Assembly (NCBI GenBank): GCA_027018875.1
Contig: JALUYA010000014.1
Location: 1 to 64,000, forward strand
Direction: 5' to 3'
DNA: 64,000 bases
Origin: Gammaproteobacteria bacterium
Lineage (GTDB): Bacteria > Pseudomonadota > Gammaproteobacteria > JAKDMP01
Below, in pieces: positions 1-64,000 of the stretch. The translations under genes and the position numbers were made by a program. Each line of letters opens with the position of its first letter. The stretch's first letter is position 1. Under the pieces are notes generated by a model that was not told the DNA's origin, ran no database searches, and was given only the letters and a program-made list of their open reading frames with translations.

Positions 1-108
1 CGGCGGACCAGCTACAAAAGGCCCGCCAGACACTCTTCAAAACCATTCATGGACGGACTCTGAAAACCGGCCGACAGACCTACTTCTATTACCCTGCTTC
101 AGACTCAT
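1..108. other. Short 5' edge with no recognised gene
   Basis: This stretch lies downstream of gltX on the minus strand. The third plus-strand frame is open from the window edge through to a TGA at 198-200, so a gene tail entering from the left cannot be excluded. It would overlap the gltX 3' end by about 90 bases, and I do not recognise its translation. I see no tRNA or clear terminator hairpin here. Confidence 0.3.
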
Positions 109-1530
109 TTATGGTTTGGAAAATACTCTACCACCGGGTTTCCCGATCCAGGCGTGGGCGCGGCGCAAACGCGCTAGGGTTTCCTCGCGCCCAAGAATGA
201 ACAGCGTCTGGTCTATCGGAGGCGACACCGCACCTCCCGAGACCGCAACCCGGATCGGCTGGGCGACCTTTCCAAGCCCAACCCCCTTTTCTGCGGCTAA
301 GTCTGCCACCAGGCGATGAATTTTTTCGGGCCGCCACTGCGTCAGCGCCGACAATCTTGTTTCCGCCAGCTCCAGTATTTCACCGGCCGGAAGCAAGAAT
401 TTTTGTGCCGCCTTCGCATCGTAACTCGGTGGAGCACAAAAAAAGAATTGGCCGGATCGGGCCATTTGCTCCAGGGTCTTGACCCGCTCGCGTTGTGCCC
501 GGACGACAGCCACAATTTTTTCCCGGTCCTCGACTACCATGCCCAGCCTGCCTAGTTGCCACGCAAGTTCCGCGGCAACTTCCCTGGGATCGTCGGTCTT
601 GAGATAATGCTGGTTGAGCCAGTCGAGCTTGCCCGGGTTAATGGCCGCGGCGGAACGGTTCACCTGGGAGATATCAAACAGCTCGATCATCTCCCGGCGG
701 CTAAAAATCTCCTGGTCCCCGTGCGACCACCCAAGCCGCACCAGGTAGTTCACCACCGCCTCGGCAAGGTAGCCCCGCTCGCGGTACTCGAGGACGTTGG
801 CGGCCCCGTGTCGTTTGGAGAGTTTCGTTCCATCTGGACCCAGGATCATGGGAACATGGGAATAAAAAGGGGCCTTGGATTCCAGGGCATTAAATATGTG
901 CAACTGTTTTGGCGTATTGTTCAGGTGGTCGTCGCCCCGGATCACGTGAGTGATTCCCATCTCGAGGTCATCCACCACCACCGATAGGTTGTAGGTCGGC
1001 ATGCCGTTGGAGCGCTGGATGATCAAGTCATCCATTTGCGCATTTTCAAAAACGACCCGACCGCATACCAGGTCTTGCACCACGGTCCGGCCGCTATCGG
1101 GCATACGGAACCGTACCACCGGGGAGACGCCGGGGCGCGGCTCCCGCCGATTGCGGCAGCGCCCATCGTAGCGCGGCTTCTCGCCGCGGGCGCGCTGCTC
1201 CTGGCGCATGGTTTCCAACTCCTCCCGGGTGCAGTAGCAATAATAGGCATGCCCGGTATCGAGCAGGCGCTTGACCGCCGCGCGATAGCGTTCCGCGCGC
1301 CGAGTCTGAAAGTAGGGGCCCTCATCCCAATCGATACCCAGCCATTCGAGCCCGTCCAGGATGACTTGTACGGCCCGCTCGGTGGAACGCCCCCGATCGG
1401 TGTCCTCTATCCGCAGAATGAACCGCCCGCCATGGCGGCGCGCATAAAGCCAGGAAAACAGGGCGGTACGGACACCGCCTATGTGCAGGTAACCGGTGGG
1501 ACTGGGAGCAAAACGGGTACGTACGGTCAC
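109..1530 (-). CDS. gltX: Glutamate--tRNA ligase
   Basis: Class I aminoacyl-tRNA synthetase that charges tRNA-Glu in the cytoplasm. The N-terminus reads TVRTRFAPSPTGYLHIGG, containing the class I HIGH-type signature. The second signature, KLSKRHG, is near the middle of the protein. Between them a CYC pair and a later GRCR match the zinc-binding cysteines known from enterobacterial GltX. I chose the GTG at 1530 because it gives 473 aa and the usual MTVRTRFAPSP start. A TTG at 1569 would add 13 residues and has a purine-rich stretch upstream, so it remains possible. The gene follows the sorbosone-dehydrogenase-like gene by about 50 bases on the same strand and is probably cotranscribed with it. 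Confidence 0.95.
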   Translation of the reverse strand: MTVRTRFAPSPTGYLHIGGVRTALFSWLYARRHGGRFILRIEDTDRGRSTERAVQVILDGLEWLGIDWDEGPYFQTRRAERYRAAVKRLLDTGHAYYCYCTREELETMRQEQRARGEKPRYDGRCRNRREPRPGVSPVVRFRMPDSGRTVVQDLVCGRVVFENAQMDDLIIQRSNGMPTYNLSVVVDDLEMGITHVIRGDDHLNNTPKQLHIFNALESKAPFYSHVPMILGPDGTKLSKRHGAANVLEYRERGYLAEAVVNYLVRLGWSHGDQEIFSRREMIELFDISQVNRSAAAINPGKLDWLNQHYLKTDDPREVAAELAWQLGRLGMVVEDREKIVAVVRAQRERVKTLEQMARSGQFFFCAPPSYDAKAAQKFLLPAGEILELAETRLSALTQWRPEKIHRLVADLAAEKGVGLGKVAQPIRVAVSGGAVSPPIDQTLFILGREETLARLRRAHAWIGKPGGRVFSKP

Positions 1531-1581
1531 GGTTGCAGCATGGGAGGCATGAGGTGTGTATCCTAGCAAACCCCGCCCTTT

Positions 1582-2868
1582 TTACCCGGGCGAGCGCCCC
1601 GATCCGCCGTCGGCCGGCTCCCCGCCCCAGTAGATGCGCCAGATCCAGCCCCGCTGTGAATCGGCGACATACAATCCCCCGGCGGATCCGACGGCCAGTC
1701 CAACCGGGCGGAAGCGTGCGGCCCCCGGCGACATCACCGGGTTCCGGCCGGCAAATCCGGATGCAAAAACCCGCCAGTCCGAACCTGGTCGATCCTGTTT
1801 CCAAGGCACGAAGGCCACGACAAATCCGCGTTGCGGCAAGGGCGCCCGGTTCCAGGAGCCGTGAAAGGCCACAAAAGCGCCCCCCCGGTATCGCCGCGGA
1901 AACTCCCGTCGGTGATAAAAAACCATTGCCTCGGGTGACCAATGGGCGGGAAAGGCGAAAAGCGGCTCCAGGTACTTAGTGCAATACCCGGCCTTGCGCC
2001 CGTTGCCTCCATACTCGGGCGCCAAGACGAGGCGCTCGATCCGGGAATCGAAATAACAATATGGCCAGCCATAGTTGCCCCCCTCGACAACCCGGAAAAA
2101 CTCTTCTCCCGGGAGTTCGGCATTCTGCGCCACACTGTATAGATCCGGCCAATTACCGTGTAATTGATCGCGTCCCATCATTGCCGTATAAAGCGCATGG
2201 GTCCTGCTGTCCCAGGCAAGGGCGACGATATTGCGGATCCCGGTGGCGTACCGCGCGGCGGTGCCGAATACCTGCCCGGTTCGAGCAGCACGGAAACGCC
2301 AGATTCCGCCATGGCTCTGCAGCAAGGGACAGGGGAATATCCCCCGCGAGCCCGGGACGCGATCCCGGCGCTGGCAGGCATTGGAAGGCGCGCCCACGTT
2401 GACGTAGAGGTTTCCGTTCTCGTCGATGGCGAGGCTTTTCGAGCCATGCTGGTACTGGCGCGGAAACCCGGACACCACAACCGCCGCGGGCCCACTCGGC
2501 ACCAGTTTTCCCCGGTCCAGCCGGTAACGCACGATGCGGGTATTCTCTCCCAGGTATAAAAATCGCTTGTACAAGGCGATTCCCGTGCCTCTGACCTTCC
2601 CGAAATAGCGGATTTTATCGACCCGCCCGGGTTCTGCCTGGTGTAGCGCAACCACCCCGCCGCCATGGCGAGGACTGGTCATGATCGCGTAGATCATGCC
2701 GTTTTCACGAATCGCCAGGTGCCGCAGCGGGCCCAGGTTTTTGGCGACAACCCGAATACAAAACCCGCTTGGCACCCGGATGCCCGAGTTGTCCGCGGGA
2801 CAAGCCGCGGCGGCGGGCGTTAAGAAAGAGGCCAGGGCTGCGATCCCCACGTAAAACAGTATGCGCAT
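1582..2868 (-). CDS. Exported PQQ-dependent sugar (L-sorbosone) dehydrogenase family protein
   Basis: A 428-aa beta-propeller protein of the glucose/sorbosone dehydrogenase family. Members are usually periplasmic quinoprotein oxidoreductases, but the substrate here is unknown. Residues 1-20 form a signal peptide (MRILFYVGIAALASFLTPAAA). Family landmarks include HGSKSLAI, NVGAPSNACQ, GGNYGWPYCYFD, HWSPEAMVFY, FVAFHGSWNR and a final GGLYVADS...IWRIYW blade. Several cysteines in the mature part could form disulfides. The ATG at 2868 was chosen because GGAGGG lies six bases upstream; the frame stays open to 2970 but the extra residues are not signal-like. It is divergent from acnA and upstream of gltX. 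PQQ use is inferred from the family, and no pqq genes are in the window. Confidence 0.8.
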   Translation of the reverse strand: MRILFYVGIAALASFLTPAAAACPADNSGIRVPSGFCIRVVAKNLGPLRHLAIRENGMIYAIMTSPRHGGGVVALHQAEPGRVDKIRYFGKVRGTGIALYKRFLYLGENTRIVRYRLDRGKLVPSGPAAVVVSGFPRQYQHGSKSLAIDENGNLYVNVGAPSNACQRRDRVPGSRGIFPCPLLQSHGGIWRFRAARTGQVFGTAARYATGIRNIVALAWDSRTHALYTAMMGRDQLHGNWPDLYSVAQNAELPGEEFFRVVEGGNYGWPYCYFDSRIERLVLAPEYGGNGRKAGYCTKYLEPLFAFPAHWSPEAMVFYHRREFPRRYRGGAFVAFHGSWNRAPLPQRGFVVAFVPWKQDRPGSDWRVFASGFAGRNPVMSPGAARFRPVGLAVGSAGGLYVADSQRGWIWRIYWGGEPADGGSGRSPG

Positions 2869-2928
2869 CTCCATCCCTCCGCCGCCCCCAGGCCCTTCAG
2901 CCTGAACCAGAATCGGGTTCAATGCAAT

Positions 2929-2937
2929 TGGTATAAT
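2929..2937 (+). promoter_or_regulatory. Putative extended -10 promoter of acnA
   Basis: TGGTATAAT is a perfect TATAAT preceded by the TGn extension, about 65 bases upstream of the acnA ATG. I see no good -35 at the usual distance, which fits an extended -10 promoter. Confidence 0.45.
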
Positions 2938-2958
2938 AAGAATTGGAATAAATCCCAA
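2930..2958 (-). promoter_or_regulatory. Putative promoter of the sorbosone-dehydrogenase-like gene and gltX
   Basis: Read on the minus strand, TTGGGA (plus 2953-2958) and TATACC (plus 2930-2935) are separated by 17 bases, about 60 bases before the start codon. The -10 bases overlap the divergent acnA -10 element, so the two promoters probably compete or share a regulator. Confidence 0.35.
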
Positions 2959-3001
2959 AATAACCTGCAACCAGTTGATTATTTATCCACAGGAGATCTC
3001 T

Positions 3002-5725
<2,724 letters not shown>

Positions 5726-5754
5726 GACTGTCGACAACATTTCGATACCGCAAA

Positions 5755-5793
5755 TTCGAGGGGTATTGCGCTCGCCCGGCAATACCTCTCGAA
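5755..5793 (+). terminator. Long hairpin after acnA, possible terminator
   Basis: Arms 5755-5769 and 5779-5793 pair over 15 bp with one G-T wobble, around a 9-base loop, 30 bases after the acnA stop. No T-run follows, so it may be a Rho-assisted terminator or an mRNA 3' stabiliser. The rest of 5726-6022 shows no gene. Confidence 0.5.
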
Positions 5794-6022
5794 TACGGCC
5801 GGGCATTTGGAGTTGATCAGCCGGATCGCGACCGCGCCCTATCCGGATCTTCATAGGCGCCACCGCCGGGCTCCCGAGAATTGCCGATCCACCCCCCTAC
5901 CCCGCCGCAACCGGACCGCACAGCCTTCAACGCCGCGGCAATAGCCATCCCGCTTCATTCCGGGATCTCGCGGCACCGGATAAGGCCGGCTACCCGAATC
6001 TCGTGGATATCCCCGGCATGGC

Positions 6023-7183
6023 TCAGTAACCTAGCCCGCTCGGTAGCCGTATCCAAAGATGCGTATACCAATAGTAGGCCCCACCGCCTGCCGGGGCGGT
6101 ACAGGTATAAAGCGACCGGCCTACAGGCAAGGGCACCGGGGAACGAATGGTGAACACGTCGGGGCTCGACCGATGCACTCCAAGCGGCTTGCCGTTACCC
6201 AAAAAACATGCCAGGCCCGATAGCGGTTGCCGCAGCCGCAAGCGTAGAACCGGGGGATTTTCCGTACCCACAAGCGGATTCCACGGTGTGATCCGGGCCA
6301 GCGGCATGGGCCGCGAACGGGCGCGGCGCGCAAACATCGACAGTGCATCGTAGTGAGTGTCGATCGGAAAGCGTGGCAACGCCCGCGGATCTAACGGCTC
6401 TCCAAGCGCCCCCGAGGCTTGGCTGAAGGCGATATAGCCGAGTCCGGTAACAATTTTCGCTACCGCGGGATCGTACTCGCCATAGGGGTAGGCGAATAGC
6501 CGGGGATCGGTATTGGTTCGCGGCCCGAGTTCCTCGCGCAGGCGCTGCTGTGCCCCCACGATCTCACGGGTTATACGCGAGCGCCAGGCCGTCCCGGTCT
6601 CGCCCGGCAACCGCTCGAGCATATGCGGGTGGGTCAAGGTATGATCGGCAAAGGCAACGCCGTCCCGCTGCAACCGGTGCACCTCCGTCCAGGTCATGTA
6701 GGCGGGATAGTGATGATCCACCGCCACGGTACTTACGAATACCGTCACCGGAAACCCATGGGCCCGGATCAGGGGCCAGGCACGGATATAGAAGCTTTGA
6801 AAGGCATCATCGACGGTCAGGGCAACGGTACGGGAGGGAACCCGCCGTCCGCTGCGGAGCGCATTGACCAATTTCGCCAGCGGCCAGACATGGAAACCCC
6901 GGGCGGCGAGATAATCAAGCTGTGCCCGAAAGGCCATGACCGGCGTGCTGGTTGACGGATAACGCGACTCGCCGAAGCGGTGGTAGATGAACACAACCGC
7001 ATGGCGTACGCCCGGCGTGCCCCGGGCAACACCGGGCGCGGCGGTAAGGGGCCCGGCAAGCAGAACCACGAGGCCGACCACCATGGCGACAGATCTCCTC
7101 CCCGGCCCAGGAAAATACCATGCACCGGCAACCCGTCGCCCCGAACGGCCCAGCCACGCCCGAAAGGTATCGTAGCAGCGCAC
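6023..7183 (-). CDS. Exported or membrane-anchored polysaccharide deacetylase (NodB/CE4 family)
   Basis: A 386-aa protein with a hydrophobic segment at about residues 34-50 (MVVGLVVLLAGPL), then a NodB homology domain. The metal-binding Asp pair is seen in LTVDDAFQSFY and the His pair in DHTLTHPHM. AYPYGEYD and the late-domain motifs also fit the family. The usual TFDDG is altered to TVDDA. About 90 residues after the catalytic domain have no assignment. Family members remove N-acetyl groups from cell-wall or exopolysaccharide sugars; the substrate here is unknown. I kept the GTG at 7183, 18 bases after lpdA, because it puts arginines ahead of the hydrophobic core. An ATG at 7084 preceded by GGGGAGGAG is a good alternative. 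Confidence 0.8.
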   Translation of the reverse strand: MRCYDTFRAWLGRSGRRVAGAWYFPGPGRRSVAMVVGLVVLLAGPLTAAPGVARGTPGVRHAVVFIYHRFGESRYPSTSTPVMAFRAQLDYLAARGFHVWPLAKLVNALRSGRRVPSRTVALTVDDAFQSFYIRAWPLIRAHGFPVTVFVSTVAVDHHYPAYMTWTEVHRLQRDGVAFADHTLTHPHMLERLPGETGTAWRSRITREIVGAQQRLREELGPRTNTDPRLFAYPYGEYDPAVAKIVTGLGYIAFSQASGALGEPLDPRALPRFPIDTHYDALSMFARRARSRPMPLARITPWNPLVGTENPPVLRLRLRQPLSGLACFLGNGKPLGVHRSSPDVFTIRSPVPLPVGRSLYTCTAPAGGGAYYWYTHLWIRLPSGLGY

Positions 7184-7201
7184 CGGCGCAGCGGCTTCCC
7201 G

Positions 7202-8632
7202 TCAGCGGCGGTTGAGCGCGTGAATCATCCGCTTGTCGACCGCCAATGCGGCCTCGTGCATCGCCTCCGAGAGGGTCGGGTGCGCATGGATGGTACGCTG
7301 GATATCTTCCGCGCTTGCCCGGTACTCGAGCGCCAAAACCGCTTCGGCAATTAATTCTGAGGCATAGGGGCCGATGATGTGAATGCCGAGGATCTCGTCG
7401 CTGTCCCGGTGCGCAATGATCTTGACCATGCCGCTCGCGAGTCCAAGCGCCTGCGCTCGCCCATTGGCCGCAAAGGGAAAGCTCCCCGTCTTGACCGGCA
7501 CCCCTTGCTGCTTCAAATCCTGCTCACTCTTACCGACCCAGGCAATTTCCGGAGCGGTATACACTACCGCGGGGATCGCCTCGTAGTTCAGTTCCGCCAC
7601 CTTGCCGGCGATCAGATCCGCCACCATGACCCCCTCGTCCATACCCTTATGGGCGAGCATCGGGCCGCGCACCAGATCACCGATGGCCCAGATGCCTTCG
7701 GCTCCGCTGGCGCATTCCTCATTGACGATCACGAAACCGTGTTCGTCCAGCCGCACCCCGGTCTCGCCTGCCAATAAACCCTCGGTATAGGGACGACGCC
7801 CCACGGCCACCAGCAACCGGTCCACCTCGATGTTTTGACTCTCGCCGCCGCTTTCATAGCTGACCGTCAGACCCTTCTTGCTCTTCTTCGCGGCGGTCAC
7901 CTTCGTGCCCAGGCGAATATCGAGCCCCTGGCGCTTGAACTGCTTTAGTGCCTCCCGGGAAATCTGCTCATCGAGCTGCGGCAGGAATGTATCCAGGGCC
8001 TCGAGGATCGTCACCCGGCTGCCGAGCCGCCGCCAAACACTGCCCAGCTCCAGCCCAATGACGCCGGCCCCGATCACCCCGAACCGCGGCGGCACGGAAT
8101 CGAACTCCAGCGCATCCCAGGAATCGACAACTTGCTTGCGATCAAAAGCCAATGATTTGAGCTCGACCGGCACCGAACCGCTGGCAAGAATGACATGCCC
8201 GGCCTGAAGAATTCGCTCCTCGCCATCCACCGGGGTATAGCGCACCTTACGACCTTCCAACAATGTACCGGTACCCGGTAGTCCGGTCACACCGTTGCCT
8301 TTGAACAACAAGGCGATCCCACCGGTCAGTTGTTTGACGATACGGGCACGCCGCCGCTGCATGGTCGCCAGGTCCAACTCGACCTCACCGGTCTTAATTC
8401 CCATCGCGGCAAAGTCGTGACGGCTGCGTTCGAACAACTCCGAGGCCTCCAGCATGGCCTTGGATGGGATGCAGCCGGCGTTGAGACAGGTCCCACCGAA
8501 AGCGTGCGTCCCGTCGTGATTGATCCACTTGTCGATACAGGCGGTCTTCAACCCGTTCTGGGCCGCCCGAATGGCGGCAACATACCCCCCCGGGCCACCA
8601 CCGATTACCACAACATCATAGGCCTCACTCAT
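7202..8632 (-). CDS. lpdA: Dihydrolipoyl dehydrogenase (E3)
   Basis: A 476-aa FAD enzyme that reoxidises dihydrolipoamide on the E2 subunit and passes electrons to NAD+. An N-terminal GGGPGGY dinucleotide-binding motif is present. The redox-active disulfide is in GGTCLNAGCIPSK. A central GAGVIGLELGSV NAD-binding motif and the C-terminal HAHPTLSEAMHEA with the catalytic His/Glu complete the signature. AAGGAG lies at a good distance from the ATG. It follows sucB by about 114 bases on the same strand, so it serves as E3 of the 2-oxoglutarate dehydrogenase complex. It may also serve other lipoyl complexes. Confidence 0.96.
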   Translation of the reverse strand: MSEAYDVVVIGGGPGGYVAAIRAAQNGLKTACIDKWINHDGTHAFGGTCLNAGCIPSKAMLEASELFERSRHDFAAMGIKTGEVELDLATMQRRRARIVKQLTGGIALLFKGNGVTGLPGTGTLLEGRKVRYTPVDGEERILQAGHVILASGSVPVELKSLAFDRKQVVDSWDALEFDSVPPRFGVIGAGVIGLELGSVWRRLGSRVTILEALDTFLPQLDEQISREALKQFKRQGLDIRLGTKVTAAKKSKKGLTVSYESGGESQNIEVDRLLVAVGRRPYTEGLLAGETGVRLDEHGFVIVNEECASGAEGIWAIGDLVRGPMLAHKGMDEGVMVADLIAGKVAELNYEAIPAVVYTAPEIAWVGKSEQDLKQQGVPVKTGSFPFAANGRAQALGLASGMVKIIAHRDSDEILGIHIIGPYASELIAEAVLALEYRASAEDIQRTIHAHPTLSEAMHEAALAVDKRMIHALNRR

Positions 8633-8679
8633 GATCCACTCCTTAGCGATCGTACGGCAATAAATTGTAGGAAAACTCT

Positions 8680-8730
8680 AAAAACCGCCCCGACCCGGGT
8701 CACCACCGGCATGCCACGTCAACCCGGGTT
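8680..8730 (-). terminator. Paired palindromes between sucB and lpdA, possible attenuator
   Basis: Two perfect 10-bp palindromes, at 8692-8701 and 8721-8730, share the core ACCCGGGT and are centred 29 bp apart. On minus-strand RNA the two cores can pair into a stem of about 9 bp, followed after some ten bases by a TTTTTAGAGTTTT tract. This could lower lpdA expression relative to sucAB, or the palindromes could be protein sites. Confidence 0.3.
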
Positions 8731-8746
8731 AAAAGTCCTGCTCAGA

Positions 8747-9964
8747 TCACAGGTCAATCAACAATCGCGCCGGATCTTCCAACGCCTCCTTGACCGCAAC
8801 CAAGAACAGCACCGCATCCCGGCCGTCAACGATCCGGTGGTCATAGGTAATGGCGATATACATCATGGGCCGAACCCGGACTTCTCCATCGAGCACCATC
8901 GCCCGATCCTGAATTTTATGCATCCCCAAGATCGCGCTCTGCGGGGGGTTGATGATCGGCGTGGAAAACAACGACCCGAACACGCCGCCATTGGTGATGG
9001 TGAAAGTGCCACCGGTGATATCTTCGATTGCAAGCCCGCCCTTGCGAGCCTTGTTGGCATACTCGCCGATCTGACGCTCGATCTGCGCAAAGGAGAGCTG
9101 ATCTGCATCACGCAGCACGGGCACTACCAGGCCGCGTTCGGTCGACACGGCCACACCGATATCCCAGTAGTCATGATAGACAATCTCATTACCTTCGACC
9201 GATGCATTTACGATCGGGTGCTGCTTGAGCGCCTTTACCGCGGCCCGGACGAAGAAAGACATAAAGCCGATACGCACGCCATGCTGTTTTTCGAACCGGT
9301 CCCGATAGCGCTTGCGAATTTCAATCACGGCACCCATGTCGATTTCATTGAATGAAGTCAGCATGGCGGTCGTTGCCTTGGCTTCGATCATCCGTTCGGC
9401 GATCCGCGTGCGGATGCGCGACATCGCCACCCGGCGTTCCTCACGGGTCCCGGCCGGAGCAGGGGCCGGTGGAACAGCAACCGGAGATCGGCTCCCCCCC
9501 CCGGAGCGGTCCAGGTAAGCCAACACATCGGCCTTGGTCAGCCGTCCGTCACGACCGGAAGCCGGAATCTCTACCGGATTGAGATGATGCTCGTCCACCA
9601 GACGGCGCACCGAGGGCGCCAGCGGCTGTACATCGGTATTTACCGCCGCTCCCCCCGGTGTCGGGGAGGTTACCGGCGCATCCGTTACCGATACGCCACC
9701 GGGCGGTGAAACGGCGGCAACGGCCTCGCCCTCCTCAAGAACGGCAATCACCTGCCCCGCCGTCACCGTGGCATCATCTCCGACCTTGATCTCCTTGAGC
9801 ATTCCCGAGGTCGGCGCCGGCACCTCCAACACCACCTTGTCGGTTTCAAGATCCACCAGGTTTTCGTCCCGGTTCACATGGTCGCCGACGTTCTTGTGCC
9901 AGTTAACCAGCGTTGCCTCGGTAATTGATTCGGGCAGTTCCGGAACCTTGATTTCTATACTCAT
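8747..9964 (-). CDS. sucB: Dihydrolipoyllysine-residue succinyltransferase (E2 of 2-oxoglutarate dehydrogenase)
   Basis: The 405-aa core subunit that transfers succinyl groups from E1 to CoA. One N-terminal lipoyl domain carries the lipoylated Lys in LETDKVVLEV. A Pro/Ala/Gly-rich linker follows. The peripheral subunit-binding domain starts near APSVRRLVDEHHLNP. The catalytic domain ends with YDHRIVDGRDAV, containing the active-site His and Asp. Its ATG overlaps the sucA stop as ATGA, so translation is probably coupled. A single lipoyl domain, the IDMGAV sequence and the adjacent sucA identify it as the 2-oxoglutarate rather than the pyruvate E2. Confidence 0.95.
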   Translation of the reverse strand: MSIEIKVPELPESITEATLVNWHKNVGDHVNRDENLVDLETDKVVLEVPAPTSGMLKEIKVGDDATVTAGQVIAVLEEGEAVAAVSPPGGVSVTDAPVTSPTPGGAAVNTDVQPLAPSVRRLVDEHHLNPVEIPASGRDGRLTKADVLAYLDRSGGGSRSPVAVPPAPAPAGTREERRVAMSRIRTRIAERMIEAKATTAMLTSFNEIDMGAVIEIRKRYRDRFEKQHGVRIGFMSFFVRAAVKALKQHPIVNASVEGNEIVYHDYWDIGVAVSTERGLVVPVLRDADQLSFAQIERQIGEYANKARKGGLAIEDITGGTFTITNGGVFGSLFSTPIINPPQSAILGMHKIQDRAMVLDGEVRVRPMMYIAITYDHRIVDGRDAVLFLVAVKEALEDPARLLIDL

Positions 9965-12795
9965 TTGGACTCCATAAATGTGGTTTTACTCTGAACATGA
10001 TCCCGCTCGGAAAGACCGAGCGCCTCTTCGACCAGGGCGTTCTGTTCCGCCCGGTGCCGCTGCGGGTAGCCGCTGGCTGGGGCGGCCATTGGCCTCCGTC
10101 CGGCATAACTCAGCACCCGCCGCTGCTGCAACGGCTTTTGCAGGTGATGGCGGATCTGGTACCAGGCGCCCTGATTCGTCGGTTCCTCCTGACACCAGAT
10201 GATCTCGGTTGCACCGCGATACCGCTTCAGCTCCGCCGCATAGGCTTCCCGCGGGAAGGGATAGAGCTGCTCGATACGCACAAGCGCCACCTGGTCCAGG
10301 CCCTCTTCCTCGCAGCGCGCCAGCAAGTCGAAATACACCTTCCCCGAGCAGAACACCACGCGGCGCACCCGCTGCGGGTCGAGCCGGCGGGTCTCGGGAA
10401 TGATCAATTGGTAACCCGCCATGGACAGGTCTTCCAAGGCGCAGGCGGCCAGCTTGTGGCGCAACAGGCTCTTGGGGGTCATGACCACCAGCGGCGAGCG
10501 GTAGGGCCGGATTACCTGGCGGCGCAACAGGTGAAAGATCTGGGACGCACTGGTGGGTACGCAAACCTGCATGTTGTTACCAGCACATAACTGCAGAAAA
10601 CGCTCCAGCCGCGCCGATGAATGTTCCGGGCCGGCGCCCTCATGCCCATGGGGAAGCAGCAATACCAGCCCGCACAGGCGCCCCCACTTCGCCTCTCCAG
10701 AACTGATGAACTGATCGAACATCACCTGGGCATTGTTGGCAAAATCCCCGTACTGGGCCTCCCACAGTACCAGCGAATTCGGCCGCGCCGTGGCATACCC
10801 ATATTCAAACCCCACCGCGGCTTCCTCACTTAGCAGCGAGTTGTAGCCCGTGAAAAACGCCTGGTCATCCGCCAGATGGTTCAGCGGCACCCACTCGGTG
10901 CCCGTCTCGAGTTCGTGATACACCGCGTGGCGGTGAAAGAAGGTGCCACGCTGGCTGTCCTGGCCCGCCAGCCGCACCGGGTAGCCCTCGGCAAGCAGAC
11001 TGGCGTAGGCAAGATTCTCGGCGCATCCCCAGTCAAGCGGGATCTTGCCTGCGATCATCTTGCGCCGCTCCTCGAGAATGCGTGCAGCCCGGTTGTGAAC
11101 CTTGAAATTCTCGGGAAGCTGCACCAGCTTCTCTCCCAGTGCCCGCAAACGCTCGAGCGGCACCCCGGTCGTGGCGGGCTGGTCCCAGCTGCGCCCGATA
11201 TACGGCCGCCAATCCGAGCCCTTGAAGTTGCCCTGGACGCGCTCCAGGGTCGCGGTTTCCAGCACGCGCCCCTCGTCCAGCCCGGTGCGGTAGGCATCCA
11301 CCAGCGCATTGACCTTCTCGGCCGTAATGATTCCGGCCTCTATCAACCGCCGGGCATAGATTTCACGCGGGGTGGGATGGGTACGGATAACGCTATACAT
11401 CGGCGGCTGAGTCACCGCCGGTTCATCCGCCTCGTTATGGCCCTGGCGGCGGTAGCACACGATTTCGACAAATACATCCTTGGCGAAGCGCCGGCGATAG
11501 TCATAGGCGCAACGGATGGCACCGAGAGCGGCCTCCGGATCATCGCCGTTGACATGAAACACGGGGGCCTCGATCATCTTGGCTACATCGGTGCAATGGC
11601 GCGACGAGCGCGCATCGCGCGGATCGCTGGTGGTGAAGCCGATCTGGTTATTCACCACAATATGTACCGTCCCGCCCGTACCATAGCCGCGGGTCTGGGA
11701 CATCTCCAGCGTTTCTAGAACCACGCCCTGGCCGGTCAGCGAGGCATCACCATGAATGAGTACCGGCAACACCCGCTCCCGCGCACCCGCACCACCCCGG
11801 TCCTGGCGCGCCCGCACCGACCCCTCAACCACCGGATCCACCGCTTCCAGGTGCGAGGGGTTGAACGCCAACACCAGGTGGGTTTGCCCCTCCCCGGCCT
11901 TAACGTCGCTCGAATAACCGAGGTGATACTTGACGTCACCGGTGGCATTGGTCGATCCATTATCGCCGTGGTTGCCCTCGAACTCGGAGAACAGATCCCG
12001 CGGTGACTTGCCGAGCACATTGACCAGCACGTTCAGCCGCCCCCGGTGAGCCATGCCGATCACCACCTCTTTAACGCCCGTGGCACCCGCCCGGCGGATG
12101 AGATCATTCAGAACCGGGATCAGCGCATCACCGCCCTCGAGAGAGAAACGCTTCTGACCCACATAGCGCCGATGCAGGTAGCGCTCGATCCCATCGGCGG
12201 CGACCAGCTCGGCCAGTACTATCAGGCGCTCCGCATCCGTCAGTGCATGTGGATCGACGTCCGTCTCGACCTGTTCCTGGAGCCAGTGCCGCTCGGCCGG
12301 ATCGGAGATATGGGCAAACTCCACCGCCCGATGCCCGGCATAGACCTCCGGCAACGCGTGCAGGAGCTGCCCCAGGGGCCGGCGGGCGAGGTGACCGCCC
12401 CAATCGGTCTGCACCGGTTGATCCCATTCGTCGCCGCCAAGTCCATAGTCGGTCGGATCAAGTTCGCGCCTCCGCCCGTGATGCTTAAGTCCCAGGGGGT
12501 CGAGATCCGCTTGCAGGTGCCCGAGCAGCCGCCAGGCCTCGAGCAGACGCTGCGCGGCGGCATCCCGGGTACCCCCGCAGATCGCCACGCGGGGCTGCCT
12601 GGCCCGATCGGCAAGTGCCGCCTCAATCGGGTGCCGGGGTTCGTCCCCACGGCGGCCAAGGCGGGCAAAATATCGGCGCCAGACATCGGGAACCGATCCT
12701 GGATCATCAAGCCAGTCCTCATACAAGGACTCGACAAAAGGCGCATTACCACCATAAAAAGGGGTAGATTGGATACGTTCTTTAATTGTGCTCAT
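9961..12795 (-). CDS. sucA: 2-oxoglutarate dehydrogenase E1 component
   Basis: A 944-aa thiamine-diphosphate enzyme that decarboxylates 2-oxoglutarate and succinylates the E2 lipoyl arm. The N-terminal STPFYGGNAPFVESLYEDWL is the E2-binding segment typical of OdhA. The core shows GMAHRGRLNVLVNVLGK, SEFEGNHG, the cofactor region VNGDDPEAALGA, and CYRRQGHNEADEP. Length and domain order match the family. It leads the sucA-sucB-lpdA unit. There is no obvious Shine-Dalgarno in front of the ATG at 12795, and I could not find a convincing promoter in the upstream gap. Confidence 0.96.
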   Translation of the reverse strand: MSTIKERIQSTPFYGGNAPFVESLYEDWLDDPGSVPDVWRRYFARLGRRGDEPRHPIEAALADRARQPRVAICGGTRDAAAQRLLEAWRLLGHLQADLDPLGLKHHGRRRELDPTDYGLGGDEWDQPVQTDWGGHLARRPLGQLLHALPEVYAGHRAVEFAHISDPAERHWLQEQVETDVDPHALTDAERLIVLAELVAADGIERYLHRRYVGQKRFSLEGGDALIPVLNDLIRRAGATGVKEVVIGMAHRGRLNVLVNVLGKSPRDLFSEFEGNHGDNGSTNATGDVKYHLGYSSDVKAGEGQTHLVLAFNPSHLEAVDPVVEGSVRARQDRGGAGARERVLPVLIHGDASLTGQGVVLETLEMSQTRGYGTGGTVHIVVNNQIGFTTSDPRDARSSRHCTDVAKMIEAPVFHVNGDDPEAALGAIRCAYDYRRRFAKDVFVEIVCYRRQGHNEADEPAVTQPPMYSVIRTHPTPREIYARRLIEAGIITAEKVNALVDAYRTGLDEGRVLETATLERVQGNFKGSDWRPYIGRSWDQPATTGVPLERLRALGEKLVQLPENFKVHNRAARILEERRKMIAGKIPLDWGCAENLAYASLLAEGYPVRLAGQDSQRGTFFHRHAVYHELETGTEWVPLNHLADDQAFFTGYNSLLSEEAAVGFEYGYATARPNSLVLWEAQYGDFANNAQVMFDQFISSGEAKWGRLCGLVLLLPHGHEGAGPEHSSARLERFLQLCAGNNMQVCVPTSASQIFHLLRRQVIRPYRSPLVVMTPKSLLRHKLAACALEDLSMAGYQLIIPETRRLDPQRVRRVVFCSGKVYFDLLARCEEEGLDQVALVRIEQLYPFPREAYAAELKRYRGATEIIWCQEEPTNQGAWYQIRHHLQKPLQQRRVLSYAGRRPMAAPASGYPQRHRAEQNALVEEALGLSERDHVQSKTTFMESK

Positions 12796-13531
12796 GTGAA
12801 TATAGGCCGGTGCGTTTCAGAACCGAGCACCAGTAGATGTGGTGCGGGAAAAGACAGTCATAGATGTCTGATGCATTTTATATGGTGTGCGGTGTTCTGG
12901 GTGAGTTATGCAAGGTTGCAATAAAGACCGGAAAACCAACTGCCATGACAACGGAAAATATTTTAACGGATCACGGTATAAAAACGCAGACCGATACCTT
13001 CCCGGCATTCCGATCAGGCGTCGATCGTCAGTGCCCGGGCGTTCGACCCGCGATATCCTGGCCGGAATCGATGGTCGAATTACAGGATGAATTTTATGGG
13101 GTATCCGCGGCTACGCCCTGGCGGACAATCCCCAGGCCAAAGCTTGCACCCTGCTCCGCAGGAATGCCGAGCGCGTGCGGAACACGTAACCGGGGTCGCC
13201 GCGGCGACATACTCATGCTAACCCCTCAACCTGTAACCAAGCTGTGCCACATTCGGGGATCTTCCCATCTGAACCCGGAAATTCCCGGGTTTCCCACCCA
13301 TCGAATTACAAGCTCCGCGCGGCGGCGCCCTTAACCTACGCCGACGGACCCGGATTCAGCTCGGCAACGCATGATCGGATCCGGCAGCGTATTTCTCCTT
13401 GAATCCACCCCCATAGCGGGATCCGTGGGAACACCGAGACAACGACCCGGCCGGCTCTCCGCAGAGGTGTGCTTGAATCCACTTGACACAGCCGCGATAA
13501 TATCTTCCTATCGAAACGAGGGACTGCGTCG
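12796..13531. other. Gene-free divergent gap between sucA and dxs
   Basis: I find no convincing gene in these 736 bases; the open frames have no recognisable domain or ribosome site. One frame (12908-13189, interrupted by TGA at 13088-13090) ends in a protein-like string, LLRRNAERV, and might be a dead remnant. Structures seen are a perfect 14-bp palindrome at 13195-13208 and a hairpin of 7 bp with a 6-base loop at 13272-13291. An 11-base direct repeat CTTGAATCCAC occurs at 13398 and 13472, and its second copy forms the dxs -35 region. Confidence 0.5.
13473..13501 (+). promoter_or_regulatory. Putative sigma-70 promoter of dxs
   Basis: TTGAAT (13473-13478) and GATAAT (13496-13501) are separated by exactly 17 bases. 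Transcription would begin near 13508, giving a leader of about 24 bases before the ATG. A perfect TTGACA at 13483-13488 also lies here but has no good -10 partner. Confidence 0.55.
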
Positions 13532-15436
13532 ATGATCGACGCGAAACGCTACCCGCTGCTTAGCAGCATCGACCGGCCTGCACTCTTGCGTGAACTACCC
13601 CAGGAGCGCCTGGGTGAGGTTGCACGTGAACTGCGCGGCTACCTGATTGAAACCGTGAGCGGTACCGGAGGCCATTTCGGCGCCGGATTGGGTGCCCTGG
13701 AACTGACCATTGCCCTGCACTACGTGTATCACACTCCCGAGGATCAACTGCTCTGGGATGTTGGGCACCAGGCTTACCCGCATAAAGTATTGACCGGCCG
13801 TGCCGACCGGCTTGGCACCATACGTAAATTTGGTGGCTTGGCACCTTTCCCACACCGTGCCGAAAGTGAATACGACACCTTCGGGGTAGGCCATGCAGGC
13901 ACCGCTACCGGTGCCGCTATCGGGATGGCGCTCGCTTTCCGGGCGCAGCACGATTGCCGCAAGGTAGTGGCCGTCGTCGGCGATGGGGCAATGACCTGTG
14001 GCCAATCCTTCGAGGCACTCAATCACGGCGGTGCCTCGCGCCCCGATATGTTGCTGGTCCTCAATGACAACGCCATGTCGATTTCAGAAAATGTCGGCGG
14101 CCTGGTCAACTATTTCTCGCGGATACTCTCGGGGCGCCTTTACACCACCTTGCGTGAGGGGGGCAAGCGAGTACTGCAACACATGCCCCCCGCTTGGGAA
14201 CTCGCCCGCCGGGGTGAGGCGGCACTCAAGGGTATTGTGCTACCCGGCACCTTGTTCGAGGAACTCGGCTGGAATTACGTCGGCCCGATCGACGGGCATG
14301 ACCTTCCCACGCTGGTGTATACACTGCGCAATTTACGTGAACTGAAAGGTCCACAATTTCTGCATGTCGTGACCCGCAAGGGCAAGGGCTATGCCCCCGC
14401 AGAGGCCGATCCGACCAAGTGGCACGGCCCTTCCCCTTTCGACCCGGAATCAGGGAAATTCAAAAAAAAGGCGTCGCTGCCTACGTATTCACAGATCTTC
14501 GGCCGCTGGGCCTGTGACATGGCCGAACGCGATCCACGCTTCTTTGCCATCACCCCGGCCATGCGTGAGGGTTCCGGACTGGTCGAGTACCACCGGCGCT
14601 TCCCCGAACGTTATGCCGACGTCGGTATCGCCGAACAGCATTCGGTCACGCTGGGAGCCGGGCTGGCCGTTGAAGGCATGAAGCCGGTCGTAGCCATCTA
14701 CTCCACCTTTCTCCAACGCGCCTACGATCAGCTGATTCACGACGTCGCAATCCAGAATTTGCCGGTATTGTTCGCAATCGATCGCGCGGGCATTGTCGGT
14801 GGCGATGGGGCCACCCACCAAGGTGCCTTCGATCTGAGTTACCTGCGCTGCATACCCAATATAGTAGTGATGGCCCCCGCGGACGAAAATGAATGCCGGC
14901 AGATGCTCTACACCGGCTACACACTGGATCAACCCGCGGCGGTTCGTTATCCCCGCGGCAGCGGTCCTGGTATCGAGCCACAGGTCGAAATGCAGGCGCT
15001 ACCCATTGGCAAGGCCGAGATTCGGCGTCGGGGGAAAACCCTGGCTATTCTGGCCTTCGGGGCGATGGTACCCGTCGCGGCGGAGATAGCCGAAAAACTC
15101 GATGCAACCTTGGTCAACATGAGGTTCATCAAACCCCTCGACCAGGAAACAATCCGGAAAATGGCGACCGATCATGACCTGCTGGTCACCCTCGAGGAAA
15201 ACGTAATTGCCGGCGGCGCGGGTAGCGCGGTAGCCGAGGTGCTCAATGCACTCACCCTGCTGCGTCCCATCCTGCATATCGGGCTTCCCGACGTTTTCTG
15301 CGAGCATGGAAGCCGGGAAGACATGCTGGCCTGTCTAGGCCTCGATGCCGCCGGGATCGAGAAACGAATCACCGACTGGCGTAACAGGCTGAAAACGATC
15401 CAACCCGCCCCCCTGGCATCCACTTCTCGAAGTTAA
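13532..15436 (+). CDS. dxs: 1-deoxy-D-xylulose-5-phosphate synthase
   Basis: A thiamine-diphosphate enzyme that joins pyruvate and glyceraldehyde 3-phosphate in the first step of the MEP isoprenoid pathway. Its 634 aa match the family length. Seen are VGHQAYPHK, the ThDP motif [15 protein letters not shown]...NDN, the transketolase-like second domain with [11 protein letters not shown], and a C-terminal domain ending near [11 protein letters not shown]. The start is an ATG with a weak GAGG about ten bases upstream. The next MEP enzyme, dxr, is encoded in the large cluster about 25 kb away. folE2 follows 11 bases downstream on the same strand. Confidence 0.97.
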
Positions 15437-15447
15437 GCCGAGCCCTC

Positions 15448-16248
15448 GTGGATTGGGAAGCCCAGGTGCCAATCCCGGCCGGCACCATAGAGGATGTTCA
15501 AAGCCATACCGACCATCGTCGTCAGGCAATCGATGCCGTCGGCATCAAGGGCTTGCGCCATCCCCTGAGTATCGCCACCGAACGCGGCTCCCAACAAACG
15601 GTAGCCACCATCTCCCTGGCGGTTCCCCTACCGGCCGAGCGCCGCGGCACCCATATGTCACGTTTCATTGATCTGCTCATGGAGCAACATGAACCATTAA
15701 CCGCCTCGCGCCTGCCGATTTTCCTCGCTACCGTAGCCCGGCGCCTCGACGCGGCGGGGGCCGAAGCGGAATTTCGCTTTCCGCTGTTTCTGCGCAAGCG
15801 CGCTCCGATTTCCGGTGTCAGCAGCTATCTTGATTATGAGATTCGTCTCGGCGGAAGTATCAAGGATGGGCTGGCCAGCACCTATACCGAAATCCAGGTG
15901 CCGGTAACCAGCCTCTGTCCTTGCTCCAAGGAGATCTCCCGCTACGGAGCCCACAATCAACGCTCGCATATCCGGGTGAAGATCGAGCCGGGAGATGCCC
16001 TCGGCCTGGAAGCCCTCATCGGACTGGTGGAAGACAAGGCTTCCGCTCCACTCTATGGGTTGCTCAAACGAACCGATGAAAAATTTATTACCGAGCAGGC
16101 CTACGACAATCCACGTTTTGTCGAGGATACGGTGCGTGAAATCGCCTTGGTGCTGCGCCAAGACCAGCACATACGCCGGTATAGCGTCGAGGCGGAAAAC
16201 TTCGAGTCCATCCACAACCACTCGGCCTGGGCCGTAATCGCCGGATAA
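15448..16248 (+). CDS. folE2: GTP cyclohydrolase FolE2 (type IB)
   Basis: A 266-aa enzyme that converts GTP to 7,8-dihydroneopterin triphosphate for folate and queuosine-type pathways. It is FolE2, not FolE1, by RGTHMSRFIDLL, the metal-site Cys in SLCPCSKEIS, the repeat GAHNQRSHI, and the C-terminal ESIHNHSAWA. FolE2 enzymes can use metals other than zinc, so they often serve when zinc is scarce. Translation starts at a GTG with no visible Shine-Dalgarno, only 11 bases after dxs, which suggests re-initiation. No folE1 is in the window, so I cannot say whether this is the only copy. It converges on the kinase gene with 43 bases between stop codons. Confidence 0.93.
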   Translation: MDWEAQVPIPAGTIEDVQSHTDHRRQAIDAVGIKGLRHPLSIATERGSQQTVATISLAVPLPAERRGTHMSRFIDLLMEQHEPLTASRLPIFLATVARRLDAAGAEAEFRFPLFLRKRAPISGVSSYLDYEIRLGGSIKDGLASTYTEIQVPVTSLCPCSKEISRYGAHNQRSHIRVKIEPGDALGLEALIGLVEDKASAPLYGLLKRTDEKFITEQAYDNPRFVEDTVREIALVLRQDQHIRRYSVEAENFESIHNHSAWAVIAG

Positions 16249-16291
16249 ATCCCCGCAATACGGCAGCCGGGCTTAACCAGGCCTCTCCGTT

Positions 16292-17593
16292 CTACTCGGC
16301 CTCGATCCCCCGGTACGCTACCGCCAACCGGCGCAGTAAGGCTCTCATGAAAACCTTATAAAAAGCCAACTGGCATTCGGTCGAGGCGCTTTCAAGTTGC
16401 TTCGCTTCAAGGCTCATGGCCAACACCGGTGCGACCGCTTTTACCGTCGTCACCCGGGGGCGACCGGCAAGCAATGCCAGTTCCCCGAAAGTCTCGCCAC
16501 GGCGGAGAAGATCGACCTGCCGTCCTTCGCGATACAGGATAACTTCCCCGGAAATAATCACGAAAAAGACCCGTTTTCCCGAGCCTGCGGCAATCAATTC
16601 GTCGCCGGCGGCATAATTTCGCCAAGTACTGTGGCTGATTGCCTCCCAGACCTCAGCATAGCCAAAGTCTTTGAAAAACGGCAAATGTCGCGCAATATCG
16701 AATCGATCCTGAAGATCGAGTTGTCCCGCCCGTTCCTCGAACTCGGCCAGTACCCGCGCCAGTTGGGCCGCCATTGCCAGGCCGTTCGGAAATCGCCGCG
16801 CGGGGTCTTTTTCCATCGCCCGTTCGATCACCCGCTCGAGCGCCGGAAGGATACTGGCCCGCAACTTGCCTAGCGGCTGCGGGGTCGCGTAAATAATCTG
16901 ATGCACCAGATGAGAAAGATTATCCCCATAAAAGGGACGTTTCCCACTGATCAGCTCATAGCCGACCACACCCAGGGAGTAGATATCGGAAAGTGCGGTG
17001 GCGGTTCCATCTTTCACCTGTTCCGGCGCCATATAACTGGGTGATCCGACCAGCCCGGTAATACTTTGAGTCCCCGTTAAACGATCATGAATAGCCACGC
17101 CAAAGTCAATGATCTTGGGATTTCCATCTGCCATGAGAAGAATGTTGCTCGGCTTGATATCCCGATGCACCACGCCCTTGCTGTGCGCATAATCCAAGCC
17201 CTTCGCGCAAGCAAACAGAATTTCCACCACCCGCCGTTGTGGCAACAGGTTGGCCAACTGGGTATGCGCCGAGAGCGGTTCCGCTCCCCGTAGATATTCG
17301 GTGACGATATAGGCATCGTCACCGCTTTGTCCCGCCTCTAAAACCGGCACCAGGTTCGGGTGATTGAGTTCCCCGGCCAGACGGGCCTCATTGGTAAATA
17401 GTTTGCGCCGGGTTTCAGCCCGTTCCGGACGCACCTCGGTGCCGTGATAAAGCTTCAGCGCAACATCGGATCCCCGTTGCGGGTCATGAGCAAGATACAC
17501 GACACTGGTACTGCCGCGGCCCAGCTCACGGGTCATCACGTATCGACCTGTATGTCGTGGGAATCGAGGCTTATCCGTCTCCTTGTCGTTCAC
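16292..17593 (-). CDS. Ser/Thr protein kinase fused to a C-terminal cyclic-nucleotide-binding domain
   Basis: A 433-aa soluble Hanks-type kinase. The glycine loop GRGSTSVVYLA is near residues 25-35, with the ATP-binding Lys at about 47 in VALKLY. The catalytic loop HRDIKPSN is at about 143, DFG at about 163-165 and MAPEQ at about 188-192, so all key residues are present. From about residue 310 a cNMP-binding domain follows, with GETFGELALLAGRPRVTTV giving the conserved Glu and Arg of the phosphate-binding cassette. No transmembrane segment is seen. I chose the GTG at 17593 because it overlaps the pgpA stop as GTGA and has GGAGGG five bases upstream. An ATG at 17635 is in frame but would overlap pgpA by 46 bases. 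Substrate and ligand are unknown. Confidence 0.88.
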   Translation of the reverse strand: MNDKETDKPRFPRHTGRYVMTRELGRGSTSVVYLAHDPQRGSDVALKLYHGTEVRPERAETRRKLFTNEARLAGELNHPNLVPVLEAGQSGDDAYIVTEYLRGAEPLSAHTQLANLLPQRRVVEILFACAKGLDYAHSKGVVHRDIKPSNILLMADGNPKIIDFGVAIHDRLTGTQSITGLVGSPSYMAPEQVKDGTATALSDIYSLGVVGYELISGKRPFYGDNLSHLVHQIIYATPQPLGKLRASILPALERVIERAMEKDPARRFPNGLAMAAQLARVLAEFEERAGQLDLQDRFDIARHLPFFKDFGYAEVWEAISHSTWRNYAAGDELIAAGSGKRVFFVIISGEVILYREGRQVDLLRRGETFGELALLAGRPRVTTVKAVAPVLAMSLEAKQLESASTECQLAFYKVFMRALLRRLAVAYRGIEAE

Positions 17594-18108
17594 ACCAGCC
17601 CTCCCGCTGCCATCCAGCCTGAGTACATTCCCCATAGGATAACGCCGGCAAAAACCCCCGCAACGATATCGTCGGCCATGATACCCAATCCACCCCCCAG
17701 GCGTCGATCAATCCAGCAAATCGGCCACGGCTTGAGAATATCCAGCACTCGAAACAGCACAAACGCCAATACCAACCAGAACCATTCGCTGGGAACCATC
17801 GCGGCGGCAACGAGTTGTCCGGCTACCTCATCGAGGTTAATCCCCGGCGGATCGTGTGCCTCCAGACGACGCGACGCATGGCCGGTAATCGCAATACCTG
17901 CCAGGATAACGATCCCGGTCACCAACCCATAGACGGGCAGGTTGGTAAATTTCAAGGCCCAGGCCAGAAAAATACCCAGAATCGCACCCAGGGTTCCGGG
18001 CGCGTAGGGAGAAAGGCCGGTCCCAAAGCCGAAGGCGATCCAGCACCAGGGATCGCGCCCGAGCGCTTTGGCATTGATACCGGGTGAAGGGTACGGGCGT
18101 CGGCTCAT
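17590..18108 (-). CDS. pgpA: Phosphatidylglycerophosphatase A
   Basis: A 172-aa inner-membrane enzyme that dephosphorylates phosphatidylglycerol phosphate. The family motif GFGTGLSPYAPGTLGAILG is at the N-terminus, and a metal-binding MADDIVAG is near the C-terminus, with about four hydrophobic segments between. The ATG at 18108 overlaps the thiL stop as ATGA. Earlier in-frame residues lie inside thiL and are not family-like. Together with cdsA in the large cluster it covers parts of phosphatidylglycerol synthesis. The kinase gene is coupled to its 3' end. Confidence 0.92.
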   Translation of the reverse strand: MSRRPYPSPGINAKALGRDPWCWIAFGFGTGLSPYAPGTLGAILGIFLAWALKFTNLPVYGLVTGIVILAGIAITGHASRRLEAHDPPGINLDEVAGQLVAAAMVPSEWFWLVLAFVLFRVLDILKPWPICWIDRRLGGGLGIMADDIVAGVFAGVILWGMYSGWMAAGGLV

Positions 18109-19022
18109 GAAAAATGCCGGTAGCCGAACCGCCCGGGCATCAGTGCTTGAGAACCCAGCCGGATACCACGCTCGGCACTCACCCGACCTATGCGGGTCAA
18201 CGGGCAACCAAGCGCCACTTCCGGCTGCAACGCCGAAATCTCGGCGGCGGAAGCGGCCAACAACAGTTCGTAATCATCGCTCGGTCCAAGCCCATCGTCC
18301 AGGCTCGCCCCAGGCGCCAGCGGCAGACTCCGGGAATCGATCTCGGCACCCAGCCCCCCCGAGGCTTCGAGCAATTTGGCCAAGTCTCCCACCAACCCGT
18401 CGGACAGGTCAATGGCCGCATGGACGTAGGGAACCAAGGCTTCGCCCGCCCGTAGCCGTGGCTCCGGCAACGCATAGGGACGTACCATGGGATCGGTGAC
18501 GCTCTCGCCGGCACGGAATGCCCGCAAACCGGCGGCGCCCCCCCCGACAACCCCGGTGACATAAAGATCATCGCCCACGCATGCACCGTCCCGCGTCAGG
18601 GCGGCACCCGGGGGCAGAAAACCGGCTACGGTAATGGTAATCGACAGCGGACCCCGGGCTAAATTCCCGCCGACCAGGGCAACCCCATGCGCTCGGGCCA
18701 GACGGGCATAACCGCTTGCGAAGAGCCGGATCCATTCCCGATCCACTTCGGAAAGAGTCAGCGCCAGCAGGGCCCAGGATGGTTCCGCCCCCATGGCCGC
18801 CAGGTCACTCAGGTTAACCGCTAAAGCGCGATGTCCGATCGCCGCAGCCGGCAGATTCATGGGAAAATGCACCCCGGCGACCAAGCTGTCGGTACTCAAG
18901 GCCAGATCGCGGCCGCAGGGTGGACGCACAACCGCGGCATCGTCCCCCACTCCGCGTAGAACATCCTCGCGGGTCACACCCAGGCCGGTGAAAAAATCGC
19001 GGATCAGGTCAAACTCATCCAC
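18105..19022 (-). CDS. thiL: Thiamine-monophosphate kinase
   Basis: A 305-aa AIR-synthase-like kinase that phosphorylates thiamine phosphate to thiamine diphosphate, the cofactor of Dxs and SucA encoded nearby. Visible motifs are GVGDDAAVV, the metal-binding STDSLVAGVHFP, NLSDLAAMGAEP, and the C-terminal DLSDGLVGDLAKLLEASG followed by GPSDDYELL. The start overlaps the nusB 3' end by eight bases. The ribH-nusB-thiL-pgpA order is a common proteobacterial arrangement. Confidence 0.95.
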   Translation of the reverse strand: MDEFDLIRDFFTGLGVTREDVLRGVGDDAAVVRPPCGRDLALSTDSLVAGVHFPMNLPAAAIGHRALAVNLSDLAAMGAEPSWALLALTLSEVDREWIRLFASGYARLARAHGVALVGGNLARGPLSITITVAGFLPPGAALTRDGACVGDDLYVTGVVGGGAAGLRAFRAGESVTDPMVRPYALPEPRLRAGEALVPYVHAAIDLSDGLVGDLAKLLEASGGLGAEIDSRSLPLAPGASLDDGLGPSDDYELLLAASAAEISALQPEVALGCPLTRIGRVSAERGIRLGSQALMPGRFGYRHFS

Positions 19023-19485
19023 AATTCCCGTCCCGGGGCCGGTTCTTCTCCTGCGGCCTCAGCCGGACGGCGAGACGATCCAGCACCCCATTGACATAGC
19101 GATGTCCCTCGGCGGAGCCGTACAGCCGGGCCAGCTCCACCGCTTCATCGATAATGACAGGCATCGCAATCTCACGGCGTAGCTCGAACTCGGCTGTAGC
19201 CAATAACAGAACGGCACGCTCAACGGGGTCCACCTCCGCCAAGGGCCGATCCAGTACCGAGGCAATAAGCGCTTCAAACCTTTCCACCTGGGTGAGGCAC
19301 GGCAGCAGCAGTTCATGAAAATACGCCGTGTCAATGCCGGGAGGAGCACGATCCTCCAGGAATTCGGCCACCAGCGATTGAGGTTCACCTCCGGCGCTCA
19401 GCCACTGATACAGTGCCTGCACCAATAACCGGCGCGCCCCACGCCGGCCCCGAACGACCTCAGGGGTGGAATTTGGCGAGGACAT
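19015..19485 (-). CDS. nusB: Transcription antitermination protein NusB
   Basis: A 156-aa all-helical protein that, with NusE/S10, binds boxA RNA and supports antitermination on rRNA operons. The N-terminus RRGARRLLVQALYQWL and the C-terminal helix PVIIDEAVELARLYGSAEGHRYVNGVLD are typical. I used the ATG at 19485, which overlaps the ribH 3' end by 26 bases. The upstream frame to 19548 encodes a basic stretch unlike NusB. No clear Shine-Dalgarno is seen, so coupling to ribH is likely. Confidence 0.93.
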   Translation of the reverse strand: MSSPNSTPEVVRGRRGARRLLVQALYQWLSAGGEPQSLVAEFLEDRAPPGIDTAYFHELLLPCLTQVERFEALIASVLDRPLAEVDPVERAVLLLATAEFELRREIAMPVIIDEAVELARLYGSAEGHRYVNGVLDRLAVRLRPQEKNRPRDGNCG

Positions 19486-19921
19486 CGGCGGTATATAGCG
19501 CCGCTTGCGCCGCTTGCATACCCTTGTTGCCGGCCTTGCCGCCCGCACGATTAAGCGCTTGCTCCAGCGTATCGGTCGTCAGTATCCCCAAGCCGACAGG
19601 CGTCGAGGTCTCGCTCTGGATTCGCCCCAGGGCATCGATGGCGGTTCGGGCGATATGCTCAAAATGTGGGGTCTCCCCACGGATCACCGCCCCGATAGCC
19701 ACTACCGCCCGATAACGGCCACTGCGCGCGGCCGCGGTCACTACCGGCGGCAGCTCCCAGGTACCGGGGACATCGATCCGTTGAATCCGCTCGGCGGCAA
19801 TACCCTGGGCCAGCAAAGCCTCCTCGGCCCCGGCGGTCAACCGTTCGGTCACCAGGGAATTAAAGCGGGCCGAGACGATGAGATACTCCCCCTGGAGGGT
19901 GGGATCGGTTCTTGCGTTCAT
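19460..19921 (-). CDS. ribH: 6,7-dimethyl-8-ribityllumazine synthase
   Basis: A 153-aa enzyme of the penultimate riboflavin step, which usually assembles as a 60-subunit shell or a pentamer. The motifs VSARFNSLVTERL, VPGTWELPPV and GAVIRGETPHFEH (with the catalytic His), and the C-terminal NKGMQAAQAAL, are all present. GGGAG lies five bases before the ATG. No ribD, ribE or ribBA precedes it here, unlike many relatives; a transporter gene takes that place. Confidence 0.96.
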   Translation of the reverse strand: MNARTDPTLQGEYLIVSARFNSLVTERLTAGAEEALLAQGIAAERIQRIDVPGTWELPPVVTAAARSGRYRAVVAIGAVIRGETPHFEHIARTAIDALGRIQSETSTPVGLGILTTDTLEQALNRAGGKAGNKGMQAAQAALYTADVLAKFHP

Positions 19922-19952
19922 GTGGCTCCCTGCGGTCTGGGACCGCGATATT

Positions 19953-21362
19953 CTAACCCGCGCCCGAGGTTGGCGATAAAACCTCTCCGAGTTGGGCCTC
20001 GTCGAGTTTTTCCCGATCGAGCTTCAAATACACGGAAGATTCCCCGGTTACCACCACAGCCTCGATGACTCCCGGCAGTTGCCGCAACTCATGCGCAAGC
20101 CGGGAAGGATCGGCCGGTTCAGGCACCGCGGCCACGCGGGTCGAATAATGCGGCGGACGACGCAAGCCAAGCAGAATCAGCCACCACACCACGGCGAGTG
20201 CCAGCACAAACAGGATAACCGCGCGGCCACCAGCAGCGTGATCGATCCAGCCTCCCAGCGCTGCCCCCACAAAGATTCCAAAAAATTGGGATGTCGAATA
20301 GATCCCCATTGCAGTTCCTTTCGCGGCGATCGGTGCCACCTTGCTCACCAGCGAGGGCAACAGCCCTTCAAGCAGGGTGAAAGCCGTAAAAAATACAGTT
20401 AATATGATCCCACTGATCCACACCTCTGCCGGCGCCCGCCTGAGTGCAGCCAACGAGAGCAGGATCGCACCCACGGCCCCCAGCAGAGTTCCCTTCATGT
20501 GTTGCCGGGTCTCGGCGTAGATGATGAACGGCACCATGAGTACAAAGGCAACCCCCAGCACCGGAAGATAGAACATCCAACCGAGGTTAACCCCCGTGCC
20601 CATTTCCGCTTTGAGCAGCATCGGCACGGCGAGAAACAAGGCGGCAAGAATGGCATGCTGCATAAAAATCGAGGCATTGAGGCGTAGCAACTGGGGATCG
20701 CGTATGAGAGCCATCATCAGTTTGGGCGTCGTCTGCGCATCCCGGTGATGCTGGATGTGTCCGGGCGTCGGAACCAGAACCCAGAGCACAACGATGGCCA
20801 GAACCCCCAGAACCGCTGTCAGCCAGAAAAGGCCCCTCAACCCCACCCAACCATTGATGAGCGGCCCGACCACCAAGGCCAGGGCAAACGATAACCCGAT
20901 CGACATGCCAATAATGCCAATCGCCTTGGTTCGCTGTTCGGCCCGGGTCAGATCGGCCGTGAGTGCGAGAATCACCGCCCCCACCGCACCGCCACCCTGT
21001 ACCGCCCGTCCCAAAATCAGCCCGTCCACGCTGTGGACGAGTGCGGCAATGATACTTCCCACGACAAACAGAATCAGCCCAAAGGTGATCAGCGGCTTAC
21101 GTCCAAAACGATCCGAGGCAATCCCGAATGGAATCTGCAGACCGGCCTGAGTCAACCCATATATGCCGAGTGCAAGACCGATACTCGCGGCGGTCGCACC
21201 CGAATAACGGCGTGCGGCGATGGCAAAAATGGGATAGATCATGAATAACCCAAGCATCCGCAGCGCGAATATGCTCGCCAGGGTAATCGCTGCACGCCGC
21301 TCCTCAGAACTAAACCCGATGCGCGCGCGGCGCCCGCGCGTGGCTCGTCGACCCAATGCCAT
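19953..21362 (-). CDS. YajR-like MFS transporter with a C-terminal YAM-type domain
   Basis: A 469-aa major facilitator protein with about twelve hydrophobic segments. The conserved loop GIASDRFGRKPLIT follows the second helix, and LGRAVQGGGAVGAV lies in the region corresponding to motif B. After the last helix comes a soluble ferredoxin-like tail of about 70 residues (LRQLPGVIEAVVV...SSVYLKLDREKLD). This resembles the YAM domain of E. coli YajR, whose substrate is not established. I chose the ATG at 21362; the frame continues to a TTG at 21446, but that stretch overlaps the divergent promoter region. It lies 31 bases upstream of ribH and may be cotranscribed with it. Confidence 0.82.
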   Translation of the reverse strand: MALGRRATRGRRARIGFSSEERRAAITLASIFALRMLGLFMIYPIFAIAARRYSGATAASIGLALGIYGLTQAGLQIPFGIASDRFGRKPLITFGLILFVVGSIIAALVHSVDGLILGRAVQGGGAVGAVILALTADLTRAEQRTKAIGIIGMSIGLSFALALVVGPLINGWVGLRGLFWLTAVLGVLAIVVLWVLVPTPGHIQHHRDAQTTPKLMMALIRDPQLLRLNASIFMQHAILAALFLAVPMLLKAEMGTGVNLGWMFYLPVLGVAFVLMVPFIIYAETRQHMKGTLLGAVGAILLSLAALRRAPAEVWISGIILTVFFTAFTLLEGLLPSLVSKVAPIAAKGTAMGIYSTSQFFGIFVGAALGGWIDHAAGGRAVILFVLALAVVWWLILLGLRRPPHYSTRVAAVPEPADPSRLAHELRQLPGVIEAVVVTGESSVYLKLDREKLDEAQLGEVLSPTSGAG

Positions 21363-21414
21363 GGAATCTATTGCTTCCGTGCTGAAACCGTTGTATTGTA
21401 AAGTTGCGTTTGTT

Positions 21415-21443
21415 TTGAAGCGCAAAACTTCAACAACTATTTT
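21415..21443 (+). promoter_or_regulatory. Putative promoter of the exported peptidoglycan-binding protein gene
   Basis: TTGAAG (21415-21420) and TATTTT (21438-21443) are separated by 17 bases. The predicted start of transcription, near 21450, falls close to the GAGGGAGA ribosome site, so the leader would be very short. An alternative pair, TTGCTT and TATTGT, lies about 40 bases further upstream. Confidence 0.3.
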
Positions 21444-21464
21444 CAAGAGGGAGAATTATAGCCT

Positions 21465-21842
21465 ATGAAAACTAAACAGATTTTGGCGACTATCGCGGCG
21501 GTGACGCTGCTTGGCACACCGCTTGCCTTTGCGGCAGGTTCATCCCAGCCGGCCAAGCCGGCGATCCAGGCCCCGGCGCAGCACATGAAGGTAATGCATA
21601 AAAAGGTAATGCATAAAAAGGGCGCTAAAGCCATGCATCAACGCACCTACCAGAAGATGACCCAGGCCCAGGTCAAGTCCATCCAGGAGGCGTTAAACGC
21701 CAAGGGCTTCAAGCTCAAAAATGATGGCTGGTGGAGCAAGAATATGCACATCGATCTCAAGACATTCCAGAAAAAGCACGGGTTAAAGCCGACCGGTTTT
21801 CCGAACAAGAAGACCCGCGCTGCCCTAGGCTTGAAGTGGTAA
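21465..21842 (+). CDS. Small basic exported peptidoglycan-binding-domain protein
   Basis: A 125-aa protein. Residues 1-23 form a signal peptide (MKTKQ..., cleaved near AFAAG). A linker follows containing HMKVMHKKVMHKK, rich in Met, His and Lys. From about residue 62 there is one peptidoglycan-binding type 1 repeat (VKSIQEALNAKGF, DLKTFQKKHGL, NKKTRAALGL). By my count the mature part has about 21 Lys and only three acidic residues. No catalytic domain is attached, so it may be a wall-binding structural or metal-buffering protein; that role is inference. It stands alone, divergent from the transporter, with a strong terminator after it. Confidence 0.75.
   Translation: MKTKQILATIAAVTLLGTPLAFAAGSSQPAKPAIQAPAQHMKVMHKKVMHKKGAKAMHQRTYQKMTQAQVKSIQEALNAKGFKLKNDGWWSKNMHIDLKTFQKKHGLKPTGFPNKKTRAALGLKW
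21588..21621 (+). repeat. 15-bp tandem repeat inside the exported protein gene
   Basis: Two perfect adjacent copies of AAGGTAATGCATAAA (21588-21602 and 21603-21617) plus a partial third copy. Each encodes a five-residue unit around KVMHK, so gain or loss of a unit keeps the frame. Confidence 0.85.
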
Positions 21843-21869
21843 ATATCGTTCTTATTTGAGGTTTACCCC

Positions 21870-21899
21870 CCGGCGAATCTCGGATTCGCCGGGTTTTTA
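21870..21899 (+). terminator. Intrinsic terminator
   Basis: A perfect 10-bp GC-rich stem, CCCGGCGAAT / ATTCGCCGGG, with a 5-base loop is followed by TTTTTAT, 28 bases after the stop of the peptidoglycan-binding protein gene. Confidence 0.9.
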
Positions 21900-21907
21900 T
21901 CCTCTAT

Positions 21908-23056
21908 TTAGTAATACAGCAAGCCTGCAATCAGGGATTCGATCAAGGCCTCACTCCGAGCGAGGGCGGCAAGTTCGATGTATTCATCGGGCTTGTGGGC
22001 CTCATCGATCCGCCCCGGTCCACAAACCACCGTCTCCATCCCCAGCGCGGTAAAAAAGCCGGCCTCGGTTCCGAACGATACCGCTTGCGCGGGACTGCCG
22101 CTTAACTGTTCGAGCAAGGGAAGCAAGTGGACCCGGGTTCGATTTTCAAATGCCTCGATGCCGGGAAACAGGGAACGGCGGGTAAAACGGCACCCGGTAC
22201 CGGCAAGCGCCAACCGGATCCGTTCGTCGACCACTTCGCGCAGCGCCTCGAGTTTCATGCCAGGCAAGAAACGTATATCAATATACAACTCGACGTGGGC
22301 ACAAATACGGTTCGGGTTATCCCCACCATGCACATGCCCAAAGCTTAGCGTCGGATAGGGCACAGGAAAAGCATCATCGTGGATGCGCGATTTCAACTCC
22401 TCACGCCAAGCAGACAGGGCACCGAGTACCCGCGCCAAGCCATCGATGGCATTGGGGGCCGATTCCGGCTCGCTCGCATGCCCGGCGCCGCCTTCGATCA
22501 GGATCGCTTCCATCATGACCCCCTTATGCGCCGCTACCGGAACCAGATCGGTCGGTTCACCGATCATGCAGTAATCGGCCCGCGGCCGGCCCAACGCCTC
22601 CAGCAACCTCGCCCCGTCCATGCCGCTTTCCTCATCTGCGGTGGCAACCACATACAGAGGGGCGGCAAGATGTTTCGGATCGACGCGCGCTGCGAGCGCG
22701 ACTACGACGGCTAGAAAACCCTTCATGTCGGCAGCACCAAGCCCATACAACCGGCCGTCCCGCTCATCGAGCACGAATGGATCACTGTTCCAGTCTCCAC
22801 CATCACACGGCACCGTATCCGTGTGCCCGGCCAGCACCAACCCCCCTTCGCCCTCCCCGAGCCGGGCGATCAAATCAGCCTTTCCCGAAGCCTGGGGTAG
22901 AGTCAGAATATCGGTAGACCAACCAAATCCATCGAAATAATTCGCAAGCCGCTCGATCACAGCCCGATTGGATAGATCGAACCGGGTAGAAACACTGCTC
23001 ATCGAGGGTATCGCCACCAGCTCCGAGAGTACCTCCGTAGCCTTCGGGAAATTCAT
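21908..23056 (-). CDS. argE: Acetylornithine deacetylase
   Basis: A 382-aa M20 zinc hydrolase that removes the acetyl group from N-acetylornithine in arginine synthesis. Metal-site motifs are AGHTDTVPCDGGDW, GLGAADMKGF and TADEESGMDGA. The C-terminal HKPDEYIEL supplies the last metal ligand. It is closer to ArgE than to the dapE product at 52402 by its CMIGEPTDLVPVAAHKGVM and FGTEAGFF segments, and the window already has a good dapE. A weak AAGGAA lies ahead of the ATG. It is a single-gene unit converging on the terminator at 21870. Confidence 0.9.
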   Translation of the reverse strand: MNFPKATEVLSELVAIPSMSSVSTRFDLSNRAVIERLANYFDGFGWSTDILTLPQASGKADLIARLGEGEGGLVLAGHTDTVPCDGGDWNSDPFVLDERDGRLYGLGAADMKGFLAVVVALAARVDPKHLAAPLYVVATADEESGMDGARLLEALGRPRADYCMIGEPTDLVPVAAHKGVMMEAILIEGGAGHASEPESAPNAIDGLARVLGALSAWREELKSRIHDDAFPVPYPTLSFGHVHGGDNPNRICAHVELYIDIRFLPGMKLEALREVVDERIRLALAGTGCRFTRRSLFPGIEAFENRTRVHLLPLLEQLSGSPAQAVSFGTEAGFFTALGMETVVCGPGRIDEAHKPDEYIELAALARSEALIESLIAGLLYY

Positions 23057-23503
23057 CGATCCGGTTTTCCTTTTGACACCTGGACCGAATTATAGGCCGC
23101 GCACTAAAACTCTGCCGATACGATCCTCACTGGAAAATACCGTTTGGAATTAAATTCATGAGATCTCACTGTTTCAAGTGGCCAACTCAAAACTGTGGTT
23201 TCGCGCCAATAAAGGCAGGCTACCACTGTCAAAAAGCCGTGATTACTCCGGTAACCCTGAGCCTGGCCCTTCGCCGCCCGGGTCAGGCAATCATCCCCTC
23301 AAAACGGCGGGTTGGTTAAATGACCACCGAGCAGACCTAAGATCCCATCTCAATGGTGCTACATGACTTTTGCCGCCTTGATCATCGACTCAATGCGGCG
23401 GAAGGTAGGCCTCTCCGGTTTCACGATCTAGCGGACGATAAAATCCACACACAGACATGGCCAATATGCTAAAGTTTTGACCTTTGAGTGGTCCAGAATC
23501 ATT
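23057..23503. other. Gene-free divergent gap between argE and prc
   Basis: The left end holds the argE -10. The rest shows no convincing gene, and the one plus-strand frame (23178-23366) lacks a ribosome site and any recognisable domain. A weak imperfect hairpin (CCGCC/GGCGG) lies around 23373-23402. I could not identify a clear prc promoter. Confidence 0.4.
23089..23094 (-). promoter_or_regulatory. Putative -10 element of argE
   Basis: Read on the minus strand this is a perfect TATAAT, 32 bases before the argE ATG. The matching -35 is weak. Confidence 0.35.
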
Positions 23504-25714
23504 ATGCAACGAGCCCTCCTGCTGATGTTTCTTGCGTTATTTGCAAGCGTCGGTTTCGCCAAGACCCCCAGCAGCATCCCACCCTCGGCTACGACCACTC
23601 TCAAGCCCGAAGCCCGGCAGGTGTTGATTGCCCGCACTGTAGTCGGAATCATGCAGGCTAAACATTATCCGAACAAGAAACTCACCCCCAGCTTTGCACA
23701 TGAGGTACTCGGTAAATATCTTAATTCACTGGATCCGGGCCGTTTTTTCTTTACCCAGGGTGAAGTTACACATTTTCATCGGCAATATGACGACTTGCTC
23801 GGTAAATATCTTAAAAACGGCAACCTGCAACCCGCATTCACGATCTACTCCTTCTATGTCCGACAGGTAAAAGAACGTATCCGGGCGGCCCTGAGTCAAC
23901 TCAAACACAGACCCTCGTTTACCGGAAACTCCCGCTATCGTTTCGATCGGCGCCATGTCGCGTGGGCAAAGGATTCAACCGCCCTGGATCGGCTCTGGAC
24001 TCAAAGAATCGATGCTGCTGCTTTAAGCCTGATACTTGCCGGGAAAAAATGGCCCCAGGTGGTCAAGACCCTGAGTCAAAGGTATCGTTATGCACTTAAA
24101 AACGTCGATCAGACCACCTCGGGAGACGTTTTTCAAGCCTATATGAATGCCTTTGCGCAGGTTGAAGATCCGCATAGCTCGTACTTTTCCCCCTTTCAGG
24201 CCCAACAGTTCCAAATCGAGATGAGCCTCCAACTGGAAGGGATTGGAGCCCAACTGACCGATCAAAACGGCTACGCCACAATTGTGCGGATCATTCCCGG
24301 CGGTCCCGCTGCCAAAAACGGCAAGTTGCGGCCGGGGGATCGGATTGCCGGCGTCGCTCAAGGTGAAAACGGTAGAATGATCGATGTGATCGGGTGGCGC
24401 CTGGATGATGTCGTCAAACTAATTCGGGGCCATAAAAATACCATCGTCCGCTTGCAGGTTCTACCGGCGGGGGCACTGCCCGGATCGGCGGAGAAAACCC
24501 TGGTCCTGGTCCGAAACACCATCGAACTCAATGCCGAGCGAGCCCAAGCCCGGACGTATCTTATCCCTTATGAAAACGGGGTTTATCGCATCGGAGTCAT
24601 CACCATCCCATCGTTTTATGTCAATTTCCGGGCTGAAAACAACGGCGATAAAAACTACACCAGTGTCACTCGCGACGTTCGCGCCCTGGTGATGGCCTTA
24701 AAAAAACAGCCGGTTGCGGGAATATTGCTCGACCTGCGTAACAACGGAGGCGGTTCCCTGGAACAGGCCGCCGCCCTTACCGGACTGTTCATACCCGGCG
24801 GCCCGGTGGTCCAGATCATGAACCGAAGCAATAACACCCAGGTACTGGATACGCCTAAGAACGAAAAACCTGTATATAACGGTCCCCTGGCGGTTCTGGT
24901 CAACCGCTTCAGTGCCTCGGCCACCGAGATCTTTACCGGTGCACTCCAGGATTATCACCGGGCGCTGATACTGGGCTCGCATACTTGGGGTAAGGGAACC
25001 GTGCAGACACTGGTTCAGCTGAATAACTATCTTCCCGGATTTCGTGCCGGTGAGCTGAAATTTACCATCGCCCAGTTTTTCCGTGTGGACGGCTCCAGCA
25101 CGCAACGCCGCGGTATCACCCCCGATATCGCTCTTCCATCGACCATCGATGACCAGGTATTCGGCGAAGATGCCTATCCCAATGCTTTACCCTGGAAGGA
25201 AATCGCTCCCGCCGACTACCAACCTGTGTCTACCGGTCTTATGCACGCCCTGCCGAAACTGGTTGCTTATTTTCGGAACAAGATTGAAGTCCAGCCTCAA
25301 TTTCAGTTATTTGAACGCCGGGTTCAAGCAATACGAAAAATATCGACTCAAAAGACGATTGCCCTCAATCTCGATCAGCGCAAACAATCCCGCCTGCGCC
25401 ATCGGGCCGAACGTCTCGGCTTCATTAACGCATGGCGCAAGCTGGAACATAAGCCCCGGTTCAAAAGCTTGCAACAAGCCGGAAAATCCCGATTTACCCC
25501 TCCGGATGTACTCCTAAAAACCGGCGCCAAACTGCTGGGCGCACTGATCGCCTACTCCACCCCCATTAAAGCCCGGCTCGTAACGACCAACGAGCAACGC
25601 TTCAAGCTGCTTTGCACCTACTATGCACCCGGAGCACCGGTTCGTTATCGCTGCGAAAAGCCATCTGTGCCACGTGCAGGCATGATGTCCGGATCCCCGG
25701 AAAAGAACCCGTAA
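23504..25714 (+). CDS. prc: Carboxy-terminal (tail-specific) protease Prc
   Basis: A 736-aa periplasmic serine protease of family S41A that trims or degrades envelope proteins, often marked by nonpolar C-termini. The signal peptide (MQRALLLMFLALFASVGFA) decides the ATG at 23504 rather than the upstream frame start at 23477. A PDZ domain is seen around GIGAQLTDQNGYATIVRIIPG. The protease core includes GILLDLRNNGGGSLEQA, the Ser region NRFSASATEIF and the Lys in WGKGTVQT, fitting a Ser/Lys dyad. The C-terminal Lys/Arg-rich extension matches the long Prc type, and the protein is slightly longer than the E. coli enzyme. In E. coli Prc affects cell-wall hydrolase turnover with an outer-membrane adaptor; no adaptor gene is evident here. 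Confidence 0.92.
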   Translation: MQRALLLMFLALFASVGFAKTPSSIPPSATTTLKPEARQVLIARTVVGIMQAKHYPNKKLTPSFAHEVLGKYLNSLDPGRFFFTQGEVTHFHRQYDDLLGKYLKNGNLQPAFTIYSFYVRQVKERIRAALSQLKHRPSFTGNSRYRFDRRHVAWAKDSTALDRLWTQRIDAAALSLILAGKKWPQVVKTLSQRYRYALKNVDQTTSGDVFQAYMNAFAQVEDPHSSYFSPFQAQQFQIEMSLQLEGIGAQLTDQNGYATIVRIIPGGPAAKNGKLRPGDRIAGVAQGENGRMIDVIGWRLDDVVKLIRGHKNTIVRLQVLPAGALPGSAEKTLVLVRNTIELNAERAQARTYLIPYENGVYRIGVITIPSFYVNFRAENNGDKNYTSVTRDVRALVMALKKQPVAGILLDLRNNGGGSLEQAAALTGLFIPGGPVVQIMNRSNNTQVLDTPKNEKPVYNGPLAVLVNRFSASATEIFTGALQDYHRALILGSHTWGKGTVQTLVQLNNYLPGFRAGELKFTIAQFFRVDGSSTQRRGITPDIALPSTIDDQVFGEDAYPNALPWKEIAPADYQPVSTGLMHALPKLVAYFRNKIEVQPQFQLFERRVQAIRKISTQKTIALNLDQRKQSRLRHRAERLGFINAWRKLEHKPRFKSLQQAGKSRFTPPDVLLKTGAKLLGALIAYSTPIKARLVTTNEQRFKLLCTYYAPGAPVRYRCEKPSVPRAGMMSGSPEKNP

Positions 25715-25986
25715 AATTAAAATCCGAGCCATTCCACCTGACTACGGAGAGCGAGCACCAAATGATTCCACCGGATCCGGATCGATCCGCCCACAATACC
25801 GATGCAGACATTCCATGAGTAAACGCCCTACCCGAGGCGCCTGCCAACCTCAACCGGATTGCGCCATGAGCAACCGAAAGGCGGGGGCGATCCGTCTCTG
25901 GAGGCACCAGCCCCCTTGCCCTTGGAATCCAACCGGAACAAATGCTAAGCTTTAAAGTATATTCAAGCCGATCCAGATACTTAAAG

Positions 25987-26541
25987 ATGCCACCAGCTCG
26001 ACAGATCGCCTTATTGGCGGTCGCATTGTCCTTGACCATGAACTTTGCCTGGGGGAAAACTCAAATACCCGCCTGCCCAAGCCAAGTGGATATCCGCAAT
26101 CTGATGACGGTCAGTAAATTTCAGCAAACCGGCCTGAATCGTCTGTCTGAAACCCAGCTTGCTGCTTTTAACGCCTGGCTGAGCCATTACACACAAAATC
26201 TTTGTACCGGCTTATTGCCCCGCCCAAGCTCGCCCCCGGCGGCTATGCCCATGCCAGGCGAAAAATCAGCCGCGCCCGGCGTAGCATCCACCTTTGGGGA
26301 ACGGCCCAACCCGCTGCAGACACCAAGCCGCATAGAGAGCCGGATAGCAGGCGAGTTTCATGGCTGGAACGGGGATACAACATTTCATTTGGCCAATGGA
26401 CAAACCTGGAAACAGGCCGGTCCCGGCTATTTTCGCATTGATCTAAAAAAGCCCAAGGTGCTAATCAAGAAGCTGTTGTTCGGTTATGTATTACTAGTTG
26501 AAGGCTATGGCAAGGAAGTATTTGTACGTCGAATTCATTGA
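25987..26541 (+). CDS. Exported protein of unknown function
   Basis: A 184-aa protein with a clear signal peptide (MPPARQIALLAVALSLTMNFAWG), then about 90 residues with one Cys pair (PACPSQ and NLCTGL) and a Pro-rich linker. A compact C-terminal domain of about 70 residues includes IAGEFHGWNGDTTFHLANGQ, a following Trp, and GYGKEVFVRRIH. The last domain looks like a small beta fold, but I cannot name it. The mature protein carries a net positive charge. The ATG at 25987 is chosen for the signal peptide; the frame begins at 25942. It lies about 270 bases after prc and its stop is three bases from the tilS stop. Confidence 0.65.
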   Translation: MPPARQIALLAVALSLTMNFAWGKTQIPACPSQVDIRNLMTVSKFQQTGLNRLSETQLAAFNAWLSHYTQNLCTGLLPRPSSPPAAMPMPGEKSAAPGVASTFGERPNPLQTPSRIESRIAGEFHGWNGDTTFHLANGQTWKQAGPGYFRIDLKKPKVLIKKLLFGYVLLVEGYGKEVFVRRIH

Positions 26542-26544
26542 ACT

Positions 26545-27888
26545 TCAACGCCACCGGGGTGCCGATTTCCATTCCAGTCGGAGCCCGTGGCCAACGGCAC
26601 ACTCCGCCACGGTCAGTCCCATCACTGCAATCAGGTCCGCCCCCGCGTAAACCAGCGGCAAACGATTGCGCATCCAGGGAAACACCCGGGCTTCCTGCAT
26701 AAGCTTTTTCAAGGCTCGATGATGCCGTGAGTTCTGGGGATGAATCCGTTCACCGCCGCAACGAAACCGCAGATTCAGGGAAGATTCAAGCAGCGAAATA
26801 TCCACTTCCCCCGCAGGATCCAATACCAAGCCAACTTGCCCCAGACGACCCAGATCTACACTCGAGTCCAAGGACAAAGGCCGGAATTGATCCGGCAATT
26901 CCGGATAGGAAGCAAAGGCATACAGATAACCCCGATAACGATGCAGCTCGCATCCGGACCACGACATCGCGGCGCGGGGCCCCGGATCGCGCAGTATAAA
27001 GCGGGCTTCCATCTCGTCAAGTTTACGTGCGCTAGGTACCGGCAGGGCCCTCGCTCGCAACCAGTAACGCAGAAGGTTATGCCGCCGGGGCAAGCTGAGT
27101 TGCAGCAAAGCCTCAACCGGCAAACACTCACAATCCACCGTGTTACCTAATCGGTTCAAGTCCTCGACCGCCACCTCCTCGAGCAGAGACCTTGCCTCTC
27201 CCAAGCGCCCGACCGTAGCGGCAAGCCGGCGACCCGGATCGGGCCAAATAGCCTCCAGAACCGGCCACAATTGTTGCCTCAGCCAGTTACGCGGAACCCG
27301 AAGATTCCGGTTGGCGGGATCCTCGATCCACTCAAGCCCAACCCCAAGTGCCCACCGGGTAAGTTGGCGCCGTGACCAGCCCATCAGTGGACGACCCAAC
27401 CAACCGGTACCAAAAACCTTTAGCATCGGCATTGCCGAAAGGCCGTCGAGTCCGGCACCACGCAATGCATGAAGTAAAAAGGTTTCGCCCTGATCATCGG
27501 CGTGATGTGCACTGAGACAACAATCGCCGGGAGCCATAATTCGGGCGAGGGCGTCATATCGCATCGAGCGGGCCCGAGTTTCCCCGGCCCCCGGCCCCAG
27601 GTGCAAGTGCTCGACCCGGCAAGGAACTCCCAGCCTGGCCGCCGCCGCCACTACCAGTTCGGCCCACACCACGGCATTGGGATCTATACCATGATCAAAA
27701 TTCAGTACCGCCACGGGAGCCGGAAGGTCATCCCGTATCCTGGCTATGGCCTCGAGCAACACCATGGAATCAACCCCTCCGCTGGCCAGCACGACATATC
27801 GTGCCGGATGAGGCCAGCCCCTGAGAATTTCACCCAGGGAATATTCATTGAACGAATTGGAGTCGGAGGGATATTTGGGCTCGCTCAT
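26545..27888 (-). CDS. tilS: tRNA(Ile)-lysidine synthetase
   Basis: A 447-aa ATP-pyrophosphatase that converts C34 of the AUA-reading tRNA-Ile anticodon to lysidine. The N-terminal PP-loop SGGVDS is at residues 36-41. The tRNA-binding domain has AHHADDQGETFLLHALRG, and the C-terminal TilS domain has FRCGGERIHPQ, HHRALKKLMQEARVFPW and RNRLPLVYAG. It is the last gene of the large minus-strand cluster, 56 bases after accA. The start has only a weak ribosome site. Confidence 0.95.
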   Translation of the reverse strand: MSEPKYPSDSNSFNEYSLGEILRGWPHPARYVVLASGGVDSMVLLEAIARIRDDLPAPVAVLNFDHGIDPNAVVWAELVVAAAARLGVPCRVEHLHLGPGAGETRARSMRYDALARIMAPGDCCLSAHHADDQGETFLLHALRGAGLDGLSAMPMLKVFGTGWLGRPLMGWSRRQLTRWALGVGLEWIEDPANRNLRVPRNWLRQQLWPVLEAIWPDPGRRLAATVGRLGEARSLLEEVAVEDLNRLGNTVDCECLPVEALLQLSLPRRHNLLRYWLRARALPVPSARKLDEMEARFILRDPGPRAAMSWSGCELHRYRGYLYAFASYPELPDQFRPLSLDSSVDLGRLGQVGLVLDPAGEVDISLLESSLNLRFRCGGERIHPQNSRHHRALKKLMQEARVFPWMRNRLPLVYAGADLIAVMGLTVAECAVGHGLRLEWKSAPRWR

Positions 27889-27944
27889 CTATCCGGAACG
27901 CTTAGGGCTTCAATAACCCGCTCTGGATACCCGAAGCGGGCATA

Positions 27945-28898
27945 TCAACTTTTGAATACGCCATAACCGGCAAGTCGCGACTGCCGCCGCCGAACCAACT
28001 CCTCGGTAGAGAGGCCGTCGAGGCGGTCGATCTGGGTAATCAGGGCGCTTTTAAGAGTAGCCGCCATAACTTCGGGATTGCGATGGGCTCCACCCAGAGG
28101 TTCAGGCAAAACGATATCGATGAGGCCAAGCTTCAGCAATCGTTCCGCCCCCAGGCCCATGGCCTCGGCCGCCTCCTCCGCCTTCTTGGCGTCCTTCCAC
28201 AGAATGGAAGCACAGCCTTCCGGAGAAATCACCGAATAGATACTGTACTCCAGCATTTGCACCCAATCACCGATGCCGATGGCCAGGGCACCACCCGAAC
28301 CTCCTTCTCCTATCACGGTACAGATAATCGGAATAGTCAAGGCACTCATTTCAATCAGATTCCGGGCAATGGCCTCACTCTGTCCACGCTCCTCGGCACC
28401 CACGCCGGGATAGGCTCCCGGTGTGTCAATGAAGGTCAGCAGCGGCAGATGAAAGCGTTCGGCAAGATGCATAAGCCGAAGCGCCTTGCGATAACCTTCC
28501 GGACTTGCCATGCCAAAATTGCGCTGGATCTTCTCCTTGGTATCCCGCCCCTTCTGTTGTCCAATCACCATAACCGCCCGCCCATCCAACCGCCCGATAC
28601 CACCAATCATGGCCGGATCATCCGCATAGGCTCGATCACCATGAAGTTCTTCGAAACCAGTAAACAGATGCTGCACATAGTCGAGAGTGTAGGGCCGCTG
28701 GGGGTGGCGGGCGAGTTGAGCTACCTGCCACTGTGTAAGCGAGGAGAATATCTGCTCGGTCTGATGCCGACTCTTGGCCTGAAGCCGCTCCACCTCCTCA
28801 CCGATATCGAGCGCCGGGTCAGCCACGTGGCGTAACTCTTCAATTTTCGCCTCCAGCTCGGCGATAGGCCGTTCGAAGTCGAGAAAATTCAAATCCAT
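27945..28898 (-). CDS. accA: Acetyl-CoA carboxylase carboxyltransferase subunit alpha
   Basis: A 317-aa subunit that, with AccD, moves CO2 from carboxybiotin to acetyl-CoA for fatty acid synthesis. The N-terminal helix [21 protein letters not shown] is typical. The crotonase-like core shows [48 protein letters not shown] and [13 protein letters not shown]. Its place after dnaE is the standard gammaproteobacterial order. accD is not in the window. Confidence 0.97.
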
Positions 28899-28935
28899 AA
28901 ATACTCACCATTACACGTTATCATCATACCAGTCG

Positions 28936-31900
28936 TCATGGATGACCGTTTTCATCCCGGCAATAGGTAGCCTCAACCTGCTCAACTCCGCCCAGACGTT
29001 CTAATGCAGCCATCACTTCACGGCGTACCGCGATACGCCACTCTCGCCCCAGGCGGAGACAAGCGCCAGCCCCCCGACCATGGTACCGGATCGCTACGGC
29101 CGCCCTCCCGGAATGAGCCGTAATCACTTCGCGCAATCGGGAGATAAATTTTTCTCTATCCACCCCCTCGGGACGCCATTCAATCCAGACGCAGCTCGCC
29201 TGTCGTTCGGCCAGATCCTCAATGGAGGAGACCTGGTTGGCGGAGACCCGCCAACGATTCGCATAATCGTCATAATTCAAACGTCCATCAACTACGAGAA
29301 TCGTATCCACATTCAAAAAATCACGGAATTTTTCGGCTGTACCCTCAAAAAAAGAGATTTCGATACGCCCACTGGCATCATCGAGTACCGCCACGGTCCG
29401 CCGCCCGATACGTCGTAATTCCATCACCTGGCCGGCCACCCGAAGGGAACGGGAGTTACCGCCTCCTACCGCTTCGGTGCCGTTGCCTTGAATCTCTCCA
29501 ATTCGTTCGATGCCCAGCTGGGGTAATAACGCTGCATACCGATCCATGGGGTGCCCGCTGAGATAGAGGCCCAAAGTTCGCTTTTCGCGCATCAGGCGTT
29601 CTTCGGGTTCCCATTCGGGTAGGGGGGCTCGACCCTGCGACACCCGGGTAAGAGTAGCCGCACCGAACAAATCCTCCTGCCCGACCGCTACCGCATGTTG
29701 TACCTGCCCCGCCCCCGCAAGGGCCCGCGGCAAATCGTTCAGCATGGTTGCCCGGTTCGTATCCAGGCCATCCAGTGCCCCAGCCTCAATCAGGGCTTCG
29801 AATCCGCGTCGATTGAGACTGGACATATCGGATCGGGCGGCAAAGTCATCCAGATCAGTAAATTCCCCCCCCTTGAGCCGCTTGGCTACCAAGGACTCCA
29901 CCGCCGCCCGTCCCAGGCCCTTGATTGCACCCAGACCATAACGGATTACCCCGCCCTCCTCGACGCTGAATGCATAGCAGGAATGGTTGACATGGGGTGT
30001 GCGGATTTCAAGCCCCATCCGGCGGCACTCGTCAATCAAATGCACGATCTTATCGGTATGATCCAGGTCGGCTGAAAGCACGGCCGCCATGTAGGCGGCC
30101 GGGTAATGAGCCTTGAGCCAGGCCGTCTGGTATGCCAGCAGGGCATAGGCCACCGAATGGGATTTGTTAAACCCATAGCCGGCAAATTTTTCCATCAGAT
30201 CAAAGATACGAGCCGCCTGTTTTGTGTCTACATTTTGCCGCCGCGTTCCCTCCATGAAAATCACGCGTTGGCGCGCCATCTCCTCGGCTTTTTTCTTCCC
30301 CATGGCCCGGCGTAAAAGATCGGCACCTCCCAGGGTGTACCCCGCCAATACACGGGCAATCTGCATGACCTGCTCCTGGTAAAGGATCACGCCATAAGTC
30401 GGTTTGAGAATCGGCTCCAAATCCGGATGCGGGTAGATGACCTCGGCCGTGCCATGCTTGCGGGCGATAAAGTCATCGACCATCCCGGACTGCAACGGTC
30501 CGGGCCGAAACAGTGCAACCAGGGCCACAATATCTTCAAAACAATCCGGCTGCAGTCGGCCAATCAACTCCTTCATCCCCCGGGATTCCAGTTGAAACAC
30601 GGCCGTTGTTTTGCACGCCTTGAGCAAATCGAAGGTTTTCGGGTCATCGAGCGGAATATCGCCCAACACCAAGGCGGGCTGGGATGAATCACGCATCGAA
30701 TTGATGGTCTCGACTGCTTTGTCCAAAATCGTAAGCGTACGCAGACCAAGAAAATCGAATTTAACCAACCCGATAGCCTCGACATCATTCTTGTCGAGCT
30801 GAGTCACCGGGCTGGCGCCATTGGCCTCGGCAAACAGTGGGGTGTATTCGGTCAGTGGCCCCGGAGCAATTACCACCCCGCCCGCATGCTTACCCGCATT
30901 CCGTGACAGGCCTTCCAGTTTTCGAGCCAGATCGATCAGGCTGCGAACATCCTCCTCGGCATCATAGCGTGCCCGTAATTCAACGGATTGCTCGAGCGCT
31001 CGATCGAGAGTCATCCCGAGTTCAAAGGGAACCAGCTTGGCTATTTTGTCAACAAACCCATAGGGATGCCCCAGCACTCTGCCGACATCCCGGACCACGG
31101 CGCGGGCGGCCATGGTACCGTAGGTGATGATTTGTGCCACCTGGTTACGGCCATAGCGTTCGGCCACATAGTCGATGACCCGATCGCGGCGCTCCATACA
31201 GAAATCGATATCGAAATCGGGCATCGAAACCCGCTCGGGATTGAGAAAACGTTCAAAAATAAGGTCGTATGCCAAGGGATCCAGATCGGTAATCCCCAGC
31301 GCATAGGCGACCAATGACCCCGCGCCGGATCCTCTACCCGGGCCCACCGGAATATTCTGCGATCGAGCCCAGGCGATAAAATCAGCAACAATCAAAAAAT
31401 AGCCAGCGAACCCCATTTGTAAAATAACGTCGAGTTCTTGCTCGATCCGTTGGTGATAGGCTTGTTCGGGTGCCACAAATTTAAAGGCAGGCGCCTGCAG
31501 ACGCCGCCGCAGACCGAGCTCCACCTCCCGCTTGAGGTAACTGTCCTCCGTCTCACCGGCCGGAACCGGAAAGCTGGGCAATACCGTCCGCCCCAGCGAC
31601 AGCTCCAGCGTCGCCCGCTCGGCCACTGCAGCGGTTGCTTCGAGAACCTCGGGGATATCGGCAAACCGTTCACGCATCTCGGCGTAACTTTTAAGATACT
31701 GATCAGGACTGTAAAAACGCGCCCGGGTCGGGTCATTCAGTCGATAACCCTGATGGATGGCTACCCGGGCCTCATGCGCTTCATAGTCTTCGGGGGCAAG
31801 AAAACGTACATCATTGGTTGCCACCGCTGCTACATCCGCGGCGACCGCAAGCTCCAGGGCGGCCTGGTTGAAAGCCTCTTCACCCGCTCGATTCGTCCGG

Positions 31901-32403
31901 GTCAGTTCCAGGTAAACACCGTGAGGAAACCAGGATTTCAAGCGCTTCAAGCAATCACTTGCCCGCTCGGGATGCCCCGCGGCAAATGCCTTTCCAACCG
32001 GGCTTTCCCGCCCGGAGAGCGCAATTAACTCGGGTGTCCCAGCGTCGATCCAGGTGGAATCGACCACCGGCCTTCCCGCCCGCTGTCCCTCACGGTAACT
32101 GCGGGTCAACAGGTCACACAAGGCCCTATACCCACGTTGACCACAAACCAATACCGTTACCAGACCGGGAACCGACTCACCGGGCAATGCGATACTCAAA
32201 TCGGCGCCGATTATCGGCTTGATCCCCGCGGCCTCGGCAGCCCGGTAAAATTTCACCAGGGCAAACAAATTACCGGCATCGGTCACCGCCACGGCCGGCA
32301 TACTGAGTTCAACACAGCGCTGCATCAGCCGGGTAATGCGAATCACACTATCAACCAGCGAATACTCGGTATGCAAATGCAGATGAACAAAAGGCTGGTT
32401 CAT
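28936..32403 (-). CDS. dnaE: DNA polymerase III subunit alpha
   Basis: The 1155-aa replicative polymerase. The N-terminal PHP domain starts with FVHLHLHTEYSL. The palm holds GPGRGSGAGSLVAYALGI and the catalytic Asp pair in MPDFDIDFCMERR. YGFNKSHSVAYALLAYQTAWLK, a helix-hairpin-helix region and a C-terminal OB fold (VAGQVMELRRIGRRTVAVLDD) follow in the usual order. Length matches DnaE1, not DnaE2. The ATG overlaps the rnhB stop as ATGA. Confidence 0.98.
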   Translation of the reverse strand: MNQPFVHLHLHTEYSLVDSVIRITRLMQRCVELSMPAVAVTDAGNLFALVKFYRAAEAAGIKPIIGADLSIALPGESVPGLVTVLVCGQRGYRALCDLLTRSYREGQRAGRPVVDSTWIDAGTPELIALSGRESPVGKAFAAGHPERASDCLKRLKSWFPHGVYLELTRTNRAGEEAFNQAALELAVAADVAAVATNDVRFLAPEDYEAHEARVAIHQGYRLNDPTRARFYSPDQYLKSYAEMRERFADIPEVLEATAAVAERATLELSLGRTVLPSFPVPAGETEDSYLKREVELGLRRRLQAPAFKFVAPEQAYHQRIEQELDVILQMGFAGYFLIVADFIAWARSQNIPVGPGRGSGAGSLVAYALGITDLDPLAYDLIFERFLNPERVSMPDFDIDFCMERRDRVIDYVAERYGRNQVAQIITYGTMAARAVVRDVGRVLGHPYGFVDKIAKLVPFELGMTLDRALEQSVELRARYDAEEDVRSLIDLARKLEGLSRNAGKHAGGVVIAPGPLTEYTPLFAEANGASPVTQLDKNDVEAIGLVKFDFLGLRTLTILDKAVETINSMRDSSQPALVLGDIPLDDPKTFDLLKACKTTAVFQLESRGMKELIGRLQPDCFEDIVALVALFRPGPLQSGMVDDFIARKHGTAEVIYPHPDLEPILKPTYGVILYQEQVMQIARVLAGYTLGGADLLRRAMGKKKAEEMARQRVIFMEGTRRQNVDTKQAARIFDLMEKFAGYGFNKSHSVAYALLAYQTAWLKAHYPAAYMAAVLSADLDHTDKIVHLIDECRRMGLEIRTPHVNHSCYAFSVEEGGVIRYGLGAIKGLGRAAVESLVAKRLKGGEFTDLDDFAARSDMSSLNRRGFEALIEAGALDGLDTNRATMLNDLPRALAGAGQVQHAVAVGQEDLFGAATLTRVSQGRAPLPEWEPEERLMREKRTLGLYLSGHPMDRYAALLPQLGIERIGEIQGNGTEAVGGGNSRSLRVAGQVMELRRIGRRTVAVLDDASGRIEISFFEGTAEKFRDFLNVDTILVVDGRLNYDDYANRWRVSANQVSSIEDLAERQASCVWIEWRPEGVDREKFISRLREVITAHSGRAAVAIRYHGRGAGACLRLGREWRIAVRREVMAALERLGGVEQVEATYCRDENGHP

Positions 32404-32969
32404 GTCAACCGATCCATGGCCCGCCTGACCGGAGCGAAACTGCGGCGATGTTCCGGGCAGGGACCATGGCGCATCAATGCATCTATATGCCTGCGTGTGG
32501 GGTAGCCCTTGTGGCGGGCGAATCCATAGGCCGGAAAGCGCCCGTCCAACTCGACCATTAATTCATCCCGTGCGACCTTGGCCAAAATAGAGGCCGCACT
32601 GATTGCAGGGACGGTTTGGTCTCCTCGCACCACCGCCTGACAGGGCAGCGACACATCGGGAACCTGGCGGCCATCGATCAACGCGGCCTCGGCAAGTGAT
32701 CCCAAACCATCAAGAGCCCGGGACATTGCCAGCAGAGTTGCGGCAAGGATGCCGAGTTGGTCGATTTCCCTGGCCGACGCCGAAGCGATGGCACAACCGA
32801 CTGCCTGCGCCCGAATTTGGGGAAAGAGCCGCCGGCGACGGTCGGGACTCAAACGTTTCGAATCATCGAGAGGCAATCCACAGCCCGGTGCAAGCACTAC
32901 TGCGGCGGCATAAACCGGCCCGGCCAGCGGTCCCCGCCCCGCCTCATCCACGCCGGCGACTCTACTCAT
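32400..32969 (-). CDS. rnhB: Ribonuclease HII
   Basis: A 189-aa enzyme that removes ribonucleotides and RNA primers from DNA. The first acidic metal ligands are in AGVDEAGRGPLAG, another is in ALIDGRQ, and ISAASILAKVARDELM plus GFARHKGYPTRRH complete the signature. GGAAGG lies ahead of the ATG at 32969. It sits 15 bases after lpxB. Confidence 0.96.
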   Translation of the reverse strand: MSRVAGVDEAGRGPLAGPVYAAAVVLAPGCGLPLDDSKRLSPDRRRRLFPQIRAQAVGCAIASASAREIDQLGILAATLLAMSRALDGLGSLAEAALIDGRQVPDVSLPCQAVVRGDQTVPAISAASILAKVARDELMVELDGRFPAYGFARHKGYPTRRHIDALMRHGPCPEHRRSFAPVRRAMDRLT

Positions 32970-32984
32970 GTGTGCCCTTCCAAA

Positions 32985-34139
32985 TCAATGATCCACGATA
33001 TCCAATACCGCGCTGGCCGCGGCATCCGCGGCTCCGGTTCCGATCCGCAAGTGCGCGGACTTGAAGGCGGAGAGCTGTTCATTACGGGCCTCTTCACTTG
33101 CCAATAGATTCAGTAATGCGGTACTGATTTTAGCAATGCTCGCCTCTTCCTGAACCAGTTCCGGTACCACTCCGCGACCGATGATCAGATTAGGCAAGGC
33201 AAAGTATGGGCTATGAACGAGTCGAAAACTTCGGAGAATCCATGCCGTTACCGGCGCCAGCCGGTAGGCCATAACCATCGGCCGCCCCAAAAGCTGCACC
33301 TCCAACGTCGCCGTCCCCGATGCCACCAGAACCACATCGGCCGCCGCCACCGCCCGCTGCGTCTGCCCGGTGACCACCGACAGCGGCAAGCCCGGGGAAG
33401 CTTGGAGCAGAGAGGTCAACTTCTCAGCCAAGGGTTTAGAGGCTGCAGGCACCACAAAGTACACCGGATTACCGGAACGGACAAGTTCGGCGGCCACGGA
33501 GTAAAACAGTGGTCCCAAGCGGTTGATCTCGCCGATCCGGGAACCGGGCATCAGGGTAACAATCGAATCACCCCGAGGAAGATTTAGATTCTTTCGGGCA
33601 ATCTCACGCGATTCGGAAACAATCTCATCCGCGAGTGGGTGACCGACATACACCGCCTGTATGGATTGATCCGCGTAATATTCAGGCTCGAAGGGAAACA
33701 GGCACAATACGGCCTCTGCGGCCCGAGCCACGGCCTTGGCGCGCCCCGGACGCCAGGCCCATACAGAAGGGCTGACATAGTGCATGGTCCGCAAGCCCGC
33801 CCGCCTGAGACGCCGCTCGAGCCCGAGATTGAAATCCGGGGAATCAATACCCAAAACCAGATCGGGGCCTTCACGAAGGATATCCCGCTCCAGGCACCGG
33901 GAAAACCTCCACAGCCGCGGCAACTGAGTCGCCACCTCCGCAAGCCCGACCACCGAAAGGGTTTCAATTGAATCCAGGCTGCGACAGCCGGCAGTCCGCA
34001 TGGACTCTCCGGTCACACCGAAAGTATCGAGTTGCTCGACCTGCCGATGAAGAGCCCGGATTAGCGCCCCCCCCAAGTGATCGCCCGAGGTTTCACCCGC
34101 CACCACGGCAAGCTTCAACTTTTTGCGACGCAGGCTCAT
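32985..34139 (-). CDS. lpxB: Lipid-A-disaccharide synthase
   Basis: A 384-aa glycosyltransferase (GT19) at the inner-membrane face. It joins UDP-2,3-diacylglucosamine to lipid X to form the lipid A disaccharide. AGETSGDHLGGALIRAL at the N-terminus, GIDSPDFN, YVSPSVWAWRPGR, LMPGSRIGEI and ASGTATLEVQLLGRPMVMAY are family signatures. It is 27 bases after lpxA. lpxC, lpxH and lpxK lie outside the window. Confidence 0.96.
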   Translation of the reverse strand: MSLRRKKLKLAVVAGETSGDHLGGALIRALHRQVEQLDTFGVTGESMRTAGCRSLDSIETLSVVGLAEVATQLPRLWRFSRCLERDILREGPDLVLGIDSPDFNLGLERRLRRAGLRTMHYVSPSVWAWRPGRAKAVARAAEAVLCLFPFEPEYYADQSIQAVYVGHPLADEIVSESREIARKNLNLPRGDSIVTLMPGSRIGEINRLGPLFYSVAAELVRSGNPVYFVVPAASKPLAEKLTSLLQASPGLPLSVVTGQTQRAVAAADVVLVASGTATLEVQLLGRPMVMAYRLAPVTAWILRSFRLVHSPYFALPNLIIGRGVVPELVQEEASIAKISTALLNLLASEEARNEQLSAFKSAHLRIGTGAADAAASAVLDIVDH

Positions 34140-34166
34140 TTTGGGCTCGTCCCAGAGTATGTTAAG

Positions 34167-34934
34167 TCAACGGATAATACTGCGGGCGTTACTCTCAATA
34201 AAACGATAAAACAGATCGATATCATCGTTCTCACGGGCCATCTCGGCCAGGAGTTCCCGGGCTTCTTCCAATCGCAGGCCTTGGCGATACAGCACCCGGT
34301 AGGCCCGCATGAGAGCAGTGCGCCGTTCAGCATTGAAACCACGCCGACGCAAACCCTCGGAATTAATTCCATGCGGTCGCGCATCCTGGCCAACCAGCAC
34401 ATAGGGAGGAATATCTCGTGTCACATGAGCACTATGCTGCAAAAAAGCATGTACACCAATTCTACAAAACTGATGTACTCCGCTGAAGCCCCCCATAATG
34501 ACAAAATCACTCACGTGTACATGGCCCCCCAGGGTCGCCTGGTTGGCCATAATGATATCGCTGCCCAGTATGCAATCGTGAGCGATATGGACATAGGCCA
34601 TAATCCAGTTACGATCACCGATTCGGGTCACTCCCTCATCCTGCACGGTTCCCCGATTGATAGTTACGCATTCCCTGATGGTATTGTCATCGCCGATCTC
34701 GAGCCGGGTCCGTTCACCCTGGTATTTCTTATCCTGAGGGATATCACCAATCGAGGCAAATTGGAAAATACGGTTGTTACGCCCGATCCGGGTGGGACCG
34801 TAAATAACTACATGTGGACCGATACAACTACCTGCACCAATTTGAACTTCGGGTCCAATGATGCTGTAGGGACCGATGCTAACCCCCTCATCGACCCGTG
34901 CCGAGGGATCAACCACGGCACGCGGGTCAATCAT
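34167..34934 (-). CDS. lpxA: Acyl-ACP--UDP-N-acetylglucosamine O-acyltransferase
   Basis: A 255-aa left-handed beta-helix enzyme for the first step of lipid A synthesis. Hexapeptide repeats run from [21 protein letters not shown] onward. The catalytic His region reads [14 protein letters not shown], followed by [22 protein letters not shown] helical C-terminal domain follows. I chose the ATG at 34934, which overlaps the fabZ 3' end by eight bases. The frame continues 75 bases upstream inside fabZ without homologous sequence. Confidence 0.96.
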
Positions 34935-35385
34935 CCGCAAACTTCCTGGGAGCACACCGCAACTCGGCACTGGCCACCACCCGACCGTCCACCTCGGCCC
35001 GGGTGTCAAAAATACCTACTCCACGGATAGTCCGGCGCAAATCCGCTTTCAGGATTAACTGATCTCCAGGTTCAACGGGATGGCGAAAACGCACCTTGTC
35101 GATCCCGGCCAAGTAATACAACACATTTTCTGGGGGTAATCCATCGCTGCGAAATGCCAGTACCGCCGTTGCCTGCGCCAATGCTTCGATAATCAGTACG
35201 CCGGGCATCACCGGTCGCTGTGGAAAATGTCCCATGAAATAGGGTTCGTTAATACTCACATTCTTAATTGCAACAATATGCTTCCCCAGTTCACACTCGC
35301 GCACCCGGTCGACCAAAAGAAACGGGTAACGGTGTGGAATATACTTGAGAATATCGTATATATTTATTCCCTGAAGGTCATTCAT
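34927..35385 (-). CDS. fabZ: 3-hydroxyacyl-ACP dehydratase FabZ
   Basis: A 152-aa hotdog enzyme that dehydrates 3-hydroxyacyl-ACP in fatty acid elongation. It competes with LpxA and LpxD for the same substrates, whose genes flank it. [12 protein letters not shown] at the N-terminus and the active-site segment [20 protein letters not shown] are present. Its ATG overlaps the lpxD stop as ATGA. Tight coupling of fabZ with lpxD and lpxA fits the known need to balance phospholipid and lipid A. Confidence 0.96.
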
Positions 35386-36425
35386 AAGTCCCTATCTCCA
35401 TCATGTTGCTCCAGTTTACGCAAGCGGCGAGCCAATTGTTCCAGCCTACGAAAACGGGCACTGTTACGGCGCCAACGCGCACTGTCATCCATTGGCAAGG
35501 CTCCCGAATATTGTCCGGGCCGGTGTATCGAATGATTGACCAGTGTCTTGCCGGTAATTACGGTGCCATCGGCTATTGTGAGATGTCCGGCAATACCAAC
35601 CTGCCCCCCAATCAGGCAATTCCTCCCCACTGTACTACTGCCCGAAATTCCGGTGCACCCGGCGATGGCCGTATGGGCTCCTATACATACGTTATGCCCG
35701 ATCTGGATCAGGTTATCGAGCTTGACATCATCTTCAATCACCGTGTTGCCAATGGCCCCTCGATCGATCGTGGTGTTTGCCCCTACATCTACGCGATTTC
35801 CGATTATCACGCTACCCAGCTGCGGTACACGTTCCCAGTTAGAGCCATTCCACGCCAGACCAAAACCATCTGCGCCAATGACGGCCCCAGGATGCAGAAT
35901 GCAGTCTTCGCCGATAGTGGCCTCGGCAATCACCGTCACCCCGGCATTCAGCCGGGTGCCTCGCCCGATTCTGACCCGTTCACCGATGATACAGCCGGGT
36001 CCGATGTAAACGGATTCCCCCACCTTCGTACCCGCACCCAGAACGGCTCCAACGCTAATATATGCGGAAGGATCTATCTCCGCCTGGGATGAAACAGTGG
36101 CTTGGGGATGACATCCCGAGCCGATGGGATGGGGGGGGCAAATCAGGAGGGCGGCGCGGGCGTAGTACAGATAGGGATTGCTGGTCACTATGCAGGGAAC
36201 CGGGCAGGCCTCGGCATCGGCCGCCGCGAGAATCACACATCCCGCACGAGTGTTTGCAAGCAAGTGACGATAGTGAGGATTAGAAAGAAAACTCAGTGCA
36301 TCCGGTCGGGCTTCACCCAGCGTGCCCACCCGGGTAACTCGGTGTTCTGAATCCTTCGCATCGCCCCGCAGTGTACCTCCCAGTCGATCGACAAGTTCTC
36401 GCAGGCTGATACCCGTTTCGGCCAA
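35382..36425 (-). CDS. lpxD: UDP-3-O-(3-hydroxyacyl)glucosamine N-acyltransferase
   Basis: A 347-aa beta-helix acyltransferase for the third step of lipid A synthesis. An N-terminal uridine-binding domain ([29 protein letters not shown]) leads into many hexapeptide repeats. The catalytic region [11 protein letters not shown] and [12 protein letters not shown] are visible. A basic C-terminal helix ([23 protein letters not shown]) probably makes the trimer coiled part. It starts two bases after skp. Confidence 0.96.
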
Positions 36426-36427
36426 GG

Positions 36428-36946
36428 CTACTTCTTACCCTCCGTCTGAGCTTTTCGATAAACCGCACGGATCTGTTGCAGGATCGCATCGGTAATATCA
36501 ATCCGCGGCGCGGCATATAACACCCCCCCTCGGATTACTATAATTTCGTCGTGTTGTTCAGCATAAACCTTTATGACCCGGCGTACAAGTTCGGCAAAAT
36601 TAGTACTTAATTGCCGGGTTCTCAAGGAGAGCGAGATATTATAATCCCGCTCGAGCTTGCGCAGCGAGCGTACCGTGTTATTCAGTTTCTCAATTCGGCT
36701 TGCCCGTTCGTAAGGATTAGCTCCCGGGCCCATTTCCGCAAGCTTCTTCCTTTGCGTTTCCAGCTGTTTTCTCAGCGCGACAAGGCGATTACGCTCCGGC
36801 ACAAATTGCTTATCAAGCAACTCGCGTGAGGCCTTGATCTGGGGGGCGTTTTGCATTATTTTCGCGTAATTAATATAGCCTATTGTCGCCGCCTGTACCG
36901 GGACGACAATCATACCGAGCAGCCCCAGCAGAATCAACCGGAGCAT
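36428..36946 (-). CDS. skp: Periplasmic chaperone Skp (OmpH family)
   Basis: A 172-aa chaperone that holds unfolded outer-membrane proteins on their way to BamA. A signal peptide (MLRLILLGLLGMIVVPVQA) is followed by the family start TIGYINYAKIM. A long charged helical hairpin rich in Lys, Arg and Glu forms the tentacles, and IDITDAILQQIRAVY forms the C-terminal strand and helix. The mature protein is basic, as in known Skp. Its start overlaps the bamA stop by one base. Confidence 0.9.
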   Translation of the reverse strand: MLRLILLGLLGMIVVPVQAATIGYINYAKIMQNAPQIKASRELLDKQFVPERNRLVALRKQLETQRKKLAEMGPGANPYERASRIEKLNNTVRSLRKLERDYNISLSLRTRQLSTNFAELVRRVIKVYAEQHDEIIVIRGGVLYAAPRIDITDAILQQIRAVYRKAQTEGKK

Positions 36947-39333
36947 CAGAAATACGCCCCCATCGTAAACTGGAACCGATTCAAGTTATCGCCCGGGCGC
37001 GTCCGGAATGGAACGGCATAGCTGAAGCGCAAGGCACCGATCGGAGTAAGCCACGTGACTCCGATACCATAGGATGCACGAATTTGATTCAGGTTGAAGT
37101 CGCTCGCTCGTGCAAACACATTACCCATATCAAGGAACAGAGACAGCCGGTACGAATGCCTGGCACTAGGGTCCCCAAAGAAATTCGGCAGCACCAGTTC
37201 ATTCTGAACCCAGGAGACAAAGTTCCCGCCATAGGGATAACCATTCGAGTCGGTCGGCCCCAGGTAGCCGCTGGTATAACCTGCCACTGAATCCGGGCCA
37301 CCGGCAAAAAAGTGATCCGTAGGGGGTAAATCACTCGTTTTCCCGTAAGCGGTTCCAACTCCGATAAGACTGTTCACCCCATAAATAAACCCGGCACCGA
37401 GCGGCACGAAAGTCACCTGATTCCAGGTGGCAATCCAGTAACGTTGGCTACCGGGAGGCACCGCAACTTTCAGCGTCACTTGCTGCAAGGTTCCTCGCGT
37501 AGGCAGCACGGTACGATTGCGGGTATCGTGAGCAAAGCCGGCCTTCAGGACCAAATTATTGTAGGTCAGGGTATCGAGTGTTACATTGATTGGTACGCTG
37601 GGATCCGGTCCCCGGCAAAAGCTTTGGACTGGGGTTACATTGCCGTTGTTTGGATTACTCACAAACTGCAAAAACTGCGCCGGCGATCCACAATAAGGAG
37701 TAAGACCACCGTGGCGCAACGTTACTCCCAAGCTGTAAGAATCGAACTCCGACAGCGGAAATCCGTAACTCAATGATCCCCCATAATTTTTGGTTAGAAA
37801 GCTCGATGTCCCCCGTATCAGGCTGTTTCCCTTGGAGTAAAAAAGCGACGTGGTCTGGCTCACCCCATTAACGGTTGCATATGGATTGGTGTAACTTAAA
37901 GAGGCATTGGTCTGGATTGTGTTGCGGTTCAGGTTCAGGTGAACAATCTTTCCTTCTCCGAGAAAATTGGACAAGGCAATCTGTCCGCCAAGGCCCAATC
38001 CGTAAAAACCCGAATAAGACAAATAGACGTTTGCCGTACCAGATTGACGCTCCTGCAACTTGACATTCAGGTCGACCTGATCGGTGGAACCGGGAACCCG
38101 AACCGGCTTGATGTCGGCCGTCTCCACGAATGGCAAGCGCTGAAGCAGGATCCGCGAGCGTTTGACATTGATGTTATTAAGCCATGTACCTTCCAACTGG
38201 CGCATTTGACGCCGGAAAACGGCATCATTGGTACCCGGGGCGCCACTGAAGGTGATGTGACGAACATATACCCTGGGCCCCGGCGTGACATAAAAAACCA
38301 ATTCTACCCGGTGGGTCTTCGGGTCCGGACGAGGAATAGGGTTTACTTTAGCGAAACCATACCCATAATTACCGAGTTCATTGGTCAGCACCTGGGCCTC
38401 GGAATTGGCCAATTGCATTGAGAATACACGTCCCGATTTCAAGAAAATCAATTTCTGTAATTTCTTTTCGAGAATCGGAAAGCTGCCGAGCAGCTTGATC
38501 GAGCCAATGCGATATTTTCCCCCTTCATGCAGGTTTACATTGATATAGATGCCGTTCTTATTGGGTGAAATCTGAACCTGAACCGACTTGATACGAAAAT
38601 CCGCATACCCTCGGTTCATATAATAGGAGCGGATATTTTCCAGGCTTCCACGCAGCTTTGCCTCTTCATATTTATCCTTCCCGGTAATCCAGGTGAACCA
38701 TCCGGGTGTGGTGAGCTTGAATCGCTCACGAAGAGTCGAATTCGAGATCGTTTTATTTCCCGTGAAGTTAATTGAAAGTACTTTTGCGTGTGCCCCTTCC
38801 TTGATATCCATGCGTATGGCCACGCGATTATTGGACAAGGACTCGGCCTTGGCTTTAACCTGAACTCCATAGAGTCCATGGTTAAAATATTCCTGAATCA
38901 ACGACTGCTTGATGGCATCGAGAGCGGAACGGTCAAAGAATTGCCCCGAAGTCAATCCAGCCTGTTGCAAGGCCTTGCGTAAAGACTTGGTCTTGATGGC
39001 CTTGTTGCCATACAGAATTACCCGGGCTATGGTGGGACGTTCCCTGACAACGATAATCAAAGTGTGATTCTTGCGGCGAAACTCGATGGTACTGAAAAAA
39101 CCCGTCCGATAGAGATTGCGTATGGCGGTGGCGATTGCAGCCGGCCCTACGCTTTGCCCAATCCCGATCCCCGGCATGTAAGTCAATACCGTAGTACGAG
39201 AAATTCTTTGCAGGCCAAGCACCTTGATATGTTCGGCCATAAAATGCTCGCCCACCGCATACGCCGGGGTAAACACGGCGGGAGCGAGAAGAAGCAGACA
39301 CAACAAGGGTCCTGTGAATCGACGAGCGAGCAA
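36946..39333 (-). CDS. bamA: Outer membrane protein assembly factor BamA
   Basis: A 795-aa Omp85 protein, the barrel and POTRA core of the BAM machine. A signal peptide (about 26 residues, ending PAYA) is followed by five POTRA repeats covering roughly residues 30-420, then a 16-strand barrel ending in FQFTMGAYF. The usual loop-6 VRGF/Y motif is instead VAGY at residues 683-686, so the conserved Arg is Ala. Codon 684 reads GCA, and the surrounding FFAGGPDS and SGYLGP fit the family, so the alignment is clear. The extracellular loop near residue 560 has a Cys pair (PYCGSP and SFCRGP), while loop 6 has none. It lies between rseP and skp as usual. Confidence 0.96.
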   Translation of the reverse strand: MLARRFTGPLLCLLLLAPAVFTPAYAVGEHFMAEHIKVLGLQRISRTTVLTYMPGIGIGQSVGPAAIATAIRNLYRTGFFSTIEFRRKNHTLIIVVRERPTIARVILYGNKAIKTKSLRKALQQAGLTSGQFFDRSALDAIKQSLIQEYFNHGLYGVQVKAKAESLSNNRVAIRMDIKEGAHAKVLSINFTGNKTISNSTLRERFKLTTPGWFTWITGKDKYEEAKLRGSLENIRSYYMNRGYADFRIKSVQVQISPNKNGIYINVNLHEGGKYRIGSIKLLGSFPILEKKLQKLIFLKSGRVFSMQLANSEAQVLTNELGNYGYGFAKVNPIPRPDPKTHRVELVFYVTPGPRVYVRHITFSGAPGTNDAVFRRQMRQLEGTWLNNINVKRSRILLQRLPFVETADIKPVRVPGSTDQVDLNVKLQERQSGTANVYLSYSGFYGLGLGGQIALSNFLGEGKIVHLNLNRNTIQTNASLSYTNPYATVNGVSQTTSLFYSKGNSLIRGTSSFLTKNYGGSLSYGFPLSEFDSYSLGVTLRHGGLTPYCGSPAQFLQFVSNPNNGNVTPVQSFCRGPDPSVPINVTLDTLTYNNLVLKAGFAHDTRNRTVLPTRGTLQQVTLKVAVPPGSQRYWIATWNQVTFVPLGAGFIYGVNSLIGVGTAYGKTSDLPPTDHFFAGGPDSVAGYTSGYLGPTDSNGYPYGGNFVSWVQNELVLPNFFGDPSARHSYRLSLFLDMGNVFARASDFNLNQIRASYGIGVTWLTPIGALRFSYAVPFRTRPGDNLNRFQFTMGAYF

Positions 39334-39348
39334 GCGGCCCTCCTTGGG

Positions 39349-40710
39349 CTATGAATGGATAATACGACTCAGGTCATTAAACACGGCAAAACCGATCAAC
39401 AGCACCAGCAATCCAATTCCTATTTGCTGGCCTAGCATTTCGACCCGTTCGGACAATGGCTTACGCCGGACGGCCTCAATGGCCAGATAAAACAACTGCC
39501 CCCCATCCAGAAGCGGAACGGGTAACAAGTTCAGGATACCCAGACTGATACTGATAATGGCCAGGAAAAAGAGAAAAGGTACCACACCTGCCTCAAACCA
39601 TGCACCGGCATATTGGGCAATACTGATGGGACCGCTAAGATTGGCTAGAGAAGCCTGTCCCGCCACCATCCGATAAAACATCAGCGCGGTCAACGCCGTG
39701 ATCTGCCCGGTGCGCGAAAAAGCCGCCTGGGCTGCGGCCAGAGGGCCCAATTTCATATTTGCGCGCAAGTTGCGCGCATAGTCCTTGGGAATGGCAGGTG
39801 CCGCACCGATATGACCGATGACTCGCCCATTAATCTTTCGGCTCGCGGTAAATACCGTTACCTCGCGCACACCCGTTGGAGTCCGAAGGCGAAATCGTAA
39901 TCTCGCATCGGGACGCTTTTCCACATAACGCCTTAGATCTTCCCAGTTGCCGATGGGATGATCCTCGATGGATACAATCCGCTCTCCCGAATGCAAACCA
40001 GCCCGGGCCGCGGGGCCATCCGGTGCCAACCGCCCAAGGACGGGGGAAATAGGCGGCATCCAAATCGAAAGTCCAAGCCCCCTGAGCAGGGCCCCGGGGC
40101 GAGTCAATGCCTTGGGGTTGGAATATTCCACCAGAACCCGATGCTCCTCCCCCCGCCGGGTTTTGACCTCCATGGGAATGGGACGATCAGACATCACCCG
40201 CTCAAGTAGGGCCAGCCGTGCCGCCGCCCAGGTTGTCGTCCGTTCTCCCGCCACCGCGATAAGAGTATCCCTCTCGGCCAGTCCGGCCCGGGCTGCAGGG
40301 GTTCCGGAAGCCACAGGCCCCAAGATGGGCTTGATACCCGGAACACCCACCATGAACACGATCCAGTAGGCCAGCACGGCGAAGAGAAGGTTGAACCCGG
40401 GCCCGGCAAACAAGATCGCCGCCCGGGAAATAATGGATTGGTTGTTGAAGGCCCGCCCGCGTTCGTGTTCCCCGACCTCACCCTCGCGCTCATCGAGAAG
40501 CTTGACATAACCGCCGAACGGCAGGGCCGAAATAACATACTCGGTCTCGCCACGGGGACGCCAGCGAAACAGCGGGCGCCCAAACCCGAGCGAGAACCGC
40601 AATACCTTGACGCCGATCGCACGGGCAACGATGAAATGCCCAAACTCATGCACCGTAATCAAAACAGCCACGGCGACGGTAAAGGCGACCAGCGAGATCA
40701 ACACCTGCAT
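39349..40710 (-). CDS. rseP: Site-2 protease RseP
   Basis: A 453-aa inner-membrane zinc protease that cuts anti-sigma factors such as RseA and clears signal-peptide remnants. The active-site HEFGH is at residues 21-25 in the first membrane helix. Two PDZ domains lie in the middle (VASGTPAARAGLAERDTL and LAPDGPAARAGLHSGERI). NLLPVPLLDGGQL carries the third metal ligand. The ATG overlaps the dxr stop by one base. No rseA or rpoE is in the window. Confidence 0.96.
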   Translation of the reverse strand: MQVLISLVAFTVAVAVLITVHEFGHFIVARAIGVKVLRFSLGFGRPLFRWRPRGETEYVISALPFGGYVKLLDEREGEVGEHERGRAFNNQSIISRAAILFAGPGFNLLFAVLAYWIVFMVGVPGIKPILGPVASGTPAARAGLAERDTLIAVAGERTTTWAAARLALLERVMSDRPIPMEVKTRRGEEHRVLVEYSNPKALTRPGALLRGLGLSIWMPPISPVLGRLAPDGPAARAGLHSGERIVSIEDHPIGNWEDLRRYVEKRPDARLRFRLRTPTGVREVTVFTASRKINGRVIGHIGAAPAIPKDYARNLRANMKLGPLAAAQAAFSRTGQITALTALMFYRMVAGQASLANLSGPISIAQYAGAWFEAGVVPFLFFLAIISISLGILNLLPVPLLDGGQLFYLAIEAVRRKPLSERVEMLGQQIGIGLLVLLIGFAVFNDLSRIIHS

Positions 40711-41894
40711 CAGGCGGCTCCCTGCGCTGAGACCACGGCCCGCGCATAAGCCCGGGCCGTGGAATCCACGGCGAGCACGGTATCCAGATCATCAGCCGGC
40801 GGCCAATCTCCGCGCTCCAAGGTGGTTTCGATGACACCAGGTATGGCGGTGAATGCCAATCGATTATCCAGGAATGCGGCCACCGCAATCTCGTTGGCGG
40901 CATTCAGCGCGGCCGGGGTCGTACCTCCGGCCGCGAAAGCCTCGCGAGCCAGGCGCAGGCAGGGGAAGGCCGTCTCATCGGGGGGTTCGAAATGCAGCGC
41001 ACCCAGGCGGGTGAGATCCAGGGGTGCAACCCCCGCATCCATCCGTTCGGGCCAGGCCAGCCCGCAAGCGATCGGCGTGCGCATATCCGGTCGGCCCAAC
41101 TGGGCGACAAACGAACCATCTACATATTCGACCAGGCTGTGAACCATGCTTTCGGGGTGAATCACCACTCGAACCTGCGCCAATGGCATGCCGAAAAGAT
41201 GGCTTGCTTCAATAATCTCCAACCCCTTGTTCATTAGCGTGGCCGAATCCACCGAGATTTTCCGTCCCATGCTCCAGCGCGGATGGGCACAAGCTTGGTC
41301 CGGTGTAACGGCTTGAAGTTCCGCCGGAGTCTTCCTTAGGAAGGGCCCCCCCGAGCAAGTCAACCATAAGCGGGACACGCCAAGGGGACGGGCACCGGCC
41401 TGGTAGCCGGGCGGCAAAGCCTGAAACAGCGCATTGTGCTCGCTATCGATCGGAATCAGCTCGCCCCCGCCCCGGCTCAATTCGCCCATGAACAGCGCTC
41501 CGGTCATGACCAAGGATTCCTTATTGGCAAGGAGCACCCGCTTCCCGGCCCGGGCGGCAGCCAAGGTCGGCGCCAACCCCACCGCCCCCACAATGGCCGC
41601 CATCACATAATCCACCGCTTCATCTCCGGCCAGATCCACCAGCGAAGCCTCGCCCGCAAGCACCCGAGTAGGCAGGCCCTCGTCGCGAAGAACGGTTTCC
41701 AGCCGGGAAGCGGCCTGGGGATCCACCATAACCGCATAGACCGGTCGATGGGTTCGGCACTGCTCGAGCAGCGCCTCGACATTGGAGTGAGCACTGATCC
41801 CATACAGCCGAAAGCGGTCCCGATTACGCGAAAGCACCTCGGCCGTGCTGCGCCCGATACTCCCGCTTGAACCCAATACCACCACGTTCTTCAT
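40710..41894 (-). CDS. dxr: 1-deoxy-D-xylulose 5-phosphate reductoisomerase
   Basis: A 394-aa NADPH enzyme that makes 2-C-methylerythritol 4-phosphate, the second MEP step after Dxs. The N-terminal VVVLGSSGSIGRSTAEVL binds NADPH. Family motifs NKESLVMTG, PIDSEHNALFQ, and DSATLMNKGLEIIEASHLFGM are present. I used the ATG at 41894, overlapping the cdsA stop as ATGA. The frame runs 204 bases further upstream inside cdsA but without homologous sequence. Confidence 0.97.
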   Translation of the reverse strand: MKNVVVLGSSGSIGRSTAEVLSRNRDRFRLYGISAHSNVEALLEQCRTHRPVYAVMVDPQAASRLETVLRDEGLPTRVLAGEASLVDLAGDEAVDYVMAAIVGAVGLAPTLAAARAGKRVLLANKESLVMTGALFMGELSRGGGELIPIDSEHNALFQALPPGYQAGARPLGVSRLWLTCSGGPFLRKTPAELQAVTPDQACAHPRWSMGRKISVDSATLMNKGLEIIEASHLFGMPLAQVRVVIHPESMVHSLVEYVDGSFVAQLGRPDMRTPIACGLAWPERMDAGVAPLDLTRLGALHFEPPDETAFPCLRLAREAFAAGGTTPAALNAANEIAVAAFLDNRLAFTAIPGVIETTLERGDWPPADDLDTVLAVDSTARAYARAVVSAQGAA

Positions 41895-42688
41895 CGGGTG
41901 TTCCTGACCAGTTCCAGCCCCAACGCAAATATCGGTGCAGCCGCCATCAAACCATCGATGCGATCCAGCAAACCGCCATGCCCCGGGATCAGGCGCCCGC
42001 TGTTTTTGGCACCAGCCCAGCGCTTGATGCGACTTTCGGTCAGATCTCCGATCACGGAGAAAATCGCCGCCACCAAAGCGAGTACTGCCAACATCCACGG
42101 CGATATGCCGCTCCAGAAACCGGCTATACAGCCCACCAGCCCCCCCCCCACCATGCCGCCGACAAAGCCTTCCCAGGTTTTTCCGGGTGAAATCATCGGC
42201 GCCAAGCGATGCCGTCCCCAGGCCCGACCCACGAAATACGCCCCGGTATCAGCGGCGGAAACCACGGCCAAAAGCGCAATAACCCAGCCCCCGCCACCGG
42301 GTGCCTGGCGCAGCAATACCAGCACCCACCAAGTGGCTGAAAGCATTACCAGGCCTTCGCCGGCCAACAACAGACGAGACGGCCGGAAGGATAAGAATAA
42401 TTGCAGGGCAAGTACTAGCCAGAACAGCATGAAGGCCCATAATAAAAAAGTTTGAAACCGGTCGAGTACCAAGGCGGCACCCAGCAGGACCACCGGCACC
42501 AGGGCAACCACCAAATAGCCCAAACGTATCAAAACATTGGTATATCCAACCAGCCGAATCCATTCCCAGGCGCCCAACAAGACCAGCACCGCGCCCAGGC
42601 CGGCGAACAGTGCGAGCGGTGCCCACAAGGCCCAGGCTACCGCGGCCGGAAGTAAAACCGCCGTGGCCAGCAAGCGCTGCCTAAGCAT
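41891..42688 (-). CDS. cdsA: Phosphatidate cytidylyltransferase
   Basis: A 265-aa inner-membrane enzyme that makes CDP-diacylglycerol, the branch point for phospholipids. Multiple hydrophobic segments fill the first 180 residues. PGKTWEGFVGG and the C-terminal signature SRIKRWAGAKNSGRLIPGHGG...DRID are clear. The ATG at 42688 overlaps the uppS 3' end by eight bases; the longer frame to 42991 is a shadow of uppS. Confidence 0.96.
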   Translation of the reverse strand: MLRQRLLATAVLLPAAVAWALWAPLALFAGLGAVLVLLGAWEWIRLVGYTNVLIRLGYLVVALVPVVLLGAALVLDRFQTFLLWAFMLFWLVLALQLFLSFRPSRLLLAGEGLVMLSATWWVLVLLRQAPGGGGWVIALLAVVSAADTGAYFVGRAWGRHRLAPMISPGKTWEGFVGGMVGGGLVGCIAGFWSGISPWMLAVLALVAAIFSVIGDLTESRIKRWAGAKNSGRLIPGHGGLLDRIDGLMAAAPIFALGLELVRNTR

Positions 42689-43424
42689 AATCGACAAAAC
42701 GTGCGGCGGAGACCTGACCGAATTGCCGTTGACGACCAGCAAAATCGGACAGGGCCGCGGAAAACGCACGCTTATCAAAATCCGGCCACAGGGTTTCGGT
42801 GAAATATAGCTCGGTATAAGCCAGGTTCCACAATAAAAAGTTACTGATCCGATACTCGCCGCCCGTACGAATGAACAGATCCGGATCCGGCACCGCCCCC
42901 AACGTGAACTGGGCCGCCAGGGTTCGCTCATCGATCGACCGTGGATCAAGATCACCGCGGGCCGTCGCAACGGCCAACCGCTTGGCCGCATTAACCATGT
43001 CCCAGCGCCCCCCGTAACTCACGGCCACATGCAGCATTAATCCCTCGTTGGCGGCGGTAAGACGCTGGGCATCTTCCATAATCCGCCGCAAGGGTAAGCT
43101 CAATTTATCCCGATCTCCAATAAAATCAAGTCGGATTCCGTGACGATGCAAATCGGCTACTTCGCGACGCAGGGCCTTCAGAAACAGCGCCATCAGAGCC
43201 GCCACCTCATCGGCGGGCCGCCCCCAATTCTCACTCGAAAAGGCAAACAGGGTCAAATGCCGAATCCCTCGCCTGCCCGCCTCACGCACCAATGTTTTAA
43301 CGGCTCGGTACCCGGCCTGGTGCCCGGCCAGACGCGGCAGCCCGCGGCGCTCGGCCCAGCGACCGTTTCCATCCATCACCACGGCTACATGCCGTGGTAG
43401 ACCGGGATCGAGTTCATTTTTCAT
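42681..43424 (-). CDS. uppS: Undecaprenyl diphosphate synthase
   Basis: A 247-aa cis-prenyltransferase that extends farnesyl diphosphate to the C55 lipid carrier for peptidoglycan and O-antigen. The catalytic Asp is residue 18 in VVMDGNGRWA. LTLFAFSSENWGRP, SYGGRWDMVNA and the C-terminal DLFIRTGGEYRISNFLLWNLAYTE match the family. It lies 53 bases after frr. Confidence 0.97.
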   Translation of the reverse strand: MKNELDPGLPRHVAVVMDGNGRWAERRGLPRLAGHQAGYRAVKTLVREAGRRGIRHLTLFAFSSENWGRPADEVAALMALFLKALRREVADLHRHGIRLDFIGDRDKLSLPLRRIMEDAQRLTAANEGLMLHVAVSYGGRWDMVNAAKRLAVATARGDLDPRSIDERTLAAQFTLGAVPDPDLFIRTGGEYRISNFLLWNLAYTELYFTETLWPDFDKRAFSAALSDFAGRQRQFGQVSAARFVDYA

Positions 43425-43477
43425 CCGCGTGTTCCCTTACCAAAATCAGTCGCCTTGTACCCGTTACGATGGGGCAG

Positions 43478-44035
43478 TCAAACTTCCATCAATTCGGTTT
43501 CCTTGGCCCGCAAAAGTTTCTCGATCTTAGCCACATGTTCATCGGTTAATTTCTGCACGTATTCAGACTCGCGACGTTCCTCATCTTCCGTGATCTGTTT
43601 TTCATGTACTCGTTCTTTAAGTTTACTCAATGAGTCACGACGTATATTTCGAACCGAAACCCGAGCCTGCTCGGCCTCCTGCCGTACCACCTTGACCAAT
43701 TCACGGCGTCTCTGTTCGGTCAGCATGGGCAAGGGAACACGAATCACGGTTCCCGCGGTCGCCGGATTCAGCCCAAGACCGGAATTCAGGATCGCTTTTT
43801 CGATCACCTGGACCAGACTTTTTTCCCAAGGGGTTACCGCAAGAGTATGCGCATCCACCGTGGTGATGTTGGCAACCTGTTGCAACGGCACCAAATTGCC
43901 ATAATATTCCACCTTCAGGTGATCCAGCAGGCTGGTATGCGCCCGTCCGGTACGGATCTTGGAAAAAGCCTCTTGCAGGGCAATAATGCTTTTACCCATA
44001 CGTGTATTGGTATCATGACGAAGGTCATCCGGCAT
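43478..44035 (-). CDS. frr: Ribosome recycling factor
   Basis: A 185-aa factor that, with EF-G, splits the post-termination ribosome. The helical domain with [25 protein letters not shown] and a basic C-terminal helix [26 protein letters not shown] fit RRF. Two ATGs lie in a row, at 44041 and 44035. I chose 44035 because GGAG is then six bases upstream and the protein is the usual 185 aa. It overlaps the pyrH 3' end by eleven bases. Confidence 0.96.
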
Positions 44036-44789
44036 GTTCATCTCCGTTGGTAACCAGTGTTCCGATATCCACACCCTGAAGAATTTCCACGAAAGCGCCG
44101 GCTTCAAATATAGAGAAAACCCGTAGCGGCAAGTTCTGTTCCCGACACATCACGATAGCGGTTTCGTCCATGACCTCGAGCCGCTGATTCAGGGCTTGGT
44201 CGAAACTCAACCGCCGATACCGCTTGGCCCTGGAACTCTTGTTCGGATCGGCATCATAAACACCGTCTACTTTCGTGGCCTTGGCCAATAGGTCCGCATT
44301 GATCTCGCTCGCCCGCAGGCTCGCCGCCGTATCCGTGGTAAAAAAAGGATTGCCGGTTCCGGCGGCAAGCACCACGATCCGTCCCTTCTCCAGATGCCGT
44401 ATGGCGCGCCGGCGAATGAATGCTTCACAGACTTGATTGACCCGAATAGCCGACATAACCCGTACATCCGCCCCGGCAAGCTCTATGGCGGCCTGTAACG
44501 CCAAGGCATTCATGATCGTGGCCAACATACCCATGTGATCGCCGGTGACCCGATCCATGCCTCGCTGGGCCAGGCCGGCACCCCGGAAAAGGTTGCCCCC
44601 CCCAACCACCAGCGCCAACTCCACCCCTAAGGCATGAGCTTGAACCAATTCACCGGCGATGCGGTCGATCATTTCCGGGTCGATGCCGTACTGGGCATTC
44701 CCCATCAGCGCCTCACCCGAGAGTTTCAATACCACCCGGCGATAAACCGGGCGTGCATCTCCCCGCAAAATCCCGGGTGACCCGGCCAT
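44025..44789 (-). CDS. pyrH: Uridylate kinase
   Basis: A 254-aa hexameric amino-acid-kinase-fold enzyme that phosphorylates UMP. Motifs are [22 protein letters not shown], the nucleotide-binding [19 protein letters not shown] and [14 protein letters not shown]. The ATG at 44789 lies seven bases after the tsf stop; the frame extends upstream but only inside tsf. The gene order rpsB-tsf-pyrH-frr is highly conserved. Confidence 0.96.
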
Positions 44790-44796
44790 GTCGCGC

Positions 44797-45669
44797 TCAG
44801 GCTCCCCGAACCTGGGCCATGACCTCAGTCGCAAAATCCACTGCTTCCTTTTCGATCCCTTCCCCCATCTCGAAGCGGGTAAAGCGCCGTACCTCAACCG
44901 CATGCGATTGCAACAGGGCACCAACCGTCTGCTCCGGATGCTTCACAAAAGCTTGCCCGGTAAGTGAGACTTCAGCGATAAACTTTTTCAGCCGGCCCTC
45001 GACCATTCGCGATACGATTTCAGCCGGCTTGCCACTCTGCTCGGCCTGTGCCTGGATAATACCGCGTTCACGCTCAAGTAGATCCTTTGGGACATCCTGC
45101 GCGGAAACGCACAAGGGACGGCTGGCTGCAACATGCATCGCCACATCCCGGGCCAGGCTTTCATCCCCGCCATCGAGTTCAACCAAAACCCCAATGCGAG
45201 AACCGTGTAGATAACGTCCGATCATACCGTCAGATTCAAACCACTGGAAGCGGCGCACACTAATATTTTCACCCAACTTGGCAATCAAGGCACGACGGGC
45301 AGCCTCTACGCTTTCACCCGGCGCGAAATCCAATTCCAGTAACGCCTTGACAGTCGCCGGCTTCTCCTCGAGAACCAGCCTGGCCAGTTTGTCGGCAAAC
45401 CCCGCCAACATATCGCCGCCGGCGACAAAATCGGTTTCGCTGTTGACCTCAACCAAAGCGGCACAAATGCCGTCCCCCGCCAAGGCAATGCGGCCCTCCG
45501 CAGTAATTCTACCGGCCTTTTTATCGGCCTTGGCCAATCCCGCCTTGCGCATGGATTCAACCGCCCGGTCTAAATCTCCTTCGGCCTCTACCAGCGCCTT
45601 CTTGCATTCCATCATCCCGGCACCGGTCCGTTCACGCAGTGCTTTGACTTCCGCGGCAGTCACACTCAC
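44797..45669 (-). CDS. tsf: Elongation factor Ts
   Basis: A 290-aa nucleotide exchange factor for EF-Tu. The N-terminal [22 protein letters not shown] is the signature. The TDFVAGGDM segment contacts EF-Tu, and a coiled-coil region follows before the C-terminal half. Translation starts at GTG (45669) with AGGAG six bases upstream. It lies 65 bases after rpsB. Confidence 0.97.
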
Positions 45670-45734
45670 ACCATTCTCCTGCTCAGATCAATTATCGAAA
45701 AACTGTAAGATCATACCGAATATCCGGGCGTAAC

Positions 45735-46655
45735 CTATACCGCATCATCCGCCCGCCGGGGTTCGGCTTCAACGGGCGTGGGATCGAGCGCTGCGGCCGG
45801 AGCCGTTTTCTCAACGCCGGCCTCTTGCCCTGCTCCTGGATCGCTCACCACAGGCCTGGTAACGAGCTGAGACCCGTCTGCGGCCCTTCCCGAAGACTTG
45901 GCCCGTCGGGCGGTGATTTCTTCGACCTCCTCAACCGCCACAAAATCCTCGGCACTCCCCTGTAACACCGGCACCATCTCGCGTCCGGCGAGAATGGCAT
46001 CGGCCGCCGCACTAACAAATACATCAATGGCGGAAATAGCATCATCGTTACCGGGGATCACATAATCAATGCCGGCCGGGCTGTTGTTGGTGTCCACAAT
46101 ACCGATGACCGGAATATGCAATTTATTGGCCTCGGCGACGGCAATATTCTCATAGCCGACATCGACTACGAACAGTACATCGGGCAAAGAGTCCATATCA
46201 CGCAGACCACCCAGGCTCTTCTCAAGCTTCGCGCGCTCCCGCCGTAGGCGCACCACCTCTTTCTTGATGAGCCGATCCATTAGGCCGTCCTCTTCCATGC
46301 CTTCCAGCTCGAGCAGACGCTTGACCGAACGCCGTACGGTGGCGAAATTGGTTAAAGTGCCCCCCAGCCAGCGCTGATCGGCATAAGGCATGTTGCAGCG
46401 CATCGCTTCTCGGGCGATCAGGCCTCTAGCCGCACGTTTGGTACCGACAAACAGTACCGTTGCCCCTTCGGAACTCGATTTTGCCAGAAAATTCAGCGCG
46501 TCCTCGAACAAGGGCACGGTTTTCTCGAGATTAATGATATGAATCTTGCTGCGCTGTCCAAAAATATAGGGTGCCATCTTCGGGTTCCAAAATCGGGTCT
46601 GGTGTCCGAAATGTACCCCTGCCTCGAGCATACGCCGCATGGATACGGTTGCCAT
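45735..46655 (-). CDS. rpsB: Small ribosomal subunit protein uS2, with a C-terminal extension
   Basis: A 306-aa protein. The first 240 residues are standard S2 ([57 protein letters not shown]). About 65 further residues rich in Ala, Pro, Glu and Arg have no obvious fold, so the protein is longer than the roughly 240-aa E. coli form. The ATG at 46655 has GGAG eight bases upstream. A structured leader precedes it, consistent with the S2 autoregulation of rpsB-tsf known in gammaproteobacteria. Confidence 0.96.
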
Positions 46656-46887
46656 CTTAATTTCTCCAATTCCGGGTTGAGCCTCCACGCACCCCATGTA
46701 ACAACTCCTTCGGAGCACCCAGTCACATGTGCCGGTACGTGTGTGAATTCACTACCCCAACTTCGGGGTTCGCGTCCAATTCAAGATCAAAACCCCATGC
46801 AGCCACCACCACCGAAAAATCGGATCGGATCGCCATGCGGATTCACCTTGACGCAAATCTTGCCATCGGAAGGCATCGAATTCGCGA
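46656..46887 (-). promoter_or_regulatory. Structured rpsB-tsf leader, likely S2 autoregulatory region
   Basis: In minus-strand RNA, CATGTGAC (plus 46722-46729) pairs with GTTACATG (46695-46702) over 8 bp including one G-U. Inside it is a small CTCC-GAA-GGAG hairpin. A second hairpin, ACCCC/GGGGT with a 6-base loop, lies at 46754-46769. S2 control through such a leader is known for gammaproteobacterial rpsB; that this one works so is inference. Confidence 0.5.
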
Positions 46888-46893
46888 GCGAAC

Positions 46894-46923
46894 ATTTTAG
46901 CCTGATAAGCCAGCGCGATACAA
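46894..46923 (-). promoter_or_regulatory. Putative rpsB promoter
   Basis: On the minus strand TTGTAT (plus 46918-46923) and TAAAAT (plus 46894-46899) are separated by 18 bases. A GC-containing stretch (GTTCGCTCGCG) follows, as in many ribosomal promoters. It predicts a leader of about 230 bases. Confidence 0.4.
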
Positions 46924-46952
46924 TACTTCCTGTTTACACCCCAAGCGAATTC

Positions 46953-47726
46953 ATGGCTGTTCTCATTAAAACCCCGGAAGAAATCGAGAAAATGCGCGTT
47001 TCAGCTCGCCTGGCCGCCGAGTTGCTTGAAATAATCAAACCCCATGTGCTGCCGGGAGTGAGCACGGATGATCTCGATCGAATATGCCACGAGTACACCC
47101 TCAAGGTACAGAAGGCAATTCCGGCCAATGTTGGCTATCGGGGATTTCCAAAATCCATCTGCACCTCGGTCAACCAGGTGGTTTGCCATGGTATCCCCGG
47201 CGACAAGCGTCTCAAGAATGGCGATATCATCAATATTGATGTAGCGGTACTCAAGGACGGGTACCATGGCGATACCAGTCGCATGTATTACGTCGGAGAA
47301 CCATCGGTACAGGCCCGCCGGCTGGTGGACACCACATATACGGCCATGAAGCTCGCCCTCCAGGCGGTTCGCCCCGGCCTGCACCTCGGAGATATCGGCC
47401 ACATCATCCAAAGTTATGCCGAGGCTCGGGGGTATTCCGTCGTGCGCGAGTACTGCGGCCACGGCATCGGTCGTGCCTATCACGAAGATCCGCAAATACT
47501 CCATTACGGAGAGCCCGGAACCGGCCTCGTACTCGAGCCGGGGATGATCTTCACCATCGAGCCGATGATCAACGCCGGTCGTCGCCAAGTCAAACTGCTG
47601 CACGATGGCTGGACGGTTGTCACCAAGGATCATTCGTTATCGGCGCAATGGGAGCATACCGTGCTGGTCACCGAGGCGGATTTCGATGTATTGACCGCCC
47701 GAGCGGATGAATCCTTCACCCGGTAA
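46953..47726 (+). CDS. map: Methionine aminopeptidase type I
   Basis: A 257-aa metalloenzyme that removes the initiator Met from new proteins. The metal ligands are seen as Asp in INIDVAVLKDGYHGDTS, His in GHGIGRAYHEDP, and Glu in TIEPMI and QWEHTV. The substrate-site His is in VCHGIPG. I chose the ATG at 46953; the frame opens at 46539, but that part is antisense to rpsB and its leader. It is divergent from rpsB as in other gammaproteobacteria. Its 3' end overlaps glnD by 20 bases. Confidence 0.96.
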   Translation: MAVLIKTPEEIEKMRVSARLAAELLEIIKPHVLPGVSTDDLDRICHEYTLKVQKAIPANVGYRGFPKSICTSVNQVVCHGIPGDKRLKNGDIINIDVAVLKDGYHGDTSRMYYVGEPSVQARRLVDTTYTAMKLALQAVRPGLHLGDIGHIIQSYAEARGYSVVREYCGHGIGRAYHEDPQILHYGEPGTGLVLEPGMIFTIEPMINAGRRQVKLLHDGWTVVTKDHSLSAQWEHTVLVTEADFDVLTARADESFTR

Positions 47727-50274
47727 GGCACTCGACGCCCGGCTTGCCGATGCCCGCCTGGATCTGGCTGCGGGAATAGAACACGGCCGTAGCCCCTCCG
47801 GGTTGCTCTCGATGCATACCCGCGCCCACGACTCCATCCTGCGTGAAGCCTGGCGCCGGCAACTGCCGGGCCGCGCCATTGCGCTCTATGCCACCGGAGG
47901 TTATGGCCGCCGCGCACTCTATCCCGGCTCCGACATCGACCTGGCCGTACTGCTGGAGACCACACCTCCCGAGTCCCTACGGATCCGGATCGAGCGGTTT
48001 ATTCGCAACTTATGGGATCTCGGGCTGCGGGTTGGGATCAGCGTCCGTACCCTGGAGGAAACAGGCCGGGCCGCGGCCGCGGATATAACCATCTTCACGG
48101 CCCTTAGCGAATCCCGGCGCCTCGCCGGAGATGCCCGCCTCGATGCCCGCTTGTTCGCCCTTCTTGCCGATCCCGACCTCTGGCCGGCTCCAATCTACCT
48201 GGATGCCAAGAGGCAAGAACGCGCACGGCGTTACGCCCGTTTTGACGGCAGCAGCCAGCGCCTCGAACCCAGCGTGAAGGAGAGCCCGGGCGGATTGCGT
48301 GACCTGATGACCATCTTCTGGATAGCCGCCCGCTTTCTCGGTCAGCGCAAGGCCGACCTGCGGGATCTCGCCTCCCAAGGACTGATCACCATTGCCGAAC
48401 AACGCGAATTGGCGGCGGCCCTGCGGGTCATTGCCCGGATTCGCCTCGGGTTGCATCACCTGGCCAACCGCGCCGAAGACCGCCTGTTGTTCGACCTGCA
48501 GCCTCGCCTAGCGGCCCTATTGGGCTACCGCCCGCGGCGGGGAACACTCCCGGTCGAACGCATGATGCAGGATTACTATCGTAGCGCCGGTTTCATCGCT
48601 CGGACCAACGCCCTGATGTTCCTGATTCTAGGCGATCAAAGCGCCGCCCCCGCTCGGCCTCTCGCACCGGGATTAATCCGCCGAGGAAAATATATCGATT
48701 TCGCATTACCGGAGTCCCCCCGTATTACCCCACGACTGGTGTTCGACATCTTCCGCCACTGGCAGGACACCCCCTCCGTGCATGGCCTCGCCCCGTCCGC
48801 GCAACGGGCAATCGCCACGGCTCTGCCCCGCATCGATGCCGCCTTTCGGGCAGACCGCGCCAATATGGCTCGATTTCTCGCCATTCTCCGGACTCCGTCC
48901 CGGGTGCATGAAGTGCTGCTCGCCCTGCATGAAACCGGTGTCCTATCCCGCTACTTGCCGGCTTTTGCCCGTATCACCGGACGGATGCAATACGACCTGT
49001 ACCATCTATTCACGGTCGATGAACACGTATTGTGGGTTATCGCCAACATCCAGGCACTGCGGGAGGGCCAGTTTACTCCCGCACGAACCGACCTACTGGC
49101 CGCCGCCGCACGCATAGACCGCATCGACCTGCTCTACCTTGCCGCACTATTCCATGACATTGCCAAGGGCCGCGGCGGCAATCACTCTCACCTGGGCGCC
49201 GCCGAGGCGAGGCGCTTTACCCGCGCGCATGGGTTCTCCCCGGCAGAGCGCGATCTGGTCGTATGGCTGGTTCGGGAACACCTGACCCTGTCGCTGACCG
49301 CGCAGAAATCCGACCTGTCCGACCCCCGGGTCATAGCGGATTTTGCCGCTCGGGTCGGGGACCAACGCCGCCTGGATTACCTGTACATTTTGACTGTAGC
49401 CGATGTCCGCGCAACCAATCCCTCCCTGTGGAATGCCTGGCGCGGCGCCCTGTTCGGAGAACTCTACGAAACCGCCAGCCAGGCGCTGTGGCGGGGACTG
49501 GAACACCCCGCCGATACCGCAGGGGAAATCGCGATCCGCAAGCGGGATGCCCGCAACCTGCTCGGCGGCAGGAGCGCCGTGATAGAACGGCTGTGGAACC
49601 GCTTGGGCGAAGAATATTTTCTGCAGTACCCGGCGGAAGAGATCGTCTGGCATACCCGCAATCTCATGACCATAATCCATCCCCCCGCGGTGTTTCTGCG
49701 CCCGGCCCCGAACCGATCCGGAACCGCCATTATGGTGTATTGCTCGCGCGGTCATTTCGCCTTCGCCCGCATGACCGCGGCCCTCGCCCAGCTGGGCCTT
49801 ACCATCGTGGCCGCGCGCTGCGTACCGGTCGGCCGGGATATCACCCTCGACACCTACATGGTCCTGGAAGCCGACGGGTGTCCAATCGAAGATCTGCGCC
49901 AGCTGGAGCGGGTCAAGGATTTCCTTACCGGGGAACTCGAACGCGATCCAACCAGCTCCCGCCGGGTTACCCGCCCGACCCCACGCCAAGTCCGGCTCTT
50001 CAGCACCCCGACCCGGATCACCATGACAGCCGATACCGCCCACCGCTACACCCTGCTCGAGCTACACGCAAGCGACCGTCCGGGCCTGCTGGCCACGGTC
50101 GGGCGCGCCTTTCGTCGCTGTGGGGTATACCTGCTTCTTGCCAAGGTAATGACCGTCGGTGAACGCGCCGAAGACGTCTTCCATATCACCGATGACGCAG
50201 GTAAAATTCCCGACGAGGCGACCCTGCTGGAACTGGAAAAGACTCTCTACGCCGAAATCAACGAGAACACCTGA
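47707..50274 (+). CDS. glnD: Bifunctional [PII] uridylyltransferase / uridylyl-removing enzyme
   Basis: An 855-aa nitrogen sensor that uridylylates PII when glutamine is low and removes UMP when it is high. The nucleotidyltransferase motif GGYGRRALYPGSDID spans about residues 64-78. A GlnD linker follows, then the HD hydrolase domain with LAALFHDIAKGRGGNHS, and two C-terminal ACT domains (second: YTLLELHASDRPGLLATVGRAF). The PII and glutamine synthetase genes are not in the window. The start lies inside the map 3' end, so coupling is likely. Confidence 0.96.
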   Translation: MNPSPGKALDARLADARLDLAAGIEHGRSPSGLLSMHTRAHDSILREAWRRQLPGRAIALYATGGYGRRALYPGSDIDLAVLLETTPPESLRIRIERFIRNLWDLGLRVGISVRTLEETGRAAAADITIFTALSESRRLAGDARLDARLFALLADPDLWPAPIYLDAKRQERARRYARFDGSSQRLEPSVKESPGGLRDLMTIFWIAARFLGQRKADLRDLASQGLITIAEQRELAAALRVIARIRLGLHHLANRAEDRLLFDLQPRLAALLGYRPRRGTLPVERMMQDYYRSAGFIARTNALMFLILGDQSAAPARPLAPGLIRRGKYIDFALPESPRITPRLVFDIFRHWQDTPSVHGLAPSAQRAIATALPRIDAAFRADRANMARFLAILRTPSRVHEVLLALHETGVLSRYLPAFARITGRMQYDLYHLFTVDEHVLWVIANIQALREGQFTPARTDLLAAAARIDRIDLLYLAALFHDIAKGRGGNHSHLGAAEARRFTRAHGFSPAERDLVVWLVREHLTLSLTAQKSDLSDPRVIADFAARVGDQRRLDYLYILTVADVRATNPSLWNAWRGALFGELYETASQALWRGLEHPADTAGEIAIRKRDARNLLGGRSAVIERLWNRLGEEYFLQYPAEEIVWHTRNLMTIIHPPAVFLRPAPNRSGTAIMVYCSRGHFAFARMTAALAQLGLTIVAARCVPVGRDITLDTYMVLEADGCPIEDLRQLERVKDFLTGELERDPTSSRRVTRPTPRQVRLFSTPTRITMTADTAHRYTLLELHASDRPGLLATVGRAFRRCGVYLLLAKVMTVGERAEDVFHITDDAGKIPDEATLLELEKTLYAEINENT

Positions 50275-50367
50275 CCTTCCAGGGTAAGAATGCACGGCCC
50301 GACCGGCCAGTCTCCCGTTCCAGCCGGTCAAGAGATAAACTGTATCGGCTTGATTGCCACATTCCGA

Positions 50368-51570
50368 ATGAATCCTAATATTCGCCAGTTGCAACGCTAC
50401 CCGTTCGAGCGCCTGCGCGCCCTGCTTGCCGGCCACGTCCCGCCGGCTGACCGCCCGCTCATCCCGATGTCCATCGGCGAGCCGCGTCATGCGCCCCCGG
50501 GCTTCGTGATCGAGGCCCTGCATCAACACGCGGGAGACCTCGGCTCCTACCCCCCTTCCACCGGCCTGCCCGAATTGCGCCAAGCCATGGCCGCAGCGCT
50601 GGCGCGGCGCTACCCGGGGGCCGCAAAAATCGATCCGCAGAACCAGATACTGCCGGTCGGCGGAACCCGTGAGGGCTTGTTCGCCTTCGTGCAGGCAATG
50701 CTCGATCCGACGACCCCGTCGCTGGTGGCGATGCCCAACCCCTTCTACCAGATTTATGAAGGGGCCACGATCCTCGCCGGGGCCACTCCCTACTACATCA
50801 ACACCCCTCGCGAGAATGCCTTTTTACCCGATCTCGACGCGGTTCCCGATGCCACCTGGGCGCACTGCCAATTGCTCGTTCTGTGCTCGCCCGGCAACCC
50901 CACCGGCGCCGTCATACCGATTGAACTGTGGCAACGGGCCTTCGAGCTGGCCGATCGCTTTAATTTCGTCATCGCCGCCGACGAGTGCTACGCCGACATC
51001 TATACCGATGAATCCGCCCCACCGCCCGGTGCGCTCGAAGCGGCCCGCCTCGCCGGGCGCGAACGCCTGGATCGGCTGGTAGTGTTCCACAGCCTGTCAA
51101 AACGCTCGAGCATCCCCGGGCTGCGCTCCGGGTTCGCCGCCGGCGATCGGGACCTGATCGGCCCATTCGCCGCTTACCGTACCTATCACGGTGTTGCCCT
51201 GCCGCTGGCGACCCAGTATGCCAGCCTCGCCGCCTGGAACGAACCGACGCATGTCGCCGCCAACCGTCGCCGTTACCAGGCAAAATTTCACCTGGCCGAA
51301 GAGATTCTCGGCCCCCACGTGGACCTGGAGATTCCTGCCGGGGCGTTCTACCTCTGGCTGGCCGTGCCCGGTGGGGACGACGAGCGCTTCGCCCGTGATC
51401 TATACATCCGGGAAGGCCTGATAACGCTCCCGGGCCGCTACCTTTCCCGGCCCACCGCAAACGGGGATCCCGGTGCCGGATATCTACGCATCTCCCTTGT
51501 GCCGGATGAAGACCCCTGCAGGGACGCCTTGCTCCGTCTCAGCCGCTTTATCCGTTCCCGTGTCGCCTGA
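50368..51570 (+). CDS. dapC: Succinyldiaminopimelate transaminase
   Basis: A 400-aa PLP aminotransferase (fold type I) that converts N-succinyl-2-amino-6-oxopimelate to N-succinyl-diaminopimelate. The N-terminal [19 protein letters not shown] is typical of DapC. The substrate-side MSIGEPRH, the cofactor segment CSPGNPTGA, and the PLP Lys in [16 protein letters not shown] are seen. The ATG at 50368 is chosen by family N-terminus; the frame opens at 50290. It leads dapC-dapD-dapE, one base before dapD. This context supports DapC over a generic aspartate aminotransferase. Confidence 0.92.
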
Positions 51571-51571
51571 G

Positions 51572-52405
51572 ATGACCCCGGATCGGGCCCGCTCGGAGAT
51601 TGAGGCCGCATTTTCCTCTTCCGAACCATCCCCGCGGAACGCGCCTGCCGGGCTTTGCGAAGCCGTCGCAACGGCTATCGATCTTCTCAATTGTGGCAAG
51701 GAGCGAATCGCGGAACCGGCTGAGGGCGGCTGGCGCGTCAATTCCTGGCTGAAAAAGGCGGTGCTGCTCTACTTCCGCCTCCAGGAAAATCGGGCCTTGA
51801 ACGTCGGCAAGGTGCGTGGCTACGACAAAATCCCCCTCAAGTATGCCGCCTACGGCGCGCAGGATTTCGCCCGTGACCGGATCCGGGTAGTTCCACCGGC
51901 CACGGTGCGCTACGGCGCCTATATCGGCCCCAATGTCGTGCTGATGCCCGCCTACGTCAACATCGGCGCCTACATCGGGGCCGGCACCCTGATCGATACC
52001 TGGGCCACCGTCGGCTCCTGCGCCCAAATCGGGGCCCGGGTGCATCTGTCCGGAGGCGTCGGCATCGGCGGCGTGCTCGAACCCTTGCAGGCCACGCCCA
52101 CCATCATCGAGGACGACTGCTTCATCGGCGCCCGCTCGGAGATCGTCGAGGGCGTAATCGTAGAACGCGGCGCGGTCATCTCGATGGGAGTCTACCTCGG
52201 TCGCTCGACCCCTATCTATGACCGCGCCACCGCCGCGGTAATCCGGGGACGGGTCCCCGCCGGGTCCGTAGTGGTACCCGGCTCACTCCCGGCCGCCGAC
52301 GGCAGCCATCAGCTTTACTGTGCCGTGATCGTCAAGCGCGTCGATGCGAAGACCCGCGCCAAGACTGGTATCAACGAACTACTGCGTGCAGGTCGGGACG
52401 AATGA
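51572..52405 (+). CDS. dapD: 2,3,4,5-tetrahydropyridine-2,6-dicarboxylate N-succinyltransferase
   Basis: A 277-aa beta-helix enzyme that commits tetrahydrodipicolinate to the succinylase branch of lysine/diaminopimelate synthesis. [17 protein letters not shown] and the hexapeptide repeats [19 protein letters not shown] and [15 protein letters not shown] are family marks. The ATG follows the dapC stop after one base. The frame upstream to 51473 is a shadow of dapC. Confidence 0.96.
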
Positions 52406-53562
52406 CCCATCCGGCGCTGGAATCCATCCTGGCCCTGGCGCGGGCACTCATCTCGCGGGCATCGATAACACCTGCCGATGCCGGCTGCCAAGACCTGGTC
52501 GGCGAACGGCTTGCGGCGCATGGATTCGAACTCGAACCGATGCCATTCGGGAAGGTCTCCAATCTCTGGGCGACCCATGGCGACGGAAGCCCAGTGATGG
52601 TCTTCGCCGGCCATACCGATATCGTCCCACCGGGGCCACGCGAAGCCTGGCACGGCGACCCATTTACGCCGCTCATTCGGGGCGGGCGGCTTTTCGGCCG
52701 CGGCGCGGCCGATATGAAGGGCGGGCTGGCGGCAATGGTCGAGGCCGCCTGCAGCTTCGTTCGCGCGCACCCGGAACATCCCGGCACCCTGGCATTCCTG
52801 GTCACCTCGGACGAAGAGGGCACCGCCCGCGACGGCACCCGCCGCGTGGTGGAAACCCTGCTCGAGCGCGGCCTGTCTCCGGCTTACTGCCTGCTCGGCG
52901 AGCCTTCGAGCGCCACCCGCGCCGGCGACGAAATTCGCATCGGCCGGCGCGGCTCCCTCTCGGGCCGGATTACCGTCACGGGCACCCAGGGCCACGTCGC
53001 CTACCCGGACCGGGCCGACAATGCCCTGCACCGGCTGCTCGCGGTTTTGGCCGACCTGCTGGCCATGCACCGACCCGAGGGCGACCCCGCCTTTCCGCCG
53101 CTGGCATTCCAGGTCGCCAACCTGGAAGCCGGCACCGGGGCCGCCAATGTCATCCCGGGGCGGGCCACGGCCCAGTTCAATTTCCGCTATCCCCCCCCGC
53201 TCGACCCAGGCCTGCTGCGATGCCGGGTCGAGACCATTTGCGCCCGCCATGCCCCTCGGTATACGCTCACCTGGGACGAAGGCGGCCGCCCGTTTTTATC
53301 GCCCCCCGGGGCGCTGCGCGCCGCGCTACGGGCGGCCATTAAAGCCACCACCGGGGCCTATCCCCGGCTGTCCACCGGCGGCGGCACCTCGGATGGTCGC
53401 TTCATCGCTCCCACCGGGGCCGAAATTATCGAACTCGGGCCGGTGCGCGACTCGATCCACCAGGCCAACGAATGGGTTTCGCTGCACGATCTCGCCCTGC
53501 TCGGCCGCCTCTATACCGATCTCCTGGAACGCCTGCTCGGGACTACGACGCCCCCGGGTTGA
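52402..53562 (+). CDS. dapE: Succinyl-diaminopimelate desuccinylase
   Basis: A 386-aa M20 zinc hydrolase that releases LL-diaminopimelate. The metal ligands lie in [23 protein letters not shown] and TSDEEGTA, with [10 protein letters not shown] and the last ligand His near [15 protein letters not shown]. The ATG overlaps the dapD stop as ATGA. Its 3' end overlaps the opposing thioesterase gene by 20 bases. Confidence 0.96.
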
Positions 53563-53959
53563 CGATGGTGCCTATGGCAAAAACCACGGGGGTCTGCACC
53601 TCGCCGTCGCGGGCCACGATCTGGCAACGACAGAGCGCCCGACGCCGGCCCGCATGGATCACCTCGGCCCGGGCGACCAGGCGCTCGCCGCGTGCCGGGC
53701 GAAGGTAATGCAGGGTGTACTGGGCCGTAAGTCCATCGCCCCAGAGACTGCCACCGGCAAAGGTGAGCGCATTATCGGCGAGATAACTCAGCACCCCGCC
53801 ATGGACGAATCCATGCTGCTGGAGAAAGGTTTCCCGTAACCCCAGGACCAGCTCGGCACGACCTTCGCCACAGGCCGCCAGTTCGGCTCCTAGCAGTCGG
53901 CTGAAGGGCTGCGCGGCCAATACCCGCCGCGCGGCCTCGAGCCCAAACCCGGCGTTCAC
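53543..53959 (-). CDS. PaaI-family hotdog thioesterase
   Basis: A 138-aa single hotdog domain. The segment LQQHGFVHGGVLSYLADNALTFAG is the PaaI/YdiI-type active-site helix. Such enzymes split acyl-CoA esters; the acyl group here is unknown. It starts with GTG at 53959, overlapping the acyl-CoA synthetase stop as GTGA, so the two are made together. The pair may act on the same acyl group in opposite directions, or the thioesterase may clear dead-end CoA esters. Confidence 0.82.
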   Translation of the reverse strand: MNAGFGLEAARRVLAAQPFSRLLGAELAACGEGRAELVLGLRETFLQQHGFVHGGVLSYLADNALTFAGGSLWGDGLTAQYTLHYLRPARGERLVARAEVIHAGRRRALCRCQIVARDGEVQTPVVFAIGTIVNPGAS

Positions 53960-55617
53960 AACAACTTTTCCTCGCGATACTCCTGGGCCGATCCGGATTC
54001 GGCATGCCGGCGCAGATCGACCCGGCGGATTTTGCCCGAAATAGTCTTGGGCAACTCGAAAAATTCGAGCCGCCGGATGCGTTGATACGGGGCAAGACGG
54101 CGGCGGGAAAACTCAAAGATCAGCCGTGCCGTCGCGGCATCGGGCGAGTAGCCTGCCCGCAGCGCCACATAGGCCTTGGGAACGCTCAGGCGCAGCGGGT
54201 CCGGGGCCGGCACTACGGCCGCCTCGGCCACGCACTCGCATTCGATCAGCGCCGATTCGAGTTCGAAAGGGCTGATCCGGTAATCGGAACTCTTGAATAC
54301 ATCATCGGCCCGACCCACGTACCAGTACACCCCCTCGGCATCGCGGCGCACTACATCACCGGTGCGATAGACCCCACCGGCCATCGCCTGCGCCGTGCGT
54401 TCGGGATCTCCTTGATACCCCTGCATCAAGCCCAGAGGAGGCGGCTCTAACAACAGCCCCAATTCCCCCTCTCCGGCCTCGCCATCGGCGGTACCGAGAA
54501 GCGTGGGCCGGTAGCCGGGCAACGGCATCCCCATCGCCCCGGGCTTCACCTCCCGGCCGGGCGGATTGCCGATCTGGGCCGTGGTCTCGGTCTGTCCATA
54601 GCCGTCGCGGATGGTCAGCCCCCAGCCCTGCTCGACCCGCGCGATCACCTCGGGGTTCAACGGCTCACCCGCGCTCACCAACTCCCGCAGGCTGACCCGG
54701 TAAGCGGCCAGATCCTGCTGGATGAATAAGCGCCAAACCGTGGGCGGGGCGCATAACGTGGTTGCCTCGAGCGCAACGATCCGCTCCAGGGTGGCGGCGG
54801 CATCAAACCGCCCGGTGTTGAGCGCCAGCACCGTTGCCCCGGCATTCCACGGCGCAAACACGCTCGACCAGGCATGCTTCGCCCACCCTGGGGAACTGAT
54901 ATTCAGGTGCCGATCTCCCTCGCGCAAGCCGATCCAATACAGGGTAGACAAGTGCCCCACCGGGTAGGAGGTATGGGTATGGACCACCAACTTCGGCCGG
55001 CTGGTGGTGCCGGAAGTGAAGTAATAAAGAAAGGGATCGTCCGCCGCCGTCGCCGTGCTCGGCACATACCGCGGCGGAGCCGCGTACACCTCGTCCCAGC
55101 GACGCCAGCCCGAGACCGGTTCGCCCACCGAGACCCGGGCCGTCACCCCCGGCAAACCCTCGCAGCGCGAGGTGAATTCACTCGCCACCAGCAGGTGCCT
55201 GACCCCGGCGGCCTCGACCCGGAAGGCGATACCCTCGGCATTCATCAACGTGGTCGTCGGCACCACGATCGCTCCCAGTTTCATCAACCCGAGCAGGCTC
55301 TCCCACAGCGCGGGGACATTGTCGAGCATCAGCAGGACCGGGTCGCCCCGCCGCACTCCAAGTCCCGAAAAATAATTCGCCGCCTGGCTGGAACGGCGGG
55401 ACAATTCATGAAACCCGATCTCGGTCGTGCCGCCATCGGTGTTGGCAATAACCAGCGCGGGATGCTCATTGTTCTCGGCATAGCGGTCGAACCAATCGAG
55501 CGCCCAGTTGAATCGCTCCAGGCGCGGCCGGCGAAACCCCCGGTAAGCCGTATCGTAGTCCTCGCCATGGTCAAGGAGAAACTGCCGCGCCGCAAGAAAG
55601 GCATCTACTTCGCTCAT
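53956..55617 (-). CDS. AMP-binding acyl-CoA synthetase
   Basis: A 553-aa ANL-superfamily ligase that activates a carboxylic acid via acyl-AMP to its CoA ester. The P-loop is in YYFTSGTTSRPK, the A5-type motif in RDGYGQTET, and the adenylation Lys lies in PKTISGKIRRVDL near the C-terminus. The segment SSPGWAKHAWSSVFAPWNAGATV resembles medium-chain acyl-CoA and acetoacetyl-type synthetases more than acetyl-CoA synthetase. The substrate is not clear. It is divergent from the peptidase gene and coupled to the thioesterase. Confidence 0.85.
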   Translation of the reverse strand: MSEVDAFLAARQFLLDHGEDYDTAYRGFRRPRLERFNWALDWFDRYAENNEHPALVIANTDGGTTEIGFHELSRRSSQAANYFSGLGVRRGDPVLLMLDNVPALWESLLGLMKLGAIVVPTTTLMNAEGIAFRVEAAGVRHLLVASEFTSRCEGLPGVTARVSVGEPVSGWRRWDEVYAAPPRYVPSTATAADDPFLYYFTSGTTSRPKLVVHTHTSYPVGHLSTLYWIGLREGDRHLNISSPGWAKHAWSSVFAPWNAGATVLALNTGRFDAAATLERIVALEATTLCAPPTVWRLFIQQDLAAYRVSLRELVSAGEPLNPEVIARVEQGWGLTIRDGYGQTETTAQIGNPPGREVKPGAMGMPLPGYRPTLLGTADGEAGEGELGLLLEPPPLGLMQGYQGDPERTAQAMAGGVYRTGDVVRRDAEGVYWYVGRADDVFKSSDYRISPFELESALIECECVAEAAVVPAPDPLRLSVPKAYVALRAGYSPDAATARLIFEFSRRRLAPYQRIRRLEFFELPKTISGKIRRVDLRRHAESGSAQEYREEKLL

Positions 55618-55814
55618 GATCGACCTCTAAATAAATCCTGGTTCTCATCGTAGCACTCACACCCGTTTGTAGCCGCCCGAACCGCCGCTCCCGCAGGAAT
55701 CGCAAGTTAGCAAGAGTCCCGGCTCGGCAATGAGGCTCCCCAATCAGCTCGAAACAGGCCCCGGGTTCCCCGGGGACAGGCCACCGTGGATCGCTGATGC
55801 GATAAACTTGCAAT

Positions 55815-55826
55815 CAAGAATTCTTG
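55815..55826. promoter_or_regulatory. Perfect 12-bp palindrome upstream of the peptidase
   Basis: CAAGAATTCTTG lies in the divergent gap between the acyl-CoA synthetase and peptidase genes, within a wider imperfect TGCAA...TTGCA dyad. It could be an operator or chance; no regulator gene is nearby. Confidence 0.25.
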
Positions 55827-55930
55827 CAGAGTAATCCATGCACTGGGACAACCCTGGGTTCCGCGCCGGCGGCCCCTTGTTGGGCGCCGGCGCGGGTGAT
55901 GCGGATCTTCCCACTGAAACGGACACGGAG

Positions 55931-58018
55931 ATGCCCGCGCTACACTCCGCCCATGCCGAGGACAATCCATTCTATTCCGCAAGCACGCTGCCTTACCATC
56001 TACCGCCCTTCGACCGCATTCACGAGACCGACTTCGCCCCGGCCTTCGATCGCGGCATGGCCGAACAGCAGCAGGAGATCGAGGCCATCGTAACCAATCC
56101 GGCAACGCCCGATTGCGACAACACCCTGGCGGCCATGGAGCGCTCGGGACAGATTCTCGCCCGGGTAAGCGCGGTATTTTTCAACCTTGCCGCAGTAAAT
56201 GCAACGCCGGGAATCCATCGGCTTGAGACCGAACTCGCCCCCCGGCTTGCCGCGCATCACGATGCGATTCTACTCGATCCCAGGCTATTCGCCCGCATCG
56301 ATTCGCTGTACCGGAGGCGCGGGACTCTCGACCTGGATGCCGAGCAAAAACACCTTATCGAGCGCTATCACACCGATTTTGTTCGTGCCGGCGCCCGGTT
56401 GTCGCCGCCAGAGAAGGATCGCTTGCGCGTCCTCAACGCCCGCATCGCCGAACTGGAAACCGAGTTCCAGCAACGCCTGCTCAAGGCGAGCGCAGCCGCC
56501 GCGGTTCTGGTCACGAACCGGGACGATCTGGGCGGGCTGACACCGAAGGAGATCGAATCGGCGGCCGCGGCCGCGGAAAGAGCGGGGCACAAGGGCAAGT
56601 TTCTCATCACGCTGCAGAACACGACCCAACAACCCCTGCTCGCCAGGCTCGAAAACCGCAAGCTGCGGCGACGGATTCTGCGGGCCTCCATGGCCCGGGG
56701 TACCCATTCCGGGGCAACGGATACCCGTCCGGTCGTGGCCGAACTCGTGCGTCGGCGCGCCGAGCGGGCGCAACTGCTCGGCTATCCCAACCACGCAGCC
56801 TACGAGCTTGCGGACTCCACCGCCGGGACCACCGCCGCCGTCAACGAAATGCTCGGGCGCCTGACGCCGGCCGCCACGGCCAATGCCACCCGGGAAGCCG
56901 CGGAGCTGCAACAACTCATCGATAGCCACCACCCGGGGTTCCGCCTTGCCGCTTCCGACTGGCCCTACTACGCGGAGAAATTGCGCCGGGCGCGCTACGA
57001 CTACGACGAATCCGAGGCGCAGCCCTACTTCGAACTCTACCGGGTCGTCGAGGAGGGCGTGTTTTACGCCGCCTCGCGCTTGTATGGACTCAAATTCAAC
57101 CGTCGAACCGACCTGCCGACCTATCATCCGGACGTTCGGGTTTACGAGGTTTTCACCGCGGACGGCTCACCGTTGGGCCTGATCCTGACCGATTACTACG
57201 CCCGCGAGGGCAAGCACGGTGGTGCCTGGATGTCGAGCTTCGTGGATCAATCCACCCTGCTGGGCACCCGCCCGGTAATCCTCAACAACCTCAACGTGCC
57301 CAGGCCGCCACCGGGCCGGCCCACCCTGCTGGGCTTCGACGAGGTAACCACCCTGTTCCACGAATTCGGCCACGCCCTGCACGGCCTGCTGTCAAACGTG
57401 ACCTACCCGACCTTCTCGGGCACCGGCGTACCCCGGGATTTCGTGGAATATCCCTCGCAAGTCAACGAAATGTGGGCGACCTGGCCCGCGGTCCTAAAAC
57501 ATTATGCCCGCCACTACGAAACCGGCGAACCCATGCCTCAGGCCCTGGTCGAGAAGATCCTGGCCTCGCGAAAATTCAACCAGGGCTATGCCACCACGGA
57601 ATACCTGGCCGCGGCCCTGCTGGATCAGGCATGGCATCAACTTGCGCCCGGGGAAACACCTTCCGCCGACGCGCTCGAGAGCTTCGAGACCACCGCCCTG
57701 GAACGCGCCGGGGTCGATCTACCCTACGTGCCGCCCCGTTACCGCAGTCCCTATTTCGCCCACCTCTTCGCGGGCGGCTACGCCGCGGGCTATTACGCCT
57801 ACATCTGGAGCGAGGTGCTGGACGCGGACACCGTCGAGTGGTTCAAGGCCCACGGGGGACTCGAGCGCAGCAACGGGGATCACTTCCGCGAGGAGATCCT
57901 CTCCCGGGGGGGTAGCGCCGATCCCATGGCCCTGTTCGAGGCTTTTTACGGCGCCAAGCCGGACATTCAGCCGCTGCTGCAACGGCGTGGACTGGAACCC
58001 GGCGACGGGTCCGGCTGA
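55931..58018 (+). CDS. dcp: Peptidyl-dipeptidase, M3 family (Dcp-like)
   Basis: A 695-aa zinc metallopeptidase that removes C-terminal dipeptides from short peptides. The zinc site is LFHEFGHALHG (His 477, Glu 478, His 481). SGTGVPRDFVEYPSQVNEMWA and the C-terminal LFAGGYAAGYYAYIWSEVLDADT fit the Dcp branch better than oligopeptidase A. The N-terminal STLPYHLPPFDRI is also Dcp-like. I chose the ATG at 55931, although GGAG abuts it. An ATG at 55838 would add 31 residues with no family match. No signal peptide is seen, so it is probably cytoplasmic. Confidence 0.88.
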   Translation: MPALHSAHAEDNPFYSASTLPYHLPPFDRIHETDFAPAFDRGMAEQQQEIEAIVTNPATPDCDNTLAAMERSGQILARVSAVFFNLAAVNATPGIHRLETELAPRLAAHHDAILLDPRLFARIDSLYRRRGTLDLDAEQKHLIERYHTDFVRAGARLSPPEKDRLRVLNARIAELETEFQQRLLKASAAAAVLVTNRDDLGGLTPKEIESAAAAAERAGHKGKFLITLQNTTQQPLLARLENRKLRRRILRASMARGTHSGATDTRPVVAELVRRRAERAQLLGYPNHAAYELADSTAGTTAAVNEMLGRLTPAATANATREAAELQQLIDSHHPGFRLAASDWPYYAEKLRRARYDYDESEAQPYFELYRVVEEGVFYAASRLYGLKFNRRTDLPTYHPDVRVYEVFTADGSPLGLILTDYYAREGKHGGAWMSSFVDQSTLLGTRPVILNNLNVPRPPPGRPTLLGFDEVTTLFHEFGHALHGLLSNVTYPTFSGTGVPRDFVEYPSQVNEMWATWPAVLKHYARHYETGEPMPQALVEKILASRKFNQGYATTEYLAAALLDQAWHQLAPGETPSADALESFETTALERAGVDLPYVPPRYRSPYFAHLFAGGYAAGYYAYIWSEVLDADTVEWFKAHGGLERSNGDHFREEILSRGGSADPMALFEAFYGAKPDIQPLLQRRGLEPGDGSG

Positions 58019-58115
58019 GCCGCCAAGCCGCGGCCTACGGCCAAGTCCCTCGTCGCTTCCAGTCCGCTTGCCCGGACCGGAAGAAGAAACCGGGTTTTAT
58101 TCACCGGCCGCGTAC

Positions 58116-58144
58116 TTGAATCCCGGCGTTCAAACCCCCATAAT
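58116..58144 (+). promoter_or_regulatory. Putative ssrA promoter
   Basis: TTGAAT (58116-58121) and CATAAT (58139-58144) are separated by 17 bases. Transcription would start near 58151, leaving a short 5' leader for RNase P to remove before the mature end at 58156. Confidence 0.65.
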
Positions 58145-58155
58145 GAACTTTACGT

Positions 58156-58533
58156 GGGGGCGACCTGGCTTCGACGTGGGTCGCAAAACCCGAGGTGCAT
58201 GTCGAGGTGCAGTTCATCTCGTAAAACAAACTGCAAATCCATAGTTGCCAACAACGACAACTACGCACTCGCTGCTTAAACCCCAGTAGGGTGCCCTCTG
58301 ACCGGAGCCGCGCCTGTGCGTCCGGAGGATTCTAGGATCCATATCAGGGGTCGCATCACGCAGGATCGCGGCAACAGGGGTCTGGACTGATGCCGCTAAA
58401 ACCAAGTCGGACTGGCTGTTTGCTTTCCCTGCCCGTCGGGTAGCAGGCAGCAAGATCAATAGACCGGGATAAACATGTAGAGCCAACGGCGGAGGGCTTG
58501 CGGACGGGGGTTCGATTCCCCCCGCCTCCACCA
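58156..58533 (+). ncRNA. ssrA: Transfer-messenger RNA (tmRNA)
   Basis: A 378-base RNA that rescues stalled ribosomes and tags their products for proteolysis. The 5' end GGGGGCGACCTGGCTTCGACG pairs with the 3' end CGCCTCC before ACCA, making the tRNA-like acceptor stem. GGTTCGATTCC gives the T arm, and CCA is encoded at 58531-58533. The tag frame runs from the resume GCC at 58247 to TAA at 58277-58279 and encodes ANNDNYALAA, whose LAA end is the usual protease signal. The sequence between holds the pseudoknot region. The partner gene smpB is not in the window. Confidence 0.96.
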
Positions 58534-58566
58534 ATTCGATTCCCGACAACATCCTGGAAAGTCCAC

Positions 58567-58593
58567 AAGCCCGCATGGAGACGGGCTTTTTTA
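58567..58593 (+). terminator. Intrinsic terminator after ssrA
   Basis: Stem AAGCCCG / CGGGCTT with an 8-base loop is followed by TTTTTATT, 33 bases after the tmRNA CCA end. Confidence 0.9.
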
Positions 58594-58672
58594 TTGCCTA
58601 CGCATCCAACAAGGTCTAAAGTCGCCCCATAGAATCCTAAAACCTGGCGGGTATTGCGCGCAAGGGATTGAG

Positions 58673-59299
58673 GGCGGCAAGCATCGCATTGCGCGGCCGC
58701 GTCGGCGCCATGGCATTGGGGCCAGGCGCCAGCGTCGCTTCGTGGTGAGCACCCGCTCCAAGGCGGGCACGGCCGTGGCAGCCAATCGGCTCGAACGCCG
58801 CTTCACGGTGGCGCGCCCGGACCGGGCCTGGGTGGGCGATCTCACCTTTATCACCACCCGCCAAGGGTGGATTATATTTGGCGGTGCTGCTCGACCTGTA
58901 CTCCCGGCGTGTGGTGGGTTGGCCAATGTCGGAGCCTAACTGGTCATATGGGCCCTGGAGATGGCGCTTGTGCAGTGCCAGCCGATGCCCAGCCTGGTTC
59001 ACCACACCGATCGCGGCCAGACCTATGGCTGGGATCTACCGTCAATGCCTGGACCAGCAAGGTATGCAGATGAGCATGTCGCGTAAAGGCAACCGCTGGG
59101 ATAATGCAGTGACCGAGAGATCTTCTTCGCGACGCTGGAGTTCGAACTGATCGAGCAGCGCGTGTTCGCGACCCGCGATCAGGTTCGTCCGGCTATCTTC
59201 GAGTTCATCGAAGTGTTCTATGACCGTCAGCTGACACACCAAACACTAGATTACAAAACACCTGTGCAGGTTGAAAAGCAATACAGTCTAGCGGCTTAA
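58673..59299 (+). pseudogene. Decayed IS3-family transposase (OrfB-like) remnant
   Basis: Conserved pieces of an IS3-type DDE transposase are spread over two reading frames. In order they are RRQRRFVVSTRSKAG and DRAWVGDLTFITTRQGW (frame of 58742), LAVLLDLYSRRVVGWPM (frame of 58878), MPSLVHHTDRGQTYG (frame of 58940), QMSMSRKGNRWDNAVTE (frame of 58878), then FFATLEFELIEQR to a TAA at 59297-59299. At least four frame changes prevent a full protein. The 5' part and orfA are missing, and I found no clear terminal inverted repeats. The catalytic Asp, Asp and Glu positions are still visible. Confidence 0.85.
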
Positions 59300-59365
59300 T
59301 TTACCTGCCCGGAAAATGCGGGATAGTCCAGGCCCGTACCCCGGCGGTACCTTCCCGGTCGTAGC

Positions 59366-60301
59366 TCAGGGCTGTAGTTCTTCCCCGGATGGGGAAGGTT
59401 TTTTGGTAGCGAAATGCTGCCGGCTTACCCCGAGCATAAGGGCCGTGGCACTAGCGATGTATATCGATGAGTAGGTACCAACGATAATTCCGATTAGAAG
59501 CGCCAACGAAAAGCCTCTCAGTGCGGCTCCACCCACGATAAGAAGGGCAATCACCACAAGAAGCGTCATCCCCGATGTCATGATGGTTCGCGACAAGGTT
59601 TGATTGATGGCGGCATTCATAATCTCGATCGGCTCGCCGCGGCGCATCCGCTTGAAATTCTCGCGGATACGGTCAAATACTACCACGGTATCATTTACTG
59701 AATATCCAAGCACCGCAAGCACCGCCGCCAAAACATCCAGGTTGAATTGCCAATGGGTAAACGAGAAGATTCCTACCGTAAAGACCACATCATGAACGGT
59801 TGCCGCAACGGCTCCCAGGGCCAACCGCCATTCAAAGCGAATGAGCAAGTACACAAAAATCAGCAACAAGGTGACAATCAGGGCCAATGCCCCCTGATTG
59901 CGTAATTCCCCCCCTACCTGGGGGCCGACAATGCTGATTTGTTTTTCCACAACCTTCGGATTCGCCGCCTTCAGGGCACTCACGATGGTATCACCCTGAT
60001 TCTTTGCGACTTCGCCTTTAATAGGCCGCAGCCGCACGATGATATCCTGGGGGGAGCCAAAGTGCTGCGCCGTAAACTCCTTGATCCCCGCGGCTGCAAG
60101 TACCTTACGTACCGTCTCCGTGGTGACGGCCCGGGGGTAAGTCACCTCGACCACAACCCCGCCGGTAAAGTCCAACCCCATATTGAGCCCCCGGATTGCA
60201 AAAGAGGCAACGGCGGCGGCCAGCACAACCAGCGACATCGCAATCGCAAATTTGCGGGACTTGAGGAAATCAATGTGGGTGGTACGTTTAAAAAATTCCA
60301 C
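59366..60301 (-). CDS. secF: Protein translocase subunit SecF
   Basis: A 311-aa inner-membrane protein that with SecD uses the proton gradient to aid Sec export. One N-terminal helix (FAIAMSLVVLAAAVASFAI) is followed by GLDFTGGVVVEVTY. A periplasmic segment and five more helices follow, including GYSVNDTVVVFDRIREN and LSRTIMTSGMTLLVVIALLIVGG. It starts at GTG (60301) with AGGAG six bases upstream, 15 bases after secD. Its last codons overlap a terminator that acts on the opposite strand. Confidence 0.96.
   Translation of the reverse strand: MEFFKRTTHIDFLKSRKFAIAMSLVVLAAAVASFAIRGLNMGLDFTGGVVVEVTYPRAVTTETVRKVLAAAGIKEFTAQHFGSPQDIIVRLRPIKGEVAKNQGDTIVSALKAANPKVVEKQISIVGPQVGGELRNQGALALIVTLLLIFVYLLIRFEWRLALGAVAATVHDVVFTVGIFSFTHWQFNLDVLAAVLAVLGYSVNDTVVVFDRIRENFKRMRRGEPIEIMNAAINQTLSRTIMTSGMTLLVVIALLIVGGAALRGFSLALLIGIIVGTYSSIYIASATALMLGVSRQHFATKKPSPSGEELQP
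59380..59404 (+). terminator. Plus-strand intrinsic terminator inside the antisense 3' end of secF
   Basis: On the plus strand CTTCCCC (59380-59386) and GGGGAAG (59391-59397) enclose a 4-base loop and are followed by G and TTTTTT. It would stop transcripts coming from the ssrA/IS side before they run antisense through secDF. On the minus strand no T-run follows, so it would not end the secF message. Confidence 0.7.
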
Positions 60302-60316
60302 GATATGCTCCTCGGG

Positions 60317-62167
60317 TCAGACCGGCAGGGACTTCAAGCGCCGACCACCGAACACGGAATTTACGATGGCGCGCGTACCCATAATCGCAGTAAACATGGA
60401 GGTAATGATCCCAAGAGAAAGCGTGATCGCAAATCCCTTAACCGGACCGGTACCGATAGCGAATAGAACCAGACCGGCTATTAACGTAGTGAGGTTCGCA
60501 TCCGCAATGGTTCCCATCGCCCGCTCATAGCCGGCATGGATCGCCGCTTGCGGCGAAGCCCCGACTCTCAACTCCTCGCGGATACGTTCGTAGATCAGCA
60601 CGTTGGCATCCACCGCCATGCCAACCGTCAGCACGATACCGGCGATGCCCGGTAGCGTCAACGTCGCCTGCAACAAGGACAACAAGGCTATGATCAAGAT
60701 CAAATTCATGATTAGAGCGGCATCGGCAATCAGGCCAAATCCCTTGTAGTAGAGCACCATTCCCACGACCACCAGAATGAAGCCCAACATGACCGCGACA
60801 AATCCGTTACGGATATTTTGCCGCCCAAGACTCGGGCCAATGGTCCGCTCCTCGACAATGGAAACGGGAGCCGCAAGCGGCGTGCGTAATGTCAGTGCCA
60901 GGCTTTTGGCCTCTTGCGTGTTCAACCCCGTTATCTGAAACCGGCTCGAGAAAATCCCCTGTATGGTGGCCACATTAATCACCCGCTCGATTCTTTTGGT
61001 GTACGTAATGACCTTGCCGCCCACCTTCTTATTTTCCGTACGGTTCTGGATATACAGAACCGCCATGGGTTTGCCCAGATTGTGACGGGTCACCTCGCCC
61101 ATGCGGGCGGCCCCGGAAGAATTCAGGGTGACATTGACCGAAGGGGTTCCACTCTGCTGGTCGAAGCCCGATGTCGCATCGGTGATCTCGGGGCCCGAGG
61201 CCACGATTTCACGTTTCAGGAGAATAGGTAGATTGTTCTGATCCTTGAATAACTGGGCATTAAGGGGCACCTGCCCCGTTCGTGCCACTTCTTCGGGATC
61301 CGCCCCTTGGTATACCATGCGAAATTGTACTGTAGCCGTATCCCCAAGACGTTCCTTGGCACGGGCCGCATTGCGCATACCCGGAAGTTCGACTACGACA
61401 TAATCCCGACCCTGGCGTTGCACGATAGGTTCGGCAACACCCAGTTCATTGACTCGCCGGCGAAGCGCCGCAACATTTTCTTCAACGGCAAGATTTCTCA
61501 CCTGTTGCAACTGCGCCGGCGTCGGGACCACTCGGAGTATAGCCCTGCCCCGAGTCTCGAACCCGGTAAGGCTGTCAGTTGGATAACTCTTGCGAATAAG
61601 CTTTTCGGCCGCCGCACGAATGGAAGGATTGGCGAAGACAAACCGCAAGGTCTCACGATCCCGTGAAGCTGCGGTATAGCGCACCTGGTTCTTGCGAAGT
61701 TGATTCTGGATATCTTGCAATTCACTGTCGAGCATCTGATCGACCGCAGCCTTTAAATCAACCCGCAGGCGGAAATAGATTCCACCCACCAAATCAAGCC
61801 CTTTGGCCATTGGCTTCAGCCCCAGGTCCTGCATCCACCTCGGCGTACGCGGCACGAGATTCATGGCCACGGAATAGTTGTCTCCAACCGCTTTCCTGAT
61901 AATTGTATTGGCACGAAGTTGCTGCTCGGTGTTGGTAAATAGAATCATCCCCTTGCCCGGATCGCGGATCACCCGGTCATAGGGAACACCGGCAACTTTC
62001 AGCGCAGACACGGCCTTATCCATGGCCGCGGGGTTCAAGCGGCTCGAATTGATCTGGGTGATCTGGATCGCCGGGGCATCGCCAAAAATATTCGGCAGGG
62101 CGAAAATGAAGCCCCCCAGAATAATGAAGGCGATCAGCAGGTTTTTCCACAGTGGATAGCGATTCAT
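60317..62167 (-). CDS. secD: Protein translocase subunit SecD
   Basis: A 616-aa partner of SecF. An N-terminal membrane helix (LWKNLLIAFIILGGFIFALPNIFG) leads into the large periplasmic P1 domain (GLDLVGGIYFRLRVD). Five more helices follow, with AVDANVLIYERIREELR and LTTLIAGLVLFAIGTGPVKGFA. Length matches the family. It lies 86 bases after yajC in the usual yajC-secD-secF order. Confidence 0.97.
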   Translation of the reverse strand: MNRYPLWKNLLIAFIILGGFIFALPNIFGDAPAIQITQINSSRLNPAAMDKAVSALKVAGVPYDRVIRDPGKGMILFTNTEQQLRANTIIRKAVGDNYSVAMNLVPRTPRWMQDLGLKPMAKGLDLVGGIYFRLRVDLKAAVDQMLDSELQDIQNQLRKNQVRYTAASRDRETLRFVFANPSIRAAAEKLIRKSYPTDSLTGFETRGRAILRVVPTPAQLQQVRNLAVEENVAALRRRVNELGVAEPIVQRQGRDYVVVELPGMRNAARAKERLGDTATVQFRMVYQGADPEEVARTGQVPLNAQLFKDQNNLPILLKREIVASGPEITDATSGFDQQSGTPSVNVTLNSSGAARMGEVTRHNLGKPMAVLYIQNRTENKKVGGKVITYTKRIERVINVATIQGIFSSRFQITGLNTQEAKSLALTLRTPLAAPVSIVEERTIGPSLGRQNIRNGFVAVMLGFILVVVGMVLYYKGFGLIADAALIMNLILIIALLSLLQATLTLPGIAGIVLTVGMAVDANVLIYERIREELRVGASPQAAIHAGYERAMGTIADANLTTLIAGLVLFAIGTGPVKGFAITLSLGIITSMFTAIMGTRAIVNSVFGGRRLKSLPV

Positions 62168-62253
62168 ATCAACATTCCATTAACCAGCTAAAGGCAAGCT
62201 TTCCGGCGTACCCCTGCTTGGGAGCACCGTATTCATGTCCTTTCCCCAAACGT

Positions 62254-62589
62254 TCAGTTGTGCTTGACGGTGCCTTTGGGCAACACGGCACCGATCGAAT
62301 TTTTTTGTACCTGGATCACAACATTTTTGTCAATCTCCAGACCGATGAACTGATCACCGAGTGATCTGACCTTGCCGAGCATACCGCCCGAAGTGACTAC
62401 CTCGTCACCCACCGAAATCTGCTCGATCATCTGCCGATGTTGTTTCTGGCGTTTTTGCTGTGGACGAATCATGAGAAAATACATCAACACAAAAAAGCCG
62501 ACGATGATTAGAAAGAAAGTCCAATCTCCGCCACCGGGCGTAGCTGGAGAGGGGCCCGCGGCCCAAGCGCTGGGGATAAAAAACTGCAT
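62254..62589 (-). CDS. yajC: Sec translocase accessory protein YajC
   Basis: A 111-aa small membrane protein of the SecDF-YajC complex. One transmembrane helix (WTFFLIIVGFFVLMYFLMI) precedes RPQQKRQKQHRQMIEQISVGDEVVTSGGMLGKV, the family signature. The ATG at 62589 is chosen because GAGG lies seven bases upstream; a TTG two codons earlier is less likely. Confidence 0.95.
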   Translation of the reverse strand: MQFFIPSAWAAGPSPATPGGGDWTFFLIIVGFFVLMYFLMIRPQQKRQKQHRQMIEQISVGDEVVTSGGMLGKVRSLGDQFIGLEIDKNVVIQVQKNSIGAVLPKGTVKHN

Positions 62590-62634
62590 GGTCAACCTCT
62601 ATATCGGGCAAGTTTATTCGATTCAAGCACGGTA

Positions 62635-64000
<1,366 letters not shown>

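Follow-up and report, generated by a model that had tools for sequence, protein, structure and literature searches.

A protein kinase and a cyclic-nucleotide-binding (CNB) domain were found in a single chain encoded on the minus strand of the window, that is, the whole 64,000-nucleotide stretch of DNA analysed here. We consider it rather probable that the product is a Hanks-type Ser/Thr kinase of the cytosol and that a small molecule, bound by the CNB domain at its C-terminus, sets its activity. This reading was favoured by two domains scoring above their cut-offs, by invariant catalytic residues, by the kept Glu and Arg of the phosphate-binding cassette, by matches to the CNB domains of PKG and PKA, by the fit to the canonical cassette motif and by the lack of a transmembrane segment. 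The cyclases of the other member genomes, the single Hanks kinase and single PP2C phosphatase of the window genome, and the overlap with pgpA also spoke for it. It was weakened by the lack of a class I or III cyclase match in the window genome (G000) and its sister G001, by the loss of the equivalent of PKA Gly169 and by an unreliable model of the CNB domain. What is new is that the kinase is both the sole Hanks kinase and the sole canonical cassette of a genome with no detectable class I or III cyclase.

Domain architecture and conserved residues

The features of the gene and its product are as follows, with counts referring to a family alignment of 121 full-length proteins.

16292-17593, minus strand: Ser/Thr kinase-CNB fusion protein, 433 aa, GTG start (ORF reading, Pfam, family alignment)
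17599-17605, minus strand: GGGAGGG, a Shine-Dalgarno-like stretch inside pgpA, 6-12 nt 5' of the kinase GTG (sequence reading)
16790-17542, minus strand: Hanks-type protein kinase domain, residues 18-268 (Pfam Pkinase, E 1.5e-49; AlphaFold2)
17453-17455, minus strand: ATP-anchoring Lys47, invariant (121/121)
17159-17167, minus strand: HRD catalytic loop motif, residues 143-145, invariant (121/121)
17099-17107, minus strand: DFG, residues 163-165; Asp invariant, third position Gly in 67/121 and Ser in 54/121
17021-17029, minus strand: APE, residues 189-191; Pro and Glu invariant
16388-16621, minus strand: CNB domain, residues 325-402 (Pfam cNMP_binding, E 2.3e-13; PDB matches to PKG and PKA)
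16454-16489, minus strand: phosphate-binding cassette FGELALLAGRPR, residues 369-380, with Glu371 (120/121) and Arg380 (107/121)

The open reading frame comprises 433 codons and a stop, read from the GTG at 17593. This GTG overlaps the pgpA stop codon TGA (17590-17592; GTGTGA), leaving no gap between the genes, and the GTGA overlap described in the sequence-only reading is therefore real. An in-frame ATG lies farther upstream at 17635, within pgpA; the ribosome-binding context of the GTG is better, and this codon is the putative exact start. A consensus scan for promoters and terminators near the gene gave one promoter-like site, the same as in shuffled sequences. No transmembrane segment was seen in the protein, the maximum 19-residue Kyte-Doolittle mean being 1.32, so the label "soluble" holds. 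Reading frame, Pfam matches and hydropathy thus bore out the earlier description of a soluble kinase fused to a CNB domain. Every motif it had named was also located, namely K47, E69, HRD (143-145), DFG (163-165), APE (189-191), FGE (369-371) and PR (379-380).

Both the Pkinase and the cNMP_binding matches exceeded the curated Pfam cut-offs. In an AlphaFold2 model, built from a limited alignment, the pLDDT of the kinase domain was mostly above 90, the activation loop excepted. The features that define a Hanks Ser/Thr kinase (Gly-rich loop, VAxK Lys, αC Glu, HRD, DFG and APE) were all present, and were invariant or nearly so across the family. K47, E69, H143, R144, D145, K147, N150, D163, P190, E191 and R267 never varied. 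Judged from the alignment, the conservation of these kinase residues and of the cassette in the 121 relatives is far beyond chance, and the window kinase domain should be catalytically competent. The window protein has the usual DFG, while 54 family members have DFS; Ser as the third residue of this motif is rarely seen in active kinases.

The best PDB matches of the CNB domain were the CNB domains of PKG and of the PKA regulatory subunit (best 2.4e-24), with the cassette aligned without gaps. The cassette with its following residue, FGELALLAGRPRV (residues 369-381), fits the canonical motif FGE[LIV]AL..[PV]R[ANQV] given by Kannan et al. 2007 (PMC2246266). G349 was invariant across the family, and G366, G370 and E371 were each kept in 120 of the 121 proteins. 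Ranked by column entropy among 120 CNB positions, E371 came 4th and R380 11th. The losses of the cassette Arg were clustered, with about 10 of the 14 in a branch whose genes adjoin mpl; in the subclade of the window protein this Arg was in register in 13 of the 14 proteins. The cassette Glu and Arg that had been singled out earlier are therefore intact in the window and conserved in the family at large.

One allosteric feature was missing. The position equivalent to PKA Gly169, in the β2-β3 loop, is Lys340 in the window protein, Asp in 80/121 and Gly in only 6/121. According to the same paper, Gly169 couples the cassette Arg to allostery in PKA and is co-conserved with that Arg; two other bacterial CNB families there have the Arg without Gly169, and alternative mechanisms were suggested for them (PMC2246266). 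The AlphaFold2 model of the CNB domain was poor, with pLDDT mostly below 50 on the limited alignment, and is unreliable there, including the domain contacts.

The surroundings of the cassette set the window protein and its G001 relative apart. These two alone read TFGELALL.GR.RVT, and the relatives mostly read CFGE(M/I)GYL..(K/R)R(T/S)A, so that the MGY or IGY of the relatives is LAL in the pair. In the column of residue 368 (16490-16492), directly before FGE, 101 of 121 proteins have Cys (GDCFGE), and the pair has Thr. A redox or ligand role for this Cys is possible.

The family and its gene neighbourhoods

The sequence-only reading had proposed looking for the same architecture elsewhere, and the search disclosed a large gammaproteobacterial family. 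Full-length two-domain copies with 30-61% identity were present in a dozen other genomes when 56 relatives were searched. When 369 Gammaproteobacteria were scanned with a family profile (A1) built from 16 full-length copies, at least 72 genomes of 36 families proved to have a full-length copy, this count being a lower bound because few candidates were scored per genome. In a phylum-wide draw of 299 genomes, the full-length matches were confined to the same class, and in other classes only the kinase domain gave matches. From these profile searches within the phylum, the fusion looks like a gammaproteobacterial family. No match to the full fusion occurred among 928 plasmid records, and viral contigs matched only in the kinase domain. 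A single-sequence scan of genome contigs also gave matches limited to the kinase domain, and is therefore uninformative on the fusion. A role in anti-phage defence was rejected, since the PADLOC matches (PD-T4-6, mad6) hit the kinase domain alone and no defence genes were found in the neighbourhood.

The window gene is the last of a housekeeping cluster and faces two genes on the plus strand.

17590-18108, minus strand: pgpA, phosphatidylglycerophosphatase A, the next upstream gene, start chosen at MSRR (Pfam PgpA, E 1.1e-39)
18105-19022, minus strand: thiL, thiamine-monophosphate kinase, upstream in the conserved cluster (conserved order)
19015-19485, minus strand: nusB, start approximate (conserved cluster)
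19460-19921, minus strand: ribH (conserved cluster)
15448-16248, plus strand: folE2-like gene, convergent with the kinase gene and conserved there in the subclade, start approximate
13532-15436, plus strand: dxs, the second conserved gene on the folE2 side

Gene context was taken from 110 family loci. In twelve of them, the window included, the kinase gene closes the ribH-nusB-thiL-(pgpA) cluster, with folE2 and dxs opposite it in most cases; these loci come from 8 families, and the complete order ribH-nusB-thiL-pgpA-kinase was seen in 11 of the 12 genomes. Thirteen proteins from thiL-pgpA loci and one paralogue formed one tree group (14 rows, SH-aLRT 98), to which the window protein belongs by both locus position and tree grouping. 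The kinase starts in this subclade ranged from 4 nt inside to about 130 nt past the upstream gene; at locus L180 the coordinates place the start no more than about 75 nt past it.

Elsewhere in the family the contexts were different. At about 20 loci the gene immediately upstream is mpl, for murein peptide ligase, and many of these also have ubiX downstream (mpl-kinase-ubiX). The mpl loci are L119, L121, L122, L124, L182, L183, L187, L201, L202 and L211, and further L212, L214, L221, L222, L235, L244, L247, L248, L250 and L251. Many members of one mpl-linked sub-branch lack the cassette Arg. The remaining loci have other contexts, some adjoining an SCO1-like gene. Several member genomes carry two to four kinase-CNB copies, some in tandem. 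Tandem or near-tandem pairs were noted at L117, L166, L169, L170, L173, L174, L175, L177 and L181, several beside an SCO1-like gene. The ribH-nusB-thiL-pgpA context pointed out earlier is thus genuine for one subclade (13 of 14 proteins, 12 genomes) and does not extend to most copies.

Ligand, gating and alternative explanations

No second Hanks kinase was found in the window genome, and no other protein there has a canonical cassette. Five other CNB-fold proteins were read, by eye, as FNR/CRP-type regulators without an FGE...R cassette. A single PP2C phosphatase gene was found, at about 17302-18057 of contig C5 of G000 (L304:6303-7058, minus strand), between yicC and rph and overlapping rph. 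In G018, G041 and G062 a PP2C gene adjoins a long kinase gene, so such a partner kinase may have been lost in the window lineage. If so, the CNB kinase would be the only one left opposing the PP2C.

Neither class III (PF00211) nor class I (PF01295) cyclases gave a match in G000 or in G001, assemblies that are 95% and 96% complete, whereas all 16 other member genomes tested carry at least one class I or III cyclase. The lone CYTH protein of G000 resembles NE1496 (2FBL/3TYP), which we take to be a tripolyphosphatase. It begins MGIEIERKFLV; on this start and the NE1496-like match a class IV cyclase was rejected, and the protein is most likely a triphosphatase. There were 16 GGDEF matches in G000. 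Because no class I or III cyclase was detected in either genome, a cAMP or cGMP signal is not to be assumed in the window lineage. The expected messenger could be missing, a different class of enzyme could produce it, or the pocket could respond to another signal. The analogy to cyclic-nucleotide-gated kinases drawn by the sequence-only reading therefore survives as a statement on architecture, and not on the cAMP or cGMP signal. Across the family in general, cAMP is the most plausible ligand, since a cyclase is encoded in nearly every member genome tested.

For the gated kinase, we envisage the following course. Since the Glu for the ribose 2'-OH and the Arg for the cyclic phosphate are kept, the pocket would most likely bind a cyclic mononucleotide or a close analogue. 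Binding might rearrange the linker helix and those of the CNB domain, and the kinase could thereby be set free or favoured, much as in PKG. The gating would in principle be PKG-like with the domain order reversed. The position at the end of the operon, after ribH-nusB-thiL-pgpA, probably gives steady housekeeping co-expression and names no substrate. The one PP2C phosphatase of the genome would be a plausible counter-enzyme.

In the window lineage the CNB domain might bind some other metabolite in place of cAMP or cGMP, for instance a nucleoside or a cyclic dinucleotide such as c-di-GMP; this is possible in our view, though somewhat doubtful. It would account for the missing cyclases of G000 and G001 against their presence in the other 16 genomes, with the sole CYTH protein being NE1496-like, and it would suit the many GGDEF matches and the peculiar residues around the cassette of the pair. 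The c-di-GMP option draws on the general precedent of CRP-like proteins that bind it. A precedent for such a change exists in trypanosome PKA, which binds nucleosides (PMC6440977); however, the Arg that neutralises the cyclic phosphate is lost there and kept here. The cyclase search, moreover, covered classes I and III, and the assembly may lack about 5% of the genome. The narrower proposal, that the canonical-looking pocket of a sole Hanks kinase shifted off cAMP and cGMP after cyclase loss, as a bacterial counterpart of the trypanosome PKA switch, is speculative and in our judgement doubtful.

The CNB domain might also need no ligand at all and serve as a docking or dimerisation module, the kinase being regulated by autophosphorylation and substrate contacts alone. 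Part of the mpl-linked branch, which accounts for about 10 of the 14 Arg losses, retains the fusion without that residue; this would agree with such a role, as would the absent Gly169 equivalent. A cassette Glu that ranks within the top four CNB positions for conservation, and an Arg ranking 11th and in register in almost the whole window subclade, argue against a ligand-free module, which we regard as quite improbable. The functional coupling to PgpA put forward in the sequence-only reading, by which the kinase would tune the making of phospholipids or of the envelope in response to a nucleotide signal, appears highly improbable. In its favour, 12 genomes from 8 families place the kinase gene beside pgpA or its operon and in the same direction, the start lying between 4 nt inside and about 130 nt past the upstream gene, and these form one group of the tree; the gene adjoining the second branch, mpl, serves peptidoglycan recycling. 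Against this, no PgpA gene was matched in the complete genome G018 (L114), a member of the subclade in which the kinase directly follows thiL; the loss of pgpA with the kinase kept leaves the lipid link unsupported. In G062, G087, G045 and G015 pgpA is unlinked to the kinase, and more than 100 other copies lie in unrelated contexts. As the last gene of a ubiquitous housekeeping operon, the kinase could owe its linkage to position alone. The conserved position after thiL-pgpA probably means co-expression, and is weak evidence for a shared pathway.

Relation to known systems and significance

The ligand-gated kinase that we favour was compared with several known groups. PKG, including the apicomplexan structures 5EZR and 4RZ7, likewise joins kinase and CNB in one chain with the same type of cassette, and was the best PDB match to both domains. 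However, PKG has at least two CNB domains N-terminal to the kinase, and the window protein has one at the C-terminus, which places it outside PKG. PKG also typically has Thr directly after the cassette Arg (PMC2246266, Table 1), where the window protein has Val. The cassette of the PKA regulatory subunit RIα is near-identical (FGELALIYGTPRAATV versus FGELALLAGRPRVTTV), but RIα forms a subunit of its own, carries two CNB domains together with an inhibitory segment, and has the Gly169 that the window protein lacks. Trypanosome PKA also keeps a kinase under CNB domains whose ligand is no longer cAMP (PMC6440977); it is a eukaryotic two-subunit enzyme without the cassette Arg that the window protein retains. 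On the kinase side, the PknB/StkP/PrkC-type Hanks kinases share the domain (best NCBIfam match PknB_PASTA, 233 bits; PDB PknB, 3.5e-41). The 233 bits come from the kinase part alone and fall far below the NF033483 cut-off of 450 bits, so the protein is not a PASTA-type Stk1/PknB. In place of the transmembrane helix and PASTA repeats of those kinases, it has a cytosolic CNB sensor.

The closest published category was the catch-all CNB family no. 23, "Other_bacterial", of Kannan et al. 2007, whose partners include response regulators, rhodaneses, "kinases" and others. Because kinases are listed there, the fusion is known in kind. The kinases are unspecified, and the accessible part of the paper describes no such family, context, cassette Cys or ligand question (PMC2246266). 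A review of bacterial Hanks kinases (PMC6213207) mentions neither cyclic nucleotides nor cAMP, and two surveys (PMC1262709, PMC2877116) have no CNB fusion in their main text. We found no experimental description of the kinase-CNB family in the open-licence literature, and the family is apparently unstudied.

The presence of the kinase-CNB fusion in at least 36 gammaproteobacterial families would give these bacteria a direct route from a second messenger to Ser/Thr phosphorylation. Detailed knowledge of how CNB domains control protein kinases comes solely from the eukaryotic PKA and PKG. The window organism, in which one such kinase and one PP2C phosphatase but no class I or III cyclase were detected, is a clean system for orphan CNB sensing.
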